Assembly (NCBI GenBank): GCA_947495295.1
Contig: CANLYJ010000004.1
Span: 1 to 64,000, forward strand
Length of the DNA stretch: 64,000 nucleotides
Origin: an uncultured Paracoccaceae bacterium
GTDB taxonomy: Bacteria; Pseudomonadota; Alphaproteobacteria; Rhodobacterales; Rhodobacteraceae
Direction: 5' to 3'
Position numbers and translations under genes: made by a program. Positions 1 to 64,000 of the stretch are shown one piece after another. Every line of letters starts with the position of its first letter. Positions within the stretch are counted from its first letter, which is position 1. The notes below the pieces were generated by a model. That model was not told the origin of the DNA. It saw only the letters and a list, made by a program, of their open reading frames with translations, and did no database searches.

Positions 1-82
1 CTTGGTGGCTACGATGAACAACAAACCCTCTCTTAGCAAATACCGCTATTTGGACCCATAGGCGCTGACGTCAGACAACAGC

Positions 83-178
83 GACCTCACACCTTACGAA
101 TACATCTGCAAAATCTGGACTTCTCAGCCAGATCGATTCATCTTAAATCCGATCCACCAGATGCCGGGACCGAACACG
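83..178 (+). pseudogene. IS481-family transposase, C-terminal remnant
   Basis: Read in the frame of base 83, the sequence gives a peptide beginning DLTPYEYICKIW and ending PIHQMPGPNT. This matches the very conserved C-terminal tail of IS481-type integrase-core transposases (LTPYE..CK.W...P.RF...P.HQMPGLNT). The normal stop after NT is missing, and the reading frame upstream of about base 80 no longer resembles the family and meets a stop at 59-61. Only about 32 codons survive, so this is a broken leftover of an insertion, not a gene. The family assignment is from recalled sequence patterns. Confidence 0.75.
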
Positions 179-549
179 ACCTCAATGTCAAGAATTCAGG
201 GTACAAGTTGGTGGCAGTCCCGGCTTCTCCGATCAAAATTGGGCTGGTAAGCGCTGACACTAAAGAGTTGCAGGATACCTTTTGCATAAAGGGGCAAACG
301 CTGTCCAAAAACACTCGATCTATACAGATCGACCACTTGGATTGAGCGGCGAGAGTCAGTACCATTGACAGGCAAGAACCAGACATCGACACTAGCATAA
401 TAGTTGAAATCCGCGGCGAAAAAATGCAACCGTCGACAGCGTCTCCGGCCATTTCAAACCTGGGGCAGGGTCCCTGCCAAATGCTCAAACCGCTTTTGAC
501 AACCTTCCCAACGGTACCTTCCACCCGAATTTTCAGGGATATGTTCCAT
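179..549. other. Non-coding stretch, no feature recognised
   Basis: The stretch between the transposase remnant and the next gene has no convincing coding frame. The longest open frame here is on the minus strand (138-524), but its translation has no recognisable motif, no ribosome binding site, and it overlaps the transposase tail. The base composition is lower in GC than the core genes to the right. Confidence 0.5.
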
Positions 550-951
550 ATGACCGGTAGCTCAATAATTCTTGTTCTTTATCCATGGTTTGAAGAACAT
601 GGGCCGCAAATGATTCATCCTGATGATCTGAGTAGTTTTAGAAAACTCCAGCCCTACGGTTTGGTGTTTGAGCAGGTAACCGTTGATCGCGACTTTCACA
701 CACTGTCCTATGGCTCCACACACTATCGCGTAAAACCTGACCTGATTAAGCCGATTTTACCGCGTCCTGATAAGGTGTTTGAACTTGGTGATTTGGTCGA
801 TATCCTTGGAGTTGACCACGTAGGTACCGTAATTCTTCGGTCGTGGCATCACACCAAGCGCCGCATTTTCTATAATTTGAGAATAAACGACAAAACAAGC
901 GGTAAACGGTATTGGGCCGAGGACTTAGCTCCTTTACGAACAGAGACCTAA
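550..951 (+). CDS. Small conserved hypothetical protein, DUF6960-like
   Basis: The predicted protein has 133 residues. The N-terminal part (YPWFEEHGPQMIHPDDL, then a PYG...VFE stretch) resembles what I recall of the DUF6960 family: small cytoplasmic proteins of unknown function with a conserved IHPDDL motif. The frame is open from 424, but I place the start at the ATG at 550 because an AGGGA at 535-539 lies about 10 bases upstream and the conserved region begins right there; the ATG at 541 is too close to it. There is no signal peptide or membrane segment. It is followed after 9 bases by another orphan gene and sits between two insertion sequence remnants, which suggests transferred DNA. Function is unknown. 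Confidence 0.6.
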   Translation: MTGSSIILVLYPWFEEHGPQMIHPDDLSSFRKLQPYGLVFEQVTVDRDFHTLSYGSTHYRVKPDLIKPILPRPDKVFELGDLVDILGVDHVGTVILRSWHHTKRRIFYNLRINDKTSGKRYWAEDLAPLRTET

Positions 952-960
952 GTAATCTAT

Positions 961-1308
961 ATGTCGATGAACATTTTTGTTAGCTGGAATGCAGAAACGA
1001 AAGAATCCAGAGGCGTTTACGCAGGCTCGCCTTCAATGCTTAGCTTGGTTTATCCTGTGGCAGATATCATTGAGGCCGAGTACCCGCGGATTTTCGAGAA
1101 ATCTTACCATAGTGTTGAAGCAGGTATGGTTTACTTCGATGATTTGACACCTGATGAGTTCAAGATTGTCTATGAATTGACCTACAAACAGTATGAGCGG
1201 TTTCTAGAAGATCACCCAACAGAAGCAAATCGACGTTGGTCTGGTGCCAAAGGCGAAAATTGGGCGGAATTCATGAAGCCTATGAATGAGGACGATCGCT
1301 TGAGGTAA
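961..1308 (+). CDS. Hypothetical protein (115 aa)
   Basis: I do not recognise this protein. It is 115 residues, acidic, and rich in aromatic residues (Tyr, Phe, Trp), with no signal peptide, membrane helix or cysteine. It begins 9 bases after the stop of the preceding DUF6960-like gene on the same strand, so the two are probably co-transcribed. No good ribosome binding site is visible before the ATG at 961 or the in-frame ATG at 967. Small acidic soluble proteins in such positions are sometimes immunity proteins, but nothing in the sequence proves that here. Lower GC than neighbouring core genes and flanking IS remnants suggest horizontal transfer. Confidence 0.5.
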   Translation: MSMNIFVSWNAETKESRGVYAGSPSMLSLVYPVADIIEAEYPRIFEKSYHSVEAGMVYFDDLTPDEFKIVYELTYKQYERFLEDHPTEANRRWSGAKGENWAEFMKPMNEDDRLR

Positions 1309-1462
1309 GCTCTTGACGTCTTTCTCGCAGAACGGTGTTCCAAGACCATCCTTTAAGAACTTTGAGGTTCGCGATGATCGGCAATGGTCTCGTTGAACAG
1401 CATCAGTTGATCAGCCTAAGGGCATGAACCGCTGCTGTATTTTGAACGTCCGTTTAATTATG

Positions 1463-1562
1463 AGCGCATCGGCGACATGGGCTGCATCGCGACCACAGAC
1501 ATGCCCCTTGGGCGAAGCAATGCTGCATCAACAAGACCGGAAAATTCAAATTCGGTTTTGTC
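1463..1562. repeat. Degenerate direct repeat, copy A
   Basis: This stretch aligns without gaps, with about two thirds identity over its last 62 bases, to the stretch ending at 1736. Both contain an ATGCC block, a GCGAAG..ATGCTGC block and end in TCGG.TTTGTC. The offset is constant at 174 bases. It lies in non-coding DNA immediately left of the IS1182-type element. I see no gene in the surrounding 1309-1739 interval. Confidence 0.55.
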
Positions 1563-1636
1563 CCGCGTCTCGTTGGTTCGATCGGCTCGCGGCGAAAGTG
1601 CAGTCTCGGTTCACGTAAAATCATCACCTGCGAATG

Positions 1637-1736
1637 ACCGGATTGGCGACCGGCGCCGCGACGCAACAACCAGCATGCCGCAACCGCGAAGGGATGCTGC
1701 GTCGGCAAAGCTACGAAATGCAAGATCGGCTTTGTC
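1637..1736. repeat. Degenerate direct repeat, copy B
   Basis: This is the partner of the repeat at 1463-1562, shifted by 174 bases. It contains the blocks ATGCC (1675), GCGAAGGGATGCTGC and GATCGGCTTTGTC. It ends four bases before the left end of the insertion element at 1740, so the element inserted at or next to the repeat. Confidence 0.55.
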
Positions 1737-1739
1737 TGG

Positions 1740-3289
1740 ATAGTGTTGAAAAAGTCCGTTGATTGGACGACCTGACGCTGATTCACTCGTTTTGAGAGTG
1801 GAGGATTTAGCGATGATGGGACCGAGGCAGGTGGCGCAAGGTGCGCTGTTTTACGAGTTCTCGATTGAAGAGTTTGTGCCTGGCGACCATCCGTTGCGCG
1901 GCATAGATCTCTTTCTTGACCTGTCTGACGTTCGACCGCTTTTGGCACCATCCTACAGTTCTCGTGGTCGCCCTTCGATCGACCCCGAGCTGATGATCAG
2001 AATGCTGCTTTTGGGATATTGCCAAGGCATTCGATCCGAGCGCCGCTTGTCCGAAGAGGTGCATGTCAATCTTACCTACAGGTGGTTTTGCAGGCTCGAC
2101 CTGACTGAACCTGTGCCTGACCATTCGACCTTTTCGAAAAACCGGCACGGTCTTTTCCGGGAGAGCGGCTTGTTCCGCCACCTGTTTGAAACGGTGCTAC
2201 AGCGATGCATCGATGAGGGCTTAGTTGGCGGTGAGAGCTTTGGCGTCGATGCCAGCTTGATCCCTGCCAATGCGAACCAGACGCGCGGCATTGATAGCAA
2301 GGAGGGTCTGCCACCCGATCTGACTACGCGCGGCGTTGAGGAATATCTCGAAACGCTGGATGGTGAGTTCATGAACGCCATGTGTTCGAGCGAATGAACG
2401 AACGCTTTTGGCGCGTCCACCAAAGTCGTTCCCAAATACATCTCGCCTGTCGATCCTGCGGCATGCTGGACGGGGGCAGACGGTGGAGCAGTCTTCTTCG
2501 CTTATTCCACCAACTATATGGTGGATTTGGACAATGCAGTGATCGTTGACGTTGAGCCGTCGGTTCCGATCCGAACTGCAGAGGCCTTTGCCGCGCGAAA
2601 GATGATTGATCGGATTGCTGAACGGTTTGGCATGACGCCGGACAAGCTGGTCGGCAATACGGGCTACGGATCAGCAGAGATGTTGGGCTGGCTGGTGGAA
2701 GAGCGCGGCATCGCTCCACACATCCCGGTCTGGGACAAATCGAAACGGACGGACGGCACGTTCTCGCGCGAAGACTTCGTCTACGACCCCACGACCGACA
2801 GCTACACATGCCCCGGCAATAAAGAGCTGAGAACATATCGGCGGAACTTCTCCACGCCGCGCAAGCCGAACGGCGGCAAAGACGGCTTCATCAGATACCG
2901 CGCCTCCAAACATGACTGCGACGCTTGCCCGCTAAAGCCGCAATGCTGCCCAGGGGACCCTGGCAGACGCGTGATGCGATCCGTTCACGAAGCTGCGCGT
3001 GACATCGCCCGGAACATCCGCAAGACCGATGCCTACATGACTTCGTTCATCCAAAGGCGAAAGGTCGAGATGCTCTTCACACATCTGAAGCGATACATCG
3101 GCGTGCCGATGATGCGACTTCGAGGACCCAAAGGCGCTTACGAACAGTTCCAACTCGCAGCTACCGCCCAGAACCTCAGGAAGCTCGCAAAACTGGTCCC
3201 ACAACCAGAACCAACAGCTTGAGAGGAAGATGTCGGCAGCTTTTGTCGCCACCCGCGGGACCCTCAAACACCGACTTCTTCAACACTAT
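1740..3289 (+). mobile_element. IS1182-family insertion sequence
   Basis: The element of about 1.55 kb is delimited by terminal inverted repeats: ATAGTGTTGAAAAAGTC at 1740-1756 and the complement of ATAGTGTTGAAGAAGTC at 3273-3289, which differ at one base of 17. The only gene inside is the interrupted transposase. I could not identify a clear target-site duplication at the flanks. The right end lies about 40 bases from the stop of trpS. Confidence 0.85.
1813..3222 (+). pseudogene. IS1182-family transposase with in-frame stop
   Basis: The translation starts MMGPRQVAQGALFYEFS and runs through the conserved IS1182 pattern: HPLRGIDLFLDL, GRPSIDPELMIRMLL, RSERRLSEEVHVNL, DHSTFSKNR (DUF772-type N-terminal domain), then VDASLI, GYGSAEMLGWLV, a Cys-rich zinc-like knot (CPGNK, CDACPLKPQCC) and a C-terminal KVEMLFTHLKR. 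One TGA at 2395-2397 interrupts the frame; the same frame resumes with KVVPKYISPVDPAACW and continues to the stop at 3222. The sequence next to the stop (GEFMNAMCSSE) is longer than I expect for the family, so a small insertion may have created the stop. Unless the stop is read through, transposition activity is lost. Start chosen at the tandem ATG after GAGG at 1801-1804. Confidence 0.85.
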
Positions 3290-3330
3290 CTCCGCAATCC
3301 GGACATTCGAGCGGGGCGTCATCCCACAAT

Positions 3331-4350
3331 TTACGATCCCCGCAACAGCCCCACGATGTCGTAGGTCTTTTGCAGGATCGGGTCGGCGATGGCCCGTGCC
3401 CGTTCGGATCCGTCGGCAAGGATGCGATCGATTTCGGCCGGGTCGCCCATCAGCCGCGCCATTTCGTCTGAGATGGGGGCCAGTTTGGCGACGGCTAGAT
3501 CGGCAAGGGCGGGTTTGAATGTCCCCCAGCCTGCGCCGGGATATTCCGCGATAACCGCTTCGGGCGTTGTGTCGTTCAGGGCTGCGTAGATTTCGACCAG
3601 ATTGCGCGCCTCTGGCCGGTCAGCCAGCCCTTCGATGGTTTCGGGAAGCGGCTCTGGATCGGTTTTGGCCTTTTTGAACTTCTTGACGATGGTGTCCGCA
3701 TCATCGGTCATGTTGATCCGTTCCATGTCGCTTTCGCCGGATTTCGACATCTTCTTGGTGCCGTCACGCAGGTTCATCACCCGTGTGGCTGGCCCGTCGA
3801 TGATCGGTTCGGTGACGGGGAAGAAATCCACGCCGAAATCATGGTTGAACTTGTTTGCGATGTCGCGGGTCAGTTCGACATGCTGTTTCTGATCCTCACC
3901 CACTGGGACGTGGGTGGCGTGATAAAGCAGGATGTCGGCCGCCATCAGCGACGGGTAGGCATAAAGCCCGAGCGAGACTTTTTCCGCGTTTGACCCGGCC
4001 TTGTCCTTGAACTGCGTCATCCGGTTCATCCAGCCGACGCGGGCGACACAATTGAAGATCCAGCCAAGCTCTGCATGCGCCGCGACCTGCGATTGGTTGA
4101 ACAGAATGGATTTGGTCGGATCGAGACCCGCTGCAAGGTAACCGGCGGCGACCTCGCGGGTGCCATTGGCCAGCTCCTTGGGGTCCTGCCAGACGGTGAT
4201 CGCGTGCAGATCAACGACGCAATAGACGGTTTCCATCTGCCCCTGCATGCCCACGAACCGCTTGATCGCGCCCAGATAATTGCCAAGCTGTAGGCCGCCA
4301 GAGGGTTTGATCCCTGAAAAGACGCGGGGGGTGAATGTCGTGTCGGGCAT
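3331..4350 (-). CDS. trpS: Tryptophanyl-tRNA synthetase
   Basis: This cytoplasmic class Ic aminoacyl-tRNA synthetase attaches tryptophan to tRNA(Trp) using ATP. The 339-residue protein has the HIGH-equivalent LGNYLGA near residue 22, the [15 protein letters not shown] stretch typical of bacterial TrpRS, and the KMSKSGESD signature near residue 202. The length is normal. It is divergent from the rhomboid-like gene, with about 90 bases between starts for both promoters. Its 3' end lies only about 40 bases from the end of the IS1182-type element, which did not disrupt it. Confidence 0.97.
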
Positions 4351-4439
4351 ATTTTTTTCCGGGGCTGGATTTCAGGGCAGGCGTCGCATACCCATGCCAG
4401 ACAGGCCCGTCAACTTCAACAGCCCGCAAAGGTGCGCCG

Positions 4440-5120
4440 ATGAAACCCGAAAGCCCGGTCAATGTGATCCCGCCGATTGTCATTCTGCTGACCCTGGTGA
4501 TCGTGGGGATCGAACTGGTTTTGCAACTGGCCAATCAGGGGATTGTTGGGGGGCCGCAAGGTGTTGGCTGGCGGTTGGAAGCTGTCCGCGAATATGGCTT
4601 TTCAGGTCGTGTGTTTGAGCAGGTGTTCGAACGGGGCGACTATTCCGTTGATATGCTGAAACGGTTTGTGACCTATCCGTTTATCAATGGCGCGCTGACC
4701 CAAGTGGCCTTTTGCGCCGCCCTGACCCTCGCCCTTGGCAAGTTTGTGGGCGAGTATTATGGCGGCCTGAAAGTGCTGGTGGTCTATCTGTTTTCGGCAA
4801 TATGCGGGGCGGTTGCCTATGGGTTGCTGTCCAGCGGGACCTATCCGCTATTCGGTGGCTTTCCCCCGGTTTACGGGCTGATCGGGGCCTATACCTATGC
4901 GTTATGGCTGCGCCTTTCGCAGGCCGGAGAGAACCAGTTGCTTGCCTTTCGTCTGATCGGTGTCCTTCTGCTGATCCAGTTGATCTATGGTCTGTTCTTT
5001 GGCGTTGTTCCGACATGGATTGCGGAGCTGGCCGGGTTTTTTGCGGGTTTTGGTATTTCGGTGTTACTGGCGCCCGGTGGTTGGGCGGCGTTTCTGGCCC
5101 GGATGCGCCAGCGCGCCTAA
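4440..5120 (+). CDS. Rhomboid-like membrane protein, catalytically inactive
   Basis: The 226-residue protein has about six hydrophobic segments and the rhomboid fold pattern, including YGLIGAYTYALW and AGFFAGFG near the C terminus. In active rhomboid proteases these regions read GxSGxxYGLIGA and HLGGFLAG. Here the serine position reads GGFPPVYGLIGA and the histidine position reads ELAGFFAG, so both catalytic residues are absent. I therefore infer an inner-membrane pseudoprotease, perhaps binding membrane clients like other inactive rhomboids. Start at the ATG at 4440 is chosen from AAAGGT six bases upstream; the longer open frame from 4335 overlaps the divergent trpS promoter. Its 3' end overlaps the end of convergent murJ by four bases. 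Confidence 0.75.
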   Translation: MKPESPVNVIPPIVILLTLVIVGIELVLQLANQGIVGGPQGVGWRLEAVREYGFSGRVFEQVFERGDYSVDMLKRFVTYPFINGALTQVAFCAALTLALGKFVGEYYGGLKVLVVYLFSAICGAVAYGLLSSGTYPLFGGFPPVYGLIGAYTYALWLRLSQAGENQLLAFRLIGVLLLIQLIYGLFFGVVPTWIAELAGFFAGFGISVLLAPGGWAAFLARMRQRA

Positions 5121-6667
5121 CGTCGCAGTGCCTGTTTGAACTCACGCATTTTGAATGCTCCGATCAGCTGTCCGATCCCGAAATAGCTGCCGATCCCGAT
5201 CCCGACCAGTAATGCCAGCGCGGCATAGCGGATCGTGGCCATGCCAAAGAAGGGTGTCATCGCTGCCCCCGCACCCCACAAGATCACCCCCATGCCGATG
5301 GCGGCGATGATGATCCGCCCCAGCCGTTGTTTGAACCGGGTATCGAACGCCGCCGCGTTGCCCATGTTCCGCGATCCATTCCAGAGCAGGAACACTGTTG
5401 CCCAGCCCGTCAGCGATGTCCCTATGGCGGCGGCGATAAACCCGATGATGGGTGACAGGCCGATGGCCAGTGCTGCGTTCAGCACCAGTGCGACCAAAGC
5501 ATAATAGAACGGCCGCTTGGTATCTTCGCGGGCGAAAAACAGCGGTTGCAGCGCCTTTTGCATCACGAATGCGGGCAGGCCCAGCCCATAGATTGCGACG
5601 GCCAGGGCTGTGTTCACCGTGTCACCTGCCCCAAACGCGCCCCTTTCATACAGCACACTGACCAGCGGCAGTGGGATCACCATCAGCGCCGCGGCCGCAG
5701 GAATGGTCAGCGCAAGGCTGAGTTCGCAGGCGCGATTGAACGCGTCCTTGCCCCCCGCCTCATCCCCGCCGCGCAGACGGCGTGACAGATCGGGCAGAAG
5801 AACGACACCGATAGCGATTCCCACCACCCCAAGGGGCAGTTGGTACAGCCGGTCCGCATAGTTCAGCCATGCAACAGCCCCATCAAAGAAACTGGCGACC
5901 TGCCGCCCGACCAGCAGGTTGATTTGCACAACCCCACCAGCAAGGGCGGCGGGGGCAGCGATGATGGCCAGCCTTTTGAGGTCCGGTGTCATCTTGGGCC
6001 AGCCCGGCATGAGCGCAAACCCGGCCCGTTTGGCCGCGACCCAGACCAACATCATCTGGGCAATACCAGCCACCGGCACCGCATAGGCCAGCGTGCTGCC
6101 GATATCGGTTTGGCTGCTGTCGCCAAAGACAGCGCCGATCAGGAGGGCACCGACGAAGATGATATTCAGCAGGACCGGGGCGGCAGCTGCAGCCGCAAAA
6201 CGCCCGGTGGCGTTCAACACACCCGAAAGCAGGGCGGAAAGAGAGATGAAGAGGATATAGGGAAAGGCGATCCGCCCATAGTAGACCGCAAGATCAAACC
6301 GGTCGGAACCTAGAAAGCCGCTGGCCATCATTGTCACCAATGCGGGCATCGCGATCACCCCGATCACGGTGAACATGGTCAGAATCCCGGCCAGCCCGAC
6401 AAAGGCGTCTTGCGCGAAGCGGTGCGCGTCGTCATCGCCTTCCAACTTCTTGGAGAACATCGGCACGAAGGCCATATTAAATGCGCCTTCGGCAAAAAAG
6501 CGGCGGAAGAGGTTGGGAAGGGAAAAGGCGACAAGAAACGCCTCTGCCACGGGGCCGGTGCCGAGGAAGGCTGCGATCATGATGTCGCGGACAAAGCCCA
6601 GTACCCGGCTGAGCAGGGTCCAGATACCCACTGTGAAGAAGCCAGCCATGAGACGGATCGGTTTCAT
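5117..6667 (-). CDS. murJ: Lipid II flippase MurJ
   Basis: MurJ moves lipid-linked peptidoglycan precursor across the inner membrane. The protein of about 516 residues has some 14 hydrophobic helices and the N-terminal MurJ pattern (TLLSRVLGFVRDIMIAAFLG, then FRRFFAEGAFNMAFVP). The start is placed at ATG 6667, with GAGG eight bases upstream, because the 13 extra codons of the longer frame (to 6706) read through a palindromic hairpin region. It lies downstream of glnD on the same strand, an arrangement I recall as common in Rhodobacterales, separated by about 75 bases containing two hairpins. Confidence 0.95.
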   Translation of the reverse strand: MKPIRLMAGFFTVGIWTLLSRVLGFVRDIMIAAFLGTGPVAEAFLVAFSLPNLFRRFFAEGAFNMAFVPMFSKKLEGDDDAHRFAQDAFVGLAGILTMFTVIGVIAMPALVTMMASGFLGSDRFDLAVYYGRIAFPYILFISLSALLSGVLNATGRFAAAAAAPVLLNIIFVGALLIGAVFGDSSQTDIGSTLAYAVPVAGIAQMMLVWVAAKRAGFALMPGWPKMTPDLKRLAIIAAPAALAGGVVQINLLVGRQVASFFDGAVAWLNYADRLYQLPLGVVGIAIGVVLLPDLSRRLRGGDEAGGKDAFNRACELSLALTIPAAAALMVIPLPLVSVLYERGAFGAGDTVNTALAVAIYGLGLPAFVMQKALQPLFFAREDTKRPFYYALVALVLNAALAIGLSPIIGFIAAAIGTSLTGWATVFLLWNGSRNMGNAAAFDTRFKQRLGRIIIAAIGMGVILWGAGAAMTPFFGMATIRYAALALLVGIGIGSYFGIGQLIGAFKMREFKQALRR

Positions 6668-6679
6668 CGGCGCGGCCTC

Positions 6680-6726
6680 AAAGTTTTTTGAAAAACTTTG
6701 TACCAATTTTTTTCAAAAAAAATTGG
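6680..6726. repeat. Twin AT-rich palindromes between glnD and murJ
   Basis: Two adjacent hairpins fill the gap. The first has arms AAAGTTTTT (6680-6688) and AAAAACTTT (6691-6699) with a two-base loop. The second has arms CCAATTTTTTT (6703-6713) and AAAAAAATTGG (6716-6726). They lie downstream of glnD in the direction of transcription and may terminate, slow or stabilise the glnD-murJ transcript. Confidence 0.7.
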
Positions 6727-6743
6727 CCCCGTTGCAAAACCCG

Positions 6744-9497
6744 TCATGCGCCGGCCCGTTCCGCGACCTGGCTTATTGCGTCGCGTAGCTTGCGTTCCAG
6801 TGATTTGCGCTTGCCGTCGGCGTGATATTTGAGGCCCACCATATCCTTGACATAGAATGTATCCACGACCTGCTCTCCATATGTGGCGATCACGGCTGAG
6901 GCGATATAGACGTGATTATTCGCAAGTGTTCGTGTCAGATCGAACAGAAGTCCGGGACGATCCCGGGTGTCGACCTCGATAATGGTGTAGATATCTGATC
7001 CTTCATTGTCGAAGGTGATGTTGGTTGGCAGTTTGAACGCCCGTTCGCGTTTGCGGATTTCCTTTTCCATGAAGGCGTCACGCGGCACGACTTCGCCGCG
7101 CAGTGTTTTCATGATCATTTGCCGCAGGCGCGTCAGTCGTGATTGCTCATACGGGTTGCCATCATTGTCCTGCACCCAGAACACCGCCGTCGCATAGCCA
7201 TCCTTGGTTGTGTAGGTCCGCGCATCCACGATATTGGCGCCCACAAGGGTCAACGCGCCGGTCATCCGGCTAAAGAGCCCGGGGTGATCCACCATGGCAA
7301 AACAGGCGCGGGTGGCGTCCCGGTCTTCGTCGGGCATCAGGTCCACGCTGATTTCATCATCGGCAATGTCGCGCAGCATCCCCGCAAAGACGATTTGCGC
7401 CGAAAGGGGCATGCCTTGCAGGTAAGGTCCGTAATGCCGCCCCAGCTCTGCCTTGATATCCTTGGGCGTCCAGTCGGTCAGCGCCTCGCGCAGGGCGCGT
7501 TTCGCCTCTGCCTCGCGGTTTTCGCGGTTCAGATCCTCGATCCCGTTTTGCAGCGCGTCCTTGGTCGCCTTGTAAAGGTTCCGGATCAGCACGGCCTTCC
7601 AGTTGTTCCATGTGTCAGGTCCAACGCCACGAATGTCGCAGACAGTTAAGACCGTCAGAAGGTCCAACCGTTCCACTGATTTCACCGCATTGGCAAAGCC
7701 CCGCACCGTGCGCGGTTCCGAGATATCCCGCTTTTGTGCCACATCCGACATCAGCAGGTGGTAGCGGATCAGCCATTCGACGGTTTCGCATTCCTTTTTC
7801 TTCAGCCCAAGACGCGGTGCGACCTTACGTGCGATTTGCGCGCCCAGGATCGAGTGATCCTCATCCTGCCCTTTGCCGATGTCGTGCAGCAGGAGTGCGA
7901 CATATAGCACTTTCCGATTCACCCCCCGTTCCAGAATGCCGGAGGCGACGGGCAGTTCTTCGATCAGTTCCTTGCGTTCGATCTGGGCCAGATGGCTGAT
8001 GCATTGGATCGTATGTTCGTCGACCGTATAGTGGTGATACATGTTGAACTGCATCATTGCGACGATGGGTTTGAATTCGGGGATGAACGCATCCAGTACC
8101 CCAAGTTCGTTCATCCGCCGTAGCGCCCGTTCGGGGTTGCCGTGTTTTAACAGCAGATCGAGAAAGATGCGCCGCGCGGTCTTGTCATCGCGCAATTCAT
8201 CGTCAATCAGATACAGATTTGCCGCCACCAACCGCATCGCGTCGGGGTGAAGCAGGGTGCCGGTGCGCAATGCCTCTTCGAATATCCGCAGCATGTTCAG
8301 CTTATCCGCAAAGAACGCGGTTTCATCGGCCACGGTGATCCGGTTTTGTTTGATTGCATAGGGCGGTTTCGCCCGTTTGCGCCTTGTCAGCAGCCGGACC
8401 AGAACCGGTTCGGGTTTGGTGTGGTTTGCCTCCAACGCGGTCAGCACGATCCGGGTCAGTTCGCCCACATTCGTGGCCTGCCGGAAATAGGCCTGCATGA
8501 AATGTTCCACCGCCCGGCGCCCGCCATGATCGCGGTACCCCATCGCATCGGCGACTTCGACCTGCATGTCGAAAGTCAGCTGATCGACGGCCCGCCCGCC
8601 GATCAGGTGCAGATGACAGCGTACTGCCCATAAAAAATCTTCGGCGGTCACAAAGGTTTCGAATTCATCCTGTGTGAACACCCCAAGCCCGACCAGATCG
8701 GCGGCATCCTTGACCCCGTTCACATATTTGCTGATCCAGAACAGCGATTGCAGATCGCGCAACCCGCCTTTGCCCTCTTTCACATTGGGTTCAACGACAT
8801 AGCGTTGCCCGCCCTGTTTGCGGTGCCGTTCGCTGCGTTCTTCCAGCTTGGCTTCGATAAAATCAGCTGCGGTGGATTGAAACAGATCTGTCCAAAGCTG
8901 CTTGCCCAATTTCTTTGCGAGGGCCGTGTCGCCCGCCAGATGCCGGTATTCGACCAGCGTGGTACGAATGGTGTAATCCTCGCGTGCGAGCCTGATACAA
9001 TCCTGGATCGTGCGACTGGCATGGCCGACCTTCAGCTTAAGGTCCCAAAGCATGTAAAGCATGGATTCAATCACGCTTTCGGCCCATGGCGTCATTTTGT
9101 AAGGGGTCAGGAACAGCAGATCGACATCCGAATGCCCCGCCATTTCGCCCCGCCCGTAACCGCCAACGGCGATGACAGACAGCTTTTCGCCCTCCGTCGG
9201 GTTGGGCAGCGGGTGCAATTTGTCAGTTGCGACCGATAGAACCTGCTTGATGATCTGATCGGTCAGCCAGCTATAGGCCCGCGTCGTGGGGCGCGCGGCA
9301 AAGGGTTGTGCACGAAAAGCCGCGGCGATGCTATCGCGGCCTGCCTTTCGGGCAGACGACAGAATGCCGACAACGGCCTTGCGCACATCCTTTTCGACCG
9401 ACAGCGTGCTGATCGCAGTCGCGATGTCAGCGGATACTGTTGCGGCGTCAAAAATGACAGACGCCGGACAGATCAACCCGTCCGGCGCATCAGTCAC
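6744..9497 (-). CDS. glnD: [Protein-PII] uridylyltransferase/uridylyl-removing enzyme
   Basis: GlnD senses glutamine and adds or removes UMP on PII proteins, setting nitrogen control. The protein of about 917 residues has the nucleotidyltransferase motif GGYGRGEMAGHSDVDLL, the PII-UTase linker region (VKEGKGGLRDLQ), an HD domain with LLLHDIGKGQDEDHS, and two C-terminal ACT domains (HPGLFSRMTGAL; RDRPGLLFDLTRTL). The frame is open to an ATG at 9602, but that would overlap the lpoA-like gene by 89 bases. The GTG at 9497, just after that gene's stop, is my preferred start, although no strong ribosome binding site is seen; a TTG at 9527 is another option. Confidence 0.93.
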   Translation of the reverse strand: MTDAPDGLICPASVIFDAATVSADIATAISTLSVEKDVRKAVVGILSSARKAGRDSIAAAFRAQPFAARPTTRAYSWLTDQIIKQVLSVATDKLHPLPNPTEGEKLSVIAVGGYGRGEMAGHSDVDLLFLTPYKMTPWAESVIESMLYMLWDLKLKVGHASRTIQDCIRLAREDYTIRTTLVEYRHLAGDTALAKKLGKQLWTDLFQSTAADFIEAKLEERSERHRKQGGQRYVVEPNVKEGKGGLRDLQSLFWISKYVNGVKDAADLVGLGVFTQDEFETFVTAEDFLWAVRCHLHLIGGRAVDQLTFDMQVEVADAMGYRDHGGRRAVEHFMQAYFRQATNVGELTRIVLTALEANHTKPEPVLVRLLTRRKRAKPPYAIKQNRITVADETAFFADKLNMLRIFEEALRTGTLLHPDAMRLVAANLYLIDDELRDDKTARRIFLDLLLKHGNPERALRRMNELGVLDAFIPEFKPIVAMMQFNMYHHYTVDEHTIQCISHLAQIERKELIEELPVASGILERGVNRKVLYVALLLHDIGKGQDEDHSILGAQIARKVAPRLGLKKKECETVEWLIRYHLLMSDVAQKRDISEPRTVRGFANAVKSVERLDLLTVLTVCDIRGVGPDTWNNWKAVLIRNLYKATKDALQNGIEDLNRENREAEAKRALREALTDWTPKDIKAELGRHYGPYLQGMPLSAQIVFAGMLRDIADDEISVDLMPDEDRDATRACFAMVDHPGLFSRMTGALTLVGANIVDARTYTTKDGYATAVFWVQDNDGNPYEQSRLTRLRQMIMKTLRGEVVPRDAFMEKEIRKRERAFKLPTNITFDNEGSDIYTIIEVDTRDRPGLLFDLTRTLANNHVYIASAVIATYGEQVVDTFYVKDMVGLKYHADGKRKSLERKLRDAISQVAERAGA

Positions 9498-9513
9498 TGC
9501 GGCAGTTTCAGGA

Positions 9514-10695
9514 TCAGAATCCTGCGCCAAAACTTCTTGGGGCTTGTTCAACGATAACAACCTGATTGTTTTGAATTGTGGCAACGGCCAGTGCCCGTTC
9601 ATTCAGCCCGTTTGACAAAAGCCGGAACACGCCAGACGTGCCTTGGAACCCTTGCGATGTGGTCAGCGCCCCTTTGGTCAAGGCCCGTTCATTGCCTGCC
9701 GCGACCAGCGCCCCGATGGCTGCGATCCCGTCATAAGCCAGCCCGGCCAGCGGATGTGGGTTTTCGCCATAGGTGGCCGCATAGCGGTTGGCAAAAAGGG
9801 CTGCGCGTCCTTGATCAGGCATGGCGAAAAGCCCGCCCTGTAGCCCCGGAAGTGATGCCGCCTGCGGGACCGCATCCCAGCGGGTCAGCCCGATAAAGCG
9901 GGTTTGCGTTTGATCGACCCCGGCTTCGGGCAGGGCTGTGGCCAGAATGGGCAGTTCCGCATTGACCCCAGCCGTCATGAAGATCGCATCCGCGCCGCTG
10001 CCGCGTGCGGTTGCCGCGATCCGCCCCGTGGCCGAGGAGACACCCTGCTGTGACAGCGGGTAAGCTTCTGTTGCGACGACCTGTGCGCCATTGCGGCGGG
10101 CGGCACTGACAATTGCGTCGCGTCCCACATTGCCCTGAATATCATCGCCATGGGCGACCATGAACCGGGTGATGCCTTGCCGGCCTGCGTATCTCACGAG
10201 CCTATCGGCAGTGTTGTCAAAGGTTGGTCCCAGTACAAAGACGTTCCCACCGGCGATGGTGGGGTTGTTCGAAAAGGCCAGAACATTGATATTCCGGTCG
10301 GCCACGGCAACGCCTGCGGCATTGGCCGCCTCACCAAAAAGCGGCCCAAGGATAATCTGAGCGCCGTCATTCACGGCCTGTTGCGCTGCATTGGCTGCCA
10401 GCGCAGGGTTACCGCCCCCGGTGCTGTAAACCTGCAATTCGATATCCGCCCCTTGCAGGTCGGCAATCGCCAGACGGGCGGCGTTTTCAAGGTTTTGCGC
10501 AATGAATGCGTCGCTGCCGACCCCAGACCCACGCGGGACCAGTAACGCCACCTTCACCGCCTGGGATGTGTCAATCTGCGGCCCCACATTGGCGTCAGGC
10601 GCCAGTGCCACGTCACATGCTGCCACCCAAAGCAGCGACAAGAGGGCAAAAAGACGAGCAGCCGGGTTGCGGGCCTGACGGAAACGAGCAAACAT
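9514..10695 (-). CDS. LpoA/LppC-like penicillin-binding protein activator lipoprotein
   Basis: The protein of 393 residues begins with basic residues, a hydrophobic stretch and a lipobox (LLWVAAC), so it is an exported lipoprotein. The rest is a type-1 periplasmic-binding fold (VKVALLVPRGSG, GPLFGEAANAAG, GLAYDGIAA), as in LppC/LpoA proteins, which in gammaproteobacteria activate PBP1A. The role in alphaproteobacteria is inferred. Start at ATG 10695 is preferred because the signal sequence begins there and GGGGGAT lies upstream; the frame is open to 10764. It is divergent from rsmI, as I recall in related genomes, and is followed closely by glnD. Confidence 0.88.
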   Translation of the reverse strand: MFARFRQARNPAARLFALLSLLWVAACDVALAPDANVGPQIDTSQAVKVALLVPRGSGVGSDAFIAQNLENAARLAIADLQGADIELQVYSTGGGNPALAANAAQQAVNDGAQIILGPLFGEAANAAGVAVADRNINVLAFSNNPTIAGGNVFVLGPTFDNTADRLVRYAGRQGITRFMVAHGDDIQGNVGRDAIVSAARRNGAQVVATEAYPLSQQGVSSATGRIAATARGSGADAIFMTAGVNAELPILATALPEAGVDQTQTRFIGLTRWDAVPQAASLPGLQGGLFAMPDQGRAALFANRYAATYGENPHPLAGLAYDGIAAIGALVAAGNERALTKGALTTSQGFQGTSGVFRLLSNGLNERALAVATIQNNQVVIVEQAPRSFGAGF

Positions 10696-10795
10696 AAAAG
10701 GATATCCCCCTTGATCGTGCAACTGGTGCCGGAGGTCCCGACCCATGCTGCTATTTTGGGGCACATCATAAAGCAGGGGGCACGCGGGTCCAGAG

Positions 10796-11656
10796 ATGAA
10801 TCATATCACCAAGCCACTCTCTGCCGGGTTATACTTTGTCGCCACACCAATCGGGTCGGCGCGTGACATTACATTGCGGGCGCTTGATATCCTTGCATCC
10901 GCTGATCTGATCGCGGCCGAGGACACCCGCACCGCCCGGAAACTGATGGAAATTCATGGTGTTCCGTTGAATGGCCGCAAGGTCGTGGCGTTCCATGACC
11001 ATAGTGGCGATGGGTCTGTTGCGGGGTTGGTTGATCTGATCGCGGGCGGCAAATCTGTGGCTTACGTGTCCGAGGCGGGCACCCCATTGATCGCTGATCC
11101 CGGCTACGAGTTGGGTCGCGCTGCGATTGCCCGCGACCTGCCGGTCACCAGCGCGCCGGGTGCTTCGGCCGTGCTGGCCGCCCTGACCGTGTCGGGCCTG
11201 CCCACGGATCGCTTTGCCTTTGTTGGTTTTTTGCCCGCAACAAAACAGGCCCGCGAAACCGAGATTGCGCAGCTGCGCGACCTGCCGTTCACCCTGGTGT
11301 TTTACGAAAGCCCGAAACGTATTGAGGAAATGTTAGCAAATTTGAGCGAAATCTTGGGTGCTGACCGGCAGGCCGTGGTTTGCCGCGAATTGACGAAGAA
11401 ATTTGAAGAGGTAGCGCGGGGTACACTTGCCGATCTGATGTCGGTTTTCAGTGGCCGTCGCGTCAAAGGAGAGTTGGTTGTTTTGGTTGGTCGTGCCGGG
11501 GCGACAGAGGTTGCGGAAATCGATATTGCAGATGCTTTGCGCGATGCGATGAAAACAATGCGTGTCAAGGATGCAGCCACCGTGGTTGCGGGTGCGCTGG
11601 GCCTGCCCCGCAGGCAGGTCTATCAAATGGCACTGCGTCTAGGGGATGACGAATGA
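10796..11656 (+). CDS. rsmI: 16S rRNA (cytidine-1402-2'-O)-methyltransferase
   Basis: RsmI methylates the ribose of C1402 in 16S rRNA in the decoding centre, using SAM. The 286-residue protein shows the tetrapyrrole-methylase fold motifs: YFVATPIGSARDITLRAL, AAEDTRTARKL, YVSEAGTPLIADPG and YESPKRIEEML. The length is as expected. It overlaps the following yraN by four bases (ATGA), giving translational coupling, and is divergent from the lpoA-like gene. Confidence 0.96.
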   Translation: MNHITKPLSAGLYFVATPIGSARDITLRALDILASADLIAAEDTRTARKLMEIHGVPLNGRKVVAFHDHSGDGSVAGLVDLIAGGKSVAYVSEAGTPLIADPGYELGRAAIARDLPVTSAPGASAVLAALTVSGLPTDRFAFVGFLPATKQARETEIAQLRDLPFTLVFYESPKRIEEMLANLSEILGADRQAVVCRELTKKFEEVARGTLADLMSVFSGRRVKGELVVLVGRAGATEVAEIDIADALRDAMKTMRVKDAATVVAGALGLPRRQVYQMALRLGDDE

Positions 11657-12009
11657 CAGGGTCCGTTGGGTATCACGCCGGGCGCGTGGCCGAGGATATT
11701 GTGGCAGGTGATTATATCTGCCGTAATTACAAGCTGGCCGCCCGTCGCTGGCGCGGTCAGGCGGGTGAGATTGACCTGATCATGCGTGATGGCGACGGGG
11801 TCGTCTTTGTCGAAGTCAAGAAGGCGCGGTGTTTTGCAAAGGCTGGAGAAAAGCTGAGCCGTCATCAGATGGATCGTATCTGCGGCGCGGCACAGGAATT
11901 CTTGGCCGACGAGCCGGGTGGTCAATTGACTCATGTCCGCTTTGATCTGGCCATGGTGGACGGTCAGGGTGCCGTGAAAGTGATCGAAAACGCCTTTACC
12001 GAAGCCTGA
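11653..12009 (+). CDS. YraN/UPF0102 family endonuclease-like protein
   Basis: The 118-residue protein has the UPF0102 core: a Glu in GRVAEDI, then GEIDLIMRDGDGVVFVEVKKAR. This resembles the ExVK active site of restriction-endonuclease and Holliday-junction-resolvase folds. Its cellular role is poorly known. The start codon overlaps the stop of rsmI (ATGA at 11653), and gshB follows 67 bases later. Conserved linkage of rsmI and yraN is widespread in proteobacteria. Confidence 0.93.
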   Translation: MTGSVGYHAGRVAEDIVAGDYICRNYKLAARRWRGQAGEIDLIMRDGDGVVFVEVKKARCFAKAGEKLSRHQMDRICGAAQEFLADEPGGQLTHVRFDLAMVDGQGAVKVIENAFTEA

Positions 12010-12076
12010 CCTTTCCATTGCGTGTCGGCGGGCGCTGCGCCATGTATCGCACTGACAGAACAAAGCGAGGTCAGTG

Positions 12077-13021
12077 ATGCCGTTGAAGATTGCCTTTCAG
12101 ATGGACCCTATTGGTCCGATTGATATTGATGCCGACAGCACATTTCGCCTTGCCGAGGAGGCGCAGGCCCGTGGCCATAGCCTGTATTACTATACCCCCG
12201 ACAAACTGGCCTATGATCGTGGCCGGGTGATGGCCCATGGCTGGCCTTTGACCGTGCAGCGGATAAAGGGCGATCACTTTCGCCTTGGGGAGCCGCAGGT
12301 GATTGAACTGGCTGATATGGATGTTGTCTGGCTGCGCCAGGACCCACCTTTTGATATGGGTTATATCACCACGACACATATTCTGGACATGGTGCATCCT
12401 GATACGTTGGTGGTGAATGACCCGTTTTGGGTGCGCAATTATCCTGAAAAACTGCTGGTGCTGGATTTCCCTGACCTGACCCCGCCGACGATGATTGCCC
12501 GCGATCTTGACGCCCTGAAGGGATTTCGCGCGACCCATGGCGATGTCATCCTCAAACCGCTTTATGGCAATGGTGGGGCCGGGGTTTTCAAGCTGGGGGA
12601 AGGTGATAGCAATCTGGCGTCGCTGCATGAATTGTTCAGCGGGATCAATCGTGAGCCATTGATCATGCAGAAATTCTTGCCGGCCGTATCCAGCGGCGAC
12701 AAACGGGTCATTCTGGTGGACGGCGAACCTGTTGGGGCGATCAACCGGGTGCCAGCGGCGGGCGAGACCCGGTCGAACATGCATGTGGGCGGCAGGCCCG
12801 AGAAGGTCGCGCTGACCAAACGGGATCGCGAGATTTGCGCACATATTGGTCCGCTCTTGCGGGAGAAGGGCCAGATATTTGTGGGCATTGATGTCATCGG
12901 CGACTGGCTGACGGAAATTAACGTCACGTCGCCCACCGGTATTCAGGAACTGGAGCGGTTTGACGGGATCAATGTGGCGGAAAAGATCTGGCTGGCGATT
13001 GAAGCGCGGCGTGATGGGTAG
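12077..13021 (+). CDS. gshB: Glutathione synthetase
   Basis: GshB joins gamma-glutamylcysteine and glycine with ATP to give glutathione. The 314-residue protein has the N-terminal [20 protein letters not shown], the ATP-grasp [14 protein letters not shown] loop and the C-terminal [19 protein letters not shown] signature. A GTG at 12074 precedes the ATG at 12077; I choose the ATG because GCGAGG at 12065-12070 is at the right distance. It ends against a pair of strong hairpins facing convergent comM. Confidence 0.96.
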
Positions 13022-13022
13022 G

Positions 13023-13103
13023 AAAAATCTGTGAAACAGATTTTTCAGTGTCTGACGGTGCAGCAAGCGTAGCCCTCCGTAAAATCTGCGTCGCAGATTT
13101 TAC
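13023..13103. terminator. Two bidirectional terminator-like hairpins between gshB and comM
   Basis: The convergent gap carries two perfect hairpins. The first has a 10-bp stem AAAAATCTGT/ACAGATTTTT at 13023-13045 with loop GAA. The second has a 12-bp stem GTAAAATCTGCG/CGCAGATTTTAC at 13079-13103 with one central base. Both end in runs of A or T on either strand, so each can work as an intrinsic terminator in both directions. They share the core AAAATCTG. Confidence 0.8.
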
Positions 13104-13138
13104 CTGCCTGCGGGCCATGGCACGTGCCGGTCTGTTCT

Positions 13139-14653
13139 TTAAACTTCTTTCGCCATAGCCAGCCTGTAACTGACCGCTTCGGCCACATGGGGCTTGCGGA
13201 CGGTTTCTGCACTGTCCAGATCGGCGATGGTTCGTGCCACGCGCAGCACCCGGTGATAGCCCCGCGCAGAGAGCCCAAACCGTTCAGCGACTTTGATCAA
13301 GAGCGTCCGCCCTTCGCTATCGGGCGTTGCGATTTCTTCCAACAGGTGCCCTTCGGCATCCGCATTGACCCGTGCTGTGTCATGCCCCGCGAACCGGGCC
13401 GATTGTGCCGCCCGTGCTGTTGCCACGCGAGCGGCCACTGTCGTGGTGCTTTCGCCATTCTCGGGCAGGTCCAGATCGGTAAAGGCGACGGGCGGGACCT
13501 CGACCCTTAGATCGAACCGATCCATCAGCGGGCCCGATATGCGCCCCATGTAATCCTCGCCACAGATCGGTGCGCGTGTGCAGGCGCGCGCCGGATCAGC
13601 CAGATGCCCGCATTTGCAGGGGTTTGCCGCCGCGATCAGCATGAACCGACAGGGGTAGCGCACATGCGCATTGGCGCGGGCCACGACGACCTCTCCGGTC
13701 TCAATAGGTTGGCGCAGGGTTTCTAGCACCGTGCGCGCAAATTCGGGAAATTCATCCATGAACAGCACCCCGTTATGCGCGAGGCTGATCTCGCCCGGTT
13801 TGGCGCTGCGCCCGCCGCCGACAATCGCCGCCATAGAGGCTGTGTGATGCGGTTCGCGGAAGGGCCGTTCGCGATTGATCCCGCCTTCATCCAGCAGGCC
13901 CGAAAGCGAGTGGATCATTGATGTTTCCAGCGCCTCGCCCGGGGTCAGCGGCGGTAATAAACCGGGGATGCGCGCGGCCAGCATGGATTTTCCCGACCCC
14001 GGCGCGCCCACAAGGATCAGGTGGTGTCGCCCGGCTGCCGCGATTTCGAGCGCCCGTTTTGCCCGTTCCTGTCCTTTCACCTCTGACAGATCGCGGGTTG
14101 ATGAACTGCGATTGACCTCGCCCGGTTCCGACGCCGCGATGACCGACTGCCCGGTATAGTGCCGCACGACATCGGCCAATGTACGGGGTGCGATCACATG
14201 GGCGGACCCGACCCATGCCGCCTCTGCGCCGCAGCCATGCGGGCAAAGCAGGGTCCGATCATCGCTGGCGGCGGCCATTGCGGCGGGCAAGGCCCCGACG
14301 ACGGGCACCAGCGTGCCGTCGAGGGATAGCTCGCCCAGTGCCACGGTGTTTTCGGCGTCTTCATGCGGGATGATTTCGAGGGCGGCCAGCAAGGCCAATG
14401 CGATGGGCAGGTCAAAATGCGACCCTTCCTTGGGCAGGTCGGCGGGTGAAAGGTTAATGGTGATCCGTTTCGATGGCAGGGCGATGGCCATGGCGGTCAA
14501 TGCCGCCCGGACCCGTTCCTTGGCCTCTGAAACGGCCTTGTCCGGCAATCCGACCACCGAAAAGGCCGGGATGCCGGGTGTGACGGCGCATTGCACTTCG
14601 ACAATGCGCGCATCGATCCCTTCAAATGCAACTGTATAGGCTTTTGCGACCAT
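13139..14653 (-). CDS. comM: YifB/ComM family Mg-chelatase-like AAA+ ATPase
   Basis: The 504-residue protein has an N-terminal Lon-S16-like ChlI domain (GIPAFSVVGLPDKAVSEAKERVRAAL), an AAA+ core with Walker A LVGAPGSGKSML and Walker B GVLFMDEFPEF, a cysteine cluster (NPCKCGHLADPARAC) and a C-terminal Mg_chelatase_C helical part (LSARGYHRVLRVARTIADL). In Vibrio and Haemophilus, ComM is a helicase that extends recombination during natural transformation; the same role here is inferred. A 7-5-7 inverted repeat lies just upstream of its start. Confidence 0.93.
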   Translation of the reverse strand: MVAKAYTVAFEGIDARIVEVQCAVTPGIPAFSVVGLPDKAVSEAKERVRAALTAMAIALPSKRITINLSPADLPKEGSHFDLPIALALLAALEIIPHEDAENTVALGELSLDGTLVPVVGALPAAMAAASDDRTLLCPHGCGAEAAWVGSAHVIAPRTLADVVRHYTGQSVIAASEPGEVNRSSSTRDLSEVKGQERAKRALEIAAAGRHHLILVGAPGSGKSMLAARIPGLLPPLTPGEALETSMIHSLSGLLDEGGINRERPFREPHHTASMAAIVGGGRSAKPGEISLAHNGVLFMDEFPEFARTVLETLRQPIETGEVVVARANAHVRYPCRFMLIAAANPCKCGHLADPARACTRAPICGEDYMGRISGPLMDRFDLRVEVPPVAFTDLDLPENGESTTTVAARVATARAAQSARFAGHDTARVNADAEGHLLEEIATPDSEGRTLLIKVAERFGLSARGYHRVLRVARTIADLDSAETVRKPHVAEAVSYRLAMAKEV

Positions 14654-14660
14654 GCCACTC

Positions 14661-14679
14661 CCCGTTATTGGTTAACGGG
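14661..14679. promoter_or_regulatory. Inverted repeat upstream of comM
   Basis: CCCGTTA (14661-14667) and TAACGGG (14673-14679) form a perfect 7-bp dyad with a five-base spacer, 8 bases upstream of the comM ATG. It could be an operator or a leader hairpin. Nothing else supports a specific regulator. Confidence 0.35.
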
Positions 14680-14703
14680 TAGTTGCCGGTGGTTTAGGAA
14701 TGG

Positions 14704-15390
14704 TTAACCCGCGTCAGGCCAAGGCTGCGATTCAAGATCAAGATCGTAGGGGAACGGATCGTAATGTTCCGCAAGCGCCGCGCGCCGCCATGTTAAAAAG
14801 GCAGGGTCTTTTAGATGCGCATTTACATAGTTCTGCGCATCATCGCTCATTGGTAAACCGTAACCGGTGATCCGCATGGCGACGGGCGCGTAGAACACAT
14901 CTGCCAGGCTATAGGCCCCGAATAGCCATGGCCCGTTTTGCCCGTGCCGCGTGCGCGCCAGCGCCCATAATGTTTCGATGCGATCCAGATCGGCCTTAAC
15001 CGCATCGCTGACTTCAAAACCTTCCCAGACCCTGTCCAACTGCATGGGGCAGGCATCGCGCAAGGCACCAAAACCAGAATGCATTTCGCAGGTGATGGTT
15101 CTTGCCAGCGCGCGTGCCGCCGGATCCGTTGGGTAGAGCCCGGCATCAGGGTGGTTTTCGACAAGTGTTTCGGCCATCGCCAGGCTATCGCTAAGCACGT
15201 GGCCCTCGGGTGTTTGCAGCACGGGGACGGTGCGCGCGGGTTGCAGCGCTGCCAATTCATCCCGGTAGGTCCCTGCATAAAGCCCAACCATATTTGCCCG
15301 ATAGGGCAGTCCAAATTTTTCCAGCATGAGCCAGCCGCGCAAGGACCAACTGCTGAAGGTGCGATCACCGATGTAAAGTTGATATGTCAT
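14704..15390 (-). CDS. Glutathione S-transferase family protein
   Basis: The 228-residue protein has the thioredoxin-like N-terminal domain of GSTs (YIGDRTFSSWSLRGWLMLEKFGLPY, then PARTVPVLQ, DSLAMAETL) and an all-helical C-terminal domain with FGAYSLADVFYAPVAMRI. The S-S-W-S region in place of the usual nucleophilic position suggests a Ser-type enzyme; the substrate cannot be told. Start taken at ATG 15390, where the conserved fold begins; the frame extends to 15432. Confidence 0.9.
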   Translation of the reverse strand: MTYQLYIGDRTFSSWSLRGWLMLEKFGLPYRANMVGLYAGTYRDELAALQPARTVPVLQTPEGHVLSDSLAMAETLVENHPDAGLYPTDPAARALARTITCEMHSGFGALRDACPMQLDRVWEGFEVSDAVKADLDRIETLWALARTRHGQNGPWLFGAYSLADVFYAPVAMRITGYGLPMSDDAQNYVNAHLKDPAFLTWRRAALAEHYDPFPYDLDLESQPWPDAG

Positions 15391-15450
15391 GCCCCGCACC
15401 GTACTTGCGCCGAACCGCGCAAGGCCAGTCATCTTATTTGAAAGCAGTTA

Positions 15451-16020
15451 TCACGGGATGTGATTGATTTTGCCCATCGACCACTGGCCGTCTGCGATAT
15501 GCATATCAGTCACTGACAGGTTGTCGATCTTGTGGCTGAATGCGGCGTAAGCATCAATCCCAAGTGCCCGCTGTACCTGTGTCAGGATCACCCCGAAATG
15601 CGCCACGATGATCAGGTTTTCATGGCCCTGGGTCAGCAATGCGTCGACGGCATCGTCAACCCGTCGCCGCACCATGTTCCAGCTTTCGCCATCCGGTGGC
15701 GCGATGGTGCCGGGTTGTTCCCAATAGGCGCGAATGCGGTCGGGGTCCTCGGCTTCGACATCGCGAAAGCTGCGCAACTCCCATGCCCCAAAATTGATCT
15801 CGCGCAGGGACGGGTCATGGGGCAGTCGGATGCGGGGGCACAGGACGTCGGCGGTGGCACTGGCCCGGATCAGATCGGAAGAGATCGTTGGCGCATCGGG
15901 GAGATAGGTTCGCAGACGCGTGATGGCGGCCGTGTCGGATAAATCCGCAGGCAGATCTGACCAGCCAACCATGGATTTGGCATGTGTCGGCCCGTGGCGG
16001 ACCATCCAGAGCCGGGTCAT
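15451..16020 (-). CDS. Histidine phosphatase family protein, possibly CobC-like
   Basis: The 189-residue protein begins MTRLWMVRHGPTH, the RHG phosphohistidine motif of the phosphoglycerate-mutase superfamily, with a second catalytic His in LIIVAHFGVIL and the Glu in LREINFGAWE. Its start overlaps the end of cobU by four bases (ATGA), so the two are translationally coupled. That context suggests alpha-ribazole phosphatase activity in the last steps of cobalamin nucleotide-loop assembly. The sequence alone only proves a small-molecule phosphatase. Confidence 0.85.
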   Translation of the reverse strand: MTRLWMVRHGPTHAKSMVGWSDLPADLSDTAAITRLRTYLPDAPTISSDLIRASATADVLCPRIRLPHDPSLREINFGAWELRSFRDVEAEDPDRIRAYWEQPGTIAPPDGESWNMVRRRVDDAVDALLTQGHENLIIVAHFGVILTQVQRALGIDAYAAFSHKIDNLSVTDMHIADGQWSMGKINHIP

Positions 16021-16538
16021 GGGCTGCCTTTCAGGACCATCGGTAACCCGGCGATGACGGTGACGACGGTGTCAGCCTCTGCCGCGATGGTTTGGTTCAG
16101 GGTGCCCTGGGCGTTGCGGAAACTGCGCGACAGGGCGTTTTCGGGCACGATCCCATAACCCACCTCGTTCGAGACGACGACAACCGGCCCCCGGCATCGC
16201 CGCATTGCGCCCAGCAGGTTGGCAGAGGCGGCGGCGATATCATGTTTACCCAAAAGCAGATTGGTCAGCCAAAGTGTGGCGCAGTCGATCAGCACGGCTT
16301 GGCCTGCGGTGATCTGTTCAAGCGCCTGCCCGACATTGATGGGTTCTTCAATCGTGGTCCAGCCGGTGCCGCGCAGGTCGCGATGCCGCGCAACTTTTGC
16401 AGCCATTTCATCATCAAATACTTGTGCTGTTGCGATGTAGACCGGGCTCTTTTGCGATTGCAAAACAAGGCTTTCGGCGAATGCCGATTTGCCAGAGGCT
16501 GCCCCCCCGATCACCAGCGTGAGTTGAGAAATTCCCAT
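16017..16538 (-). CDS. cobU: Adenosylcobinamide kinase / guanylyltransferase
   Basis: CobU (CobP) phosphorylates adenosylcobinamide and then transfers GMP to it in B12 assembly. The 173-residue protein has the P-loop LVIGGAASGKSAFAE, the YIATAQVFDDEM stretch with the downstream His (ARHRDLRG), LIDCATLWLTNLL, and the end motif VVSNEVGYGIVPENALSRSF. Start at ATG 16538 (MGISQLT) is chosen because homology begins there; the frame is open to 16592. It is coupled to the phosphatase gene downstream and divergent from rpoH. No other cob genes are in the window. Confidence 0.94.
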   Translation of the reverse strand: MGISQLTLVIGGAASGKSAFAESLVLQSQKSPVYIATAQVFDDEMAAKVARHRDLRGTGWTTIEEPINVGQALEQITAGQAVLIDCATLWLTNLLLGKHDIAAASANLLGAMRRCRGPVVVVSNEVGYGIVPENALSRSFRNAQGTLNQTIAAEADTVVTVIAGLPMVLKGSP

Positions 16539-16544
16539 CGATGC

Positions 16545-16600
16545 AACTTTGTTTGATCCAATGCGTTCTCCCCTGCGTAACCATTTTAACAAACAAAGTT
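16545..16600. promoter_or_regulatory. Long-spaced inverted repeat in the cobU/rpoH divergent promoter region
   Basis: AACTTTGTTTG at 16545-16555 and its exact complement CAAACAAAGTT at 16590-16600 are 34 bases apart and lie between the divergent cobU and rpoH starts. ATGCA precedes the left arm and ATGCAT follows the right arm, extending the symmetry with a three-base offset. It could be a paired operator or a leader stem in either transcript. Confidence 0.5.
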
Positions 16601-16631
16601 AATGCATCGCGCGCGCACAGGGAGAAATAAC

Positions 16632-17510
16632 ATGGCGACCACCGGTTTTTCTGATCAGACTTTGTCTCGCACTGCCATGAAGGCAGAATTGTTGGACGCG
16701 GAAACGGAATTGGCGCTGGCCTATGCCTGGCGCGATGATCGCGATGAAAAGGCCCTGCATCGATTGATCACCGCCTATATGCGGTTGGCCATTTCCATGG
16801 CGTCGAAATTCAAACGCTATGGCGCCCCGATGAATGACCTGATCCAGGAAGCATCGGTCGGGCTGATGAAAGCCGCCGACAAGTTTGACCCGGATCGCGG
16901 CGTCCGCTTTTCCACTTATGCGGTTTGGTGGATCAAGGCGTCGATCCAGGATTACGTAATGCGCAATTGGTCGATGGTGCGTACCGGGTCGACATCTTCC
17001 CAGAAATCGCTGTTTTTCAATATGCGTCGTGTGCAGGCCCGGCTGGAGCGTGAAGCTGCCGCCGAAGGTCGCGAACTGGACCGTCAGCGCATGCGCGAGA
17101 TGATTGCGATTGAAGTCGGCGTACCCCTGCATGATGTCGAGATGATGGAAGGTCGTTTGTCCGGCTCTGACTTTTCGCTGAATGCGACCCAGTCGACCGA
17201 AGATGAAGGTCGCGAATGGATTGATGCCTTGGAGGATGATGGCCCGCAGGCTGCTGAAACGGTTGAAAATTCGCATGATAATGACACGCTGCGCCAATGG
17301 TTGGTGACGGCCCTGTCAGGATTGAATGACCGCGAACAGTTTATCGTGCGCGAACGCAAGTTGCGTGAAGATCCCCGTACACTGGAAAGCCTGGGCACGG
17401 AGCTGGGCCTGTCCAAGGAACGTGTCCGCCAGTTGGAAGCGGCTGCATTCGGCAAAATGCGCAAGACCCTTGAGGCGCAAAGCACGGAGGTGCATGCATT
17501 CTTTGCATGA
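16632..17510 (+). CDS. rpoH: RNA polymerase sigma factor RpoH (sigma-32)
   Basis: RpoH directs RNA polymerase to heat- and oxidative-stress promoters. The 292-residue protein has region 2 with LIQEASVGLMKAADKFDP and RFSTYAVWWIKASIQDYVMRN, the RpoH box region (TGSTSSQKSLFFNMRR), and a C-terminal region 4 helix-turn-helix (TLESLGTELGLSKERVRQLE). Start at ATG 16632 follows AGGGAGA by seven bases. In Rhodobacter two RpoH paralogues drive the CcaF1/CcsR stress locus; a CcsR-like locus is present here at 60.3 kb, so this sigma factor is a candidate regulator of it, which is an inference. Confidence 0.93.
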   Translation: MATTGFSDQTLSRTAMKAELLDAETELALAYAWRDDRDEKALHRLITAYMRLAISMASKFKRYGAPMNDLIQEASVGLMKAADKFDPDRGVRFSTYAVWWIKASIQDYVMRNWSMVRTGSTSSQKSLFFNMRRVQARLEREAAAEGRELDRQRMREMIAIEVGVPLHDVEMMEGRLSGSDFSLNATQSTEDEGREWIDALEDDGPQAAETVENSHDNDTLRQWLVTALSGLNDREQFIVRERKLREDPRTLESLGTELGLSKERVRQLEAAAFGKMRKTLEAQSTEVHAFFA

Positions 17511-17528
17511 CCTTCCACCATTGTATAT

Positions 17529-17567
17529 CCGGTGTTTTCTGACTTAGTGTCAGCCTGAAAACACCGG
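17529..17567. terminator. Strong hairpin between rpoH and coaBC, abutting the coaBC ribosome binding site
   Basis: A perfect 11-bp stem, CCGGTGTTTTC (17529-17539) and GAAAACACCGG (17557-17567), has a 17-base loop. There is no T-run after it, and the last GG of the right arm is part of the GGAG that serves coaBC (ATG 17576). It may end the rpoH transcript through other factors or mask the coaBC ribosome binding site. Confidence 0.6.
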
Positions 17568-17575
17568 AGCCTGAT

Positions 17576-18769
17576 ATGCTGGCTGGCAAACATATTCTAT
17601 TGATCGTGGGCGGCGGTATTGCCGCATTCAAGGCGTTGGACCTTGTCCGCCGGTTGCGTGAGCGTGGCGCGCGGGTGACGCCCGTTCTGACCAAGGCGGG
17701 GTCTGAATTTGTAACTCCGCTCAGCCTGTCTGCGTTAAGTGCCGCCAAAGTCTATCAGGACTTGTTCAATCTGACCGATGAGGCCGAGATGGGCCACATT
17801 GAATTGTCCCGTGCGGCTGATCTGATTGTTGTGGCCCCCGCCACAGCCGATTTGATGGCCAAGATGGCTGGTGGGCTGGCGAATGATCTCGCCTCTACTC
17901 TGCTGCTGGCCACGGATAAGCGCGTGCTGATTGCCCCGTCGATGAATGTGCGTATGTGGGATCATCCGGCGACGCAGCGAAACTTAGCGACGTTGCAAAG
18001 TGACGGTGTCTTGGTCGTTGGCCCGAACGAAGGTGACATGGCCTGCGGCGAGTATGGCCCCGGGCGCATGGCCGAAGTCCTTGAGATTATTGAGGGCATT
18101 ACCACAGCACTGGCGGATGGACCATTGAAAGGGCGGCATATCCTCGTCACTTCTGGCCCTACACATGAACCGATTGACCCCGTGCGTTACATCGCGAACA
18201 GGTCCTCTGGCGCGCAGGGCACGGCGATTGCCGAGGCCTTGGCTGGGTTGGGTGCTGATGTGACTTTTGTGACCGGTCCGGCCGATATTCCGCCACCGGC
18301 TAGTGTCCATGCGGTCAGGGTCCAGACCGCCCGCCAGATGCTGGAGGCGGTGCAAGCCGCCCCTGCTGCCGATGCTGCCGTATTCGCGGCCGCCGTTGCC
18401 GATTGGCATGTAGTCAATGCGGGCGACAGCAAGATCAAGAAAGATGGCAGCGGTTTGCCAACGCTGGAATTTGCCGAAAACCCCGATATTCTGGCAACCG
18501 TTTCGCAGATGAAGGATGGCCGCCCCAGGCTGGTGGTTGGCTTTGCTGCCGAAACGGATGATGTGATCGCCCATGCCACCGCCAAGCGCGAACGCAAGGG
18601 TTGCGACTGGATTGTCGCCAATGATGTGTCGCCCGAAACGGGGATCATGGGTGGCACTGAAAATGCGGTGACCCTGATCAGCGATGCCGGTGCCGATAGC
18701 TGGCCGCGCATGACCAAGGATCAGGTCGCCCGCCAACTGGCCCAGCGGATTGCAGAGGCGATTACGTGA
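17576..18769 (+). CDS. coaBC: Bifunctional phosphopantothenoylcysteine decarboxylase / phosphopantothenate-cysteine ligase
   Basis: CoaBC (Dfp) makes phosphopantothenoylcysteine and decarboxylates it on the way to coenzyme A. The 397-residue protein starts with the flavin-binding CoaC part ([20 protein letters not shown]), the active-site His in [11 protein letters not shown] and the PSMNVRMW motif. The CoaB part follows ([19 protein letters not shown], and the KIKK lysines). The ribosome binding site GGAG overlaps the right arm of a hairpin. Its TGA overlaps the GTG start of dut. Confidence 0.96.
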
Positions 18770-19221
18770 CGCCACAGATTGCATTTCAGTGGGATGACGG
18801 GGCTGATATCGGCCTTGGCGTGCCATCATACGAAACCCCGGGAGCGGCAGGTGCGGATATTCGGGCGAACCTGCCGGATCGTCGCGATGTCGAATTGCCC
18901 CCCGGAGCGCGCAAGCTGATCCCGACTGGTTTGCGGATGGCGATCCCTGACGGGTTTGAGGTGCAGATCAGGCCCCGTTCTGGCTTGTCGCTGAAGCATG
19001 GTGTGACGCTGGTCAACGCGCCGGGCACGATCGACAGCGATTACCGTGGCCCTGTCGGGGTGATCCTGATCAATCTGGGGGCAGATTATTTTACTGTGAC
19101 CCATGGGATGCGTATTGCACAGATGGTGGTCGCACCCGTGGTGCAGGCCCAGTTTACCCAAGTCGCATTTCTTGACGTAACAGCCCGCGGTCCGGGCGGA
19201 TTTGGGTCCACCGGTCTATGA
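18766..19221 (+). CDS. dut: dUTP diphosphatase
   Basis: Dut hydrolyses dUTP to dUMP, keeping uracil out of DNA. All five trimeric dUTPase motifs are visible in 151 residues: [41 protein letters not shown] and the C-terminal arm [10 protein letters not shown]. The start is GTG at 18766, overlapping the coaBC stop (GTGA); the stop in turn overlaps the moeB start (ATGA). This places the three genes in one coupled operon. Confidence 0.96.
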
Positions 19222-20273
19222 TCATGGTGGGTAGCATGGCCGCCGCCCTGTGGGGGATCGGCATCGTGATGAAGGCCCCATATGCCGCGCGCTGGACGAT
19301 GCTGGCGATCCTCTTGGTTGCGGTGATGATGGTACATGTTGTTCTGCCCGCAGGTCATCCGTTGCGCATGGCAACAGGTGGCGATGCCCGGCTATGGGGT
19401 GTGATTATTGCCTTTGGGTTGATGATCTGGGGCTATCGCCGGGTCTTGGGTGGATTGCGCGCGCGCGCCGTTGGTGATGTGAAACCTGTACAACGATCGG
19501 AGACTTTTTCGGATACTGAACTGGACCGCTACGCCCGCCATATCATCCTGCGCGAGGTGGGTGGCCCCGGGCAAAAGGCGCTGCGCGATGCCAAGGTGCT
19601 TGTCGTGGGGGCAGGGGGGCTGGGCGCGCCAGCCTTGCAGTATCTGGCTGCTGCAGGTGTTGGAACGATTGGAGTAATCGACGATGATCTGGTCGAAAAT
19701 GCCAATCTGCAACGGCAGGTGATCCATCGTGATGCTGGCATCGGCATGCCCAAGGTGCATTCGGCGGCAGAGGCGATGGTCGCCCAAAACCCCTTTGTCG
19801 AGGTGCGCCCATATCACCGCCGTTTTTCGGAAGATGTCGCGGCTGATCTGCTGGCCGATTATGATCTGATCCTGGATGGGACTGACAATTTTGACACCCG
19901 TTACCTGGTCAATCGGGTGGCTGTTAATCAGGGCAAGCCGTTGGTCGCCGCGGCGTTGACCCAGTGGGAAGGGCAGATCAGCGTCTATGATCCGGCCCAT
20001 GGAACGCCCTGTTACGAATGTATTTTTCCGACTGCGCCTGACCCTGCGCTGGTGCCCAGCTGTGCAGAGGCGGGCGTGATTGGCCCGTTGCCCGGTGTCA
20101 TCGGGGCGATGATGGCGGTTGAGGCGATCAAGCAGATCACGGACGCGGGCGATGGTCTGGGGGGGCGGTTGCTGATTTATGATGCACTTTATGCCGAAAC
20201 CCGGACGATCAAGATTGTGCCCCGCGCCGATTGCGCGATTTGTCAGGGCAAGGGCTTGCACACGGACGGCTGA
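19218..20273 (+). CDS. HesA/MoeB/ThiF family adenylyltransferase with N-terminal membrane anchor
   Basis: E1-like enzymes of this family adenylate the C-terminal glycine of MoaD, ThiS or similar sulfur carriers. The catalytic part begins near residue 95 with [15 protein letters not shown], followed by the nucleotide loop [19 protein letters not shown], the conserved Arg in NLQRQVIHR, and two zinc CxxC pairs (CYECIF; CAICQG). No rhodanese domain follows. The first 80 residues hold two or three hydrophobic segments ([40 protein letters not shown]), so the enzyme is probably bound to the inner membrane. Start ATG 19218 overlaps the dut stop; ATG 19224 and 19236 are alternatives. Confidence 0.88.
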
Positions 20274-20313
20274 CGCTCATACTGCGGGGCGGTTTATATC
20301 TGGGGAGAACGCA

Positions 20314-21096
20314 ATGAAATTTCTTGCAACATGTGCGGCGATCATGCTGGCAACGGTCGCAGGTGCCGATGGGCATCTGCCCGAGCTGGAAGGCCGCGAA
20401 ATTGTGGTGGTGACTGAAAACGCTTATCCACCGCTGCAATTCATCGACAGTAATGGCGATGCGGTCGGCTGGGAATATGACGCGATGGCCGAGATCGCCG
20501 ACCGTCTGAATGCGACGGTGACTTACGAGAATATCAGCTGGGACGCGATGATCCCTGCTGTGTCCGAAGGCCAGTATGATCTGGGAATGACCGGTATCAC
20601 CATCCGCGAAGACCGTGCCGAAGTTGTTGATTTTTCGGACAAATACATGACATCGGAAATGGTCATGCTGGTGCGCGGTGATGAGGACCGTTTTACCGAT
20701 GCTGCCGGATTTGCAGCCGATGATGATCTGCTGATGGCCGCCCAACCCGGCACGACGCCGTTTTATGTGGGTGTTTACGATGTGCTGGACGGGGATGAGG
20801 CGAACCCACGTATCAAACTGATGGAGACCTTTGGCGCCACCGTGCAGGCGCTGCGCGCGGGCGACGTTGATCTGGTGCTGACCGACGGGACTGCTGGCAA
20901 TGGCTATGTAGAAGCATCCGATGGCGGGCTGAAGATTGTTGGTGAAAAGCTAGGGACAGAGGATTTCGGTTTCATCTTTCCCAAAGGCTCTGATCTGGTT
21001 GACCCGATCAACGCCGCCATTGCGGATATGAGTTCTGATGGCACGATTGATGCGCTGAATACCAAGTGGTTTCTTGAATATAAGCTGGGTGAATAA
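20314..21096 (+). CDS. Amino-acid ABC transporter substrate-binding protein
   Basis: The 260-residue protein begins with a cleavable signal ([20 protein letters not shown]) and has the family 3 periplasmic binding pattern: [49 protein letters not shown] and a C-terminal ALNTKWF. It should bind a polar amino acid in the periplasm. Start ATG 20314 follows GGGGAGA. A matching permease follows after a palindromic repeat, but no ATPase gene is in the neighbourhood. Confidence 0.92.
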
Positions 21097-21110
21097 GCCC
21101 TGACGTGGAG

Positions 21111-21131
21111 GTCCCGGGTCAAGCCCGGGAC
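21111..21131. repeat. Palindromic GTCCCGGG repeat, copy 1
   Basis: GTCCCGGG (21111-21118) and CCCGGGAC (21124-21131) form a perfect 8-bp GC-rich hairpin with loop TCAAG, preceded by GAG. A second palindrome with the same core and the same preceding GAG lies at 53285-53305. It sits between the substrate-binding protein and permease genes, where such hairpins often lower expression of the downstream gene or protect the upstream mRNA. Confidence 0.65.
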
Positions 21132-21139
21132 GCGCCCAG

Positions 21140-21928
21140 ATGATTCCGACCTCTCCTGATGACAAGGATTTTCCTTGGTGGCTGGTCGCCGTTGTGGCGA
21201 TTGGCGTTTACTTGTTTTGGCAGGTTCTGACCGTTGAAACCTACGCCAGGGTTCTGACAACCCTGCAAAGGGGGATCTGGGTCACGATCTACGTGACCTT
21301 GGTGTCTTACAGCATGGCCTGCCTGCTGGGTCTGCTGCTTGCCCTTGCTGGCATGTCCAAGTCGTTGATCCTGCGTCAGCTATCGCGGTTCTATATTGAG
21401 GTCGTGCGCGGCATCCCGATTATCGTGTTGTTGCTTTATGTCGCTTTTGTTCTGGCCCCGGGGATGGTGGTTGCTTGGAATTGGCTGGCTGACCTGATTG
21501 GGCTGGACCCTATTCGCACCCGCGATTTTTCATTGCTGTGGCGTGCGGTGATCGCCCTGACAATCGCATATTCGTCATTTCTGGCCGAGGTTTTTCGCGC
21601 TGGTTTGCAGGGTGTTGATAAAGGACAGATCGAGGCGGCAGAGGCGCTGGGCCTGAACCGCTGGCAGCGGTTTCGGCTGATTGTGTTTCCGCAGGCCTTA
21701 CGCATGATCCTGCCGCCCTTGGGCAATGATTTTGTGGCAATGGTAAAGGATTCATCGCTGGTTTCGGTGTTGGGCGTGACCGATGTCACCCAGCTGGGCA
21801 AGGTCACAGCGGCGGGCAATTTTCGGTATTTCGAGACCTATAATGTGGTGGCACTGGTGTATCTGACGATCACTATCACCTTGTCGCTGGCCTTGCGCCG
21901 GTTTGAGAAACGTATGCGCCAGCGGTGA
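21140..21928 (+). CDS. Amino-acid ABC transporter permease
   Basis: The 262-residue inner-membrane protein has five or six helices and the HisMQ-type permease features: TLQRGIWVTIYVTLVSY, FYIEVVRGIPIIVLLLYVAF and the EAA loop QIEAAEALGLNRWQRFRLIVFPQALR that docks to the ATPase. It is 43 bases downstream of the substrate-binding protein gene. No cognate ATPase or second permease follows; the next gene is an unrelated peptidase. A shared ATPase from elsewhere is therefore likely needed. Confidence 0.92.
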   Translation: MIPTSPDDKDFPWWLVAVVAIGVYLFWQVLTVETYARVLTTLQRGIWVTIYVTLVSYSMACLLGLLLALAGMSKSLILRQLSRFYIEVVRGIPIIVLLLYVAFVLAPGMVVAWNWLADLIGLDPIRTRDFSLLWRAVIALTIAYSSFLAEVFRAGLQGVDKGQIEAAEALGLNRWQRFRLIVFPQALRMILPPLGNDFVAMVKDSSLVSVLGVTDVTQLGKVTAAGNFRYFETYNVVALVYLTITITLSLALRRFEKRMRQR

Positions 21929-22021
21929 TGGCGGGATTTTGAGTATTTTTGGCAAGATGATGATTGGGGTGGTGGCAACCCCAAGGCGTCATGCTTAGGT
22001 TAAGGCCAAAGGAGATTTGCC

Positions 22022-24049
22022 ATGACAAACCCGCTTTTGTCCGATTGGGACACCCCGTTTGAATTACCCCCGTTTGATCAGATTTCGGATGAGGATTTCG
22101 CCCCCGCTGTTGATGCCGCACTGGCCGAGGCCCGCGCCAATATTGCCGCGATCACGGCGCAGGAAGATGACCCGACATTTGCCAATACGGTTGAGGCGCT
22201 GGAACAGGCTGAGGATCAGCTTGGACGGGTTTTGGGTGCATTTTACAATATTGCCGGGGCCGATAGCAATGAGGCCCGCGAGGCGTTGCAGCGTGAATTT
22301 GCCCCGAAATTAAGTGCTTATGGGTCAGAGATATCCGAGAATAAGGCGTTGTTCGCCCGGGTTGAGGCGCTGTGGCAGGCCCGTGAGACGCTTGATCTGA
22401 CCGATGAGCAGCAGCGCGTTTTGATGCTGGCCCGGCGCGGTTTTGTTCGTTCTGGTGCGCAGTTGGAAGGTGATGCCGCCGATGCGCTGCGGGAGGTCAA
22501 ATCGCGGTTGTCGGTCCTGGGAACGGATTTTACACAGAACCTGTTGGCCGATGAACGGGAATGGTTCATGGCGCTGGCGCCCGATGATTTGATTGGCTTG
22601 CCGGATTTTGTTGTCGCGACGGCCAAGGCGGCGGGCGCGGAGAAGGAGGCCGGAGGACCGGTGGTGACCTTGTCCCGGTCGCTGATTGTACCGTTTTTGC
22701 AGTTTTCGGAGCGTCGCGATTTGCGCCAGAAAGCCTATGAAGCCTGGGCAGCGCGCGGGGCGAATGGTGGCAAGACGGATAACCGGGGGATTGCAGCAGA
22801 GACGCTTAAACTGCGTGAGAAGCGGGCCGGGTTGTTGGGTTATGAAACCTTCGCAGATTTCAAGCTGGAAACCGAGATGGCAGGCACCCCGCAGGCGGTG
22901 CGCGATTTGTTGATGCAGGTCTGGCAACCGGCCAAGGCGGCGGCGGAGGCCGATGCCAAAGTGCTGGAACGGATGCTGCATCAGGATGGCTGGGACGGCC
23001 CGTTGGAGCCGTGGGACTGGCGGTTTTATTCCGAGAAGCGCCGCAAGGAGTTGCATGACCTCGATGAGGCGGAGTTGAAGCCTTATCTACAGCTGGATCG
23101 GATGATTGAAGCCGCCTTTGCCTGCGCTAACCGGTTGTTTGGGCTTGATTTTCAGGCGTTTGAGGCACCGACCTATCACCCTGATGTGCGGCTTTGGGAT
23201 GTGACGCGCGATGGTCAACATGTCGCCGTTTTCATGGGGGATTACTTTGCACGGGGGTCAAAGCGATCTGGTGCCTGGTGTTCGGCGATGCGATCGCAAA
23301 AGCGGCTGGGCGGGGATGTGCGCCCGATTGTGGTGAATGTCTGTAATTTCGCCAAACCCGAAGCGGGCAAACCGGCCCTGTTGTCTTATGACGATGCCCG
23401 CACCTTGTTCCACGAATTTGGGCATGCGCTGCACCAGATGCTGTCAGACGTGACTTACGAAAGTATTAGCGGCACGTCCGTCGCTCGTGATTTCGTGGAA
23501 CTGCCCAGCCAGCTTTACGAGCATTGGCTGGAGGTGCCAAAGGTGCTGGCCGAGTTCGCCACCCATGCTGATACGGGTGAACCGATGCCCAAGGAGTTGC
23601 TGGATCGGATGCTAGCTGCGACCACTTATGATATGGGGTTTCAGACGGTGGAATATGTCGCGTCCGCCCTTGTGGATCTGGGCTTTCATGACGGGCCCGC
23701 GCCGGTTGATCCGATGCAGAAACAGGCTGAAATCCTTGAAGAAATTGGCATGCCAGATGCCATTCGGATGCGTCATGCGACGCCGCATTTCGCCCATGTC
23801 TTTGCCGGTGATGGATATTCCAGCGGCTACTATAGCTACATGTGGTCCGAGGTGATGGATGCAGATGCCTTTGCGGCCTTTGAGGAGGTCGGTGACCCGT
23901 TTGACGCCGACACCGCCAAGCGGCTTGAAGAGACGGTTTTGTCCTCTGGCGGGTCAGTGGATGCTGCCGAGCTTTACACAGCTTTCCGGGGCCGTTTGCC
24001 GGGGGTTGAGGCGTTGTTGAAAGGGCGCGGATTGGACAAGGCGGCCTGA
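22022..24049 (+). CDS. M3 family metallopeptidase (oligopeptidase A / Dcp type)
   Basis: The 675-residue protein is a soluble zinc oligopeptidase that degrades short peptides in the cytoplasm. The zinc motif is LFHEFGHALHQML, followed by the third ligand Glu in the SGTSVARDFVELPSQLYEHW stretch, which also matches the family. Further family motifs are YYFGKP-equivalent DYFARGSKRSGAW and the C-terminal YSSGYYSYMWSEVMDADAF. Start ATG 22022 follows AAAGGAGA. Dcp, PrlC and OpdA cannot be separated by eye. Confidence 0.94.
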   Translation: MTNPLLSDWDTPFELPPFDQISDEDFAPAVDAALAEARANIAAITAQEDDPTFANTVEALEQAEDQLGRVLGAFYNIAGADSNEAREALQREFAPKLSAYGSEISENKALFARVEALWQARETLDLTDEQQRVLMLARRGFVRSGAQLEGDAADALREVKSRLSVLGTDFTQNLLADEREWFMALAPDDLIGLPDFVVATAKAAGAEKEAGGPVVTLSRSLIVPFLQFSERRDLRQKAYEAWAARGANGGKTDNRGIAAETLKLREKRAGLLGYETFADFKLETEMAGTPQAVRDLLMQVWQPAKAAAEADAKVLERMLHQDGWDGPLEPWDWRFYSEKRRKELHDLDEAELKPYLQLDRMIEAAFACANRLFGLDFQAFEAPTYHPDVRLWDVTRDGQHVAVFMGDYFARGSKRSGAWCSAMRSQKRLGGDVRPIVVNVCNFAKPEAGKPALLSYDDARTLFHEFGHALHQMLSDVTYESISGTSVARDFVELPSQLYEHWLEVPKVLAEFATHADTGEPMPKELLDRMLAATTYDMGFQTVEYVASALVDLGFHDGPAPVDPMQKQAEILEEIGMPDAIRMRHATPHFAHVFAGDGYSSGYYSYMWSEVMDADAFAAFEEVGDPFDADTAKRLEETVLSSGGSVDAAELYTAFRGRLPGVEALLKGRGLDKAA

Positions 24050-24060
24050 TTTTGGCGGTC

Positions 24061-24102
24061 CGCAAAGCGTCGGCCAGACGTCGGCAAAGCGTCGGACCCC
24101 TG
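24061..24102. repeat. Dispersed 42-bp intergenic repeat, copy 1
   Basis: This 42-base stretch matches the one at 52587-52628 at all but a few positions. Both read GCAAAGCGTCGGCC, then GACGTCGGCAAA, then CGTCGGACCCCTG. The unit itself contains the block CGGCAAARCGTCGG in near-tandem form. It lies just after the stop of the M3 peptidase gene and downstream of the convergent efflux gene. Confidence 0.75.
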
Positions 24103-24124
24103 CGGCCGGTGCTGTAAGGGTCTG

Positions 24125-25030
24125 CTAGCGGGTGTCGTCAGGGTGTTTTTTCACGCCGATAGGATCCTTGTGGATCAGGACGTCGGCGCGCGGATAAGCC
24201 TTGATAATGGCCCGGCGTAGCCCGGCTCCGATGGCGTGTGCTTCATCCAGCGTCTGGCTGCCATCCAGTTCGATATGCAGGTTGACGAACACCCGGCTGC
24301 CAGCCACCCGTGTTTTCAGGTCGTGATACCCGTGGACACCGGCAAAATCATCGGCGATGGCGCAGATCCCCCTGATCATTTCCGGGTCGGCCTGCCGGTC
24401 CATCAGCGCATCCCAGGCGGTTTTGCCGATCCGCGCGGCACCGAACGCCAGGATTGCGGCGGCAGCAAGGGCCACGATGCTGTCGATCTGGTGCAGGCCA
24501 AACGCGCCTGATGCCCAAAGTGCGACGATCGCCCCGATATTGGGGATCAGGTCGCCGAGGTAATGCAGGCTGTCGGCCTGTACGACCTTGTTGCCGGTTT
24601 GTCGTGCGACATGCCGTTGCCAAAGGACAAGCCCCAGCGTGATCAGGATGGCGATGAGCATGATACCGATGCCCAGCCCTTCACGCTCTGGCAGGGTGAC
24701 GGTGTCATCAAGCAGGCGCAGGATTGCGGCAACAGCGATTACCCCAGCAGAAATCAGGATGAAGAGCGACTGTCCCAAAGCGGCGAGGTCTTCCGCAGAG
24801 CTATGCCCGAAATTATGATCATCATCGGCGGGTTTGGCGGCATAGGCGATGGCGATCAACCCGCCCAGCGACATCATCAGATCAAGTGCGGAATCCGCGA
24901 GTGTGGCCGCAACCGACAGCGATCCGGTCTGGCCAAATGCCCAGAGCTTGATGCCCACAAGAATTAGCGCCACGGTGACAGACAGAACGCCAGCAGAGAG
25001 ATTCAATTTGGTGTCATCGCGGTGGGGCAT
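24125..25030 (-). CDS. Cation diffusion facilitator family transporter
   Basis: The 301-residue protein is a FieF/YiiP-like exporter that swaps divalent metal (zinc, iron or manganese) for protons across the inner membrane. Six hydrophobic helices occupy residues 10-200. The metal site shows as LADSALDLMMS in helix 2 and QADSLHYLGDL in helix 5 (HxxxD rather than DxxxD). The cytoplasmic C-terminal domain has VHGYHDLKTRVAGSRVFVNLHIEL. The metal cannot be assigned. Confidence 0.92.
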   Translation of the reverse strand: MPHRDDTKLNLSAGVLSVTVALILVGIKLWAFGQTGSLSVAATLADSALDLMMSLGGLIAIAYAAKPADDDHNFGHSSAEDLAALGQSLFILISAGVIAVAAILRLLDDTVTLPEREGLGIGIMLIAILITLGLVLWQRHVARQTGNKVVQADSLHYLGDLIPNIGAIVALWASGAFGLHQIDSIVALAAAAILAFGAARIGKTAWDALMDRQADPEMIRGICAIADDFAGVHGYHDLKTRVAGSRVFVNLHIELDGSQTLDEAHAIGAGLRRAIIKAYPRADVLIHKDPIGVKKHPDDTR

Positions 25031-25099
25031 GGCATCGTGCTAGGTGGTTTTGGGTGGCCTCGCAACATCGTAACGCATGTCAGCCAGGCATCTGCGATT

Positions 25100-25519
25100 T
25101 TAGCCTGTCATATACAGTTTCATATGCGGCGGTGTCTTGCAGGCATGCTTTGGTGATCCAGAGGGTGCCGCCCGTGTGCCTGACGCCATGTATTTGGGAA
25201 ACCACCAGATTTTGAAGATGTCACGGTAATTGACGGTGACTGTTTGTCTGTTCAGCGCAGATCGTGGTGCGGTGAAGTGGTCGTCGCCCAGCGTGATTTG
25301 TCGATCAGCCCATCGACTTGCGCAAACCAGTCGCATCCCATAGATGGCGAGGCCGACAAAGAGTGTCGCCAAGCCCCAGATGATCACAGAATCGATAAAT
25401 GCGCTGTCACTGGAAAATCCTGTCATCAACGCAATGGCAGAGAATAGGGTTCCGAAGGTTACAATTACGTAACCCGACACGGGCTTGACCCGATAGGGCA
25501 CGGAGATCGTGCCGTTCAT
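25100..25519 (-). CDS. Small membrane protein with two helices and a PH-like tail
   Basis: The 139-residue protein has two hydrophobic helices (VIVTFGTLFSAIALMTGF and VIIWGLATLFVGLAIYGM), followed by a soluble stretch with a DDHFTAPRSALNRQTVTVNYRDI pattern like bacterial PH-type membrane proteins. I do not recognise the family. It begins three bases after the stop of the SH3-domain gene, with GTG (25522) and ATG (25519) in tandem, so it is coupled to it. Role unknown. Confidence 0.65.
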   Translation of the reverse strand: MNGTISVPYRVKPVSGYVIVTFGTLFSAIALMTGFSSDSAFIDSVIIWGLATLFVGLAIYGMRLVCASRWADRQITLGDDHFTAPRSALNRQTVTVNYRDIFKIWWFPKYMASGTRAAPSGSPKHACKTPPHMKLYMTG

Positions 25520-25522
25520 CAC

Positions 25523-26074
25523 CTAGTCCCTGATTTCACCCGCAGCCACCCCCCAAAGCGTGGACTTGGGCGCCCAGCCCCGGTAGCCACCGGCCGTCAG
25601 GCGGCACCATTCGGCGTCGCATTTGCCAAGCCTTGCGATGACCCCCGGTTCCAGCATGGCATTTTCCAGCGCGTCAGGTTCAGGCCGCGACCGCAGCGCT
25701 GTGGTGTCACCGTCGATCAGCACGGTCCTTGATCCGGACAGCATGGTGTAATGGACCCAGCCGCCTTGCCCGTCCTTATCGATGACCCGCCGCCAATGCC
25801 CGTATTCGGCCACGACCTGTAGCGGCATGTTGCGCCGTTGAAAGACCCAGTCGATCCGATGCGTGAGTGATGGCCCGCGCCGCACATTGGCTTCTGCCGC
25901 TTTGAGCGAGACGAAACGTGGTAGCGGTAAGTTGGTTTCGGGGCCAAGTGTGGGGCCAGTGGTCTGATCAGCTTGCGCCGCGCTTACCCAGATTCCAACC
26001 ATCAGCAGGGCAACCAGCCCCAGTCGGGTCACCAGATGTGCCCCCATACCAAACCATTGCACCGAACTGACCAT
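25523..26074 (-). CDS. Secreted bacterial SH3 domain protein
   Basis: The 183-residue protein has an N-terminal signal sequence (LVTRLGLVALLMVGIWVSAAQA) and two SH3-like repeats: the first with ANVRRGPSLTHRIDWVF and WRRVIDKDGQGGWVH, the second with ALRSRPEPDALENAMLEPG and GWAPKSTLWG. Such domains bind peptidoglycan or other envelope parts in the periplasm. Start ATG 26074 has AAGGG seven bases upstream. It heads a two-gene unit with the small membrane protein. Confidence 0.87.
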   Translation of the reverse strand: MVSSVQWFGMGAHLVTRLGLVALLMVGIWVSAAQADQTTGPTLGPETNLPLPRFVSLKAAEANVRRGPSLTHRIDWVFQRRNMPLQVVAEYGHWRRVIDKDGQGGWVHYTMLSGSRTVLIDGDTTALRSRPEPDALENAMLEPGVIARLGKCDAEWCRLTAGGYRGWAPKSTLWGVAAGEIRD

Positions 26075-26184
26075 CGTTTGCCCTTAACTGCCTAATTTTC
26101 TGGTGCGCGGTTCTTGTGCTGCGCATCCCTTTGGCGCAACCTGCCACTAAAGCGCTGTTTTGAAAAGCCACAGGAGGGTGTTCC

Positions 26185-27171
26185 ATGCCAGGTAAGCAAT
26201 TGAGTGTTGTTGTGACGCGACGGTTGCCGGAGGTGGTGGAAACCCGGATGAAAGAGCTGTTCAATGTCGAATTGCGCGAGGATGACACCCCGATGACGTC
26301 TGACCAATTGGCCGATGCGATGGGGCGGGCCGATGTTCTGGTCTCTACCATTACCGACCATATTGATGCCAAGCTGCTGGCCCGGGCTGGTGAGCGGCTG
26401 AAGCTGATCGCCAATTACGGGGCCGGGGTCGACAATATTGATGTGATGACCGCCCGGCAGCGGGGCATTCATGTGTCCAACACCCCCGGCGTTGTGACCG
26501 AAGACACGGCAGATATGGTCATGGCGCTGATACTGGGTGTCACCCGCCGTTTGGCTGAAGGGCTACGTTTGGCTCAATCCGATGACTGGCAGGGCTGGTC
26601 GCCGACCGCCATGATGGGTGGCCGGATCAAGGGGCGTCGTCTGGGCATTCTTGGCATGGGCCGGATCGGACAGGCCGTTGCCCGCCGCGCCCGCGTCTTT
26701 GGCATGCAGGTGCATTACCATAACCGCAAACGCCTGCGCCCCGAGGTAGAAGAAGAGCTGGAAGCCACCTTTTGGGAAAGCCTTGACCAGATGGTGGCCC
26801 GGGTTGATGTGTTGTCGATCAACTGCCCGCATACCCCATCCACCTTTCATTTGATGAATGCGCGCCGTCTGAAACTGATGAAACCTGACGCGGTGATTGT
26901 GAACACGTCCCGTGGCGAAGTGATCGACGAAAACGCCCTGACCCGGATGTTGCGTGCCAGCGAGATTGCTGGCGCCGGTCTGGATGTGTTTGAGCGCGGG
27001 CATGAGATCAACCCGCGCCTGAAAGAGCTGCCAAATGCGATCCTGCTGCCGCATATGGGATCGGCCACGCTGGAAGGCCGGATCGAGATGGGCGAGAAGG
27101 TGATCGTGAATATCAAGACATTTGCCGACGGTCACAGGCCGCCCGATCTGGTCGTGCCAGCGATGCTTTAG
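26185..27171 (+). CDS. D-2-hydroxyacid dehydrogenase (glyoxylate/hydroxypyruvate reductase type)
   Basis: The 328-residue protein is an NAD(P)H-dependent reductase of 2-oxo acids. It has GAGVDNIDV, the Rossmann loop LGILGMGRIGQAVARRA, the active-site Arg in VNTSRGEVIDENAL, the Glu in GLDVFERG and the His in LLPHMGSATLEGR. The sequence is closest to GyaR-like glyoxylate reductases, which would serve photorespiration-like or one-carbon pathways; substrate choice is an inference. A strong AGGAGG lies before the ATG. Confidence 0.92.
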   Translation: MPGKQLSVVVTRRLPEVVETRMKELFNVELREDDTPMTSDQLADAMGRADVLVSTITDHIDAKLLARAGERLKLIANYGAGVDNIDVMTARQRGIHVSNTPGVVTEDTADMVMALILGVTRRLAEGLRLAQSDDWQGWSPTAMMGGRIKGRRLGILGMGRIGQAVARRARVFGMQVHYHNRKRLRPEVEEELEATFWESLDQMVARVDVLSINCPHTPSTFHLMNARRLKLMKPDAVIVNTSRGEVIDENALTRMLRASEIAGAGLDVFERGHEINPRLKELPNAILLPHMGSATLEGRIEMGEKVIVNIKTFADGHRPPDLVVPAML

Positions 27172-27181
27172 GGTTCTGACC

Positions 27182-27832
27182 CTAGGCACCCGCCCAGTGC
27201 GATGGTAGCAGGTTTTGTTCCAACCCCCGGTCAATGATCGCCCGGTAATGCCGCATCGAATGGGCCAGTCCGAATTCGTTTTGCGATGGCGAGATCCGGG
27301 TGACCTTGGCCAGATGGAAAAAGCTGGTCGGCAGTTTTGGCACCGGATCGTCGCCCCGGTTGATCAGCAGGCATTTACGGTCATGTTTGACCCGGTTACG
27401 CGAAAATTTGGGCCGCGGACCTGCAAAACCGATGGCGGGAACCTGATAGCTTTTCGCCAGAATCTGCGCTGCCGCTGCCCCCAGCGAATGCCCGATGATG
27501 AATTTGGGGTTGAGGTTATTGATCAGCAGCCAGTGAAAGATCACTGACGAATAAGCCAGAAAACCCTGATGCCAGGCGGTTCCCGATGCCCCGGTTTCGG
27601 CCTTGTCTGCATTCATGATCAGCTTGCGCTTGCCCAGCCGCAACGGCCGCAGGTTGAATTTGCGGTAATCGCTGACCGAGTTTGAGCCGGGCAGAAGCAG
27701 GATTCCCCCTTCCAGCATATGTGCCTGGACGTCACGATCAGGGCAGGAATGGGTCACCACGGGGCTGGTAATACGCCCGGTTTCATAGCTGGCTTCGGCC
27801 AATTTGGCCGCATCTTCGATTGAAAATTGCAT
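27182..27832 (-). CDS. Lipase family protein (class 3-like)
   Basis: The 216-residue protein has an alpha/beta-hydrolase core with the nucleophile elbow FIIGHSLGAAAAQILA, a following Asp in INRGDDPVPKLP and a likely catalytic His in FGLAHSMRHY, as in class 3 lipases. An early VSDYRKFNLRP stretch resembles the oxyanion region. There is no signal peptide, so it probably acts in the cytoplasm. The natural substrate is unknown. Confidence 0.8.
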   Translation of the reverse strand: MQFSIEDAAKLAEASYETGRITSPVVTHSCPDRDVQAHMLEGGILLLPGSNSVSDYRKFNLRPLRLGKRKLIMNADKAETGASGTAWHQGFLAYSSVIFHWLLINNLNPKFIIGHSLGAAAAQILAKSYQVPAIGFAGPRPKFSRNRVKHDRKCLLINRGDDPVPKLPTSFFHLAKVTRISPSQNEFGLAHSMRHYRAIIDRGLEQNLLPSHWAGA

Positions 27833-28087
27833 GTCTCAAATCCTCCGGCTTTGAGATTAGCACGGCGTCACCCATCATCGTCCAGTAGGGAAACCCGGAC
27901 CGATTGTTTGCCGGACATGTTTGGGCCCTGACGTCAAGGGATGTTGGCAGCTCATGACGGTTGGTTTTGGGTTCAATTCGTCGGCCGCTGCCGGAATGAT
28001 GAATGGCCGTAATCCTGTGTCGTCGTTGTTCACGTTGACGCGCCTAACGGCCACTTTGACCTGCCGCCTTACCGGACGTGGCATGTT

Positions 28088-28519
28088 TCAAAGAGGGACG
28101 AGCAATGCAGCCAGGGACCGCTGCGACCGGGTGACATCGGCAAGTGTGTATTGATCGAGTGCTGCAAAAAACGCCTCTTGCGCCTCTTGCAGGGGTTTTC
28201 GCAAGCCGCATGCAGGCATGATCCGGCAGGATTGATCGGTGCCAAAACATTCAACAACCGGGCTACCCGCTTTCAATGCCCTGACGACAGCGCCGATGTT
28301 TATTTCGTCAGCCCGCCTTGCGAGCGTTAGGCCGCCGCCGCGTCCCCGCTCGGAAATCACAAAACCCTGACGCACCAATTGTGATGCGACTTTTGCCAGA
28401 TGATGTTCGGACAGTTGATAAAGCTGGGCAATTGTTGATGCGGATAACCGCTCTGGCGCGCGCACGGCGAGAGCGACCAGCACCCGCAACGCATAATCTG
28501 TGAACTTGTCCAATTGCAT
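28088..28519 (-). CDS. Rrf2 family regulator, NsrR-like
   Basis: The 143-residue protein has an N-terminal winged helix (KFTDYALRVLVALAVR, then SASTIAQLYQLSEHHLAKVASQLVRQG) and the iron-sulfur ligands C91, C98 and C104 (C-x6-C-x5-C in ECFGTDQSCRIMPACG). This fits NsrR, an Fe-S repressor that is released by nitric oxide. It is divergent from a membrane peptide and a truncated haemoglobin, with two dyads in the gap, so I infer that it represses them until NO appears and also controls itself. Confidence 0.85.
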   Translation of the reverse strand: MQLDKFTDYALRVLVALAVRAPERLSASTIAQLYQLSEHHLAKVASQLVRQGFVISERGRGGGLTLARRADEINIGAVVRALKAGSPVVECFGTDQSCRIMPACGLRKPLQEAQEAFFAALDQYTLADVTRSQRSLAALLVPL

Positions 28520-28525
28520 GATCTA

Positions 28526-28550
28526 AAATTAGCATTTGTGATGCGTATTT
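28526..28550. promoter_or_regulatory. Dyad operator 1 next to the NsrR-like gene
   Basis: Symmetric half-sites AAAT (28526-28529) and GCAT (28532-28535) are mirrored by ATGC (28541-28544) and ATTT (28547-28550) around TTGTG. The layout resembles NsrR-type operators (ATG.ATTT.AAAT.CAT). It lies seven bases upstream of the regulator start, in a position suited to autoregulation. Confidence 0.6.
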
Positions 28551-28566
28551 AAAAGTGTCAATAATG

Positions 28567-28583
28567 GCGCATTCAAAATGCGC
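28567..28583. promoter_or_regulatory. Dyad operator 2 upstream of the haemoglobin operon
   Basis: GCGCATT and AATGCGC form a perfect 7-bp dyad around CAA, within the wider context TGGCGCATTCAAAATGCGCA. It lies 18 bases before the start of the 51-residue membrane protein gene. It shares the GCAT core with the dyad at 28526-28550, so one regulator probably binds both. Confidence 0.6.
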
Positions 28584-28601
28584 AATAAGGGAATGGAGAT
28601 C

Positions 28602-28757
28602 ATGACACTTACACAAGCATTGCTGTGGCCCGGCACAAAGATCTGCGAACGCATGGGGCTGGACCCGGATGCGGATGCAGGACTGATCCGGTCCATGTTC
28701 AATATGATCGTCTATTTGGCAGTCTGCCTCACGATTGTTTGGATCATTGTGGGATGA
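28602..28757 (+). CDS. Small single-helix membrane protein (51 aa)
   Basis: This short gene has an ATG at 28602 just after GGAG and ends with TGA at 28757. The product has a charged N-terminal half (with ERMGLDPDADAGLIRSM) and one C-terminal membrane helix (IVYLAVCLTIVWIIVG). Its stop overlaps the start of the truncated haemoglobin gene (ATGA), so the two are translationally coupled. Placement behind the NsrR-like dyads suggests a role in the response to nitric oxide. I do not recognise a named family. Confidence 0.75.
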   Translation: MTLTQALLWPGTKICERMGLDPDADAGLIRSMFNMIVYLAVCLTIVWIIVG

Positions 28758-29161
28758 GTTTGCCGCCACGATTTCCTGTCACTGCGACCCAGATTGACAG
28801 GGTTGTTACGCGGTTTTACGCGGTCGTGCGGGCCGATCCGCAGATTGGTCCCATATTCGCGGCACATGTCACGGATTGGCCAGTCCATGAGGCAAAGATC
28901 AGCCGGTTCTGGCGCAATGCGATCCTGTTTGAGCGTGAATATGATGGAAACCCCATGCAGGTTCATATGAAGGCCGGGAATGTTATGCCCGGCCATTTTG
29001 CACCATGGCTCGATTTGTTCGATACGGTTTTGGCGGCGGAACTGTCGGAGGACACCGCAAAAGCATGGTCCGCCTTGGCCCATCGCATCGGGCGCGGGCT
29101 TTGCTATGGGCTTGAAACATATTCATCCGACACGCCCCCGCTGTTGAACGCCCGTGTCTGA
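28754..29161 (+). CDS. Group III truncated haemoglobin
   Basis: The 135-residue protein fits the group III (P) truncated globin pattern: VTRFYAVVRADPQIGPIF, WPVHEAKISRFWRNAIL, and HMKAGNVMPGHFAPWLDLFD, where the proximal His should lie in the PGHF segment. Such proteins bind or detoxify nitric oxide or oxygen in the cytoplasm. It is coupled by ATGA overlap to the 51-residue membrane protein and is probably under the NsrR-like regulator. Confidence 0.88.
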   Translation: MSLPPRFPVTATQIDRVVTRFYAVVRADPQIGPIFAAHVTDWPVHEAKISRFWRNAILFEREYDGNPMQVHMKAGNVMPGHFAPWLDLFDTVLAAELSEDTAKAWSALAHRIGRGLCYGLETYSSDTPPLLNARV

Positions 29162-29457
29162 ACTGCCGGAGACAAAGCATCGAAAAGGGCCGGTCAACGC
29201 GCCAAGTTGAGCGGTGGCAATGCATGCGCCGCCTGATCGCGCGCTTTGTTTCAGTCGGGGCAGAGAGTTATTTCACATCGGCGTGGTCGCAACCGGGGGT
29301 GCGTCATGTCAACTGAGAAGGCCCGACAATCAGATAACGGATTTTCACCTTAACGCCCTTGCTGTCGCAATCGTGCCTCAACAGGTCGGCTGGTTCTGAC
29401 GCATCTTTGCCGTTTGCCGCAAAGTGACCCCAGAAAATCCGAAGGGAGTCATCCGTG

Positions 29458-31953
29458 ATGAAAACGCAAGTCAAAGCATTGGTTGTTGGTGGTGGCGCCG
29501 TGGGCACGTCAATTGCCTATCATCTGGCCAAGGCGGGTTGGGATGATGTGATGTTGCTGGAACGCGATGAGCTGACATCAGGTTCGACCTGGCATGCGGC
29601 CGGGTTGCTACCCTTGTTCAACATGTCCTTTGCGACGACCCATATCCATAAATACTCGGTCGATTTCTATAAGTCGCTTGAGGAAGAGACCGGGTTGAAT
29701 GCCGGTTTTGCCGTGGTCGGTAACCTGCGCATGGCCCAGACGCAGGAGCGGATGGATGAGTATATGCTTTATGCCTCGACCGCTGAAACCTGTGACGTCC
29801 CCTACGTCTGGATGACCCCGGACGAGATCAAGGCGAAATGGCCATTAATCAATACCGAGGATTTGAAAGGCGCGCTTTATCACAACACCGATGGTTACAT
29901 TAACCCCGCTGATGTAACCCAGGCCATGGCAAAAGGTGCCCGTCAGCGTGGCGTCGCGATTGAGCGTAAATGGCAGGCGGATGCCTATCACTGGAATGGT
30001 GATGCCTGGGAAGTGACCTGCACCAAGATGGTCGAGAAGGGCGGTAATCTGGTGCCTTCCGAAGAGCAGATTGTCATTACGGCAGAACATGTTGTCACCG
30101 CCTCTGGCAACCACGCCCAGACGACCGCCAAGAAGCTGGGCATCAAGATCCCCGCGATCCCGGTGGAGCATCAGTTCATTGTCATGGACAAGGACCCGGC
30201 GCTGGTCGATTTCAGGGCGGAGGGAAATGTCGAGCATCCTGTTATCCGTGATGCCGATGCCCAGTCCTATGTCCGCGAAGAACGTGGCGGTTGGATTTTG
30301 GGTGTCTATGAAAAACACGCCCCGGCGGTGTTTGAATATGGTGTGCCCGATAGCTTCCGCGCCGACCTGTTCCCGCTCGATCTGGAACGGATCGAAGAAC
30401 AGTATATGGCGATGATCCACCGCATTCCGTCATGCGAGGAAAGTGGGCTGAAGGATGATTTCAACGGTCCGATCTGTTACACACCTGATGGCAACCCGCT
30501 GGTGGGCCCGGCACCGGGGCTGACAAATATGTGGCTGGCGGAAGGGTTTTCCTTTGGCATCACGGCGGCTGGTGGCACAGGCTATTATCTGGCGCAGATG
30601 ATGGTCGATGGCGAGGCAGAGATTGACATGGCGTCGCTTGATCCCAAACGCTATGGCAACTGGATGACGACCGAGTTCGCGGCGCGCAAGAACGAAGAAT
30701 GCTACGACCACGTTTATATCCTGCATCACCCGGATGAGGAGCGGCCCGCTTGCAGGCCGTTGCGCACCTCGCCAGCCTATGATCGGCAAGCGGCCCGTGG
30801 TGCGCAGTTTGGGTTTGTGAATGGGTGGGAACGTCCGAACTATTTTGCACCCGAAGGTTTTGACGACCACGCAAGCCGGTCCTTCCGGCGCGGTGGCTGG
30901 TGGCAATATGCGGTGGAAGAGGCAAAGGCGATCCGTGAAGGTGTTGGCCTGATTGATGCAACCGCATTCACCAAGCATCGGATCAGCGGGCCGGGGGCCA
31001 CGGCTTTCCTTGATTGGTTCACAACGAACAAGCTGCCCCGGGTGGGCCGGATCAACCTGACCTATGCGCTGACCTCACATGGGACGACGCGGACCGAATA
31101 TACCATCGTGCGTTTGGCGGAGGATGACTATTATCTGGTCTCGGCCGGCGCATGGCACGCCTATGATCAGGATTATTTATATAAGGCGATCATGGAAAAA
31201 GAGGCCGAATTTGGCCGGATCAATGCGCAGGATGTGACAACCCAATGGGGTGTGTTTGCCATTGCCGGGCCAAAGGCGCGGGATGTGCTGGCCGCAGTGA
31301 TCAAGGATGCGGATCCCGAAACAGCCCTGTCGAACAAGCGGTTCCCGTGGCTGTCAGCCAAGCAGATTGAGCTGGGCATGTGTCCGGTGAACGCGATCCG
31401 GGTGGCCTATACCGGGGAATTGGGGTGGGAACTGCATCACCCGATTGAGATGCAGAACTACCTTTTTGATCTGATTGAAAAGGCAGGTGAGAAACACGGG
31501 ATGAAGCTGGTTGGTGCGCGGGCACAGAACTGGTTGCGGCAGGAAAAATCCTATCGTGCATTCGGGACGGAACTTGGCCGGGACGCGACGCCGTTGGAAG
31601 CGGATTTGCCACGCTTTGTTGATTTGTCAAAAGAGTTTCACGGCAAGGCCGCGATGGAGGCCAAGGGCATCCGTTCGCAATGTGTGACCTTGCTGATCGA
31701 TGGGCCGGATGATGCTGACCCATGGGGGCGCGAGGCGTTGTATGATCTGGATGGGACCCGTATCGGGCGTTTGACGTCAGGCGGTTATTCGGTAGCGTTC
31801 GAAAAGTCGATTGGCATGGGCTACGTGCCGCCCGCATTGGCAGCAGTCGGGACCAAGCTTCAGGTCAAGATGCTTGATCAACTCTGGAATGCCGAGATTG
31901 TTGAAGACAGCCCCTATGATCCCAAAAACGCCAAGATCAGGGTCGATGGTTGA
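29458..31953 (+). CDS. FAD-dependent dimethylglycine/sarcosine dehydrogenase-type oxidoreductase
   Basis: The 831-residue protein oxidatively removes a methyl group from an N-methylated glycine-type substrate and passes it to tetrahydrofolate. Domains in order: FAD-binding DAO domain (VVGGGAVGTSIAYHLAKAG; H46 in GSTWHAAG is the position of covalent FAD in relatives), an FAO_M linker near 375-430, a GCV_T folate domain (from about 440) and a GCV_T C-terminal barrel (SGGYSVAFEKSIGMGYVPP). This is the DMGDH/SARDH arrangement; the exact substrate (dimethylglycine, sarcosine or another methylamine) is not decided. Start ATG 29458 follows AAGGGAG by nine bases; a GTG at 29455 precedes it. The 296 bases upstream (29162-29457) hold no gene that I can support. 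Confidence 0.92.
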   Translation: MKTQVKALVVGGGAVGTSIAYHLAKAGWDDVMLLERDELTSGSTWHAAGLLPLFNMSFATTHIHKYSVDFYKSLEEETGLNAGFAVVGNLRMAQTQERMDEYMLYASTAETCDVPYVWMTPDEIKAKWPLINTEDLKGALYHNTDGYINPADVTQAMAKGARQRGVAIERKWQADAYHWNGDAWEVTCTKMVEKGGNLVPSEEQIVITAEHVVTASGNHAQTTAKKLGIKIPAIPVEHQFIVMDKDPALVDFRAEGNVEHPVIRDADAQSYVREERGGWILGVYEKHAPAVFEYGVPDSFRADLFPLDLERIEEQYMAMIHRIPSCEESGLKDDFNGPICYTPDGNPLVGPAPGLTNMWLAEGFSFGITAAGGTGYYLAQMMVDGEAEIDMASLDPKRYGNWMTTEFAARKNEECYDHVYILHHPDEERPACRPLRTSPAYDRQAARGAQFGFVNGWERPNYFAPEGFDDHASRSFRRGGWWQYAVEEAKAIREGVGLIDATAFTKHRISGPGATAFLDWFTTNKLPRVGRINLTYALTSHGTTRTEYTIVRLAEDDYYLVSAGAWHAYDQDYLYKAIMEKEAEFGRINAQDVTTQWGVFAIAGPKARDVLAAVIKDADPETALSNKRFPWLSAKQIELGMCPVNAIRVAYTGELGWELHHPIEMQNYLFDLIEKAGEKHGMKLVGARAQNWLRQEKSYRAFGTELGRDATPLEADLPRFVDLSKEFHGKAAMEAKGIRSQCVTLLIDGPDDADPWGREALYDLDGTRIGRLTSGGYSVAFEKSIGMGYVPPALAAVGTKLQVKMLDQLWNAEIVEDSPYDPKNAKIRVDG

Positions 31954-31966
31954 CAGATGCCAAGTC

Positions 31967-31992
31967 GTAAGATGGGTTTAAACCCATCTTAC
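31967..31992. repeat. Perfect 26-bp palindrome before the DUF6958-like gene
   Basis: The 13-base arm GTAAGATGGGTTT is followed directly by its complement AAACCCATCTTAC, with no loop bases. It lies 13 bases after the DMGDH-type stop and two bases before the GGAGG of the next gene (ATG 32004). It may be a terminator or transcript-end stabiliser for the upstream gene, or an operator for the downstream one. Confidence 0.7.
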
Positions 31993-32003
31993 CGGAGGCA
32001 CTG

Positions 32004-32294
32004 ATGGACGACAAAATAGAGGTTGAGAATATCAATACGCCAGGGCGGACCAGCCGGGTGGATCGTGCGAAATACGAGGCGATGAAGACAGCGATGCTGG
32101 CGACATTGCCGAAAGCATCGCCCGGGATGACGGCCAAGGAATCCAAAGAGGCGGCGAAAGCGCATTTGCCGGACGCGCTGTTTGCCGGTGGCGCAACTTC
32201 TGGCTGGTGGCAAAAATGCGTGCAGCTTGATCTGGAGGCGAAGGGTTTGGTGGTCCGGGAGGCGACCAAACCGCTCCGGTTTTATCAGGTCTGA
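32004..32294 (+). CDS. DUF6958-like small protein
   Basis: The 96-residue protein begins MDDKIEVENINTPGRTSRVD and contains a winged-helix-like middle (LPKASPGMTAKESKEAAKAHLP) and an end pattern GGATSGWWQKCVQLDLEAKG. This matches what I recall of family DUF6958, which has no assigned function. The fold suggestion (small wHTH-like) is an inference from helix pattern. It has a strong GGAGG and ends overlapping the convergent GNAT gene by ten bases. Confidence 0.75.
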   Translation: MDDKIEVENINTPGRTSRVDRAKYEAMKTAMLATLPKASPGMTAKESKEAAKAHLPDALFAGGATSGWWQKCVQLDLEAKGLVVREATKPLRFYQV

Positions 32295-32998
32295 ATGGGT
32301 GATGCGGGCGTGTGAAGCGACGCCTTCTGCTGCCCGTCGGCATCAAAATTTGACGGGTCCAGCCAGGCTTCCAACGCAACCTTGATCTGCGGCCAATCCT
32401 GATCAAGGATCGAAAACCACGCGGTATCCCGGTTGCGCCCTTTATAAACCAGTGCCTGTTTGAATAGCCCGTCATAGCTGAACCCAAGTCGCGCCGCGGC
32501 CTTGCGTGACGGCGCGTTCAGGGCGTCGCATTTCCATTCATAGCGACGATAGCCCAGTTCCGCGAAGACCCGCCGCATCATCAGATACATTGCCTCTGTC
32601 GCCATACGGGTCCGCTGCAGAAGCGGCGAAAAGGCGATATAGCCAACCTCGGCCACGCCGTTATCTGGCTGTATGCGCAGGAACGATGCAACCCCGATGG
32701 CTTTGCCGCTTGTCTTGTCCAGGACAGAAAAGAACAGCGGGTCTGTGCTGGCGCAACATGTATCAAGCCATGCATCAAACATTGCCCGGTCGGCAAACGG
32801 ACCGCTGGGCATATAGGTCCAGACAGCGCCGGTCTGGTCCAGACTATAGGCATCAAAAAGGTCATCGCCATGGGCTGTGGTCAGCGGGATCACATCGCAG
32901 TAGCGCCCCTGTATGGGCGTATGTGGGATTGGCCCGGCACCTGCCCAGTGCGGGACCGGCGCGCCGATAGGCTGCCCCAGCGCATTGTGGCGCGCCAT
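32285..32998 (-). CDS. GNAT family N-acetyltransferase
   Basis: The 237-residue protein resembles RimJ/RimL-type acetyltransferases of about 230 residues: a leading substrate loop (TGAVWTYMPSGPF), AIGVASFLRIQPDNGVAEVGYIAFSPLLQRTRMATEAM for acetyl-CoA binding, and NAPSRKAAARLGFSYDGLFKQA. The substrate is unknown. The start at ATG 32998 overlaps the stop of the FAD oxidoreductase gene (TGATG), so the two are coupled. Confidence 0.9.
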   Translation of the reverse strand: MARHNALGQPIGAPVPHWAGAGPIPHTPIQGRYCDVIPLTTAHGDDLFDAYSLDQTGAVWTYMPSGPFADRAMFDAWLDTCCASTDPLFFSVLDKTSGKAIGVASFLRIQPDNGVAEVGYIAFSPLLQRTRMATEAMYLMMRRVFAELGYRRYEWKCDALNAPSRKAAARLGFSYDGLFKQALVYKGRNRDTAWFSILDQDWPQIKVALEAWLDPSNFDADGQQKASLHTPASPIQT

Positions 32999-34080
32999 CA
33001 CGCGGCCCCTTTGGTAAACCGCGCGGGTGACAGGGCGGCGGCGGATTGTGCGTCGATCTGCGGAGTATTGCCTGCCACGATATCAGTCAGCAACTGGCTG
33101 GCGGCGGGCGATGATTGCATGCCATAGCCACCTTGGCCTGCGCACCAGATAAAATTCCTGTCCGCCGGGTCCGGCCCCAGAACAAGCGTTCGGTCGGGTG
33201 CGAAAGTGCGCAGACCGGCCCAGCTGGAGAGCAGACGTACAACGGGTGTGGTGACGTGATCCTCATACCGCATCAGCCCTTCGGCCAGCACCATGTCATC
33301 GGCATAGGCATCATGTGGGGTGACGGCGCATTCGTCGGCGGGTGAGACAAGCAGCGCCCCTGCATCGGGTTTTGCGTACCATGTTTCGCCCGCGCCAAAG
33401 AGCAGCGGCCAAGTGGTAACATCGTGCCCGCCCGGCGCGGGTAACCTTGCCATGGAGCGCCGCTTGGGCGTGAAGCCCAAGGCCGCAATTCCCGCCATTC
33501 CGGCAATCACATCGACCCAGGCACCGGCGGCGTTGACGATATTGCGCGCGAAATAGCAGGTGTGTTTTGTGTTCACCTCCCAGCCGGTGGTGATCCGTTC
33601 AATGCTGATGACCTGTGATTTGGTATTGATCTGGCCCCCGTTGCTGCGCGCCTGTCGGGCAAAGCTTTGCAACAGCTCATGCGTGTCGATATCCCATGCA
33701 TCGGCGTGATAGGCGGCCCTGTCCACCTTATTTGTGTTCAGGATGGGGATGAATTCCTGTGCCTCCGCCATCGTGATTGGGTCAAGATGCATCCGGGCTT
33801 GATCGGTGTCGAACGCCTCCGTATCACCCGCATCGCCGACCAGCAGCACGCCGCGGGGTTTCAGGACGCCAGCATCGGCATGATATTCCCTGCTTGCGAC
33901 GTTTAGCGCCACGGTGGCCGGTTTGCCGTAGCTTTCCTCGAACATCGCGGCTGATCGACCGGAGGCGTGATAGGCCAGGTGATCTTCGGCCTCAAGAACG
34001 GTCGTACTGCCCAATGCAGAAAGCCGCGCTGCAGCAGAGATACCGGCGATGCCGCCGCCGATGATCAAAAAATCAATCAT
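32998..34080 (-). CDS. FAD-dependent oxidoreductase (DAO family, glycine/D-amino-acid oxidase type)
   Basis: The 360-residue protein has the dinucleotide loop DFLIIGGGIAGISAAARLSALG at its N terminus, HASGRSAAMFEESYG for flavin contact, the central NAAGAWVDVIAGMAG and the C-terminal GQGGYGMQSSPAASQLL typical of the DAO family. It should oxidise an amino or imino acid. The substrate is not determined. It lies upstream of and coupled to a GNAT gene; the genes near it (a DMGDH-type enzyme) also handle amine oxidation. Confidence 0.9.
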   Translation of the reverse strand: MIDFLIIGGGIAGISAAARLSALGSTTVLEAEDHLAYHASGRSAAMFEESYGKPATVALNVASREYHADAGVLKPRGVLLVGDAGDTEAFDTDQARMHLDPITMAEAQEFIPILNTNKVDRAAYHADAWDIDTHELLQSFARQARSNGGQINTKSQVISIERITTGWEVNTKHTCYFARNIVNAAGAWVDVIAGMAGIAALGFTPKRRSMARLPAPGGHDVTTWPLLFGAGETWYAKPDAGALLVSPADECAVTPHDAYADDMVLAEGLMRYEDHVTTPVVRLLSSWAGLRTFAPDRTLVLGPDPADRNFIWCAGQGGYGMQSSPAASQLLTDIVAGNTPQIDAQSAAALSPARFTKGAA

Positions 34081-34202
34081 AATAAACGCTTGTGTTACCG
34101 CCGTGACGGCTTTGCTTTGTCATCATTAACATGGCGGCAACCTGCCATGCGGATGTGACAATGAAAAGGGTTCGTCCTATGCTGTTTTCAGGAGGATTGG
34201 TG

Positions 34203-34799
34203 ATGGGACGTGAAGATGTGGCGGTGTGCCATTGGCAGGGTGACGTGGCCGAGGTGCGGTTGCATCTGGACAGTCAGGAGCTGACCCTGCGTGGCGACAT
34301 TCGTGCAGCGATTGCCCGGCCACAGATGAAGGCCGTGACCTTGTGCGATGAAGGCGTTTGCGTGGCCACGGATACCGGTGATCTGATCATGGAAATGGCG
34401 GCATTGGAGGCGGTGCGCTGGCAAAAGGCGTTGCTGAAAACACCGCCGACATTGGCCCAGAAATTGGATGTTTCGCCCGATACCCCGGCTTTTGTGCTGG
34501 GCGTTGTTGATGATCCTGTGGTGCGGGAAGCGTTGGACGGGGCTGTCGTGCCGGATGTGTCCGCGTCCACCATTTTATTGGCCATTGTACTGGATCAGGC
34601 GGGTCTGGAGACCGCGTCAGATATGGCCATGGCGGAGCCGGACAAGCATATCTGGATGCTTTACCACAAAGGTAAAGCAGCTGTTATCAACGGTACAGCG
34701 GTGCGCAGCCATATGCGCGGTCTTGGTTTTATCGACAGCAAATCATCTGCTGTCTCAGACCAATTGACCGCGACCCGATATCGTTTGCGCGCCGGATAG
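34203..34799 (+). CDS. Hypothetical protein with DUF3052-like C-terminal domain
   Basis: The 198-residue protein has an N-terminal part starting MGREDVAVCHWQGDVAEV with several cysteines and strands, and a C-terminal part with TLAQKLDVSP, then HIWMLYHKGKAAV and RGLGFIDSKSSAVSDQLTATRYRL. The latter resembles DUF3052 (LWVAYPKG...GLVD.K..A...W), a domain of unknown function. Start ATG 34203 is chosen from AGGAGG eight bases upstream; the frame opens at 34131. There is no signal peptide. Confidence 0.65.
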   Translation: MGREDVAVCHWQGDVAEVRLHLDSQELTLRGDIRAAIARPQMKAVTLCDEGVCVATDTGDLIMEMAALEAVRWQKALLKTPPTLAQKLDVSPDTPAFVLGVVDDPVVREALDGAVVPDVSASTILLAIVLDQAGLETASDMAMAEPDKHIWMLYHKGKAAVINGTAVRSHMRGLGFIDSKSSAVSDQLTATRYRLRAG

Positions 34800-34807
34800 C
34801 GCAGACC

Positions 34808-35248
34808 CTAGGCCGGGGCAGCAACCTTGCAACGCCCGCCTGCAAGCTCTTGCTTTTCTGGGACAAAGAGTTCGCAGGCCATGCAGGCGCTGGCACCGCA
34901 TTGCGCGTACCATTGGCAGGTGTCGCGGATTGGGCAATGTGGCAGTATTTCAGCCATGGGTGTGCTGTCTTCTTTGGTTGCGTCAAGCAAATCATCAATC
35001 ACCGCACAGCGACCGTTTTCCCATTGCTGGCAGCCTTGATCGGCGCAATAGGCTGCAAAGCGCATCCGCCGTTCCGGTGGCCCGATTTCGCGCGCCGCTG
35101 CCACAAAGGCCGTATCTACCGCCATTGCCGTGCGCAGGTGCATGATCCGTCCGTCAGGCGTTTTGAACCCAAGCAGGATTGCCCCGGGCTTGCATTTCGC
35201 GTTGGGGCAGGTCCGGTTGCGCGGTGCCTGCCGTGATGCGCCGTTCAT
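34808..35248 (-). CDS. Cysteine-rich hypothetical protein
   Basis: The 146-residue product carries about a dozen cysteines in clusters: TCPNAKCKPG near the start, YCADQGCQQW and GRCAVI in the middle, then HCPIRDTCQW, QCGASACMAC and GRCK at the end. This suggests bound iron-sulfur clusters or zinc, but I do not know the family. Its start at ATG 35248 overlaps the stop of a 65-residue gene (ATGA), which decides the start; the frame otherwise runs to 35335. The two are translationally coupled. Confidence 0.7.
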   Translation of the reverse strand: MNGASRQAPRNRTCPNAKCKPGAILLGFKTPDGRIMHLRTAMAVDTAFVAAAREIGPPERRMRFAAYCADQGCQQWENGRCAVIDDLLDATKEDSTPMAEILPHCPIRDTCQWYAQCGASACMACELFVPEKQELAGGRCKVAAPA

Positions 35249-35442
35249 GACAGCCTGCCATCGAGGCTTTGGCTCCAGCGCAGTTCCTGTTTTCGCACCC
35301 GGTCCAGTTCCGGATGCCGTGTGATCACGCGCCATCCATGCAGAAATTTATGCATGGGCCGTGGTCTGGTCTGTGCGTTGATATCGGCGGATGCGTTGTC
35401 GGTTATCGTTCCCGCACCCATACTAGATTGGTTATGTGCCAT
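35245..35442 (-). CDS. Small hypothetical protein (65 aa)
   Basis: This 65-residue, basic protein starts at ATG 35442 with a near-perfect AAAGGAG seven bases upstream, and its TGA overlaps the start of the Cys-rich gene. The N-terminal third is polar and likely flexible; the rest (PMHKFLHGWRVITRHPELD) is basic. No membrane helix or known motif is seen. The good ribosome binding site and coupling make it a real gene, probably working with the Cys-rich product. Confidence 0.65.
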   Translation of the reverse strand: MAHNQSSMGAGTITDNASADINAQTRPRPMHKFLHGWRVITRHPELDRVRKQELRWSQSLDGRLS

Positions 35443-35607
35443 CTGGGCACTCCTTTCATCAAAAATGTTTGCCGCTGAAAATACGATGCGACTAAAACAG
35501 TATAGCACAGTTTTTCGGTTTGTATTGGTCTGGATTCCCACACCGTTTGGTTGACATCCACAAGTCTGCGTGATGCCCTGTACCGTAATCGTTATAGGAG
35601 CGCCGCG

Positions 35608-36663
35608 ATGACTTATGTTCCCGCCGAAGATCGTTATGACCGCATGGTATATCGCCGCTGTGGTAAATCAGGTGTGCGGTTGCCTGCCGTCTCGCTTGGT
35701 CTGTGGCACAACTTTGGTCACGACACCCCGCATGACACAAAGCGCGATATCTGCCGCGCGGCGTTTGATCATGGCATTACCCATTTTGATCTGGCCAATA
35801 ACTATGGCCCGCCCCCCGGTTCCGCCGAGCATGCGTTTGGGTCGATCTTGCAGGAAGATTTCGCAGGTTACCGGGATGAGCTGATTATCAGTTCCAAAGC
35901 AGGGTATGACATGTGGCCCGGCCCCTATGGCGAATGGGGGAGCCGCAAATACCTGGTGGCGTCTTGCGATCAATCCCTGCGCCGGATGGGCCTTGATTAC
36001 GTTGATATCTTTTATTCCCATCGGTTTGACCCCGATACGCCGTTGGAGGAAACAATGGGCGCGCTGGACTACATCGTCCGGTCGGGTCGCGCACTGTATG
36101 CCGGTATTTCATCCTACAACACCCAGCGCACCCGGGAGGCGGTGGCCATTCTGAATGATCTGGGCACGCCGTGTTTGATTCACCAACCTTCCTACAACAT
36201 GCTGAACCGTTGGGTTGAACGCGACGGGCTGAAAGAGACTTTGGCGGAACTGGGCGTTGGGTCCATCGCGTTTACACCGCTGGCGCAGGGGATGCTGACC
36301 AAGAAATATCTGGGCGGTGTACCCGATGACAGTCGTGCCGCGCAGGGCAAATCGCTGTTCCCGTCGATGCTGACCGATCAGGCGATTGAGAATGTCCGAA
36401 AGCTGAATGAGATTGCCGAAGCGCGCGGTCAGACCCTTGCCCAGATGGCCATTGCCTGGGTGTTGCGTGATGGTGGCATCACGACAGCGTTGATCGGTGC
36501 ATCCCGCCCATCGCAGGTTGTTGATTGTGTGGGTGCCGTCGGCAATCTGGAGTTCACCGCAGAAGAACTGGCGCAGATTGATCAATATGCCGATGAGGAG
36601 CAGATCAATTTATGGGCGCAATCGGCCGAACAGGTCGAGGGTGCCGCTGCGCGCAAGAAATGA
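35608..36663 (+). CDS. Aldo/keto reductase, L-glyceraldehyde 3-phosphate reductase type
   Basis: The 351-residue protein is an NADPH-dependent reductase of the YghZ (Gpr) branch, with the Asp/Tyr pair in FDLANNYGPPPGSAE, the Lys in IISSKAGYDMWPGPYG, the His in DIFYSHRFDPDTPLEETM and a C-terminal cofactor loop ALIGASRPSQV. E. coli YghZ detoxifies methylglyoxal and reduces L-GAP. Start ATG 35608 follows TAGGAG; the earlier codons of the open frame are unlikely to be used. A PD40 gene follows after three bases. Confidence 0.92.
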   Translation: MTYVPAEDRYDRMVYRRCGKSGVRLPAVSLGLWHNFGHDTPHDTKRDICRAAFDHGITHFDLANNYGPPPGSAEHAFGSILQEDFAGYRDELIISSKAGYDMWPGPYGEWGSRKYLVASCDQSLRRMGLDYVDIFYSHRFDPDTPLEETMGALDYIVRSGRALYAGISSYNTQRTREAVAILNDLGTPCLIHQPSYNMLNRWVERDGLKETLAELGVGSIAFTPLAQGMLTKKYLGGVPDDSRAAQGKSLFPSMLTDQAIENVRKLNEIAEARGQTLAQMAIAWVLRDGGITTALIGASRPSQVVDCVGAVGNLEFTAEELAQIDQYADEEQINLWAQSAEQVEGAAARKK

Positions 36664-36666
36664 TCC

Positions 36667-37485
36667 ATGCGTAGCGCGCTGTGTGTCTTTGACCTTGAGA
36701 CCGATGCTGTCACAGTTGTGCTGGATGTGGATACCCATATCGAAGCGCCGAACTGGCATCCGGATGGCTATCTGATCGTCAATGGCGGTGGCCGGTTGTT
36801 TCGCGTGCCGTTGGACGCGCCTGCATTGCACCCGATCGATACCGGGTTCGCGGATGCCTGCAATAATGACCACGGCATATCGCCGGATGGCACCCGGTTG
36901 GTGATCAGCGACCGTAGTCGGACGGATGGCAGTTGTATTTATACGTTACCGGTGACTGGCGGCACGCCGATCCGTGTCACCGACGCCCTGCCATCGTATT
37001 GGCACGGTTGGTCCCCTGATGGGCAAACGCTGGCCTATGTTGGTCGTCGCGATGGCCCCTTTGCCCTGCTGACATGTCCGGTGGCTGGTGGGGCAGAGAC
37101 ATGTGTGACCGATGCATTCGATCACATTGACGGCCCGGATTACACCCCGGATGGTAAATGGATCTGGTTTAACGGCGAGCGTGACGGGGCCGTTGATTTG
37201 TGGCGCATTCGCCCCGATGGGACCGGGTTGCAGCAGATGACACAGGATGATCCGGTCAACTGGTTTCCGCATCCATCGCCCGATGGCGCACATGTATTGT
37301 ATCTGGCCTATGCACCGGGCACCGAGGGTCACCCTGCGGGCCGTGATGTGGCGCTGCATCTGATGCCTGCGACCGGTGGTGCCCCGCGTAAGTTGTTACA
37401 CCTGCATGGCGGGCAGGGGACAATCAACGTGCCATGCTGGTCGCCTGATAGTCGCGGCTTTGCCTTCATGCGTTTTGCCCCGTGA
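36667..37485 (+). CDS. TolB-like PD40 beta-propeller protein
   Basis: The 272-residue protein consists of repeated PD40/WD-like blades: PNWHPDGYLIV, HGISPDGTRLVISDRS, HGWSPDGQTLAYVGRRDG, PDYTPDGKWIWFNGERDG, PHPSPDGAHVLYLAYAPG and PCWSPDSRGFAFMRF. There is no signal peptide, unlike true TolB, so it is probably cytoplasmic. It follows the aldo/keto reductase by three bases and is surely co-transcribed. Its partner or ligand is unknown. Confidence 0.88.
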   Translation: MRSALCVFDLETDAVTVVLDVDTHIEAPNWHPDGYLIVNGGGRLFRVPLDAPALHPIDTGFADACNNDHGISPDGTRLVISDRSRTDGSCIYTLPVTGGTPIRVTDALPSYWHGWSPDGQTLAYVGRRDGPFALLTCPVAGGAETCVTDAFDHIDGPDYTPDGKWIWFNGERDGAVDLWRIRPDGTGLQQMTQDDPVNWFPHPSPDGAHVLYLAYAPGTEGHPAGRDVALHLMPATGGAPRKLLHLHGGQGTINVPCWSPDSRGFAFMRFAP

Positions 37486-37545
37486 CAGGGGTTTACTTTT
37501 TGCCCTGATCGCGGCTTTTTGCACCGAAGGGGCGAAGGAGGAAGC

Positions 37546-38139
37546 GTGCGCCGATTTCCCGTAGCAAAACCGGGTCAGGTCATTGGCCTTTTGGGAGGAT
37601 CGTTTGATCCACCCCATGCCGGGCATGTGCATATTACCAAGGCCGCGCTGAAACGGTTTGGGTTGGACCATGTCTGGTGGCTGGTCAGTCCCGGCAATCC
37701 GCTGAAGGCGGCAGGACCCGCCCCCTTGCCCCAGCGGATGCAGGCTGCGCGCGCGCTGATGCGCCACCCCCGCGTGACGGTGACGGATATCGAACGGCAT
37801 CTTGGCACGCGCTACACGGCCCAGACCCTTGCGGCCCTGTCCCGCCGATATCCCGGTGTGCGTTTTACCTGGCTGATGGGGGCGGACAATCTGGCCCAGT
37901 TTCACAGATGGCAGGATTGGCGCTGGATCATGGATCATGTGCCTGTGGGCGTTTTGGCCCGCCCCGGTGACCGGATTTCGGCCCGTCTGTCAAAGGCGGC
38001 TTGTGTGTACCGTGCGGCCAAATTGCCGAAACATGCGACCCATATGCTGGGCCGTGCTGCGCCGCCAGCCTGGGCTTTTGTGAATTTGCCAATGTCGGAT
38101 CAATCATCATCGGCCATTCGTGCGCGGGGTGAATGGTGA
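37546..38139 (+). CDS. nadD: Nicotinate-nucleotide adenylyltransferase
   Basis: NadD makes nicotinic acid adenine dinucleotide in NAD synthesis. The 197-residue protein has the HIGH-type [14 protein letters not shown], the middle [16 protein letters not shown], and the C-terminal SSSAIRARG motif. The start is a GTG at 37546 set by AAGGAGG at 37535-37541; the frame before it has no better start. It overlaps the next gene (TGATG). Confidence 0.94.
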
Positions 38140-39599
38140 TGCGTTTGACCAGACGTGCCCTGTTGGGTGGCGCCGCATCCAGCCTTGCCACTGCGGCGGT
38201 GGCAGAGGCACCGCTGACATCGATGCGCCCACGTGCCCGGTTGATGAACACCGGTAGTGCCGCCGCCATGATTGATCAGGCCGGATTGTCCGGGCAAGTT
38301 GGATTTGTCATGGCTGATGCTGCCAGTGGCGAGGTGCTGGAGGCTGTCGCCCCGGATTTGCCCCAGCCGCCAGCCAGCGTCACGAAAGCCGTTACCGCGC
38401 TTTATGCGATTGAGGGGTTGGGCGCGGGGCACCAGTTTTTGACTCGTGTCATCGCTGACGCCCCGGTTGTTGATGGTGTCTTGAAGGGTAACCTGATCCT
38501 TGCCGGTGGTGGTGATCCCAATCTGGTGACCGATCAACTGGCGCAATTGGCTGAAAGCCTGAAAGCCGCAGGCTTGCGCACGGTCGAGGGTGATTTTCTG
38601 GTCTGGGATAATGCCCTGATCAACCTTGATGAGATTGATCCGTCGCAGTTGGATTATCTGGGCTATAATCCCACGATCACCGGTCTGAACCTGAACTATA
38701 ATCGGGTTCATTTCGAATGGAAGCGCGCAGGCGATGCCTATACCACCGCCCTGGATGCGCGCAGTGAAAAGCATCGCCCCGTTGTGACCACTGCGCGGAT
38801 GCGCATCGTGGATCGCCGGACCCCCGTCTTTACCTATCAGGCCCGTGAAGGGGTCGATGAGTGGACGGTGGCCCGCTATGCCCTGAACAATGCCGGGTCG
38901 CGTTGGCTGCCCGTGCGGGTTCCGGCCCTTTACGCAGGGGAGGTTTTTGCCAGTTTTGCCCGATCACAGGGCATCGTTCTGAAACGGCCCAAGGAAATTG
39001 GCATCCTGCCCGCAGGTCAGGAACTGGCCCGTTTTGCCAGCCAGCCGCTGGACCGAATGATGCGGGGCATGTTGCGATTTTCGACCAATATCACCGCCGA
39101 GGCGGCGGGTCTGTCAGCGACCGCTGCCCGCACCGGCCAGAAACGCGGCTTGCGGACCTCTGCGCTTGGCATGGCGCGCTGGGCCGAGGACCGCGCCGGG
39201 ACCGCGGCGCATTTCGTTGATCATTCCGGGTTGGGTGATGCCGCCCGGGTGACTGCAAGTGATATGGTTCAGTTTCTGACGGCGGGCGGGGTCGTGCCCA
39301 CGTTGCGCCCTTTGATGAAGCAGATCGATATGGTTGATCGCAATCGCAAGGTTATCCGGGATCATCCGGGGCAGGTTCTGGCCAAAACCGGAACGCTGAA
39401 TTTCGTGTCCAGCCTTGCGGGATATCTGCGCACGGCCAGCGGTCGTGATTTGGCGTTTGCGTTTTTCGGCGCCGATCTGGAGGCCCGTGAAGAAGGCAAA
39501 CGGGCAGGGGACGAAGCACCACCCGGAGCCAGGCAATGGAATCGCAACGCCAAGGCGTTGCAACAGCGGCTTTTGCAGAACTGGATCAGATGGGCTTAG
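38139..39599 (+). CDS. dacB: D-alanyl-D-alanine carboxypeptidase/endopeptidase (PBP4, S13 family)
   Basis: The protein of about 486 residues cleaves peptide stems and cross-links in peptidoglycan in the periplasm. The N terminus looks like a signal peptide with twin arginines ([24 protein letters not shown]). The S13 motifs are SVTK (in PPASVTKAVTALYAIEG), S-T-N (in RFSTNITAEAAGLSA) and KTG (in LAKTGTLNFVSSLAGYL). The ATG at 38139 overlaps the nadD stop; an upstream in-frame ATG at 38133 is equally possible. Confidence 0.92.
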   Translation: MRLTRRALLGGAASSLATAAVAEAPLTSMRPRARLMNTGSAAAMIDQAGLSGQVGFVMADAASGEVLEAVAPDLPQPPASVTKAVTALYAIEGLGAGHQFLTRVIADAPVVDGVLKGNLILAGGGDPNLVTDQLAQLAESLKAAGLRTVEGDFLVWDNALINLDEIDPSQLDYLGYNPTITGLNLNYNRVHFEWKRAGDAYTTALDARSEKHRPVVTTARMRIVDRRTPVFTYQAREGVDEWTVARYALNNAGSRWLPVRVPALYAGEVFASFARSQGIVLKRPKEIGILPAGQELARFASQPLDRMMRGMLRFSTNITAEAAGLSATAARTGQKRGLRTSALGMARWAEDRAGTAAHFVDHSGLGDAARVTASDMVQFLTAGGVVPTLRPLMKQIDMVDRNRKVIRDHPGQVLAKTGTLNFVSSLAGYLRTASGRDLAFAFFGADLEAREEGKRAGDEAPPGARQWNRNAKALQQRLLQNWIRWA

Positions 39600-39778
39600 G
39601 CGGCCTTGGTCGACCTTGGCCCTGCAACAACCCAGATGATAAAGCCAATTACCGGCACGATCAGGATCAGCAATGTCCAGACTGTTTTGTTCACAGTGGT
39701 TTCTGCCGATGTCACGACTTGCAGGATCGCATAGAGGCTACAGGCAAGGACGATAAGGCTGAGGAAGATTGCGGGCAT
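39596..39778 (-). CDS. Small membrane protein with PLDc_N domain
   Basis: The 60-residue protein has two hydrophobic helices (IFLSLIVLACSLYAILQVV and TVWTLLILIVPVIGFIIWVV) ending in the short GPRSTKAA. This is the phospholipase D N-terminal-type membrane module (PLDc_N), here standing alone without a catalytic part. The function of such free modules is unknown. It is convergent with dacB, overlapping its stop by four bases. Confidence 0.8.
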   Translation of the reverse strand: MPAIFLSLIVLACSLYAILQVVTSAETTVNKTVWTLLILIVPVIGFIIWVVAGPRSTKAA

Positions 39779-39858
39779 GGATATTCTTTCTTAACTGCTT
39801 GGGTCAATCGTATTATTGAACTATGTTCAAAATTTGACGCTTGCAAGACGTTATTTGC

Positions 39859-40278
39859 TTAGAGTGTCATGTGCCGTGCCCGCGCGCCGCGTTCGATGGC
39901 GGCGGCGTGAAGCCGGTCAAGTTCTAGTTCGTCACGGATTTCTTCCAACATGCGCGCCTCTGGCCCGACGATCATGCCGTCGGCTGCGGCCACGTCACAG
40001 GCCAATGCGTAGGCCGTTTCAAACAGCTTTTCGGGCAGGGCATCCCGGATCAGGCCAAAGAGTGCTTCTAACCCATCCACCTGTTCAAGCAGATCAAACA
40101 CCATTTTGGACATGCGCGGCAGCCGTTCGGCATCGTAGCCTGCGAACACGGGCAGGTTGTTGATTGCATTGCTCATCTTGACCAGCTCTGACGTGCTGAT
40201 GTTTTCATCAGAGGCCGAAACGGCGATCATCAAGGCGGCCAGCGCGTCTTGCGCTGTCATGGGGGCATCGTTGAGCAT
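39859..40278 (-). CDS. Tellurite resistance TerB family protein
   Basis: The 139-residue, all-helical protein has the TerB pattern: AQDALAALMIAVSASDENISTSELVKM and then a second repeat ALACDVAAADGMIVGPEARMLEEI, with acidic residues that may bind metal. Start ATG 40278 follows GAAGGA. There is no ter operon here, so a link to tellurite is not implied; stand-alone TerB proteins are common. Confidence 0.85.
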   Translation of the reverse strand: MLNDAPMTAQDALAALMIAVSASDENISTSELVKMSNAINNLPVFAGYDAERLPRMSKMVFDLLEQVDGLEALFGLIRDALPEKLFETAYALACDVAAADGMIVGPEARMLEEIRDELELDRLHAAAIERGARARHMTL

Positions 40279-40390
40279 GTCTTTTCCTTCGGGTTCTGCA
40301 CCCCATTTATTGACGCTGTGCCGCTCTCGCAATAGGGAGTGCCCGTTGTTGGGGTCATAGGGGCCGCGACATTATGACATGAGAGAAACT

Positions 40391-41959
40391 ATGACCAATT
40401 TGCGCGACGCTGCGATGACATCCAAGGCCTGGCCCTTTGTTGAGGCGCGCGCGTTGCTCAAACGGTATGAAAAAAAGGCCCCCGAGAAGGGCTATGTGCT
40501 GTTTGAGACAGGTTATGGCCCGTCCGGTCTGCCGCACATTGGTACATTTGGTGAGGTCCTGCGCACGACGATGATCCGTCGCGCGTTCGAGGTTATTTCG
40601 GATATCCCTACCAAGTTGATCTGTTTTTCCGACGATCTGGACGGCATGCGCAAGGTGCCGGGCAATGTGCCGAACCCGGATGCGTTGGCAGAACATATGC
40701 ATAAGCCGCTGACATCCGTGCCTGACCCGTTTGGTACCCATGACAGCTTTGGCGATCATAACAACGCGATGTTGCGTCGGTTTCTGGATACGTTCGGGTT
40801 TGAATATGACTTCTATTCGGCGCGCGAATTCTATGGCTCTGGCCAGTTTGATGAGGTGCTGTTGCGTGCCGCTGCCCGCTATGACGATATCATGGCCGTG
40901 ATGCTGAAATCGCTGCGCGAGGAACGCCAGGGCACCTATTCGATTTTCCTGCCTATTCATCCTGAAACCGGTCGCGTTTTGTATGTGCCGATGAAAAATG
41001 TCGATGGTGCGAAGGGTGAAGTCACCTTTGATGATGAAGACGGACGCGAATGGACCCTGCCGGTCACCGGCGGCCATGTGAAATTGCAATGGAAGCCCGA
41101 TTTTGGTGCCCGCTGGGCCGCGCTGGATGTCGATTTCGAGATGTATGGCAAGGAACATGCCACCAACACCGCAATCTATGATCGGATTTGCGAGATTTTG
41201 GGCGGGAAGAAGCCAAACCATTTTTCCTATGAGCTGTTTCTGGACGAGAATGGTCAGAAGATTTCGAAATCGTCGGGCAATGGTATTTCGATTGATGAAT
41301 GGCTGTCCTATGCGTCGACCGAGAGCCTGTCATATTTCATGTATCTTAAGCCCAAGACGGCCAAGCGGATGCATTTTGATGTGATCCCGAAGGCAGTCGA
41401 TGAATATCATCAGCAGTTGCGTGCCTATGCCGATCAGGACGCGGCGGGGCGGATGAACAATCCGGTCTTCCATATCCATGGGCATAATGTGCCTGCATCG
41501 GACATGGTGGTGCCTTTTGCGATGCTGTTGAATTTGGCGTCCGTGTCAGGTGCCGAGGATAAGGAGACACTTTGGGGCTTTATCCGACGTTATGCGCCCG
41601 ATGCGTCAGCCGAAAAGAACCCGCAGATGGATCAGGCTGCGGGCTTTGCCGTGCGGTATTACAATGATTTTGTGAAACCGACCAAGGTGTACCGCGCCCC
41701 GACCGATCAGGAACGCGCCGCGATGGAAGATCTGGTTGCGCGGTTGAAGGTTTGGGATGGCGGGCTGGATGCCGAGGAGCTGCAATCCATGGTCTTTGCG
41801 GTTGGTAAGGCGCATGAATTTGATCCGCTGCGCGCGTGGTTCACGGCACTTTACGAGGTGCTGCTTGGCGCATCGCAAGGCCCACGGTTTGGTGGTTTCA
41901 TCGCGCTATACGGTGTTGATGAAACCGTTGCGCTGATCGAGGCGCGTTTGGCGGAATGA
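40391..41959 (+). CDS. lysK: Lysyl-tRNA synthetase, class I
   Basis: This is the archaeal-type (class I) LysRS that charges tRNA(Lys), used in most alphaproteobacteria in place of class II LysS. The 522-residue protein has the HIGH-type [16 protein letters not shown] and the KMSKS equivalent [16 protein letters not shown]. The long helical C-terminal part is normal. Start ATG 40391 is preferred over 40379 because GAGAG lies nine bases upstream. Confidence 0.95.
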
Positions 41960-42162
41960 TCAATCTGCGGTATTGCGGTTCATGGACCGCGATTGTGCAT
42001 CAGGTGTCACCGAGCGCGATTGACGGGCGTGGCAGGGCTGGCTCTGCTGAATAGTTGGCCAAATCGGTAAGTTTTGTGGCGGGGCCGAAACCGAGAAAGA
42101 AAAAGAACTAAATCGTCGGTTGGCCCGTATCCATTAATATAGGATGTGAATCGGGGGGCATC

Positions 42163-42567
42163 ATGACACGGTTTATTGCATTTGTTTTGGGGATTTGGTT
42201 CGCGGCCATGCCGGTTGCTGCGCAGGATGCGGAAGCTATCGAGGGTGTGATTGGAAGCCAGTTGCAGGCGTTTAATGATCGCGACGTCGCGGAAGCCTGG
42301 CAATATGCTAGCCCCAACATTCAGCGCCTTTTTGGTGACCCCGACAATTTTGGCATGATGGTACAGCGCGGATATCCCATGTTGTGGGACAATGCAGATG
42401 TGCGTTTCCTAGAACTACGCGAGATTTCGGGCGCGCAGTGGCAAAAGGTGATGATCCGCGATGCAAATGGCGGGTTACACGTGCTTGACTACCAGATGAT
42501 TGAGACCTCAGCCGGCTGGCAGATCAACGGCGTTCAACTGTTACCAGCACCTGATGTAGGTGCGTGA
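42163..42567 (+). CDS. DUF4864 domain-containing secreted protein
   Basis: The 134-residue protein has a signal peptide (MTRFIAFVLGIWFAAMPVAAQ) and an NTF2-like body (IEGVIGSQLQAFNDRDVAEAWQYASPNIQRLFGDPDNF, in several segments, with MVQRGYPMLWD) that I recall as DUF4864. It should be periplasmic; function unknown. It is a stand-alone gene between lysK and the PstS-OmpA gene. Confidence 0.85.
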   Translation: MTRFIAFVLGIWFAAMPVAAQDAEAIEGVIGSQLQAFNDRDVAEAWQYASPNIQRLFGDPDNFGMMVQRGYPMLWDNADVRFLELREISGAQWQKVMIRDANGGLHVLDYQMIETSAGWQINGVQLLPAPDVGA

Positions 42568-42669
42568 TTCTTTATATTTCAATGTCTGAATGTGTCGTTT
42601 TTTGGGGCCGTTTCTTCCATAAAAATAGCGCGTGTAAAAAATTGCCTGCAATCAATACGTTAATAATAT

Positions 42670-42684
42670 TTACCACAGGTAAAC
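42670..42684. promoter_or_regulatory. Dyad in the AT-rich leader of the PstS-OmpA gene
   Basis: TTTACC and GGTAAA form a perfect 6-bp dyad around ACA, about 100 bases before the start at 42785. The whole 42568-42784 gap is much more AT-rich than its surroundings, as expected for a strong or regulated promoter. The regulator is not identified. Confidence 0.4.
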
Positions 42685-42784
42685 ATTGTATTTAATTTGG
42701 ACACTATTCGGCCAGAATTGTGTTATTTAATATGTTGTTACTGTCTTCTTGGGCAGTAGTGAATGGTGAGTGGTTGGAGGAAAT

Positions 42785-44413
42785 ATGGCCATTATTGATC
42801 TTTGCGCGCGTAAGGGGATGACCCTGGCTGGCGCGTTTCTATGTGGAGTAACAGTGCTTGCGGGCACAACGGCATTTGCGCAGCAATCTGCGCCAGTGCA
42901 GCTAGAGTCTAAAGACGGGACCATGTCAATTGAAGGCAATCTGCTGAGCTATGATGGTTCTGTTTATGTTGTAGAGGCCGGGGATTTAGGCACTTTACGC
43001 ATTCAGGCTGCGAGTGTGATTTGTACCGGTCTGGTGTGTCCTGAAGTTTCCAATTTTGGTCCAGAGTTTGGGATTTATGGGTCGCGGACAGTTGGGACGA
43101 CGTTGATACCTAACCTGCTGCGGGGATATGCAGAATCAGTTGGGGCGACATTCGAAATTTCCCCGACTGATGAACCCGCCGAGCGCGTCGTGCGTTTGAT
43201 AAATGCCGACGGATCATTGCGTGCAGAGATTGATCTGCAGACGCGCGGGTCTGGCAGTGCGTTCCCAGCGCTTGCGGATGGTGTTGCTGCGATAGGTGTT
43301 GCGGATCGCCGGATGAAAGATAGCGACGTTGCAAAAATCGCATCCGCCGGTATTCCTGACTTGCGCGATACCCCAAATGAGACTGTTTTGGGTGTCGATG
43401 GGATTGTGATGATCACCCATCCCGACAATCCTGTTCGTAACCTTAGCTCGTTTGATATCGCGCGGATCTGGTCCGGCGAAATCACAAACTGGCTGGAGCT
43501 TGGCGGTGGTGATTATCCCATCAGCGTCAATTCCTTTGGTGAAAGTTCGGGCGACCGTGCTGTCATGATGGACGCGTTGGTTCGCCCCAACAATCGGGAC
43601 GAAACCGCAGATGTGACCCGCTGGAGCGCGTATCAGGACATGGTTGACGCCGTGATTGCAGATCGTGGCGGTATTGGCTTTGTCGGGCGTTGGTTGGCCC
43701 GAACAAATGACGTCAATCTGCTGGACATCCGTGAAGAATGCGGGTTGCTGTCACCGCCGACGGATTTCCGGATGAAGATTGAAGGTTATGCGCTGTCCCG
43801 CCGTCTTTATGCATACACCACCCCTGGCGCGATCCATCCTGAAGCGAAGGCGTTCCTGGATTGGACCCTGACGACTGAGGCGCAGGCCTATATCAAGGAA
43901 AGCAACTTTATCGATCGCGAGCTGGAGCGGATGCGGCTTGAGGATATGGGCATGATGTTGGTCCATACCGCCGCTGTGGAACCTGATTTTGACGGTGCCC
44001 AGTATTCGGACATGATGCAGCAGTTGCGTGGTGCCGACCGACTGAGCGTGTCGTTCCGTTTCAACACAGGATCAAGCGTTCTGGATGTGGAATCGATCCG
44101 CAATATCGAGGAACTTGCAGCCCGTATGGAAGCCGGTGAGTTTGACGGGCTTGAGGTTTTGCTGGTTGGTTTCGCCGATTCCATCGGTGACCGTGTCCGC
44201 AATACAGCGCTGGCGCAATCGCGTGCAGATGCCGTGCGTGCGATCTTGGGTGATGCGCTGAACCCGGCTACCGCGCAGCGCCTTGGGCTGGTGCCGCTGA
44301 GCTATGGAGAGCTGCTGCCGCTATCGTGTAACGATGGTGAGGTGGGCCGGGCCCGCAACCGTCGTGTCGAAGTGTGGTTGCGCCTGCCCGATAGCCGGTC
44401 GAACCTGCGCTAA
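42785..44413 (+). CDS. PstS-like substrate-binding domain fused to OmpA-like domain
   Basis: The 542-residue protein has a signal peptide (ends TTAFAQ), a PstS-type phosphate-binding region (GSRTVGTTLIPNLLRGYAE, IARIWSGEITNWLELGG, NSFGESSGDR) and a C-terminal OmpA/MotB peptidoglycan-binding domain (SFRFNTGSSVLD, ALAQSRADAVRAIL, GRARNRRVEVW). The fusion should tether a ligand-binding lobe to the cell wall in the periplasm. A transport role is unlikely because no Pst permease is nearby. GGAGG precedes the ATG at 42785, and an intrinsic terminator follows. Confidence 0.9.
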   Translation: MAIIDLCARKGMTLAGAFLCGVTVLAGTTAFAQQSAPVQLESKDGTMSIEGNLLSYDGSVYVVEAGDLGTLRIQAASVICTGLVCPEVSNFGPEFGIYGSRTVGTTLIPNLLRGYAESVGATFEISPTDEPAERVVRLINADGSLRAEIDLQTRGSGSAFPALADGVAAIGVADRRMKDSDVAKIASAGIPDLRDTPNETVLGVDGIVMITHPDNPVRNLSSFDIARIWSGEITNWLELGGGDYPISVNSFGESSGDRAVMMDALVRPNNRDETADVTRWSAYQDMVDAVIADRGGIGFVGRWLARTNDVNLLDIREECGLLSPPTDFRMKIEGYALSRRLYAYTTPGAIHPEAKAFLDWTLTTEAQAYIKESNFIDRELERMRLEDMGMMLVHTAAVEPDFDGAQYSDMMQQLRGADRLSVSFRFNTGSSVLDVESIRNIEELAARMEAGEFDGLEVLLVGFADSIGDRVRNTALAQSRADAVRAILGDALNPATAQRLGLVPLSYGELLPLSCNDGEVGRARNRRVEVWLRLPDSRSNLR

Positions 44414-44441
44414 GTCGCAAAACCCGACCAACAACTATTAG

Positions 44442-44469
44442 AAAAGCGCCAGCATTTGCTGGCGCTTTT
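44442..44469 (+). terminator. Intrinsic terminator after the PstS-OmpA gene
   Basis: A 12-bp stem AAAAGCGCCAGC/GCTGGCGCTTTT with a four-base ATTT loop lies 29 bases after the stop. The A and T runs at its two ends make a standard intrinsic terminator. Confidence 0.9.
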
Positions 44470-44601
44470 GCTTATGCATGGTGTTGCATCATCCACCGTC
44501 ACGGTGCTGTCAGTGGCTATTCAAGGATTCGTTTTATCCCTTTGCGCAGCGGCCCGACCATCACAAGGGCCTTTGTTATATGGCTGCGAAAGGGTGCATT
44601 G

Positions 44602-46893
44602 ATGAACAAGGCGATTACGGACGGGATTGTGTTTAACCCATTGCCCTTTGCGGCGGGGCTTGGCGTGTGGTCAAGCGGCGATGGCACGCCGGGTTCGGAC
44701 ACATATGCGGTCAGCGGGTCAGGTGTGTTTGTTGCCGCTGATCAGGATTTTGCCGGCTGTCTTGAGGTTCTGAAATCAGAGAGCGTGACGCGCGTCCGCT
44801 ATATGGGCGAGACCCCGATCTTGCCGGGGTGTTATTTGCGCGTGTCCGCCCGGGTGAAGGCCGTCGCCGGGCCATTGCCATCGGTGCGTGTATCGGGTTG
44901 GGCCGGTTTGGCCGGTGGTGCGGCGGCAGTTGGCCTGCCAGAGGCAGGCCCGTCGGTGCAGTTGACCACATATGGTCAGATTGTTGAGGTCAGCGCCATC
45001 ATCGGAACTGCCGATCGTACCGGCATTGATCTGGATTGGAACGGTGCCAATTACGGGCATCTGGGGATTGAGTTGACGGGGCCAGATGGCGGGTTGGTAC
45101 GTGTCGATGATATCCAGATTGAGGATGTTTCGTCGCTGTTTACCCGTGATCTGGTTGCATTGGTGGATGTGCGGGATTTCGGGGCCAAGGGCGATGGTGT
45201 CACCGATGACGCCGCTGCTTTTGATGCAGCCGACGCTGCCGCGAATGGCCGCACTGTTGTCATTCCCGCAGGTACGTATCTGTTGAATGACAGTGTGACG
45301 CTGGAAAACAAGGTCCGATTTGAAGGGACGGTTGTGCAAGCACCCGAACATCGTTTCATTTTGCGCCGTGACTATAATTACCAGACCTATGTCGAGGCGT
45401 TTGAGGACGAGGAGGTTGCCTTTAAAAAGGCATTTCAGGCCCTCATAAATTTTTCTGATCACGAGTCGCTGGATCTGAACGGGCGACGCATTTCGTTGAC
45501 AGAACCGGTTGACTTGCAGGCTGCTGATCCGACCCGGACCCGGTTTGAAACCCGCCGCGTGATCCGCAACGGACAAATCCAACCGGTTGACGGCGCGGCC
45601 TGGGACCCAACGGTTGTCACGTCGCAAGCGACCTATTCGGCGTCCGATGACAAGCGCCTGACCAATGTAGCGGATGCGGCCAATATTGCCATTGGATCGC
45701 TTGTCGAAGGCAATGGGGTGGGCCGCGAGATTTACGTCACGGATGTGAATGTCAGCGGGCAGACGATTGACCTGAGCCAGCCGCTTTATGATGCCGAAGG
45801 CACGCAGAATTTCACCTTTACCCGGTTCAAATACATGCTGGATTTTTCCGGCTTCGAAAAGATCAGCCAGTTTGTGCTGGATGATATCGAGTTTCAGTGC
45901 CGGGGCACCGCCAGCGGCATCATGATGTCGACGGATGGTTTTACATTTCATGTCCGTGACTGTTTCATCAACCGTCCCAAGGATCGTGGTATCACCTCGC
46001 CCGGTCGTGGGTGTCAGGGGATGATGATTGACCGCTGCCAGTTCATCTCTGACGAACAGGATGTGTCGGTGCTGAACCGGGTCAGCGTCGGCTTTAACGC
46101 CAATGCAAATGACGTCAAAATCCGCGATAACCGCACCAGCAAGTTCAAGCATTTCTGCGTTCTGGCGGGTACTGGCAACCTGATTACGGCCAATCACTGG
46201 TTTCATGGCGATGACGAGGTGAACGGCCCGCGCATGGGGGGGATCATCCTGACAGAGTTGAACCCCAAAAGCGTCTTTACCGGCAATTATTGCGATAACA
46301 ATTTTATTGAATGGACCAATGAGCATTCGAGCGCACCGGCGCTGGGCAATCAGTTTTCCTTTGGTGGATTGGCGATCACCGGCAATATCTTTACAACCAA
46401 TGATGTTGCAAGCTGGTTCAACTTTATCGTTATCAAGCCTTACGGCCCGGGCCATTACATCAACGGGTTTTCGGTGGTGAGCAATGTGTTCCGATCATTG
46501 AATGGGCGCATTGATCGGATTGATGCCGTTGATACGACATTTGCCGATCTTGATTTTAACCGGACCCGCAAGCTGGAATTCACCGGCAATATTTATCACA
46601 ATGTGAACCAGCCGGCCCATAACCCGATGTATCTGTCACATACCCAAGCAACAGAGGCGACCACCTGGACCATGGATACGGGCACCTATCTGCCATTTGG
46701 TGGTCGTGCCAAACATGTTGAATCTGTTGTACCCGAAGGCCAGATTACCAATTCTGGCGGCACACGTATCCACGACTATCCTTGGGCCGTGGGTGAACGC
46801 GGGTCTGATTTGCGCAGCGTCCAGATCAATTGGTCGCAGCCGGTCAAGGGCACTGTCCGCTATCAGGTTCGCATGGATGCGTCAGAGGACTGA
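44602..46893 (+). CDS. Pectate-lyase-superfamily beta-helix protein (GH28-related)
   Basis: The 763-residue protein has an N-terminal jelly-roll-like part (residues 1-185), then the motif VRDFGAKGDGVTDDAAAFDAA that opens right-handed beta-helix (Pectate_lyase_3) domains, and a long region of repeated Asn/Gly-rich rungs (SGIMMSTDGFTFHVRDC; ITGNIFTTNDVAS). Similar proteins are phage tailspikes or surface polysaccharide lyases. No signal peptide is visible, so export, if any, is by another route. Start ATG 44602 is set by AAAGGG. It stands alone between two intrinsic terminators, so it is a separate unit. Confidence 0.8.
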   Translation: MNKAITDGIVFNPLPFAAGLGVWSSGDGTPGSDTYAVSGSGVFVAADQDFAGCLEVLKSESVTRVRYMGETPILPGCYLRVSARVKAVAGPLPSVRVSGWAGLAGGAAAVGLPEAGPSVQLTTYGQIVEVSAIIGTADRTGIDLDWNGANYGHLGIELTGPDGGLVRVDDIQIEDVSSLFTRDLVALVDVRDFGAKGDGVTDDAAAFDAADAAANGRTVVIPAGTYLLNDSVTLENKVRFEGTVVQAPEHRFILRRDYNYQTYVEAFEDEEVAFKKAFQALINFSDHESLDLNGRRISLTEPVDLQAADPTRTRFETRRVIRNGQIQPVDGAAWDPTVVTSQATYSASDDKRLTNVADAANIAIGSLVEGNGVGREIYVTDVNVSGQTIDLSQPLYDAEGTQNFTFTRFKYMLDFSGFEKISQFVLDDIEFQCRGTASGIMMSTDGFTFHVRDCFINRPKDRGITSPGRGCQGMMIDRCQFISDEQDVSVLNRVSVGFNANANDVKIRDNRTSKFKHFCVLAGTGNLITANHWFHGDDEVNGPRMGGIILTELNPKSVFTGNYCDNNFIEWTNEHSSAPALGNQFSFGGLAITGNIFTTNDVASWFNFIVIKPYGPGHYINGFSVVSNVFRSLNGRIDRIDAVDTTFADLDFNRTRKLEFTGNIYHNVNQPAHNPMYLSHTQATEATTWTMDTGTYLPFGGRAKHVESVVPEGQITNSGGTRIHDYPWAVGERGSDLRSVQINWSQPVKGTVRYQVRMDASED

Positions 46894-46914
46894 TCATCTT
46901 GAAAACCGGAATTT

Positions 46915-46940
46915 GGGCGCCTTTGGGCGCCCTTTTTTTT
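46915..46940 (+). terminator. Intrinsic terminator after the beta-helix gene
   Basis: GGGCGCC (46915-46921) and GGCGCCC (46926-46932) form a 7-bp GC stem with a four-base loop, followed by eight T residues (46933-46940). This is a textbook intrinsic terminator. Confidence 0.93.
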
Positions 46941-47021
46941 GTTGTGTTCCTAATATGGCCATTGATGCGGTTTTGTGATGGATAGGGGCGTGAACCTGAT
47001 TGGCTGGACGGGGTGCGCAGA

Positions 47022-47477
47022 ATGGCAAAACCGGTTGTAATTTCACACGACTATCAAGCTTCGCCAGCGGCAGTCTGGCATGTTGCCACGGACTTTGCCT
47101 GCTTTGCGGAGGCGATGCAGGGTATCGCCACGTTTGAAGGTATGCCAACCGAAGGCCACCTCGAATCAGGGGATGTGTTTGAGGTGAAGGTGCGTTTGTT
47201 CGGGTGGATGCCCCCGATGGATTATCGCATGGAGTTGGCTGAACTGGATCCAAGTGGTCACAAGTTCCGAAGTGTCGAGAGTGGCGGATCGATCAGGCGT
47301 TGGGAACATGTTTTGACCGTTACCCCTTTGGAGGATGGGGCACGGTTGACCGACCATGTCACGATAGATGCTGGATTTTCTACGCCTCTCATGCGGTTGT
47401 GGGCGCGATATGTGTATACAAGACGTCATGCGCCAAGGTTGCGGATGTTGGCGCGTTTGGACCTTGATCGCGCCTAG
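47022..47477 (+). CDS. SRPBCC family protein
   Basis: The 151-residue protein has the START-like/Bet v1 pattern: SHDYQASPAAVWHVATDFAC at the start, a beta-rich middle (GDVFEVKVRLFGWMPPMDYRM), and a C-terminal helix RLWARYVYTRRHAPRLRML. These proteins enclose hydrophobic ligands. The ligand is unknown. The start could also be the ATG three codons upstream (47013). Confidence 0.85.
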   Translation: MAKPVVISHDYQASPAAVWHVATDFACFAEAMQGIATFEGMPTEGHLESGDVFEVKVRLFGWMPPMDYRMELAELDPSGHKFRSVESGGSIRRWEHVLTVTPLEDGARLTDHVTIDAGFSTPLMRLWARYVYTRRHAPRLRMLARLDLDRA

Positions 47478-47585
47478 CTGGGCGCATTGCGGCATCGATT
47501 GCTGCAATGCAGAAAAATGCTGCAACAGCAAAAGAAATGCGCTATCCTGCGGTCGCGAGATTTTCCATAACCTGAGGGATGTCAG

Positions 47586-48191
47586 ATGACGCCAGCGATT
47601 ACACTCACCCTATCTGCCGAGATGATGCGCGCATCTGGCGTGATCATGACCCAGCAACTGCGCCTTTCACAGGCGATCTTTGATCAAAGCGTTGCCGCGC
47701 AAAAAGCGATGGTTGCCCCATTCTGGTCGGCCCCAACCGCGACCACACCGGTCAAACGGCAAGCCCCCAAAGCCAAAGTCGTGACAAAGAAGCGTGTGAC
47801 GCCAGCAAAGTCTGCTAAACCTGTCGTCGTTGCCGCAGCGCCAAAGCCGCCTGCCAAACCTGAAGTGGTGGCAACAGCCCCAATCGCAAAGACAGCCGCG
47901 CCAAAGCCAAAAGCGAAACCGGCACCAGTCATCGCCGCGATTGCACCTGCGCCAAAACCGGTGCCGGAGGAAAAGACCAAGCCGGTGCAGAAGGTCGCAG
48001 CAGCAGCGCCTGCCAAGGTTGCGAAGGCGCCAGTGGCAAAAACAACGGGTAAGCCGGTCGCCAAGACAACCACAAAGCCACCGGCAAAGCGCGCTGCAAA
48101 GCCAGCATTGAAGGTCGCAGCACCACAACCGGCCAAGGCAACGTCCAAGCCTGGGCCGAAGACGAAAAAGCCTACAGCAGCAAAAAACTAA
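47586..48191 (+). CDS. Ala/Lys/Pro-rich protein with short phasin-like head
   Basis: The 201-residue protein has a 50-residue helical head (LSAEMMRASGVIMTQQLRLSQ, then FDQSVAAQKAMVAPFW), followed by about 150 residues made almost only of Ala, Lys, Pro, Val and Thr in repeats such as KPVAKTT, APKPKAKPAP and KKPTAAKN. The tail resembles histone H1/AlgP-like DNA-binding tails; the head resembles a short phasin-like or amphipathic segment. I infer binding to nucleic acid or polyester granules, without proof. It is a separate gene with no close partner. Confidence 0.7.
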   Translation: MTPAITLTLSAEMMRASGVIMTQQLRLSQAIFDQSVAAQKAMVAPFWSAPTATTPVKRQAPKAKVVTKKRVTPAKSAKPVVVAAAPKPPAKPEVVATAPIAKTAAPKPKAKPAPVIAAIAPAPKPVPEEKTKPVQKVAAAAPAKVAKAPVAKTTGKPVAKTTTKPPAKRAAKPALKVAAPQPAKATSKPGPKTKKPTAAKN

Positions 48192-48392
48192 GCGTTCGTG
48201 CTTATGCATAGATGATCCGCGACGGGACGGCCGGTTTGGGCGTCTCGTGCGGGTCGTCGTATGTTATCGACCTTCAAGCGTAGTGTTGCGTGTGCTGCAT
48301 GGTGGCATTGCAAAGAACGGCGTTGTCCACCAATTCGGCCGGTCTTATGTCTGTCACCGGGAGGGCAGATATTCACATTGATGAGGCACATC

Positions 48393-48617
48393 ATGGCAAC
48401 CCGCGCTGACAACACACTGATTTCCGACCGCGAAATGCTGGTCGAACTTGTAACCCTTCCTTTTCGCAAAATTGGCGCATGGCTGATCAGCTTGGCCGAA
48501 TCCAATTCCCGCACGGCGGCCCTGCAGGCCATTGCAAACCTGAGCGAGGAAGAATTGGCCGCCAAAGGCATGACCCGCGCTGAATTGATCAGCCAGACCT
48601 TTCGCCACGACGGTTGA
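48393..48617 (+). CDS. DUF1127 domain protein, copy 1
   Basis: The 74-residue protein has the DUF1127 pattern near its C terminus (LQAIANLSEEELAAKGMTRAEL). Start ATG 48393 follows GAGG by six bases; the frame upstream is non-coding. DUF1127 proteins in Rhodobacter and Agrobacterium bind RNA or affect sRNA processing and stress. Unlike the second copy at 60313, it has no CCUCCUCCC hairpins behind it. Confidence 0.8.
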   Translation: MATRADNTLISDREMLVELVTLPFRKIGAWLISLAESNSRTAALQAIANLSEEELAAKGMTRAELISQTFRHDG

Positions 48618-48725
48618 TCATCATGCGTCCCCGCAGATCGGGCAGTTGTCGTAGATATTGGCAGCGTGCGATTTGCGGTTGATACTGCACCCCATGCAAA
48701 ACGAATCCAAAACGCGTCGCCGCCC

Positions 48726-49130
48726 ATGATCATCGCCGGTTTCCTGTCGGCGGTGCTTGTCGCGATTGCGGCGCTTCATGCGTTGTGGGGGTCCGGGATA
48801 TGGTGGCCGATCCGTGATGAAGAGGCGCTGGCGCGTGCCGCGGTTGGTGCCCGTGGTGTCACGCGCATGCCTGGCCCGATCCCCTGTTTTCTGGTGGTGC
48901 TGGCGCTTTTATTACTGGCGGTTAGCCCGTGGTTGCCTGCGGGTATCTTGCGCAGCTTGATTATGTGGGCTGCCGCAGTCGTATTCATTGGCAGGGGTGG
49001 GCTGGCCTATGTGCCGTTTTGGCGGCGGATGACGCCTGAGCAGCCCTTTGCCAGGAATGACACGCGCTATTACGGCCCGCTTTGTCTGGCGATTGGTGCG
49101 GGCTTCGTCGGTCTTAACCTGAGCGCCTAG
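48726..49130 (+). CDS. DUF3995 domain membrane protein
   Basis: The 134-residue protein has four hydrophobic helices (IIAGFLSAVLVAIAALHALWG; CFLVVLALLLLAVSPWL; SLIMWAAAVVFIGRGG; and a C-terminal one) and the pattern WWPIRDEEALARAAVG typical, as I recall, of DUF3995. It should be an inner-membrane protein of unknown function. The start is uncertain: a GTG at 48666 gives 20 extra residues. It overlaps convergent outer-membrane protein gene by four bases. Confidence 0.7.
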   Translation: MIIAGFLSAVLVAIAALHALWGSGIWWPIRDEEALARAAVGARGVTRMPGPIPCFLVVLALLLLAVSPWLPAGILRSLIMWAAAVVFIGRGGLAYVPFWRRMTPEQPFARNDTRYYGPLCLAIGAGFVGLNLSA

Positions 49131-49792
49131 AAAGTTTGCCAAATGCCAAGGCGAATGCTGCTTTCGGCATTTCCTTTCAGCGGTTTAGTGGCTGAGATAC
49201 TGATCCGTAGATTTTCGTTGAAGCCGTAGATAATGGCAGGGCTGAGTTTGATAAACCGGTCATCATCCATGGTTTTGCCGGATTGCAGTTGAAACATGGT
49301 GGTCCAATTGTCGCTTAGAGTATGCCCCCATGTGAAATCCGCCTTGGGGCGGTGAAGCTGGTCATTGCGGCTGTAGGTTGCGCTGACATCCAGCGCCAGC
49401 CAGCCGCTATCCAGCCCACGCCCCCATGACAACCCGCCGCGTTGCAGATAATCCAGCTCGAGGGCGAAATCCGTCTGTACGCCAAGGGCGAAGCTGGCAG
49501 CGAACCGGTCCGATCCGGTTGTGTCGCCAAGCGGAAATTGCGCAAAGATCAGACCTGTGTGGATCGTGTCGCGTGCGGTGCTGAAATAGTCGATCCCGAC
49601 AGTGACCCGATCGGTCAGTCCAAATTCTGCATAGACTGTGGGATCGTAATACAACCCGGTATCGGCCCCGTCAGAAATCCACAGATTGGTGGCGTAGGCA
49701 AAGAAAAGCTGTCCTTTTTCGCGCGCCCAAGCCCCACCATGGGCCATGCCTGCTGTTACGATCATCGTCAAAGCTAAAAGAAAAACCCGCAT
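49127..49792 (-). CDS. Outer-membrane beta-barrel protein
   Basis: The 221-residue protein has a signal peptide (VFLLALTMIVTAGMAHGGAWA), an even pattern of amphipathic strands (GQLFFAYATNLWISDG, TVGIDYFSTARD, WLALDVSATYSRND) and a C-terminal aromatic residue (SIRLGIWQTF), as needed for BAM-dependent assembly. No specific porin family is recognised. GTG 49795 and ATG 49792 are both possible starts. Confidence 0.78.
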   Translation of the reverse strand: MRVFLLALTMIVTAGMAHGGAWAREKGQLFFAYATNLWISDGADTGLYYDPTVYAEFGLTDRVTVGIDYFSTARDTIHTGLIFAQFPLGDTTGSDRFAASFALGVQTDFALELDYLQRGGLSWGRGLDSGWLALDVSATYSRNDQLHRPKADFTWGHTLSDNWTTMFQLQSGKTMDDDRFIKLSPAIIYGFNENLRISISATKPLKGNAESSIRLGIWQTF

Positions 49793-49855
49793 CACCGCAC
49801 CAATTGAGCCCCGGTCAACTTGGCCGGATTGTGGTTAATGGCGGGTTAAGAAACC

Positions 49856-50341
49856 TTAATCCCCGCGCGGGAGCTTCCGTAGTTTCAGCGCATAGGCGGG
49901 GCGCGCCAATATTTCGCGCAGATGCTGCCGGAGCGGGATATGTGGCATCTGCGGCGCGTCTATTTCGGCGGTCAGTCGCAGGTGGCGGGCGACCATCAGC
50001 GCGCGGGGGCCGTGATACCGGTCGGTGACGATGATGACCCGGCGACCCGGCAGCAGACGTTTGGCGTTGCGGATGTTTTCCAGTGTTGTGGTCGATTGAT
50101 CCTCGCAGATGATCGCATCTGCGGGCACGTTTTCGGCTTCCAGAATGGCTTGCATCGCCGCCGCCTCGGTCGGGGCATGTGCGCCCAGACCGCCACAAGG
50201 AATGATCAGCGGCGCGCGTCCGGCATGCCATAGCCGCGCGGCATGGGTTGTGCGCCGTTTCAGTGTGGGCGAAGGCCCGTTGGGCCAAACGGCGGCCCCG
50301 AGGATTAAAATCGCGTCCATGGTCTGATCTACGACGTCCAT
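49856..50341 (-). CDS. YdcF/ElyC family protein (DUF218)
   Basis: The 161-residue protein has the DUF218 core: AILILGAAVWPNGPSPTLKRR, ATHAARLW-type helix, GGLGAHAPTEA, CEDQSTTTLENIRNAKRLL and IIVTDRYHGPRALM. E. coli relatives ElyC and YdcF affect envelope precursors. No membrane anchor is seen, so it is likely cytoplasmic. The start could be ATG 50341 or the second ATG at 50320; neither has a good ribosome binding site. Confidence 0.82.
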   Translation of the reverse strand: MDVVDQTMDAILILGAAVWPNGPSPTLKRRTTHAARLWHAGRAPLIIPCGGLGAHAPTEAAAMQAILEAENVPADAIICEDQSTTTLENIRNAKRLLPGRRVIIVTDRYHGPRALMVARHLRLTAEIDAPQMPHIPLRQHLREILARPAYALKLRKLPRGD

Positions 50342-50359
50342 TGCAGGGTTGGAAACCGC

Positions 50360-50410
50360 TTTGTAAAACCCTTAACAAACCGGCATGATGAAGGTGTGAT
50401 GTTTTACAAA
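50360..50410. promoter_or_regulatory. Inverted repeat in the ydcF-like/acs divergent region
   Basis: TTTGTAAAAC (50360-50369) is exactly complementary to GTTTTACAAA (50401-50410) across 31 bases. It lies near the ydcF-like start and about 120 bases before acs. It may be an operator pair for a dimeric regulator or a leader stem. Confidence 0.45.
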
Positions 50411-50528
50411 TCCCGATGTCAGACCAATGGCACACTTGGATTCCATCACAATCTGCTGATGATGCACATTGGAGGCCGCCGCGGTTTGTGCCGCGCCGGA
50501 TAAGACATAAGAAAGAGGGGGAGACGCC

Positions 50529-52487
50529 ATGACAGATCAACCAGCCGGAACCTATCCGCCATCGGCTGACATGGCCGCGCAGGCACATGCCGACAAGGCA
50601 ACATATGACGCGATGTATCAGGCGTCGATTGCCGACCCCGCAGCGTTCTGGGCCGAACATGGCAAGCGCGTTGACTGGATCAAGCCGTTTACGAAGGTTA
50701 AGAATACCAGCTTTGCCCCGGGCAATATCGACATCAAGTGGTTCGAGGATGGCACGCTGAATGTCAGTGCCAACTGCGTTGACCGGCATCTGGCGACACG
50801 TGCTGACCAAACTGCGATTATCTGGGAACCCGATAGTGCCGATGATGACGCGTTGCACATCACCTATGCGATGCTGCATGAAAAAACCTGCCTGATGGCC
50901 AACAGCCTGAAGGAGTTGGGGGTCAAGAAGGGCGACCGTGTTGTCCTGTATATGCCGATGATCCCCGAAGCCGCCTATGCCATGCTGGCTTGTGCCCGGA
51001 TCGGCGCCATTCATTCCATTGTTTTTGCAGGATTTTCTGCTGATGCTTTGGCCGCTCGCGTTAGCGGCAGTCAGGCCAAGGTGGTGATCACCGCTGATGG
51101 CGCGCCGCGCGGTGGCCGGGTGACAAACCTGAAAGACAGCGTCAATCAGGCGCTGATCAACGTGATGCATGATGTCAAATGCCTATGCGTGCGCCGCACC
51201 GGTCAGCAGATCGCCTGGCGCCCTGAGGGCGATTATTGGCTGCACGAGATGGAAGACAAGGTCAGCGCCGATTGCCCGCCAGAGGAGATGAGCGCCGAGG
51301 ATCCGCTGTTCATTCTGTACACATCGGGATCAACCGGCATGCCCAAGGGCGTGGTGCATACGACGGGCGGTTACATCGTCTATGCCTCTATGACCCATCA
51401 ATATACGTTCGACTACCACGATGGTGACATCTTCTGGTGTACGGCCGATGTGGGCTGGGTCACGGGCCATTCATACATCGTTTACGGACCGCTGGCGAAC
51501 GGGGCCACGACCGTCATGTTCGAAGGCGTGCCGACCTACCCTGACGCGGGCCGGTTCTGGCAGGTGTGTCAAAAGCACAAGGTGAACCAGTTCTATACTG
51601 CGCCTACGGCCATTCGTGCGTTGATGGGTCAAGGTAATGAATTTGTTGAAAAATATGACCTGTCTGATCTAAAAGTTCTGGGCACGGTTGGTGAGCCGAT
51701 TAACCCCGAGGCCTGGAACTGGTATCATAATATTGTCGGCAAGGGGAACGTGCCGATTGTGGATACATGGTGGCAAACCGAAACCGGTGGTCATCTGCTG
51801 ACCCCGCTGCCGGGTGCGACCGCAACAAAGCCGGGTTCGGCCACCTTGCCGTTCTTTGGCATTCAGCCTGTCATTCTAGAGCCCACATCCGGCGAAGAGA
51901 TTAACGACACGGCCGCAGAGGGTGTATTGTGCATCAAGGATAGCTGGCCTGCCCAGATGCGCACCGTTTGGGGCGATCATGAACGGTTTGAGAAGACCTA
52001 TTTCGCGGATTACAAAAACTACTACTTCACCGGTGACGGCTGTAAGCGCGACGAAGACGGTTATTACTGGATCACAGGCCGCGTTGATGACGTGATCAAC
52101 GTGTCCGGTCACCGGATGGGCACGGCAGAAGTTGAAAGCGCGCTGGTCGCCCATGGCAAGGTCGCGGAGGCCGCTGTTGTCGGTTTTCCCCATGATATCA
52201 AGGGGCAGGGCATCTATGCCTATGTCACTTTGATGACTGGTCAGGAGCCATCCGAAGAGCTGCGCAAAGAGCTTGAAAAATGGGTCCGTGCCGAGATTGG
52301 TCCGATTGCCAAGCCGGATCTGATCCAATGGGCGCCGGGCCTGCCCAAGACCCGGTCTGGTAAGATCATGCGCCGTATTCTGCGCAAGATCGCCGAGGAT
52401 GATTATGGATCGCTTGGCGACACCTCGACCCTTGCTGATCCATCGGTGGTGGATGACCTGATCGAGAACCGGATGAACAGGGGCTAG
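50529..52487 (+). CDS. acs: Acetyl-CoA synthetase (AMP-forming)
   Basis: Acs turns acetate, ATP and CoA into acetyl-CoA for acetate use. The 652-residue protein has the P-loop [18 protein letters not shown], the motif [10 protein letters not shown], the hinge [14 protein letters not shown] and the C-terminal lysine motif [17 protein letters not shown] that is normally regulated by acetylation. The length is standard. Start is set by GGGGGAGA before ATG 50529. It is a separate unit, divergent from the ydcF-like gene. Confidence 0.97.
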
Positions 52488-52586
52488 GCAACGTTCGGTG
52501 CTATGCAATCGGCCGCGCAACAGCCTTGCACGGCCTTTCTTGCGAATCATTCGTTAACACAGGGGTTTTTGCCAAAAACACCGGTC

Positions 52587-52628
52587 GGCAAAGCGTCGGC
52601 CGGACGTCGGCAAAACGTCGGACCCCTG
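52587..52628. repeat. Dispersed 42-bp intergenic repeat, copy 2
   Basis: This is the partner of the repeat at 24061-24102 on the same strand and again downstream of a gene (acs stop at 52487). It reads GGCAAAGCGTCGGCC, GACGTCGGCAAA, CGTCGGACCCCTG. The surrounding interval 52488-52747 contains no gene that I can support. Confidence 0.75.
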
Positions 52629-52747
52629 TGCCCGGTTTTGCGGGTTTAAGGCAGCGCACGGTGCATGTATGAAGACGCTGTTAATGTTTGAGACGGGCAG
52701 GGCATGTTTGGACGCCCCTTGGCGATAGCAGATAGGAAAGTCGCATC

Positions 52748-53278
52748 ATGCTGGAACTGATCATCATCTTTTTCATTTATGTCGTTGGCGTTCCGTATTC
52801 CTCGTGGACGGACGCGGCAGCAGTACCTGCGCCGGATGCAGCAGCAATACCTGCGCCGGACGCAGCAGCGGTTGAGCAAGCGACAGAGATCCGAACGCCG
52901 GAACCGCAGGACCCAACCGGCAAATTTCTGAACGCTACCGAAGTCCGCCCCATCCTGGATGCGACAAAGGCAAGCTGGGTGGCGGTCAGGTTGTATGAAG
53001 GGCAGGACCTGCTTTACTTCACCAACCTGCTGACCTGGCGCTGTGGTTTTTGGGAAATCCGCTATGGTATCAATGGTGCCCCAGCTAATCAGGTGCTGGT
53101 GATGGAACCCTGCCATGTGGATACGGCCCAGCCCGGCGGTATCACTGATCCTGTTGGCTTTCCGATCTATCTGACATTCGAACCAGACAGCGTGCAAAGC
53201 GTGACCGTCGAGATTGATTACGATGACGGCACGACAGATGCCGCCACGTTTGAGCGAAATGGCATTCTTATCCCCTGA
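52748..53278 (+). CDS. Hypothetical envelope-type protein with 8-residue repeats
   Basis: The 176-residue protein has a short hydrophobic N-terminal segment (LELIIIFFIYVVGVPYSSW), a linker built of 8-residue repeats DAAAVPAP, DAAAIPAP and DAAAVEQA (24-bp units in DNA), then a compact domain with two paired cysteines (WRCGFWEIRYGIN; MEPCHVDTAQPG). I do not recognise the domain. It is probably exported or anchored by the N-terminal helix. A palindrome follows its stop. Confidence 0.65.
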   Translation: MLELIIIFFIYVVGVPYSSWTDAAAVPAPDAAAIPAPDAAAVEQATEIRTPEPQDPTGKFLNATEVRPILDATKASWVAVRLYEGQDLLYFTNLLTWRCGFWEIRYGINGAPANQVLVMEPCHVDTAQPGGITDPVGFPIYLTFEPDSVQSVTVEIDYDDGTTDAATFERNGILIP

Positions 53279-53284
53279 GCAGAG

Positions 53285-53305
53285 GTCCCGGGTCGGACCC
53301 GGGAC
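53285..53305. repeat. Palindromic GTCCCGGG repeat, copy 2
   Basis: GTCCCGGGTC (53285-53294) and GACCCGGGAC (53296-53305) form a perfect 10-bp palindrome with one central base, seven bases after a stop codon. Its core and the preceding GAG match the palindrome at 21111-21131. It lies between convergent genes and may serve as a terminator for both. Confidence 0.7.
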
Positions 53306-53315
53306 GGTCTTGCGC

Positions 53316-54803
53316 CTAGGTCAGTTCCAATGCGCTGGACCAACTGAGCTGCCCGTCCTCGTCAAAGAACGCCTCTGATATCTTGTTGCCGGTTAGGGTG
53401 AAGGTCATGAACCCGTTTTTGACAAGTCCCGCAGGATCGTTGCCTTTGGGGGTCCCTGCGAAAAAGTCGATCCCGTCGATATAGTCGGAAGGCTTGAATG
53501 GTGGGTGGGTCCCCGGTTTGGCCAACCCCCATGGCGCGCCGTAAGGCATGGATGCATGCCCCGCACAGCGCATGTTGCAGGTGCCCGGAATGGCCGGGCC
53601 ATTGGTCGAGGCGGGCACCGTGTTGGGCGCATAGACGATCCCGTCATGGATATGCCCGAAATACCAGTAATCCGGCAGGCAGCCAAAGGCCCGGCCCACA
53701 TCGCGCAGCAGCGATTTGCCGTCCTTGACCTGTTCGACCTTCCCGGTCAGGTCGAATGGTGTGTGATGCGTCATCAGAATTTTGCGCTTGTTGGATTTGG
53801 CCTTGTCTTGCACGAAGGTGATCTGGTCATCGGTCAGCGCCCCGTACATGTAGAGGAAATCCGGGCTGTCATAGGCGCTGTCGAGATAGAAAATCTGCCA
53901 GTCATGGCTTTCCAGCAGCCCGTAGCTGCATCCGTTTTGATGCGCAAAGAGCGGCTGGCTGAGCGCGTCTTCGAAAAGCCCCCAGCCGCCGGGATACATT
54001 TCGTGGTTGGAGTTCATGGTGAAGGATCGCCCCGGTTTCATATCGCCTTGCGGCCAGAAATTCACCAGATGCGCCAGTTCCATTCCCGGCCCGGCAAAGA
54101 GCCGCTGTTCGTCATGTTTGGGCGTGCCGGTGTAATAGACGTCGCCCAGATGCATCAGATAGTCGGGGTGCTGAACCATGGCGGCCTTGCGCACGGATAT
54201 GGCGTCTTTTGCGCCGGTGCCCCAATCGCCTGTCACCGCAAAGCTGGTCTCTTGGGTGCCGAAATGCTGATGGGCGGGCGTATTGGGGAACTTGTATTTG
54301 CCGTAGTAGAACTTGACTAGCAGGGCGTTGATCGGCGCCTCAAGCCAGTGATAGTCCAACTGTTCGTAAGGGTTGATCCCCCAGGAGGTTCCGTCCGGCC
54401 CGATCGCGGTGCCCTTTATGGCGGCGGCGTGCAGGTGGCTGTACTCCGCTTCGGTGATTGTCGGTTCCGGGATCACATGGTGCCGTTGCAGCAGTTTCAG
54501 GAAGCCGGTGATCAGATGCGGGATATCCTGATAATAGGGGATCTTGTCAGGGTGTTTGGCCCAGAATGGCACGATCCCCAGTTCGATATCACCGTCGATA
54601 TCCGTGTCGGGCCGTGGATGCGGCGGGCTGAAATAAGGGATCATCGCCTTGAGCATGGCGTCGCCTTCGACCATGGCCGCGCGCAGTTCTGCCAGCGGTC
54701 CACCCAATGTGTCCCATGTGGCGGCGTCTGCGTTCCAGTCTGTGCTCAGTGCGTGGTCCAGTTTTTCCAGGACCTTGATGTCATGTAGCGATGGCTCTGC
54801 CAT
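53316..54803 (-). CDS. Metallophosphoesterase family protein
   Basis: The 495-residue protein has the calcineurin-like phosphoesterase motifs in order: VTGDWGTG (residues about 190), MHLGDVYYTG, NSNHEM, LMTHHTPF and WYFGHIHDG, which bind two metal ions. The N-terminal 180 residues (helical, with PYFSPPHPRPDTDIDGDIELG) are not recognised. There is no signal peptide. Start ATG 54803 has GGGGGA upstream. The substrate is unknown. Confidence 0.87.
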   Translation of the reverse strand: MAEPSLHDIKVLEKLDHALSTDWNADAATWDTLGGPLAELRAAMVEGDAMLKAMIPYFSPPHPRPDTDIDGDIELGIVPFWAKHPDKIPYYQDIPHLITGFLKLLQRHHVIPEPTITEAEYSHLHAAAIKGTAIGPDGTSWGINPYEQLDYHWLEAPINALLVKFYYGKYKFPNTPAHQHFGTQETSFAVTGDWGTGAKDAISVRKAAMVQHPDYLMHLGDVYYTGTPKHDEQRLFAGPGMELAHLVNFWPQGDMKPGRSFTMNSNHEMYPGGWGLFEDALSQPLFAHQNGCSYGLLESHDWQIFYLDSAYDSPDFLYMYGALTDDQITFVQDKAKSNKRKILMTHHTPFDLTGKVEQVKDGKSLLRDVGRAFGCLPDYWYFGHIHDGIVYAPNTVPASTNGPAIPGTCNMRCAGHASMPYGAPWGLAKPGTHPPFKPSDYIDGIDFFAGTPKGNDPAGLVKNGFMTFTLTGNKISEAFFDEDGQLSWSSALELT

Positions 54804-55362
54804 GTCGTGTTCCCCCAAAATGAAATTGCGCAAAATCAATGACCCGAAAAAAGGCCGGGCCGTGGGGGCAGTGTGACGTGGTTTGGGTGATCAGTCTGTG
54901 CGTTGCGACACAAGGCGGCCGTTTGGTGTGGTGTGTTGAAAGTCAGATGATTTTAGCCTTTGCGCCACAGACCGACCCAAATATGCGGAAAAAAAGTGGA
55001 CCTTGGTGCGGATGGCGGCGAATGCTGACTGCGAGCCCAAAATACTGAAATTCTGCAACGCCGCGAATGTCGGCTTCAGATGTTCTGTGTGGAGATGCCT
55101 AGAACCATTTGGGTCACATCTTTGGTACGAGATTACTTACTTACCACCAATCCGAAGTTTTACCCGGTCTTTCTGGAAGCCCAATGTCCTGGCGAAGCGC
55201 GTTGGTTTCCGGCGGTGGTGGGTAAGTCCGTTTTTGCAATACCAAGTTAGCGAATTTTTTCACGGTTTGATAAATGGTACGAAGGATAGACATACCACAT
55301 AGAGGCACATATCTTATGCAAAAAGAAATGAAACATCAGCATTCTGCCCATGATGGAATTTC
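54804..55362. other. Long non-coding gap left of the LysR gene
   Basis: This stretch of about 560 bases has several short open frames, none with a ribosome binding site, conserved motif or normal codon use. Stretches such as GCGAATGTCGGCTTCAG resemble degenerate intergenic sequence that I recall from related genomes. No RNA gene or strong hairpin was seen. Confidence 0.5.
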
Positions 55363-56313
55363 ATGATCGTTCCAGCAAACGCGATACCACCACTCCAATG
55401 CCTTCGCGCTTTCGCCGCCGTTGCTCAGCACCGCAACTTCACACGCGCAGCGCAAGCGGTTGGCCTAACACAAACCGCTATCAGCCACCAGATTGCGCAA
55501 TTGGAAACCCATATTGGCGCTGCTGTGTTTGTAAGAAGTAGGCCGAACGTGCAGCTTACTGCAGTGGGGATGGCCCTGCTTCCGGCGGTTGAAAACGGAC
55601 TAAATGTGATTTGGGATGCATTCAAGGAGGCGCAGGCCGCTCAGGCGTCACAACGACTTGTCGTATCTGCCACACCGGAATTTTGCACACAATGGCTGGC
55701 GCCGCGGCTTGAGAAGTTCTGCAAACTGTTCCCCGCGATTAGTGTGAACATGGTCCTTGAGTACCGGCGCGCTGATCTCAAATCAGGCGACGTCGATGTC
55801 GCTATATGGCTCGGTTCGGGAGACGAGTCTCTTTCTGCTACGCGACTTGTTGTGGAAGAGGAGTTCGCTGTCTGCTCACCTGAGTTGGCCCGTTCTTTGC
55901 CTAAACGAAACGGTCTGTGGGCGGCACCATTGCTGCGGTATGCCGGAGCCCGTCACACCGTTCTTGATTGGGATCGCTGGATGCTGCAATTATTTGGTGG
56001 TGTACTCAATGAGGTCGGCGAGGAAGGAAACAAACCTGAATTTGATTACGGTCCGGTATTCGATACCTTTCCTGACATGATCGCTGCCTGCAAACGAAGC
56101 GAAGGCTTTGCACTTGTGCGCACGTCACTGGTGGCAGATGAACTGTCGCGTGGACAGCTTAAACGATGTTTCACCGAAACGGTTACGTCGGACTTACACT
56201 ACTACTTGGTGACGTTGCCCAAGGCGCAACGAAGACTCGAGATCGAACATTTCCGCCAATGGCTGATCTCCGAAGCAGCATTGTCCAGTTCTGATGTATC
56301 TACCGTGACGTAG
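55363..56313 (+). CDS. LysR family transcriptional regulator, GcvA-like
   Basis: The 316-residue protein has a LysR helix-turn-helix (LQCLRAFAAVAQHRNFTRAAQAVGLTQTAISHQIAQLE, in two halves) and a substrate-binding part (LAPRLEKFCKLFPAISVNMVLEYR, VDVAIWLGSGDE). The layout resembles GcvA-type regulators. No metabolic gene is next to it on either side within about 300 bases, so its target is unknown. Codon use is less GC-rich than the core neighbours, which suggests later acquisition. Confidence 0.9.
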   Translation: MIVPANAIPPLQCLRAFAAVAQHRNFTRAAQAVGLTQTAISHQIAQLETHIGAAVFVRSRPNVQLTAVGMALLPAVENGLNVIWDAFKEAQAAQASQRLVVSATPEFCTQWLAPRLEKFCKLFPAISVNMVLEYRRADLKSGDVDVAIWLGSGDESLSATRLVVEEEFAVCSPELARSLPKRNGLWAAPLLRYAGARHTVLDWDRWMLQLFGGVLNEVGEEGNKPEFDYGPVFDTFPDMIAACKRSEGFALVRTSLVADELSRGQLKRCFTETVTSDLHYYLVTLPKAQRRLEIEHFRQWLISEAALSSSDVSTVT

Positions 56314-56587
56314 CAGAGTAACTGCCCTCTGATATCTCAATTGACAGTCACCGATGGTCGTAGCCAAAGTAGACATTGGCGCAGCCGCATCGAAAGGGCG
56401 TTTTGTCCGCTCTGTTGTCCTTCATGATGACGTCGCTGATGTTTCGGTTTGCTTTAAGGACCCTCGGCGTTTGCGCCAAGAATTGCATGGTTTGGCACGT
56501 TGATACGCTTTGGAAAAGTCGCCGGATTGAGGCGCTGATATGCGACGTTACTTGCCTTGTCTTCGGGCGCGCGGCCTAAGGGCGGTT
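56314..56587. other. Non-coding gap right of the LysR gene
   Basis: The one open frame here (56376-56579) gives an unconvincing Cys- and Met-rich peptide and has no ribosome binding site. A stretch reading AAAGTAGACATTGGCGCAGCC looks like degenerate intergenic sequence rather than a gene. I see nothing else apart from the hairpin at 56588-56610. Confidence 0.5.
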
Positions 56588-56610
56588 GGGTGCGTGCCGC
56601 GCACGCACCC
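56588..56610 (-). terminator. GC-rich hairpin after the FMO-like gene
   Basis: GGGTGCGTGC (56588-56597) and GCACGCACCC (56601-56610) form a perfect 10-bp stem with a three-base loop, six bases past the stop of the minus-strand FMO-like gene. There is no clear T-run on either strand, so it may be a weak terminator or an mRNA 3' stabiliser. Confidence 0.6.
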
Positions 56611-56616
56611 GGTCGC

Positions 56617-58425
56617 TTATTGTCCGTCGTGGTACACCGCTTGCAGCCCGTAGACGGGGGTGTCGATCCCTTCCATCCGTGCTTTCAATTGCAGTGACAG
56701 GAACTGCGAATAATGACGCGACTGGTGCAGGTTGCCGCCGTGGAACCAAAGGTTTTCGACCTGTGTGGGTTTCCACATGTTGCGCTGTTCGCCTTCCCAT
56801 GGGCCGGGGTCCTTGGGCGTGTCGGAGCCGAGGCCCCAGACCTTGCCCACCTTGTCGGCCGTGTCCTGATCGATCAGGTCGGCGACCCAGCCGTTCATGG
56901 AGCCATAGCCGGTGGCGTAGACGATCAGGTCGGCCTCAAGCTTGGTTCCGTCGTCAAGCAGCACGCCGTCGGGGACGACTTCGGTGACTTGTCCTGCCTT
57001 CAGTTTGATCTTGCCATCAATGATCAACTGGCTGGCCCCTACATCGATGTAGTAACCCGACCCGCGTCGCAGATATTTCATGAAGAGCCCCGACCCGTCC
57101 GCCCCCCAATCCAACTGGAACCCGGCCTTTTCGAGATCGGCGTAGAAGTCGGCGTCCACCTCTTTGATCTTGTCATACACCGGGATCTGGAATTCGTGCA
57201 GGATCGCGTAGGGCAGTGACGCAAAGATCAGATCGGCCTTTTGTGTTGTCACCCCGGCGGCAACCGCCCGTTCGGAATATAGATCGCCCAACCCGATTTC
57301 CATCAGCGGTTCGGAACGCACGATATGCGTTGATGATCGCTGCACCATGGTCACGTCAACATCGCCTTCCCACAAGGCTGCGCAGATATCATGCGCCGAG
57401 TTGTTGGAGCCGATGACCACCGCCTTTTTACCCTTATAGGCATCCGGTCCGGGGTGTTGGCTGGAATGCTGCTGGTCCCCCTTGAAGCTGTCCATGCCCG
57501 GGAAGTTCGGCATGTTGGCTTTGGCGGACATGCCAGTGGCAAAGACCAGTTGCTTGGGCTTTAGCGTGACGGTTTCGCCGTCCCGGTCCACCGTGACGGA
57601 CCATTCCTTGCTGGTCTCGTCATATTTGGCGTTTCGCACGGTGGAGCGGGTCCAGTAGTTCAGCTCCATGATCTTGGTGTACATTTCCAGCCAATCGCCG
57701 ATCTTGTCCTTGGGGGCAAAGACCGGCCAGTTCGGCGGGAACGGCAGGTAGGGCAGGTGGTCATACCAGACCGGGTCATGCAGGCAGAGTGATTTATACC
57801 GGTTCCGCCAGCTATCGCCGGGCTTTTCATTTTTCTCGACAATGATCGTCGGTACGCCCAGTTGCCGCAGCCGTGCGCCCAGGGCGATCCCGCCTTGCCC
57901 GCCGCCGATGACCACCACATAGGGTTGGGTTTTGTAGCCTAGTTCGGCGCGTTCTTTTTCAATCTCTTCCGCCCAGGTCAGCCGGTTCTTGCCCGCCCCG
58001 TGTTTGGCCCCAAGTGGCCGTTCATGGCCCAGCGGTTCCTCGTGCCCTTTCAATTCGGCCATCGTGGTCAGCAGCGTCCAGATTTTCCCATCGCGCAGCC
58101 GCAATAGCCCGTAGCCGCGTGACACCGCCGTTTCAAAGGTGATCCATGCGGTCGTCACCCCCCCGTCTTCGGTCGCGGTTTCGCCTTCGGCGATTTGCCA
58201 GTCGGTGGGTTTGGTGCTGTCCAGTTGCGCGGTCAGCATGTCCCGGACCTGATCCGGCCCTTCCATGGTTTTGATGTTCCAGGTGAAGCTGACCAGATCG
58301 CGCCAGTAGCAGTCATCGACAAACATGGCGGTGGCCGCGTCGATATCACCCGCCGCAAGCGCCCCGCCGAAATCGTTCAGAAAAGTAGAAACCTGATCAT
58401 TTGTAGTTGTATCAAGCAAAGTCAT
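56617..58425 (-). CDS. Flavin-containing monooxygenase-like protein with N-terminal NTF2 domain
   Basis: The protein of about 602 residues has an N-terminal SnoaL/NTF2-like domain (residues about 10-130; FLNDFGGALAAGDIDAATAMF, VDDCYWRDLVSF) and then an FMO-type oxidoreductase: FAD loop VVVIGGGQGGIALGARLRQLG, the Trp-Arg motif SWRNRY, NADPH loop AVVIGSNNSAHDICAAL and ATGYGSMNGW near the end. It should insert oxygen into an organic substrate, which is unknown. AAGGGAGG lies only one base before the ATG at 58425, too close for normal use; a TTG six bases further in (58419) has better spacing, so the start is uncertain. Confidence 0.87.
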   Translation of the reverse strand: MTLLDTTTNDQVSTFLNDFGGALAAGDIDAATAMFVDDCYWRDLVSFTWNIKTMEGPDQVRDMLTAQLDSTKPTDWQIAEGETATEDGGVTTAWITFETAVSRGYGLLRLRDGKIWTLLTTMAELKGHEEPLGHERPLGAKHGAGKNRLTWAEEIEKERAELGYKTQPYVVVIGGGQGGIALGARLRQLGVPTIIVEKNEKPGDSWRNRYKSLCLHDPVWYDHLPYLPFPPNWPVFAPKDKIGDWLEMYTKIMELNYWTRSTVRNAKYDETSKEWSVTVDRDGETVTLKPKQLVFATGMSAKANMPNFPGMDSFKGDQQHSSQHPGPDAYKGKKAVVIGSNNSAHDICAALWEGDVDVTMVQRSSTHIVRSEPLMEIGLGDLYSERAVAAGVTTQKADLIFASLPYAILHEFQIPVYDKIKEVDADFYADLEKAGFQLDWGADGSGLFMKYLRRGSGYYIDVGASQLIIDGKIKLKAGQVTEVVPDGVLLDDGTKLEADLIVYATGYGSMNGWVADLIDQDTADKVGKVWGLGSDTPKDPGPWEGEQRNMWKPTQVENLWFHGGNLHQSRHYSQFLSLQLKARMEGIDTPVYGLQAVYHDGQ

Positions 58426-58494
58426 TCCTCCCTTAATCGAAGGGGGGATTGTGCCATATGCGCCCGATTTGCCCAATGCGACGTTGGTCTGCTG

Positions 58495-58995
58495 TTATTT
58501 GGGGGGTAGCGCGTCCAGTTTCTTGTACATCACAAAGGCATTCACCAACCCCTGCTGCGGATGGTTGAAGGCGTCGGGGATCGTGCCGATCGTGTCGAAC
58601 CCAAGCCGCCGCCAGAGCCGTACTGCACCGGTATTGCTGGCCAGTACGAAGTTGAATTGCATCGCGATGTAGCCCATGGACGCAGCCTGCGTCTGGCTGT
58701 GTTCGCACAGCTTGCTCGCCAGCCCATGACCGCGCGCGCTGGGCGCGACGATATAGCCGCAATTGCAGATATGCGCCCCGCCGCCGGGTTGGTTGGTCTT
58801 GATATAGTAGGTGCCGACGACCCTGTTTTCCGTTTCGGCCACGTAGGTTGCGGCGGCGCTGGTCATCCAATAGGCCTGCGCATCTGCCTTGCCGATCTGA
58901 GGGTCAACCGCATAGGTGTCACCCGCACGGAACACATCGCGCAGGAGCGGCCAGATGGCGTCAAAATCATCGGCCTGCGCCTGCCGGATGATCAT
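58495..58995 (-). CDS. GNAT family N-acetyltransferase
   Basis: The 166-residue protein has the GNAT pattern: MIIRQAQADDFDAIWPLLRDV, GTYYIKTNQPGGGAHICNCGYIVAP, then the acetyl-CoA loop ARGHGLASKLCEHS and NTGAVRLWRRLGFDTIG. The start at ATG 58995 overlaps the stop of mrp (ATGA), which fixes it; the longer open frame is an artefact of overlap. The substrate is unknown. Confidence 0.92.
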   Translation of the reverse strand: MIIRQAQADDFDAIWPLLRDVFRAGDTYAVDPQIGKADAQAYWMTSAAATYVAETENRVVGTYYIKTNQPGGGAHICNCGYIVAPSARGHGLASKLCEHSQTQAASMGYIAMQFNFVLASNTGAVRLWRRLGFDTIGTIPDAFNHPQQGLVNAFVMYKKLDALPPK

Positions 58996-60065
58996 GCCAT
59001 GCCGCCTTCGATAAACCTCCGCGCCAGAACGCCGTAGGCCTCTGCCATGGGGCCGTCGCCTGCAGCAATTGGCGTGCCGCCGTCGCCGGCAAGCCGCGTG
59101 TCCAGATCGATGGGCAGTGCCCCAAGGAAGGGTGCGTCGATCTTTTCCGCCTCTGCTGCGACGCCGCCACGGCCGAAAATGTCCCATTCGCTGTTGCAGG
59201 TGGGGCAGATGAAGGTCGACATGTTTTCGATCAGCCCCAGTACCGGCGTGTGCAGGTTGTTGAACATGTCAATCGCCTTGCGCGCATCAATCAGCGCCAC
59301 GTCTTGCGGTGTGCTAACGACAACGGCGCCGGTCAGTTTGGTTTTCTGGCAAAGGGTCAGTTGTACATCGCCGGTGCCGGGGGGCAGATCGACGATTAGC
59401 ACGTCCAGTTTGCCCCATTGCACCTGACCCAGCATTTGCTGCAATGCCCCCATCAGCATTGGCCCGCGCCAGACGACCGCCTTGTTAGGGTCCACCATCA
59501 GCCCGATCGACATCATGGTCACGCCATGGGCCTGCAGGGGGATGATCGTCTTGCCATCGGGGCTGCCGGGCCGTTTGGACACCCCCATCATCCGCGGTTG
59601 GGAAGGGCCGTAGATGTCAGCATCCAGCAGCCCGACTTTGCGCCCTTGCTTGGCCAAGGCCACGGCCAGATTGGAGGATACGGTGGATTTGCCCACCCCG
59701 CCTTTGCCAGACCCGATGGCAAGGATCCGGTCCACCCCGGCCACGGGTGCGGGCCCGGATTGCGGTGTTGGGTGCCGCCCGAGTTTGAGCTGGGGCGGTT
59801 CGGGTGCCTTGGCCGCGGGTCCGTGGGCTGTGAGGATGACCGACGCCTTATCGACACCGGGCAGGGCGCTGACCAGTTGTTCGGCGGCGCTGCGGATGCC
59901 TTCCATCTTGCTGGCGTCTTCAGGTGTGGCAGCTTCGATCACAAAACGGACAGTGCTGCCTTCGATTGTGAGCGCCCGCACCATATCAGCCGACACCAGA
60001 TCTGTGCCGCCGGGCAGGGTGAGTCGTGCCAATGCGCCCAGAATTTCATCGCGTGTCGTGGCCAT
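58992..60065 (-). CDS. Mrp/ApbC family iron-sulfur cluster carrier P-loop ATPase
   Basis: Mrp (ApbC/NBP35-like) proteins carry Fe-S clusters to target enzymes. The 357-residue protein has an N-terminal MIP18-like domain (ILGALARLTLPGGTDLV; about residues 1-80), the deviant Walker A GSGKGGVGKSTVSSNLA, LLDADIYGPSQPRMMG, LIVDLPPGTGDVQLTL and the cluster-binding CPTC. Start ATG 60065 is chosen by homology (MATTRDEIL). It is coupled to a GNAT gene downstream. Confidence 0.93.
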   Translation of the reverse strand: MATTRDEILGALARLTLPGGTDLVSADMVRALTIEGSTVRFVIEAATPEDASKMEGIRSAAEQLVSALPGVDKASVILTAHGPAAKAPEPPQLKLGRHPTPQSGPAPVAGVDRILAIGSGKGGVGKSTVSSNLAVALAKQGRKVGLLDADIYGPSQPRMMGVSKRPGSPDGKTIIPLQAHGVTMMSIGLMVDPNKAVVWRGPMLMGALQQMLGQVQWGKLDVLIVDLPPGTGDVQLTLCQKTKLTGAVVVSTPQDVALIDARKAIDMFNNLHTPVLGLIENMSTFICPTCNSEWDIFGRGGVAAEAEKIDAPFLGALPIDLDTRLAGDGGTPIAAGDGPMAEAYGVLARRFIEGGMA

Positions 60066-60312
60066 GGTGAACGCTCCGCTTAACAAAATGGTCGAATTGG
60101 AGGCAGTTTTGGGCGGCTTTTGGGCAAACCGCAAGGGCATGCGGCGTCATGCCCGGAATTGCGACGATTTCATGACAAAAGGTCAGGATTGCTTATGCAA
60201 ATTCTGCATAGCTGCGTTGCAGCAAAAAGTATTGTGCATACGCAGCATAATCATACATGTTAGCGGCAACAGGGCAAAACGCCCGTAACCGAATTAGACG
60301 AGAGACGAACCG
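60066..60312 (+). promoter_or_regulatory. Leader region of the CcaF1-like gene with stacked dyads
   Basis: Three dyads are stacked upstream of the DUF1127 gene. GGGCATG/CATGCCC lies at 60135-60154, TATGCA/TGCATA at 60194-60210, and GCTGC/GCAGC at 60211-60223. The downstream part is A-rich. In Rhodobacter the equivalent gene is driven by RpoH-type sigma factors; I cannot place -35 and -10 boxes with confidence here. Confidence 0.5.
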
Positions 60313-60528
60313 ATGGCATTTATCACAGACATCCGCGCCGGCGGCACATCATGGGGCGCACGTTTTGCAGAAATGCGTGCGCAATGGGCTGAAAACGCAG
60401 CCAAGCGCAAAGTATACCGCACAACACTGGCAGAGTTGGAAAGCCTGTCAAACCGTGACCTGGCTGATCTGGGTATCAGCCGTTCAATGATCAACAGCCT
60501 GGCTTTTGAAGCCGCATACGGCAAGTAA
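60313..60528 (+). CDS. DUF1127 domain protein, CcaF1-like
   Basis: The 71-residue protein has the full DUF1127 pattern in its C-terminal half (YRTTLAELESLSNRDLADLGISRSMINSLAFEAAYGK, in two parts), with basic residues around KRKVYR. In Rhodobacter sphaeroides the similar small protein CcaF1 binds RNA and helps mature the CcsR RNAs made from the same transcript. The same arrangement holds here: the seven CCUCCUCCC hairpins begin 12 bases after the stop. I infer co-transcription and the same role. Confidence 0.9.
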   Translation: MAFITDIRAGGTSWGARFAEMRAQWAENAAKRKVYRTTLAELESLSNRDLADLGISRSMINSLAFEAAYGK

Positions 60529-60539
60529 TTCAAGGATCG

Positions 60540-60569
60540 GATCGGCTGCCTCCTCCCTTTAGGCCGATC
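60540..60569 (+). ncRNA. Cuckoo-type hairpin 1
   Basis: Stem GATCGGC (60540-60546) pairs with GCCGATC (60563-60569). The loop carries CCTCCTCCC at 60549-60557. Confidence 0.85.
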
Positions 60570-60574
60570 TGAAT

Positions 60575-60611
60575 GACCCTGCGCTCTCTCCTCCTCCCTG
60601 AGCAAGGGGTC
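60575..60611 (+). ncRNA. Cuckoo-type hairpin 2
   Basis: Stem segments GACCC/GGGTC (60575-60579 and 60607-60611) and GCTC/GAGC (60583-60586 and 60600-60603) flank an internal loop. CCTCCTCCC is at 60590-60598. Confidence 0.82.
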
Positions 60612-60620
60612 GCCAATAAG

Positions 60621-60654
60621 GTGGCGGCGTCCACCTCCTCCCGGATGCCGCCAC
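60621..60654 (+). ncRNA. Cuckoo-type hairpin 3
   Basis: Stem GTGGCGGC (60621-60628) pairs with GCCGCCAC (60647-60654). CCTCCTCCC is at 60634-60642. Confidence 0.88.
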
Positions 60655-60668
60655 TTTAATGACCAGTT

Positions 60669-60703
60669 TCGGAACCGCCCACCTCCTCCCGGGTTGGAAC
60701 CGA
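60669..60703 (+). ncRNA. Cuckoo-type hairpin 4
   Basis: An imperfect stem pairs TCGG (60669-60672) with CCGA (60700-60703) and CCC (60678-60680) with GGG (60691-60693). CCTCCTCCC is at 60682-60690. Confidence 0.75.
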
Positions 60704-60709
60704 TAATAC

Positions 60710-60747
60710 CGCTGATGGCGCTCACCTCCTCCCGAGCAAGATCAGCG
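60710..60747 (+). ncRNA. Cuckoo-type hairpin 5
   Basis: Stem segments CGCTGAT/ATCAGCG (60710-60716 and 60741-60747) and GCTC/GAGC (60720-60723 and 60734-60737) flank a symmetric three-base internal loop. CCTCCTCCC is at 60725-60733. Confidence 0.87.
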
Positions 60748-60752
60748 AGGAC

Positions 60753-60786
60753 GCGCCTTTGCTCTCTCCTCCCTTTGAGCGGGCGC
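60753..60786 (+). ncRNA. Cuckoo-type hairpin 6 (variant loop)
   Basis: Stem segments GCGCC/GGCGC (60753-60757 and 60782-60786) and GCTC/GAGC (60761-60764 and 60777-60780). The loop has TCTCCTCCC (60765-60773), one base off the consensus. Confidence 0.8.
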
Positions 60787-60798
60787 TGATCAATAAAG

Positions 60799-60840
60799 AC
60801 GGCGATGCCCACCTCCTCCCGGGCATCGCCGTTTTGTTTT
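60799..60840 (+). ncRNA. Cuckoo-type hairpin 7 with terminator T-run
   Basis: A perfect 12-bp stem ACGGCGATGCCC/GGGCATCGCCGT (60799-60810 and 60821-60832) carries CCTCCTCCC at 60812-60820. A T-rich run follows, so the structure also serves as the intrinsic terminator of the whole unit. Confidence 0.9.
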
Positions 60841-60924
60841 TGGAGGGGGTGTTTTGCCGCCTGCTCTGTGCTTGCCTGTATTATGCAAAGGTGGCTAGGT
60901 TACCGCGAACGAGCGGAGTGGGTG

Positions 60925-61809
60925 ATGCGGGTAGTCTTTACGGGCGGCAGTGGTAAGGCGGGCAAATGGGCGATCCGCCATTTGCAGGCCCAAGGCCATC
61001 GGGTTTTGAATGTGGATCGCGTTCCATCGGGCCTTGATTGTGCGGAATTGCTGATTGATTTGTGTGATGCAGGTCAGGTGATTGGTGCCATGTCCCAGTT
61101 CACGGATTTTCCTGAATTGGATGAGGGCACGGGTGTTCCCCGCTATGATGCAGTGGTGCATTTTGCTGCCGTCCCCCGGGTCATGATCGGCACCGATGGG
61201 GAATGTTTCCGTCAGAATACACTGAGCACCTATAATGTGATCGAGGCTGCGACCAAGCTGGGTATTCCCAAGGTGATTTTCGCCAGTTCAGAGACGACTT
61301 ACGGCGTCTGTTTTGCCGATGGTGAGGTGAAGCCTGACTATGTCCCGGTTGACGAGGATCATCCGACCATTCCCCATGACAGCTATGCGATGTCCAAGGT
61401 CTGTAACGAGGCGACTGCCCGGTCCTTTCAGGCCCGCACAGGGGCGGATATTTACGGGTTGCGCATCAATAATGTGATTGAGCCGGATGAATATGCCCTG
61501 CATTTCCCGGCTTTCATGGATGACCCGGCCCTGCGCCGCCGCAATATCTTTGCCTATATCGATGCGCGCGATCTGGGCCATATGGTGGATTGTTGTCTGC
61601 GCACCGATGGGTTGGGCTATCAGGTGTTTAACGTGTCAAATGACGATATGTCGGTTGGCGTCACCTCGGATGTTGTGGCTGAACGGTTCTATCAAGGCGT
61701 TGAGATGCGGCGCGAGATGCGCCCGGATGAGACGTTTTATGCCAATGACAAGGCCAAGCAGATGGTTGGCTTTGCCCCGCAGCATTCCTGGCGGGATGTG
61801 TTGGGGTGA
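60925..61809 (+). CDS. NAD-dependent epimerase/dehydratase family protein (extended SDR)
   Basis: The 294-residue protein has the Rossmann loop VVFTGGSGKAGKWAIRHL, an early FAAVPRVM stretch, the Ser-Tyr-Lys triad in SSETTYG and YAMSKVCNEATARSFQ, and C-terminal VFNVSNDD, as in extended SDRs that act on nucleotide sugars or sugar acids. The substrate is unknown. Start ATG 60925 follows GGAG by seven bases, and homology starts there. Its TGA overlaps the GTG of the next gene, so it leads a coupled operon. Confidence 0.9.
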   Translation: MRVVFTGGSGKAGKWAIRHLQAQGHRVLNVDRVPSGLDCAELLIDLCDAGQVIGAMSQFTDFPELDEGTGVPRYDAVVHFAAVPRVMIGTDGECFRQNTLSTYNVIEAATKLGIPKVIFASSETTYGVCFADGEVKPDYVPVDEDHPTIPHDSYAMSKVCNEATARSFQARTGADIYGLRINNVIEPDEYALHFPAFMDDPALRRRNIFAYIDARDLGHMVDCCLRTDGLGYQVFNVSNDDMSVGVTSDVVAERFYQGVEMRREMRPDETFYANDKAKQMVGFAPQHSWRDVLG

Positions 61810-62741
61810 GCTTTCCGGTTTTTGATCTGGCGGCGTTTGAAGCCGCGCGTCAAGACGCACGCCACGACATCGCGTCTGTTCTGGATCAGCATTGCCGTGA
61901 CACGGGGTTTCTGGTGTTGCAGGGGCATGGGGTCGATCAGGCGATTATTGACCGGGTCTGGGCCGCGACGGCCGGGTTTTTCGCGCAGGGGGCCGCGGCC
62001 AAGCAGCAAGTGGCGCCGCCTTATCAGGGCTACCCATATGGTTATCTGGGCCACGATGCCGAGGCGTTGGCCCGGTCCAAGGGCGAAGACACGCCGCCAG
62101 ATTTGAAAGAGAGTTTCAACGGCGGCCCTTTGATGGTGCCTGCCGGTGCCAATCCTGATGCGTTGGCCTTTTGTTATCAGCCCACATTGTGGCCGGATTT
62201 GCCGGGGTTTCGTTCAGCCTGGGAGGATTATTACGCGGCGATGGAGGATTTGGCCGCGCGTGTCATGCGCGCCTTTGCTGCCGCGTTGGCGTTGCCAGAG
62301 GATCATTTCGACCCCTTTATTGCGCATCCGATCTCGGCCCTGCGGGCATTGCATTATCCGGCGACGATCGATGCCCCGTTGGACAAGCAGCAGCGTGCGG
62401 GCGCACATACCGATTATGGTTCCCTGACCATCCTGTTGCCGCAACCCGACAGTCAGGGGTTGCAGGTGATGCAGGGCGACGGGTGGGTGGATGTCCCGGC
62501 GCCCGAGGGTGCTTTTGTCATCAATATCGGTGATTTGATGGCCCGTTGGACGGCTGACCGCTGGGTCAGCACGTTGCACCGTGTTGTGGCCCGCCCCGGT
62601 CAGCCCGCCCGCCAATCGCTTGCTTTTTTTCATCAACCCGATTGGGATGCGCAGATCGTGCCGCTGGATGGATCGGATGCCTATCCGCCGGTCCGGTCCG
62701 GCCTCTATCTGATGGAGAAGTTCAAGGCGACCGGTGTTTGA
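61806..62741 (+). CDS. 2-oxoglutarate/Fe(II)-dependent oxygenase (isopenicillin-N-synthase family)
   Basis: The 311-residue protein has the N-terminal DIOX_N pattern (FPVFDLAAFEAARQDARHD, TGFLVLQGHGVDQAII) and the iron facial triad HTDYGSLTILLPQ plus STLHRVVARPGQPARQSLAFF, where the Arg binds 2-oxoglutarate and the last His is an iron ligand. It should hydroxylate or otherwise oxidise a small molecule. The GTG start at 61806 overlaps the SDR stop (GTGA). Confidence 0.92.
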   Translation: MSFPVFDLAAFEAARQDARHDIASVLDQHCRDTGFLVLQGHGVDQAIIDRVWAATAGFFAQGAAAKQQVAPPYQGYPYGYLGHDAEALARSKGEDTPPDLKESFNGGPLMVPAGANPDALAFCYQPTLWPDLPGFRSAWEDYYAAMEDLAARVMRAFAAALALPEDHFDPFIAHPISALRALHYPATIDAPLDKQQRAGAHTDYGSLTILLPQPDSQGLQVMQGDGWVDVPAPEGAFVINIGDLMARWTADRWVSTLHRVVARPGQPARQSLAFFHQPDWDAQIVPLDGSDAYPPVRSGLYLMEKFKATGV

Positions 62742-62749
62742 CCCGTACC

Positions 62750-63154
62750 ATGTCTGACGCCCCGCCGATTGCTGTGATGGATGCCACTTGTGCCTTGTGC
62801 AGTTGGGGTGCCCGGTTCATTCACCGTATCGATAAATCCGGTCAGATCCGTATTGCCCCGATCCAGTCTGAAACGGGTGCCGACCTGATGCGTCAGAACG
62901 GGTTGGATGCGCTGGACCCCGATAGTTGGCTTTTCATTGAGGATGGTCGCGTTTGGCGTGATTTTGATGCGTTGATCCGGGTGGGACGACGGTCTGGTGG
63001 TTGGGGCCGTTTATGCCTTGTCCTGCGGGTGATCCCGCGCCCGGTTCGTGATTGGCTTTATGCCCGGATTGCCCGCAACCGTTATGCGTTGTTTGGCCGT
63101 GGCGACATGTGTGCCTTGCCTGATCCCAATTTTCGCGCCCGCCTATTGCAATGA
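62750..63154 (+). CDS. DCC1-like thiol-disulfide oxidoreductase family protein (DUF393)
   Basis: The 134-residue protein begins IAVMDATCALCSWGARFIHRID, the DxxCxxC motif of the DCC family, with the family's middle SWLFIEDGRVWRDFDALIRVGR and RVIPRPVRDWLYARIARNRYALFG. It is expected to be a thiol redox protein with a thioredoxin-like fold. The ATG at 62750 lies eight bases after the oxygenase stop; the stop overlaps the next start (ATGA). Confidence 0.88.
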   Translation: MSDAPPIAVMDATCALCSWGARFIHRIDKSGQIRIAPIQSETGADLMRQNGLDALDPDSWLFIEDGRVWRDFDALIRVGRRSGGWGRLCLVLRVIPRPVRDWLYARIARNRYALFGRGDMCALPDPNFRARLLQ

Positions 63155-64000
63155 AGGTGGTTGTGCTGGGCGGTTATGGTGTGTTTGGTGCCCGGCTGGT
63201 CCGTCTGTTGGTCCGTGATGCCCATGATGTGGTGGTGGCCGGGCGCTATGCCCAAAAGGCAGTTGATTTGGCGGATGCTTTGGGGGCGCAGGCGGTGGCC
63301 ATTGATCGGGCGGGTGATTTGAGTGCCCTTTGGGCGCTGGCTCCTGATGCTGTTGTTGATGCGGCGGGTCCGTTTCATGCCTATGGCGACGATCCTTATG
63401 CCTTGCCACGCGCCTGTTTCGCCCGAGGAATCCATTATCTTGATCTGGCGGATGATCCGGGTTTTTGTGCGGGTATTGCGGCGCTGGATGCCGCAGCCCG
63501 AGCGGCGGGTGTTTTTGCGCTGTCCGGTGTGTCCAGCGTGCCAGCCCTGTCGTCGGCGGCTGTCGCTGCTTTGGCCGAGGATGCTGCCGAGATTGATATG
63601 ATCAGCAGTGCCATTCTGCCGGGCAATCGCGCCCCGCGCGGCAAGGCGGTTGTCCGCAGTATCTTGCATCAATGCGGGCAGGATTTTGATCTGCGCATTG
63701 ATGACGTGACGGTGCCGGTGCGCAGTTGGTCGCGCCCGGATCGCTTTGATCTGGGGCAGGGGATCATCCGCGCGGGCTGGATGATCGAGGTGCCTGATCA
63801 GCGGTTATTTGGTGCTGCTTTTGATGCGCGCACGGTGCTGTTTCGCGCTGGGATGGAATTGCGGCTGATGAATGGGTCGCTGGCTGTTTTGTCGTGGCTG
63901 CGTGGACGGTTTGGGTTTGCCATCGGCGATTGGTTTGTGAGGTTAGTTTTGTTGTTGGCGCGGGGACTGACGCCCTTTGGCACGGATAAGGGTGGGATGT
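63151..64000 (+). CDS. Saccharopine dehydrogenase-like oxidoreductase (partial, runs off right edge)
   Basis: An ATG at 63151, overlapping the DCC stop, opens a frame that continues without a stop to the window edge (283 codons seen). The product begins MKVVVLGGYGVFGARLVRLL, an NAD(P) Rossmann loop, followed by VVAGRYAQKAVDLA and VVDAAGPFHAYGDDPYALPR, then a C-terminal half with weak hydrophobic stretches (LAVLSWLRGRFGFAIGDWFV; LVLLLARGLTPFG). This is the saccharopine-dehydrogenase-like family, whose members act on varied substrates and are often not lysine enzymes. The 3' end is missing from the window. Confidence 0.88.
   Translation, partial: MKVVVLGGYGVFGARLVRLLVRDAHDVVVAGRYAQKAVDLADALGAQAVAIDRAGDLSALWALAPDAVVDAAGPFHAYGDDPYALPRACFARGIHYLDLADDPGFCAGIAALDAAARAAGVFALSGVSSVPALSSAAVAALAEDAAEIDMISSAILPGNRAPRGKAVVRSILHQCGQDFDLRIDDVTVPVRSWSRPDRFDLGQGIIRAGWMIEVPDQRLFGAAFDARTVLFRAGMELRLMNGSLAVLSWLRGRFGFAIGDWFVRLVLLLARGLTPFGTDKGGM

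Follow-up and report, generated by a model that had tools for sequence, protein, structure and literature searches.

A CcaF1-like DUF1127 gene in this 64,000-nucleotide stretch (the window) is followed directly, on the same strand, by seven adjacent hairpins (60537-60835, + strand), six of which present exactly the loop CCUCCUCCC. We think it probable that this is a CIN1-type alpha-r14/cuckoo locus whose transcript would be cut by RNase E into a three-hairpin and a four-hairpin anti-Shine-Dalgarno (anti-SD) small RNA (sRNA). It is a new arrangement of a known kind, real and well supported, and the surprise lies more in the unit rule, the common promoter box and the existence of an array without its protein gene than in the seven hairpins. 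The locus links the rhizobial three- and four-hairpin RNAs, the Rhodobacter ccaF1-CcsR operon and an LsrB-type box, which the accounts cited below describe separately.

Seven hairpins share one loop

Seven stem-loops with a common loop, exact in six, had been reported from a sequence-only reading, and we confirmed them (Table 1); the loop of the sixth hairpin, starting at 60765, reads TCTCCTCCC, that is UCUCCUCCC, and differs by one base. This variant recurs in 34 of the 44 seven-hairpin arrays of the genus. With the loops constrained open, every one of the seven hairpins folds and displays the motif in its loop. On both strands of the window, exact CCTCCTCCC occurs six times, always on the + strand between 60549 and 60820, and nowhere else, compared with a mean of 0.44 exact motifs (maximum 3) in 100 shuffled windows. 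A loop detector accepting up to one mismatch found one more + strand and three - strand hairpins in the whole window; these four have mismatched loops, as the window holds no further exact motif.

Folded without constraint, 60520-60850 reached -148.8 kcal/mol (z = -5.1; 0 of 100 shuffles were as good), with H4 reduced to a 3-bp remnant and its remainder paired with the 3' end. A T-rich tail (60832-60841) stands behind H7, which should end transcription, and hairpin and tail together are the probable terminator of the operon; a simple terminator scan, which covers loops of 3-8 nt, did not list H7 on the + strand. Loop-to-loop spacings (41, 44, 48, 43, 40 and 47) are mostly not multiples of 3, which rules out a protein-coding repeat. 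A switch between H5 and H6, in which GATCAGCG (60740-60747) would pair with CGCTGATC (60784-60791), was rejected on the genus alignment, where by eye the H5 arm varies and the H6 arm is constant.

Table 1 Features of the DUF1127-hairpin locus; w, weak stem; s, strong stem; arrow, predicted cut.
Feature	Position	Strand	Details
mrp/ApbC-type P-loop gene, divergent neighbour	58992-60065	-	
Box 1, TGCAAATTCTGCAT	60196-60209	+	TGCA-N6-GCAT; NfeR1-promoter LsrB motif
Box 2, TGCATACGCAGCAT	60235-60248	+	TGCA-N6-GCAT; 39 nt after box 1
DUF1127 gene, 71 aa, CcaF1-like	60313-60528	+	PF06568, 43 bits (cut-off 23.3)
Unit A (H1-H3), predicted ar14-type three-hairpin RNA	60532-60658	+	RF02344, 60.4 bits
H1	60537-60572	+	w, -16.5 kcal/mol; loop 60549-60557 exact
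H2	60575-60611	+	w, -15.5 kcal/mol; loop 60590-60598 exact
H3	60617-60658	+	s, -28.0 kcal/mol; loop 60634-60642 exact; proposed 3' hairpin of unit A
Linker ATGACCAGTT	60659-60668	+	CCAG↓UUUCGG; RNase-E-like AG↓UUU, predicted cut 60666/60667
Unit B (H4-H7), predicted four-hairpin RNA	60669-60835	+	RF02344, 51.4 bits, below gathering; unit order
H4	60669-60703	+	w, -11.1 kcal/mol; loop 60682-60690 exact
H5	60710-60747	+	w, -14.7 kcal/mol; loop 60725-60733 exact
H6	60753-60786	+	w, -14.6 kcal/mol; loop 60765-60773, TCTCCTCCC
H7	60796-60835, with T-rich tail to 60841	+	s, -26.6 kcal/mol; loop 60812-60820 exact

The first three hairpins match the ar14 family

The same reading had placed the array in a cuckoo/CcsR locus behind a DUF1127 gene and had named a covariance search as one check. 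With cmscan, the only above-gathering Rfam match in the window is RF02344 (ar14) over H1-H3 (gathering 58.8), and at a looser threshold a second ar14 match, below gathering, covers 60664-60836 with an insert over H6. The CcsR1 model RF02791 fails, with 25.4 and 23.5 bits against a gathering of 65.3. Because RF02344 lies above gathering and RF02791 far below, the RNA is, on covariance scores, of the ar14/cuckoo type in a CIN1-type locus and not made of CcsR1-type pairs; with the PF06568 match of the gene, this bears out the proposed relation to the cuckoo family. We take unit B as a relative and do not claim it as an ar14 member. A third ar14 match in the same genome (31.3 bits, G000:C3), just downstream of a gene named by eye as ilvH-like, was considered as a second array and set aside as chance; neither strand of its 3.1-kb locus contains CCTCCTCCC.

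Similar to alpha-r14/NfeR1 (RF02344; SmelC397), the first unit has three hairpins with CCUCCUCCC loops on variable stems, and over the whole array the loop is exact in 6 of 7 and one base off in the remaining one. NfeR1 is described as a trans-acting sRNA with its own promoter, whereas here a DUF1127 gene precedes the unit and a second unit, of four hairpins, comes after it. In Sinorhizobium meliloti, SmelA075 carries three and SmelA099 four hairpins with this loop (PMC3927594), matching both unit sizes; they are described as two RNAs, whereas here such forms stand as a tandem pair. The ccaF1-CcsR1-4 locus of Rhodobacter sphaeroides (CIN1, RF02791) is likewise described as a DUF1127 gene followed by a hairpin array; it differs in that the CcsR model has two motif hairpins and scores far below gathering here. 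AbcR1 and AbcR2 too are alphaproteobacterial sRNAs with anti-SD motifs, and AbcR1 is also described as activated by LsrB, but by description their motifs are similar, not identical, to those of NfeR1 (PMC10746234). Alpha-r14/cuckoo RNAs are described with 2-4 hairpins each (PMC4504443), which the seven adjacent hairpins fit if they are cut 3+4 as predicted.

Stem order and linkers suggest a 3+4 unit structure

A tandem-motif search was positive in 52 of 56 genomes of the sampled genus, which we infer to be Yoonia-like: all 51 genomes at least 90% complete and at most 5% contaminated were positive, and the four negatives are 72-88% complete. Folding the main arrays of all 52, which come from related genomes so that the counts are not independent, gave seven detected hairpins in 44, 6 in six, 5 in one and 11 in one. 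The detector misses loops with more than one mismatch, and several arrays scoring 5-6 contain a gap of twice the usual spacing, where a hairpin whose loop has decayed went uncounted.

With weak and strong stems divided at -20.5 kcal/mol, a cut set after the energies were known, stem order is wwswwws in 44 of the 52 arrays, wswwws in five, and wwsws, wwswws and wwswwwswwws in one each. The last, with 11 hairpins (G010), repeats the four-hairpin unit as 3+4+4. A named Yoonia sp. array (L145) is also wwswwws. The final hairpin exceeds the median stem strength of its array in all 52 genus arrays (22.3 expected by chance), in 22 of the 23 from other genera in the family and in 107 of 115 named arrays among the matches listed, those with any hairpin lacking a stable stem having been left out of the stem-order and linker analyses. 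The weak/strong rule is not universal, since 10 of the 115 named arrays listed, eight of them from Devosia, have no strong hairpin at this cut. Devosia arrays (L115, L150, L160, L209) carry two triplets per locus with no strong hairpin, unlike most other units. Beside its 3+4+4 array, G010 has a second one (L347, 1041-1176) of four motif hairpins, the first of which folds poorly.

The linkers were compared by the pattern RN↓WUU, which follows the RNase E cleavage consensus and was chosen after the sequences had been inspected. RNase E sites are described as enriched in A and U, with A/U at +1 and U at +2 in E. coli (PMC6238624). In genus linkers the pattern follows strong stems in 51 of 53 cases and weak stems in 6 of 255; beyond the genus the contrast is weaker (strong versus weak, 16/47 against 5/100 and 32/90 against 35/360), and linkers behind strong stems are longer there too. 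No RN↓WUU was seen by eye right after the DUF1127 stop. The named-genome scan, which required three exact loops and so excludes shorter arrays, returned at least 118 stretches and is no census; among its Hyphomicrobiales arrays of at least three hairpins (77 of those listed), 57 have exactly three and 12 exactly four.

Taken together, stem strength, what the linkers contain, the duplicated block and the occurrence of three- and four-hairpin forms in rhizobial RNAs and Hyphomicrobiales arrays make it probable that the array parses as a three-hairpin and a four-hairpin sRNA in tandem. The odd count had earlier been taken, for the case of two hairpins per mature RNA, to imply an incomplete or fused unit, an argument not supported by the 3+4 parse or its 3+4+4 relative. 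That the array is nonetheless cut into CcsR-like two-hairpin RNAs, one of them incomplete or fused, strikes us as improbable. R. sphaeroides is described as having four CcsR RNAs behind ccaF1 (PMC10253847), and other Rhodobacterales arrays among those listed often show weak-strong pairs; against this stand the low RF02791 scores, the order wwswwws with H3 and H7 as the only strong hairpins, and the concentration of RNase-E-like sites after strong stems in the genus. A partial literature search returned no report of a 3+4 parse or of single arrays with more than four adjacent hairpins. The proposed units give the array testable processing points.

Array size varies outside the genus

Tandem motifs were found in 216 of 295 genomes of the family sample (199 of the 260 of good quality), and arrays range from 2 to 26 hairpins. 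The array had been called expanded, with a comparison of hairpin number in relatives as one of the checks; given these sizes, seven is the usual state in the genus and mid-range for the family. At the upper end, 26 exact-loop hairpins span ~1.2 kb behind a DUF1127 gene (L048, G220), mostly as near-identical wws triplets of ~140 nt each, which is either a recent tandem amplification or an assembly artefact. Weak-strong pairs occur in several genera, for example as 16 hairpins in an uncultured Pseudoruegeria. By eye, the inter-unit linkers of pair-type arrays (L043, L053, L056 and others) seem able to form a short motif-less hairpin, which occupies the place of a motif hairpin in three-hairpin units; these positions may have lost or gained the loop motif. 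A class-level search matched 20 of 385 genomes, and most matches outside the family looked chance-like by eye.

Stems covary while loops keep a CCUCC core

Across the 44 seven-hairpin arrays, 61 of 90 base pairs show double changes, against a shuffled mean of 34.2. Pairing holds in 91.5% of 3823 cells, compared with 33-45% when the structure is slid, and the covariation score is 0.295, compared with 0.182 shuffled and 0.05-0.10 slid; the comparison favours the structure over its slid versions because it was voted from the same 44 sequences. Mean column identity is 0.94 for loops, 0.81 for stems and 0.68 for other unpaired positions, in line with the earlier argument that conservation centres on the loop.

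The last seven bases of the motif, UCCUCCC, are retained by 357 of the 360 loops from the genus and, in two further sets, by 169/170 and 560/565 loops. Motif mismatches fall at positions 1-2 in 100 of 109 cases, which is informative because the detector tolerates one mismatch anywhere. The 16S-like octamer CACCUCCU is present in 212/360 genus loops and in 9/170 and 102/565 of the further sets. The selected element is a CCUCC core with its own flanks, not the 16S-like CACCUCCU, and by complementarity the loops should prefer GGGAGGA over the ribosome-favoured AGGAGGU. Of the suggestion in the sequence-only reading that the loops mimic the 16S rRNA tail, the common CCUCC stands, and the extension to CACCUCCU does not match what is conserved. 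A true mimic, sequestering ribosome-binding sites generally or 30S-interacting factors, could draw on that CCUCC and on the tail GGATCACCTCCTT, found in 12 of 26 genus genomes although not in this assembly; we give it very little credence, because beyond the core the loops depart from 16S.

A pair of promoter boxes precedes the gene

The stretch before the DUF1127 gene, conserved in most of 32 aligned genus sequences, holds two TGCA-N6-GCAT boxes. In the NfeR1 promoter this motif is described as the site of LsrB (PMC10746234), and by motif match boxes 1 and 2, at 60196 and 60235, are putative LsrB-type sites. The GCAT of box 1 also starts a match, at 60206, to the VtlR box, given as GCAT-N3-TG-N3-T (PMC7486931); a relaxed form with (A/T)G in place of TG was adopted after the sequences had been inspected, and only the strict form is counted below.

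Searching the 450 nt before the first loop, we found one or more TGCA-N6-GCAT boxes in 51 of the 52 genus arrays; background windows gave 22 of 1743. Among the other arrays listed, such a box precedes 27 of the 31 from named Rhodobacterales and 26 of the 73 from Hyphomicrobiales. Two boxes 39-40 nt apart occur in 44 of the 52 genus arrays, in none of the 1743 background windows, in 14 of 31 named Rhodobacterales arrays and in 1 of 73 Hyphomicrobiales arrays among those listed; the single box is shared with alpha-r14/NfeR1 and the pair is a difference. The strict VtlR box marks Hyphomicrobiales arrays (38/73 listed) more than the genus (6/52), with 4/31 in Rhodobacterales and 52/1743 in the background. 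Genome-wide, the box pair was found in 45 of 56 genus genomes, once each except in this genome, where a further match differs in sequence. A partial literature search returned no report of the pair in Rhodobacterales. This genome also carries a box-1-like TGCATTAAACGCATAGCTGCCAT near a gene named by eye as efp-like (L399; G000:C1, 548241-548263), with no Rfam match nearby.

A TACAT-type -10 element, read by eye, suggests a transcription start near 60266. Such a start would put box 1 at about -70 to -57, and the LsrB box is published at -72 to -57 (PMC10746234); a sigma-70 scan gave no + strand site at 60000-61000. A simple transfer of LsrB control is opposed by two descriptions: LsrB is held to occur in Rhizobiales only (PMC11975290), so the boxes here may serve a different regulator, and ccaF1-CcsR is given as RpoHI/RpoHII-dependent (PMC10253847).

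Arrays persist without an adjacent DUF1127 gene

The predicted protein has the same length as that given for CcaF1 (71 aa; PMC10253847). DUF1127 adjoins the array, and an mrp/ApbC-type gene lies upstream of it, in 51 of 52 genus arrays each. The mrp-type gene was also seen with named Rhodobacterales arrays. In the exception for DUF1127 (G002, L010), no such gene was detected beside the array, the box pair lies directly before H1 and all seven loops are exact; the mrp-to-first-loop distance is 244 nt, compared with 480-521 in the other 50 arrays with mrp. Loss of the gene is the simpler reading, as the rest of the genus has it, and the G002 state indicates that array and promoter can persist without a neighbouring gene. 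Two other DUF1127 matches lie elsewhere in that genome. The named record Yoonia litorea DSM 29433 (L135) matches G002 in hairpin spacings and energies and likewise has no DUF1127 gene between boxes and array, offering a natural absence in which array and promoter are kept without the neighbouring protein gene. With adjacency defined as a tblastn match (0.01) within 120 nt, DUF1127 adjoins, among the arrays listed, 31 of the 34 from named Rhodobacterales and 20 of the 77 from Hyphomicrobiales.

These arrays bear on a purely cis-acting role, in which the hairpins stabilise or terminate the DUF1127 mRNA with no function in trans. The terminator-like H7 and the position of the array as a 3' UTR of the gene would suit that role, but we hold it to be highly unlikely: seven hairpins and a fixed loop are more than a terminator requires, G002 keeps array and promoter boxes in the absence of the gene, and Hyphomicrobiales arrays lacking adjacent DUF1127 are common among those listed.

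Proposed mechanism and targets

By homology, a DUF1127 protein and two anti-SD sRNAs would be expected under stress. In our preferred reading, one transcript from ~60266, probably stress-controlled, would run from the DUF1127 gene through H7 and encode the CcaF1-like protein. RNase E, probably modulated by that protein, would cut after the gene and at 60666/60667, releasing H1-H3 (ar14/NfeR1-type) and H4-H7 (four-hairpin, like SmelA099), each with a strong GC hairpin at its 3' end as a likely exonuclease shield. The UCCUCCC loops would pair with GGGAGGA-type SD regions and block translation, acting as redundant copies that raise valency and dose. The most likely function would be stress-induced silencing of purine-rich ribosome-binding sites.

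The three anti-SD loops of NfeR1 are reported to silence mRNAs redundantly, ntrB among them, by pairing at translation initiation regions (PMC10746234, PMC7143759). The ccaF1-CcsR transcript is described as cut by RNase E (PMC10253847), and CcsR RNAs as targeting flhR mRNA (PMC8307010). Accounts of the protein differ: CcaF1 is said to promote CcsR maturation in one (PMC10253847), and higher amounts of it to interfere with maturation in another (PMC8307010). Three GGGAGGAGG-N2-14-ATG sites were found in the genome, compared with one for a reversed control. One (L379) ends in the start codon of a 173-aa open frame; the other two fall within longer open frames, in one case antisense. With three sites and one at an open-frame start, a perfect-match regulon is not visible.

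The loops might instead mainly titrate a protein, CcaF1-like or another, rather than mRNAs. CcaF1 is described as binding RNA and acting on CcsR maturation (PMC10253847, PMC12501420), and many identical loops with a conserved core outside the 16S register would fit such a sponge. The counter-evidence weakens this alternative and does no more: G002 keeps seven exact loops without an adjacent DUF1127 gene, though with its two matches elsewhere; 57 of the 77 Hyphomicrobiales arrays listed have no adjacent DUF1127 detected; and NfeR1 loops are described as acting by mRNA pairing (PMC10746234). We consider it unlikely, and prefer silencing by loop-mRNA pairing.

A tentative modular design and arrays in viral contigs

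More broadly, and only tentatively, the arrays may follow a modular design, in which units of n weak hairpins and one strong hairpin carry UCCUCCC loops, and unit length (n = 1, 2, 3) and copy number (2 to 26 hairpins) evolve. Many arrays would stand under a LysR-type box common to two orders and phage contigs, the loops would read GGGAGGA rather than a general SD, and hairpin number would act as a heritable silencing dose. Unequal arrays behind like genes offer a direct test of loop number against silencing strength.

Ar14-type triplets with the strongest hairpin last were also seen in viral or proviral IMG/VR contigs, as 20 arrays on 19 contigs (L219, L224, L226, L254, L266, L279, L286, L289, L291, L294, L295, L297, L300, L302, L318, L323, L327, L331 and L335), several of them near-identical. 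A scan of 120 contigs had given 27 rows, of which 20 were kept by eye and 7 dropped as coding or low-complexity repeats; named phages gave no match for one query. RF02344 scored above gathering in all eight viral contigs scanned. Genes near the L226/L224 triplet are Sak4-like, processivity-factor, Cas4-type exonuclease, helicase and exonuclease genes, and by eye L286, L295 and L254 resemble these contigs. Of the 20 viral arrays, 12 have a TGCA-N6-GCAT box in the preceding 300 nt, at a distance of 84 or 90 nt from the first loop.
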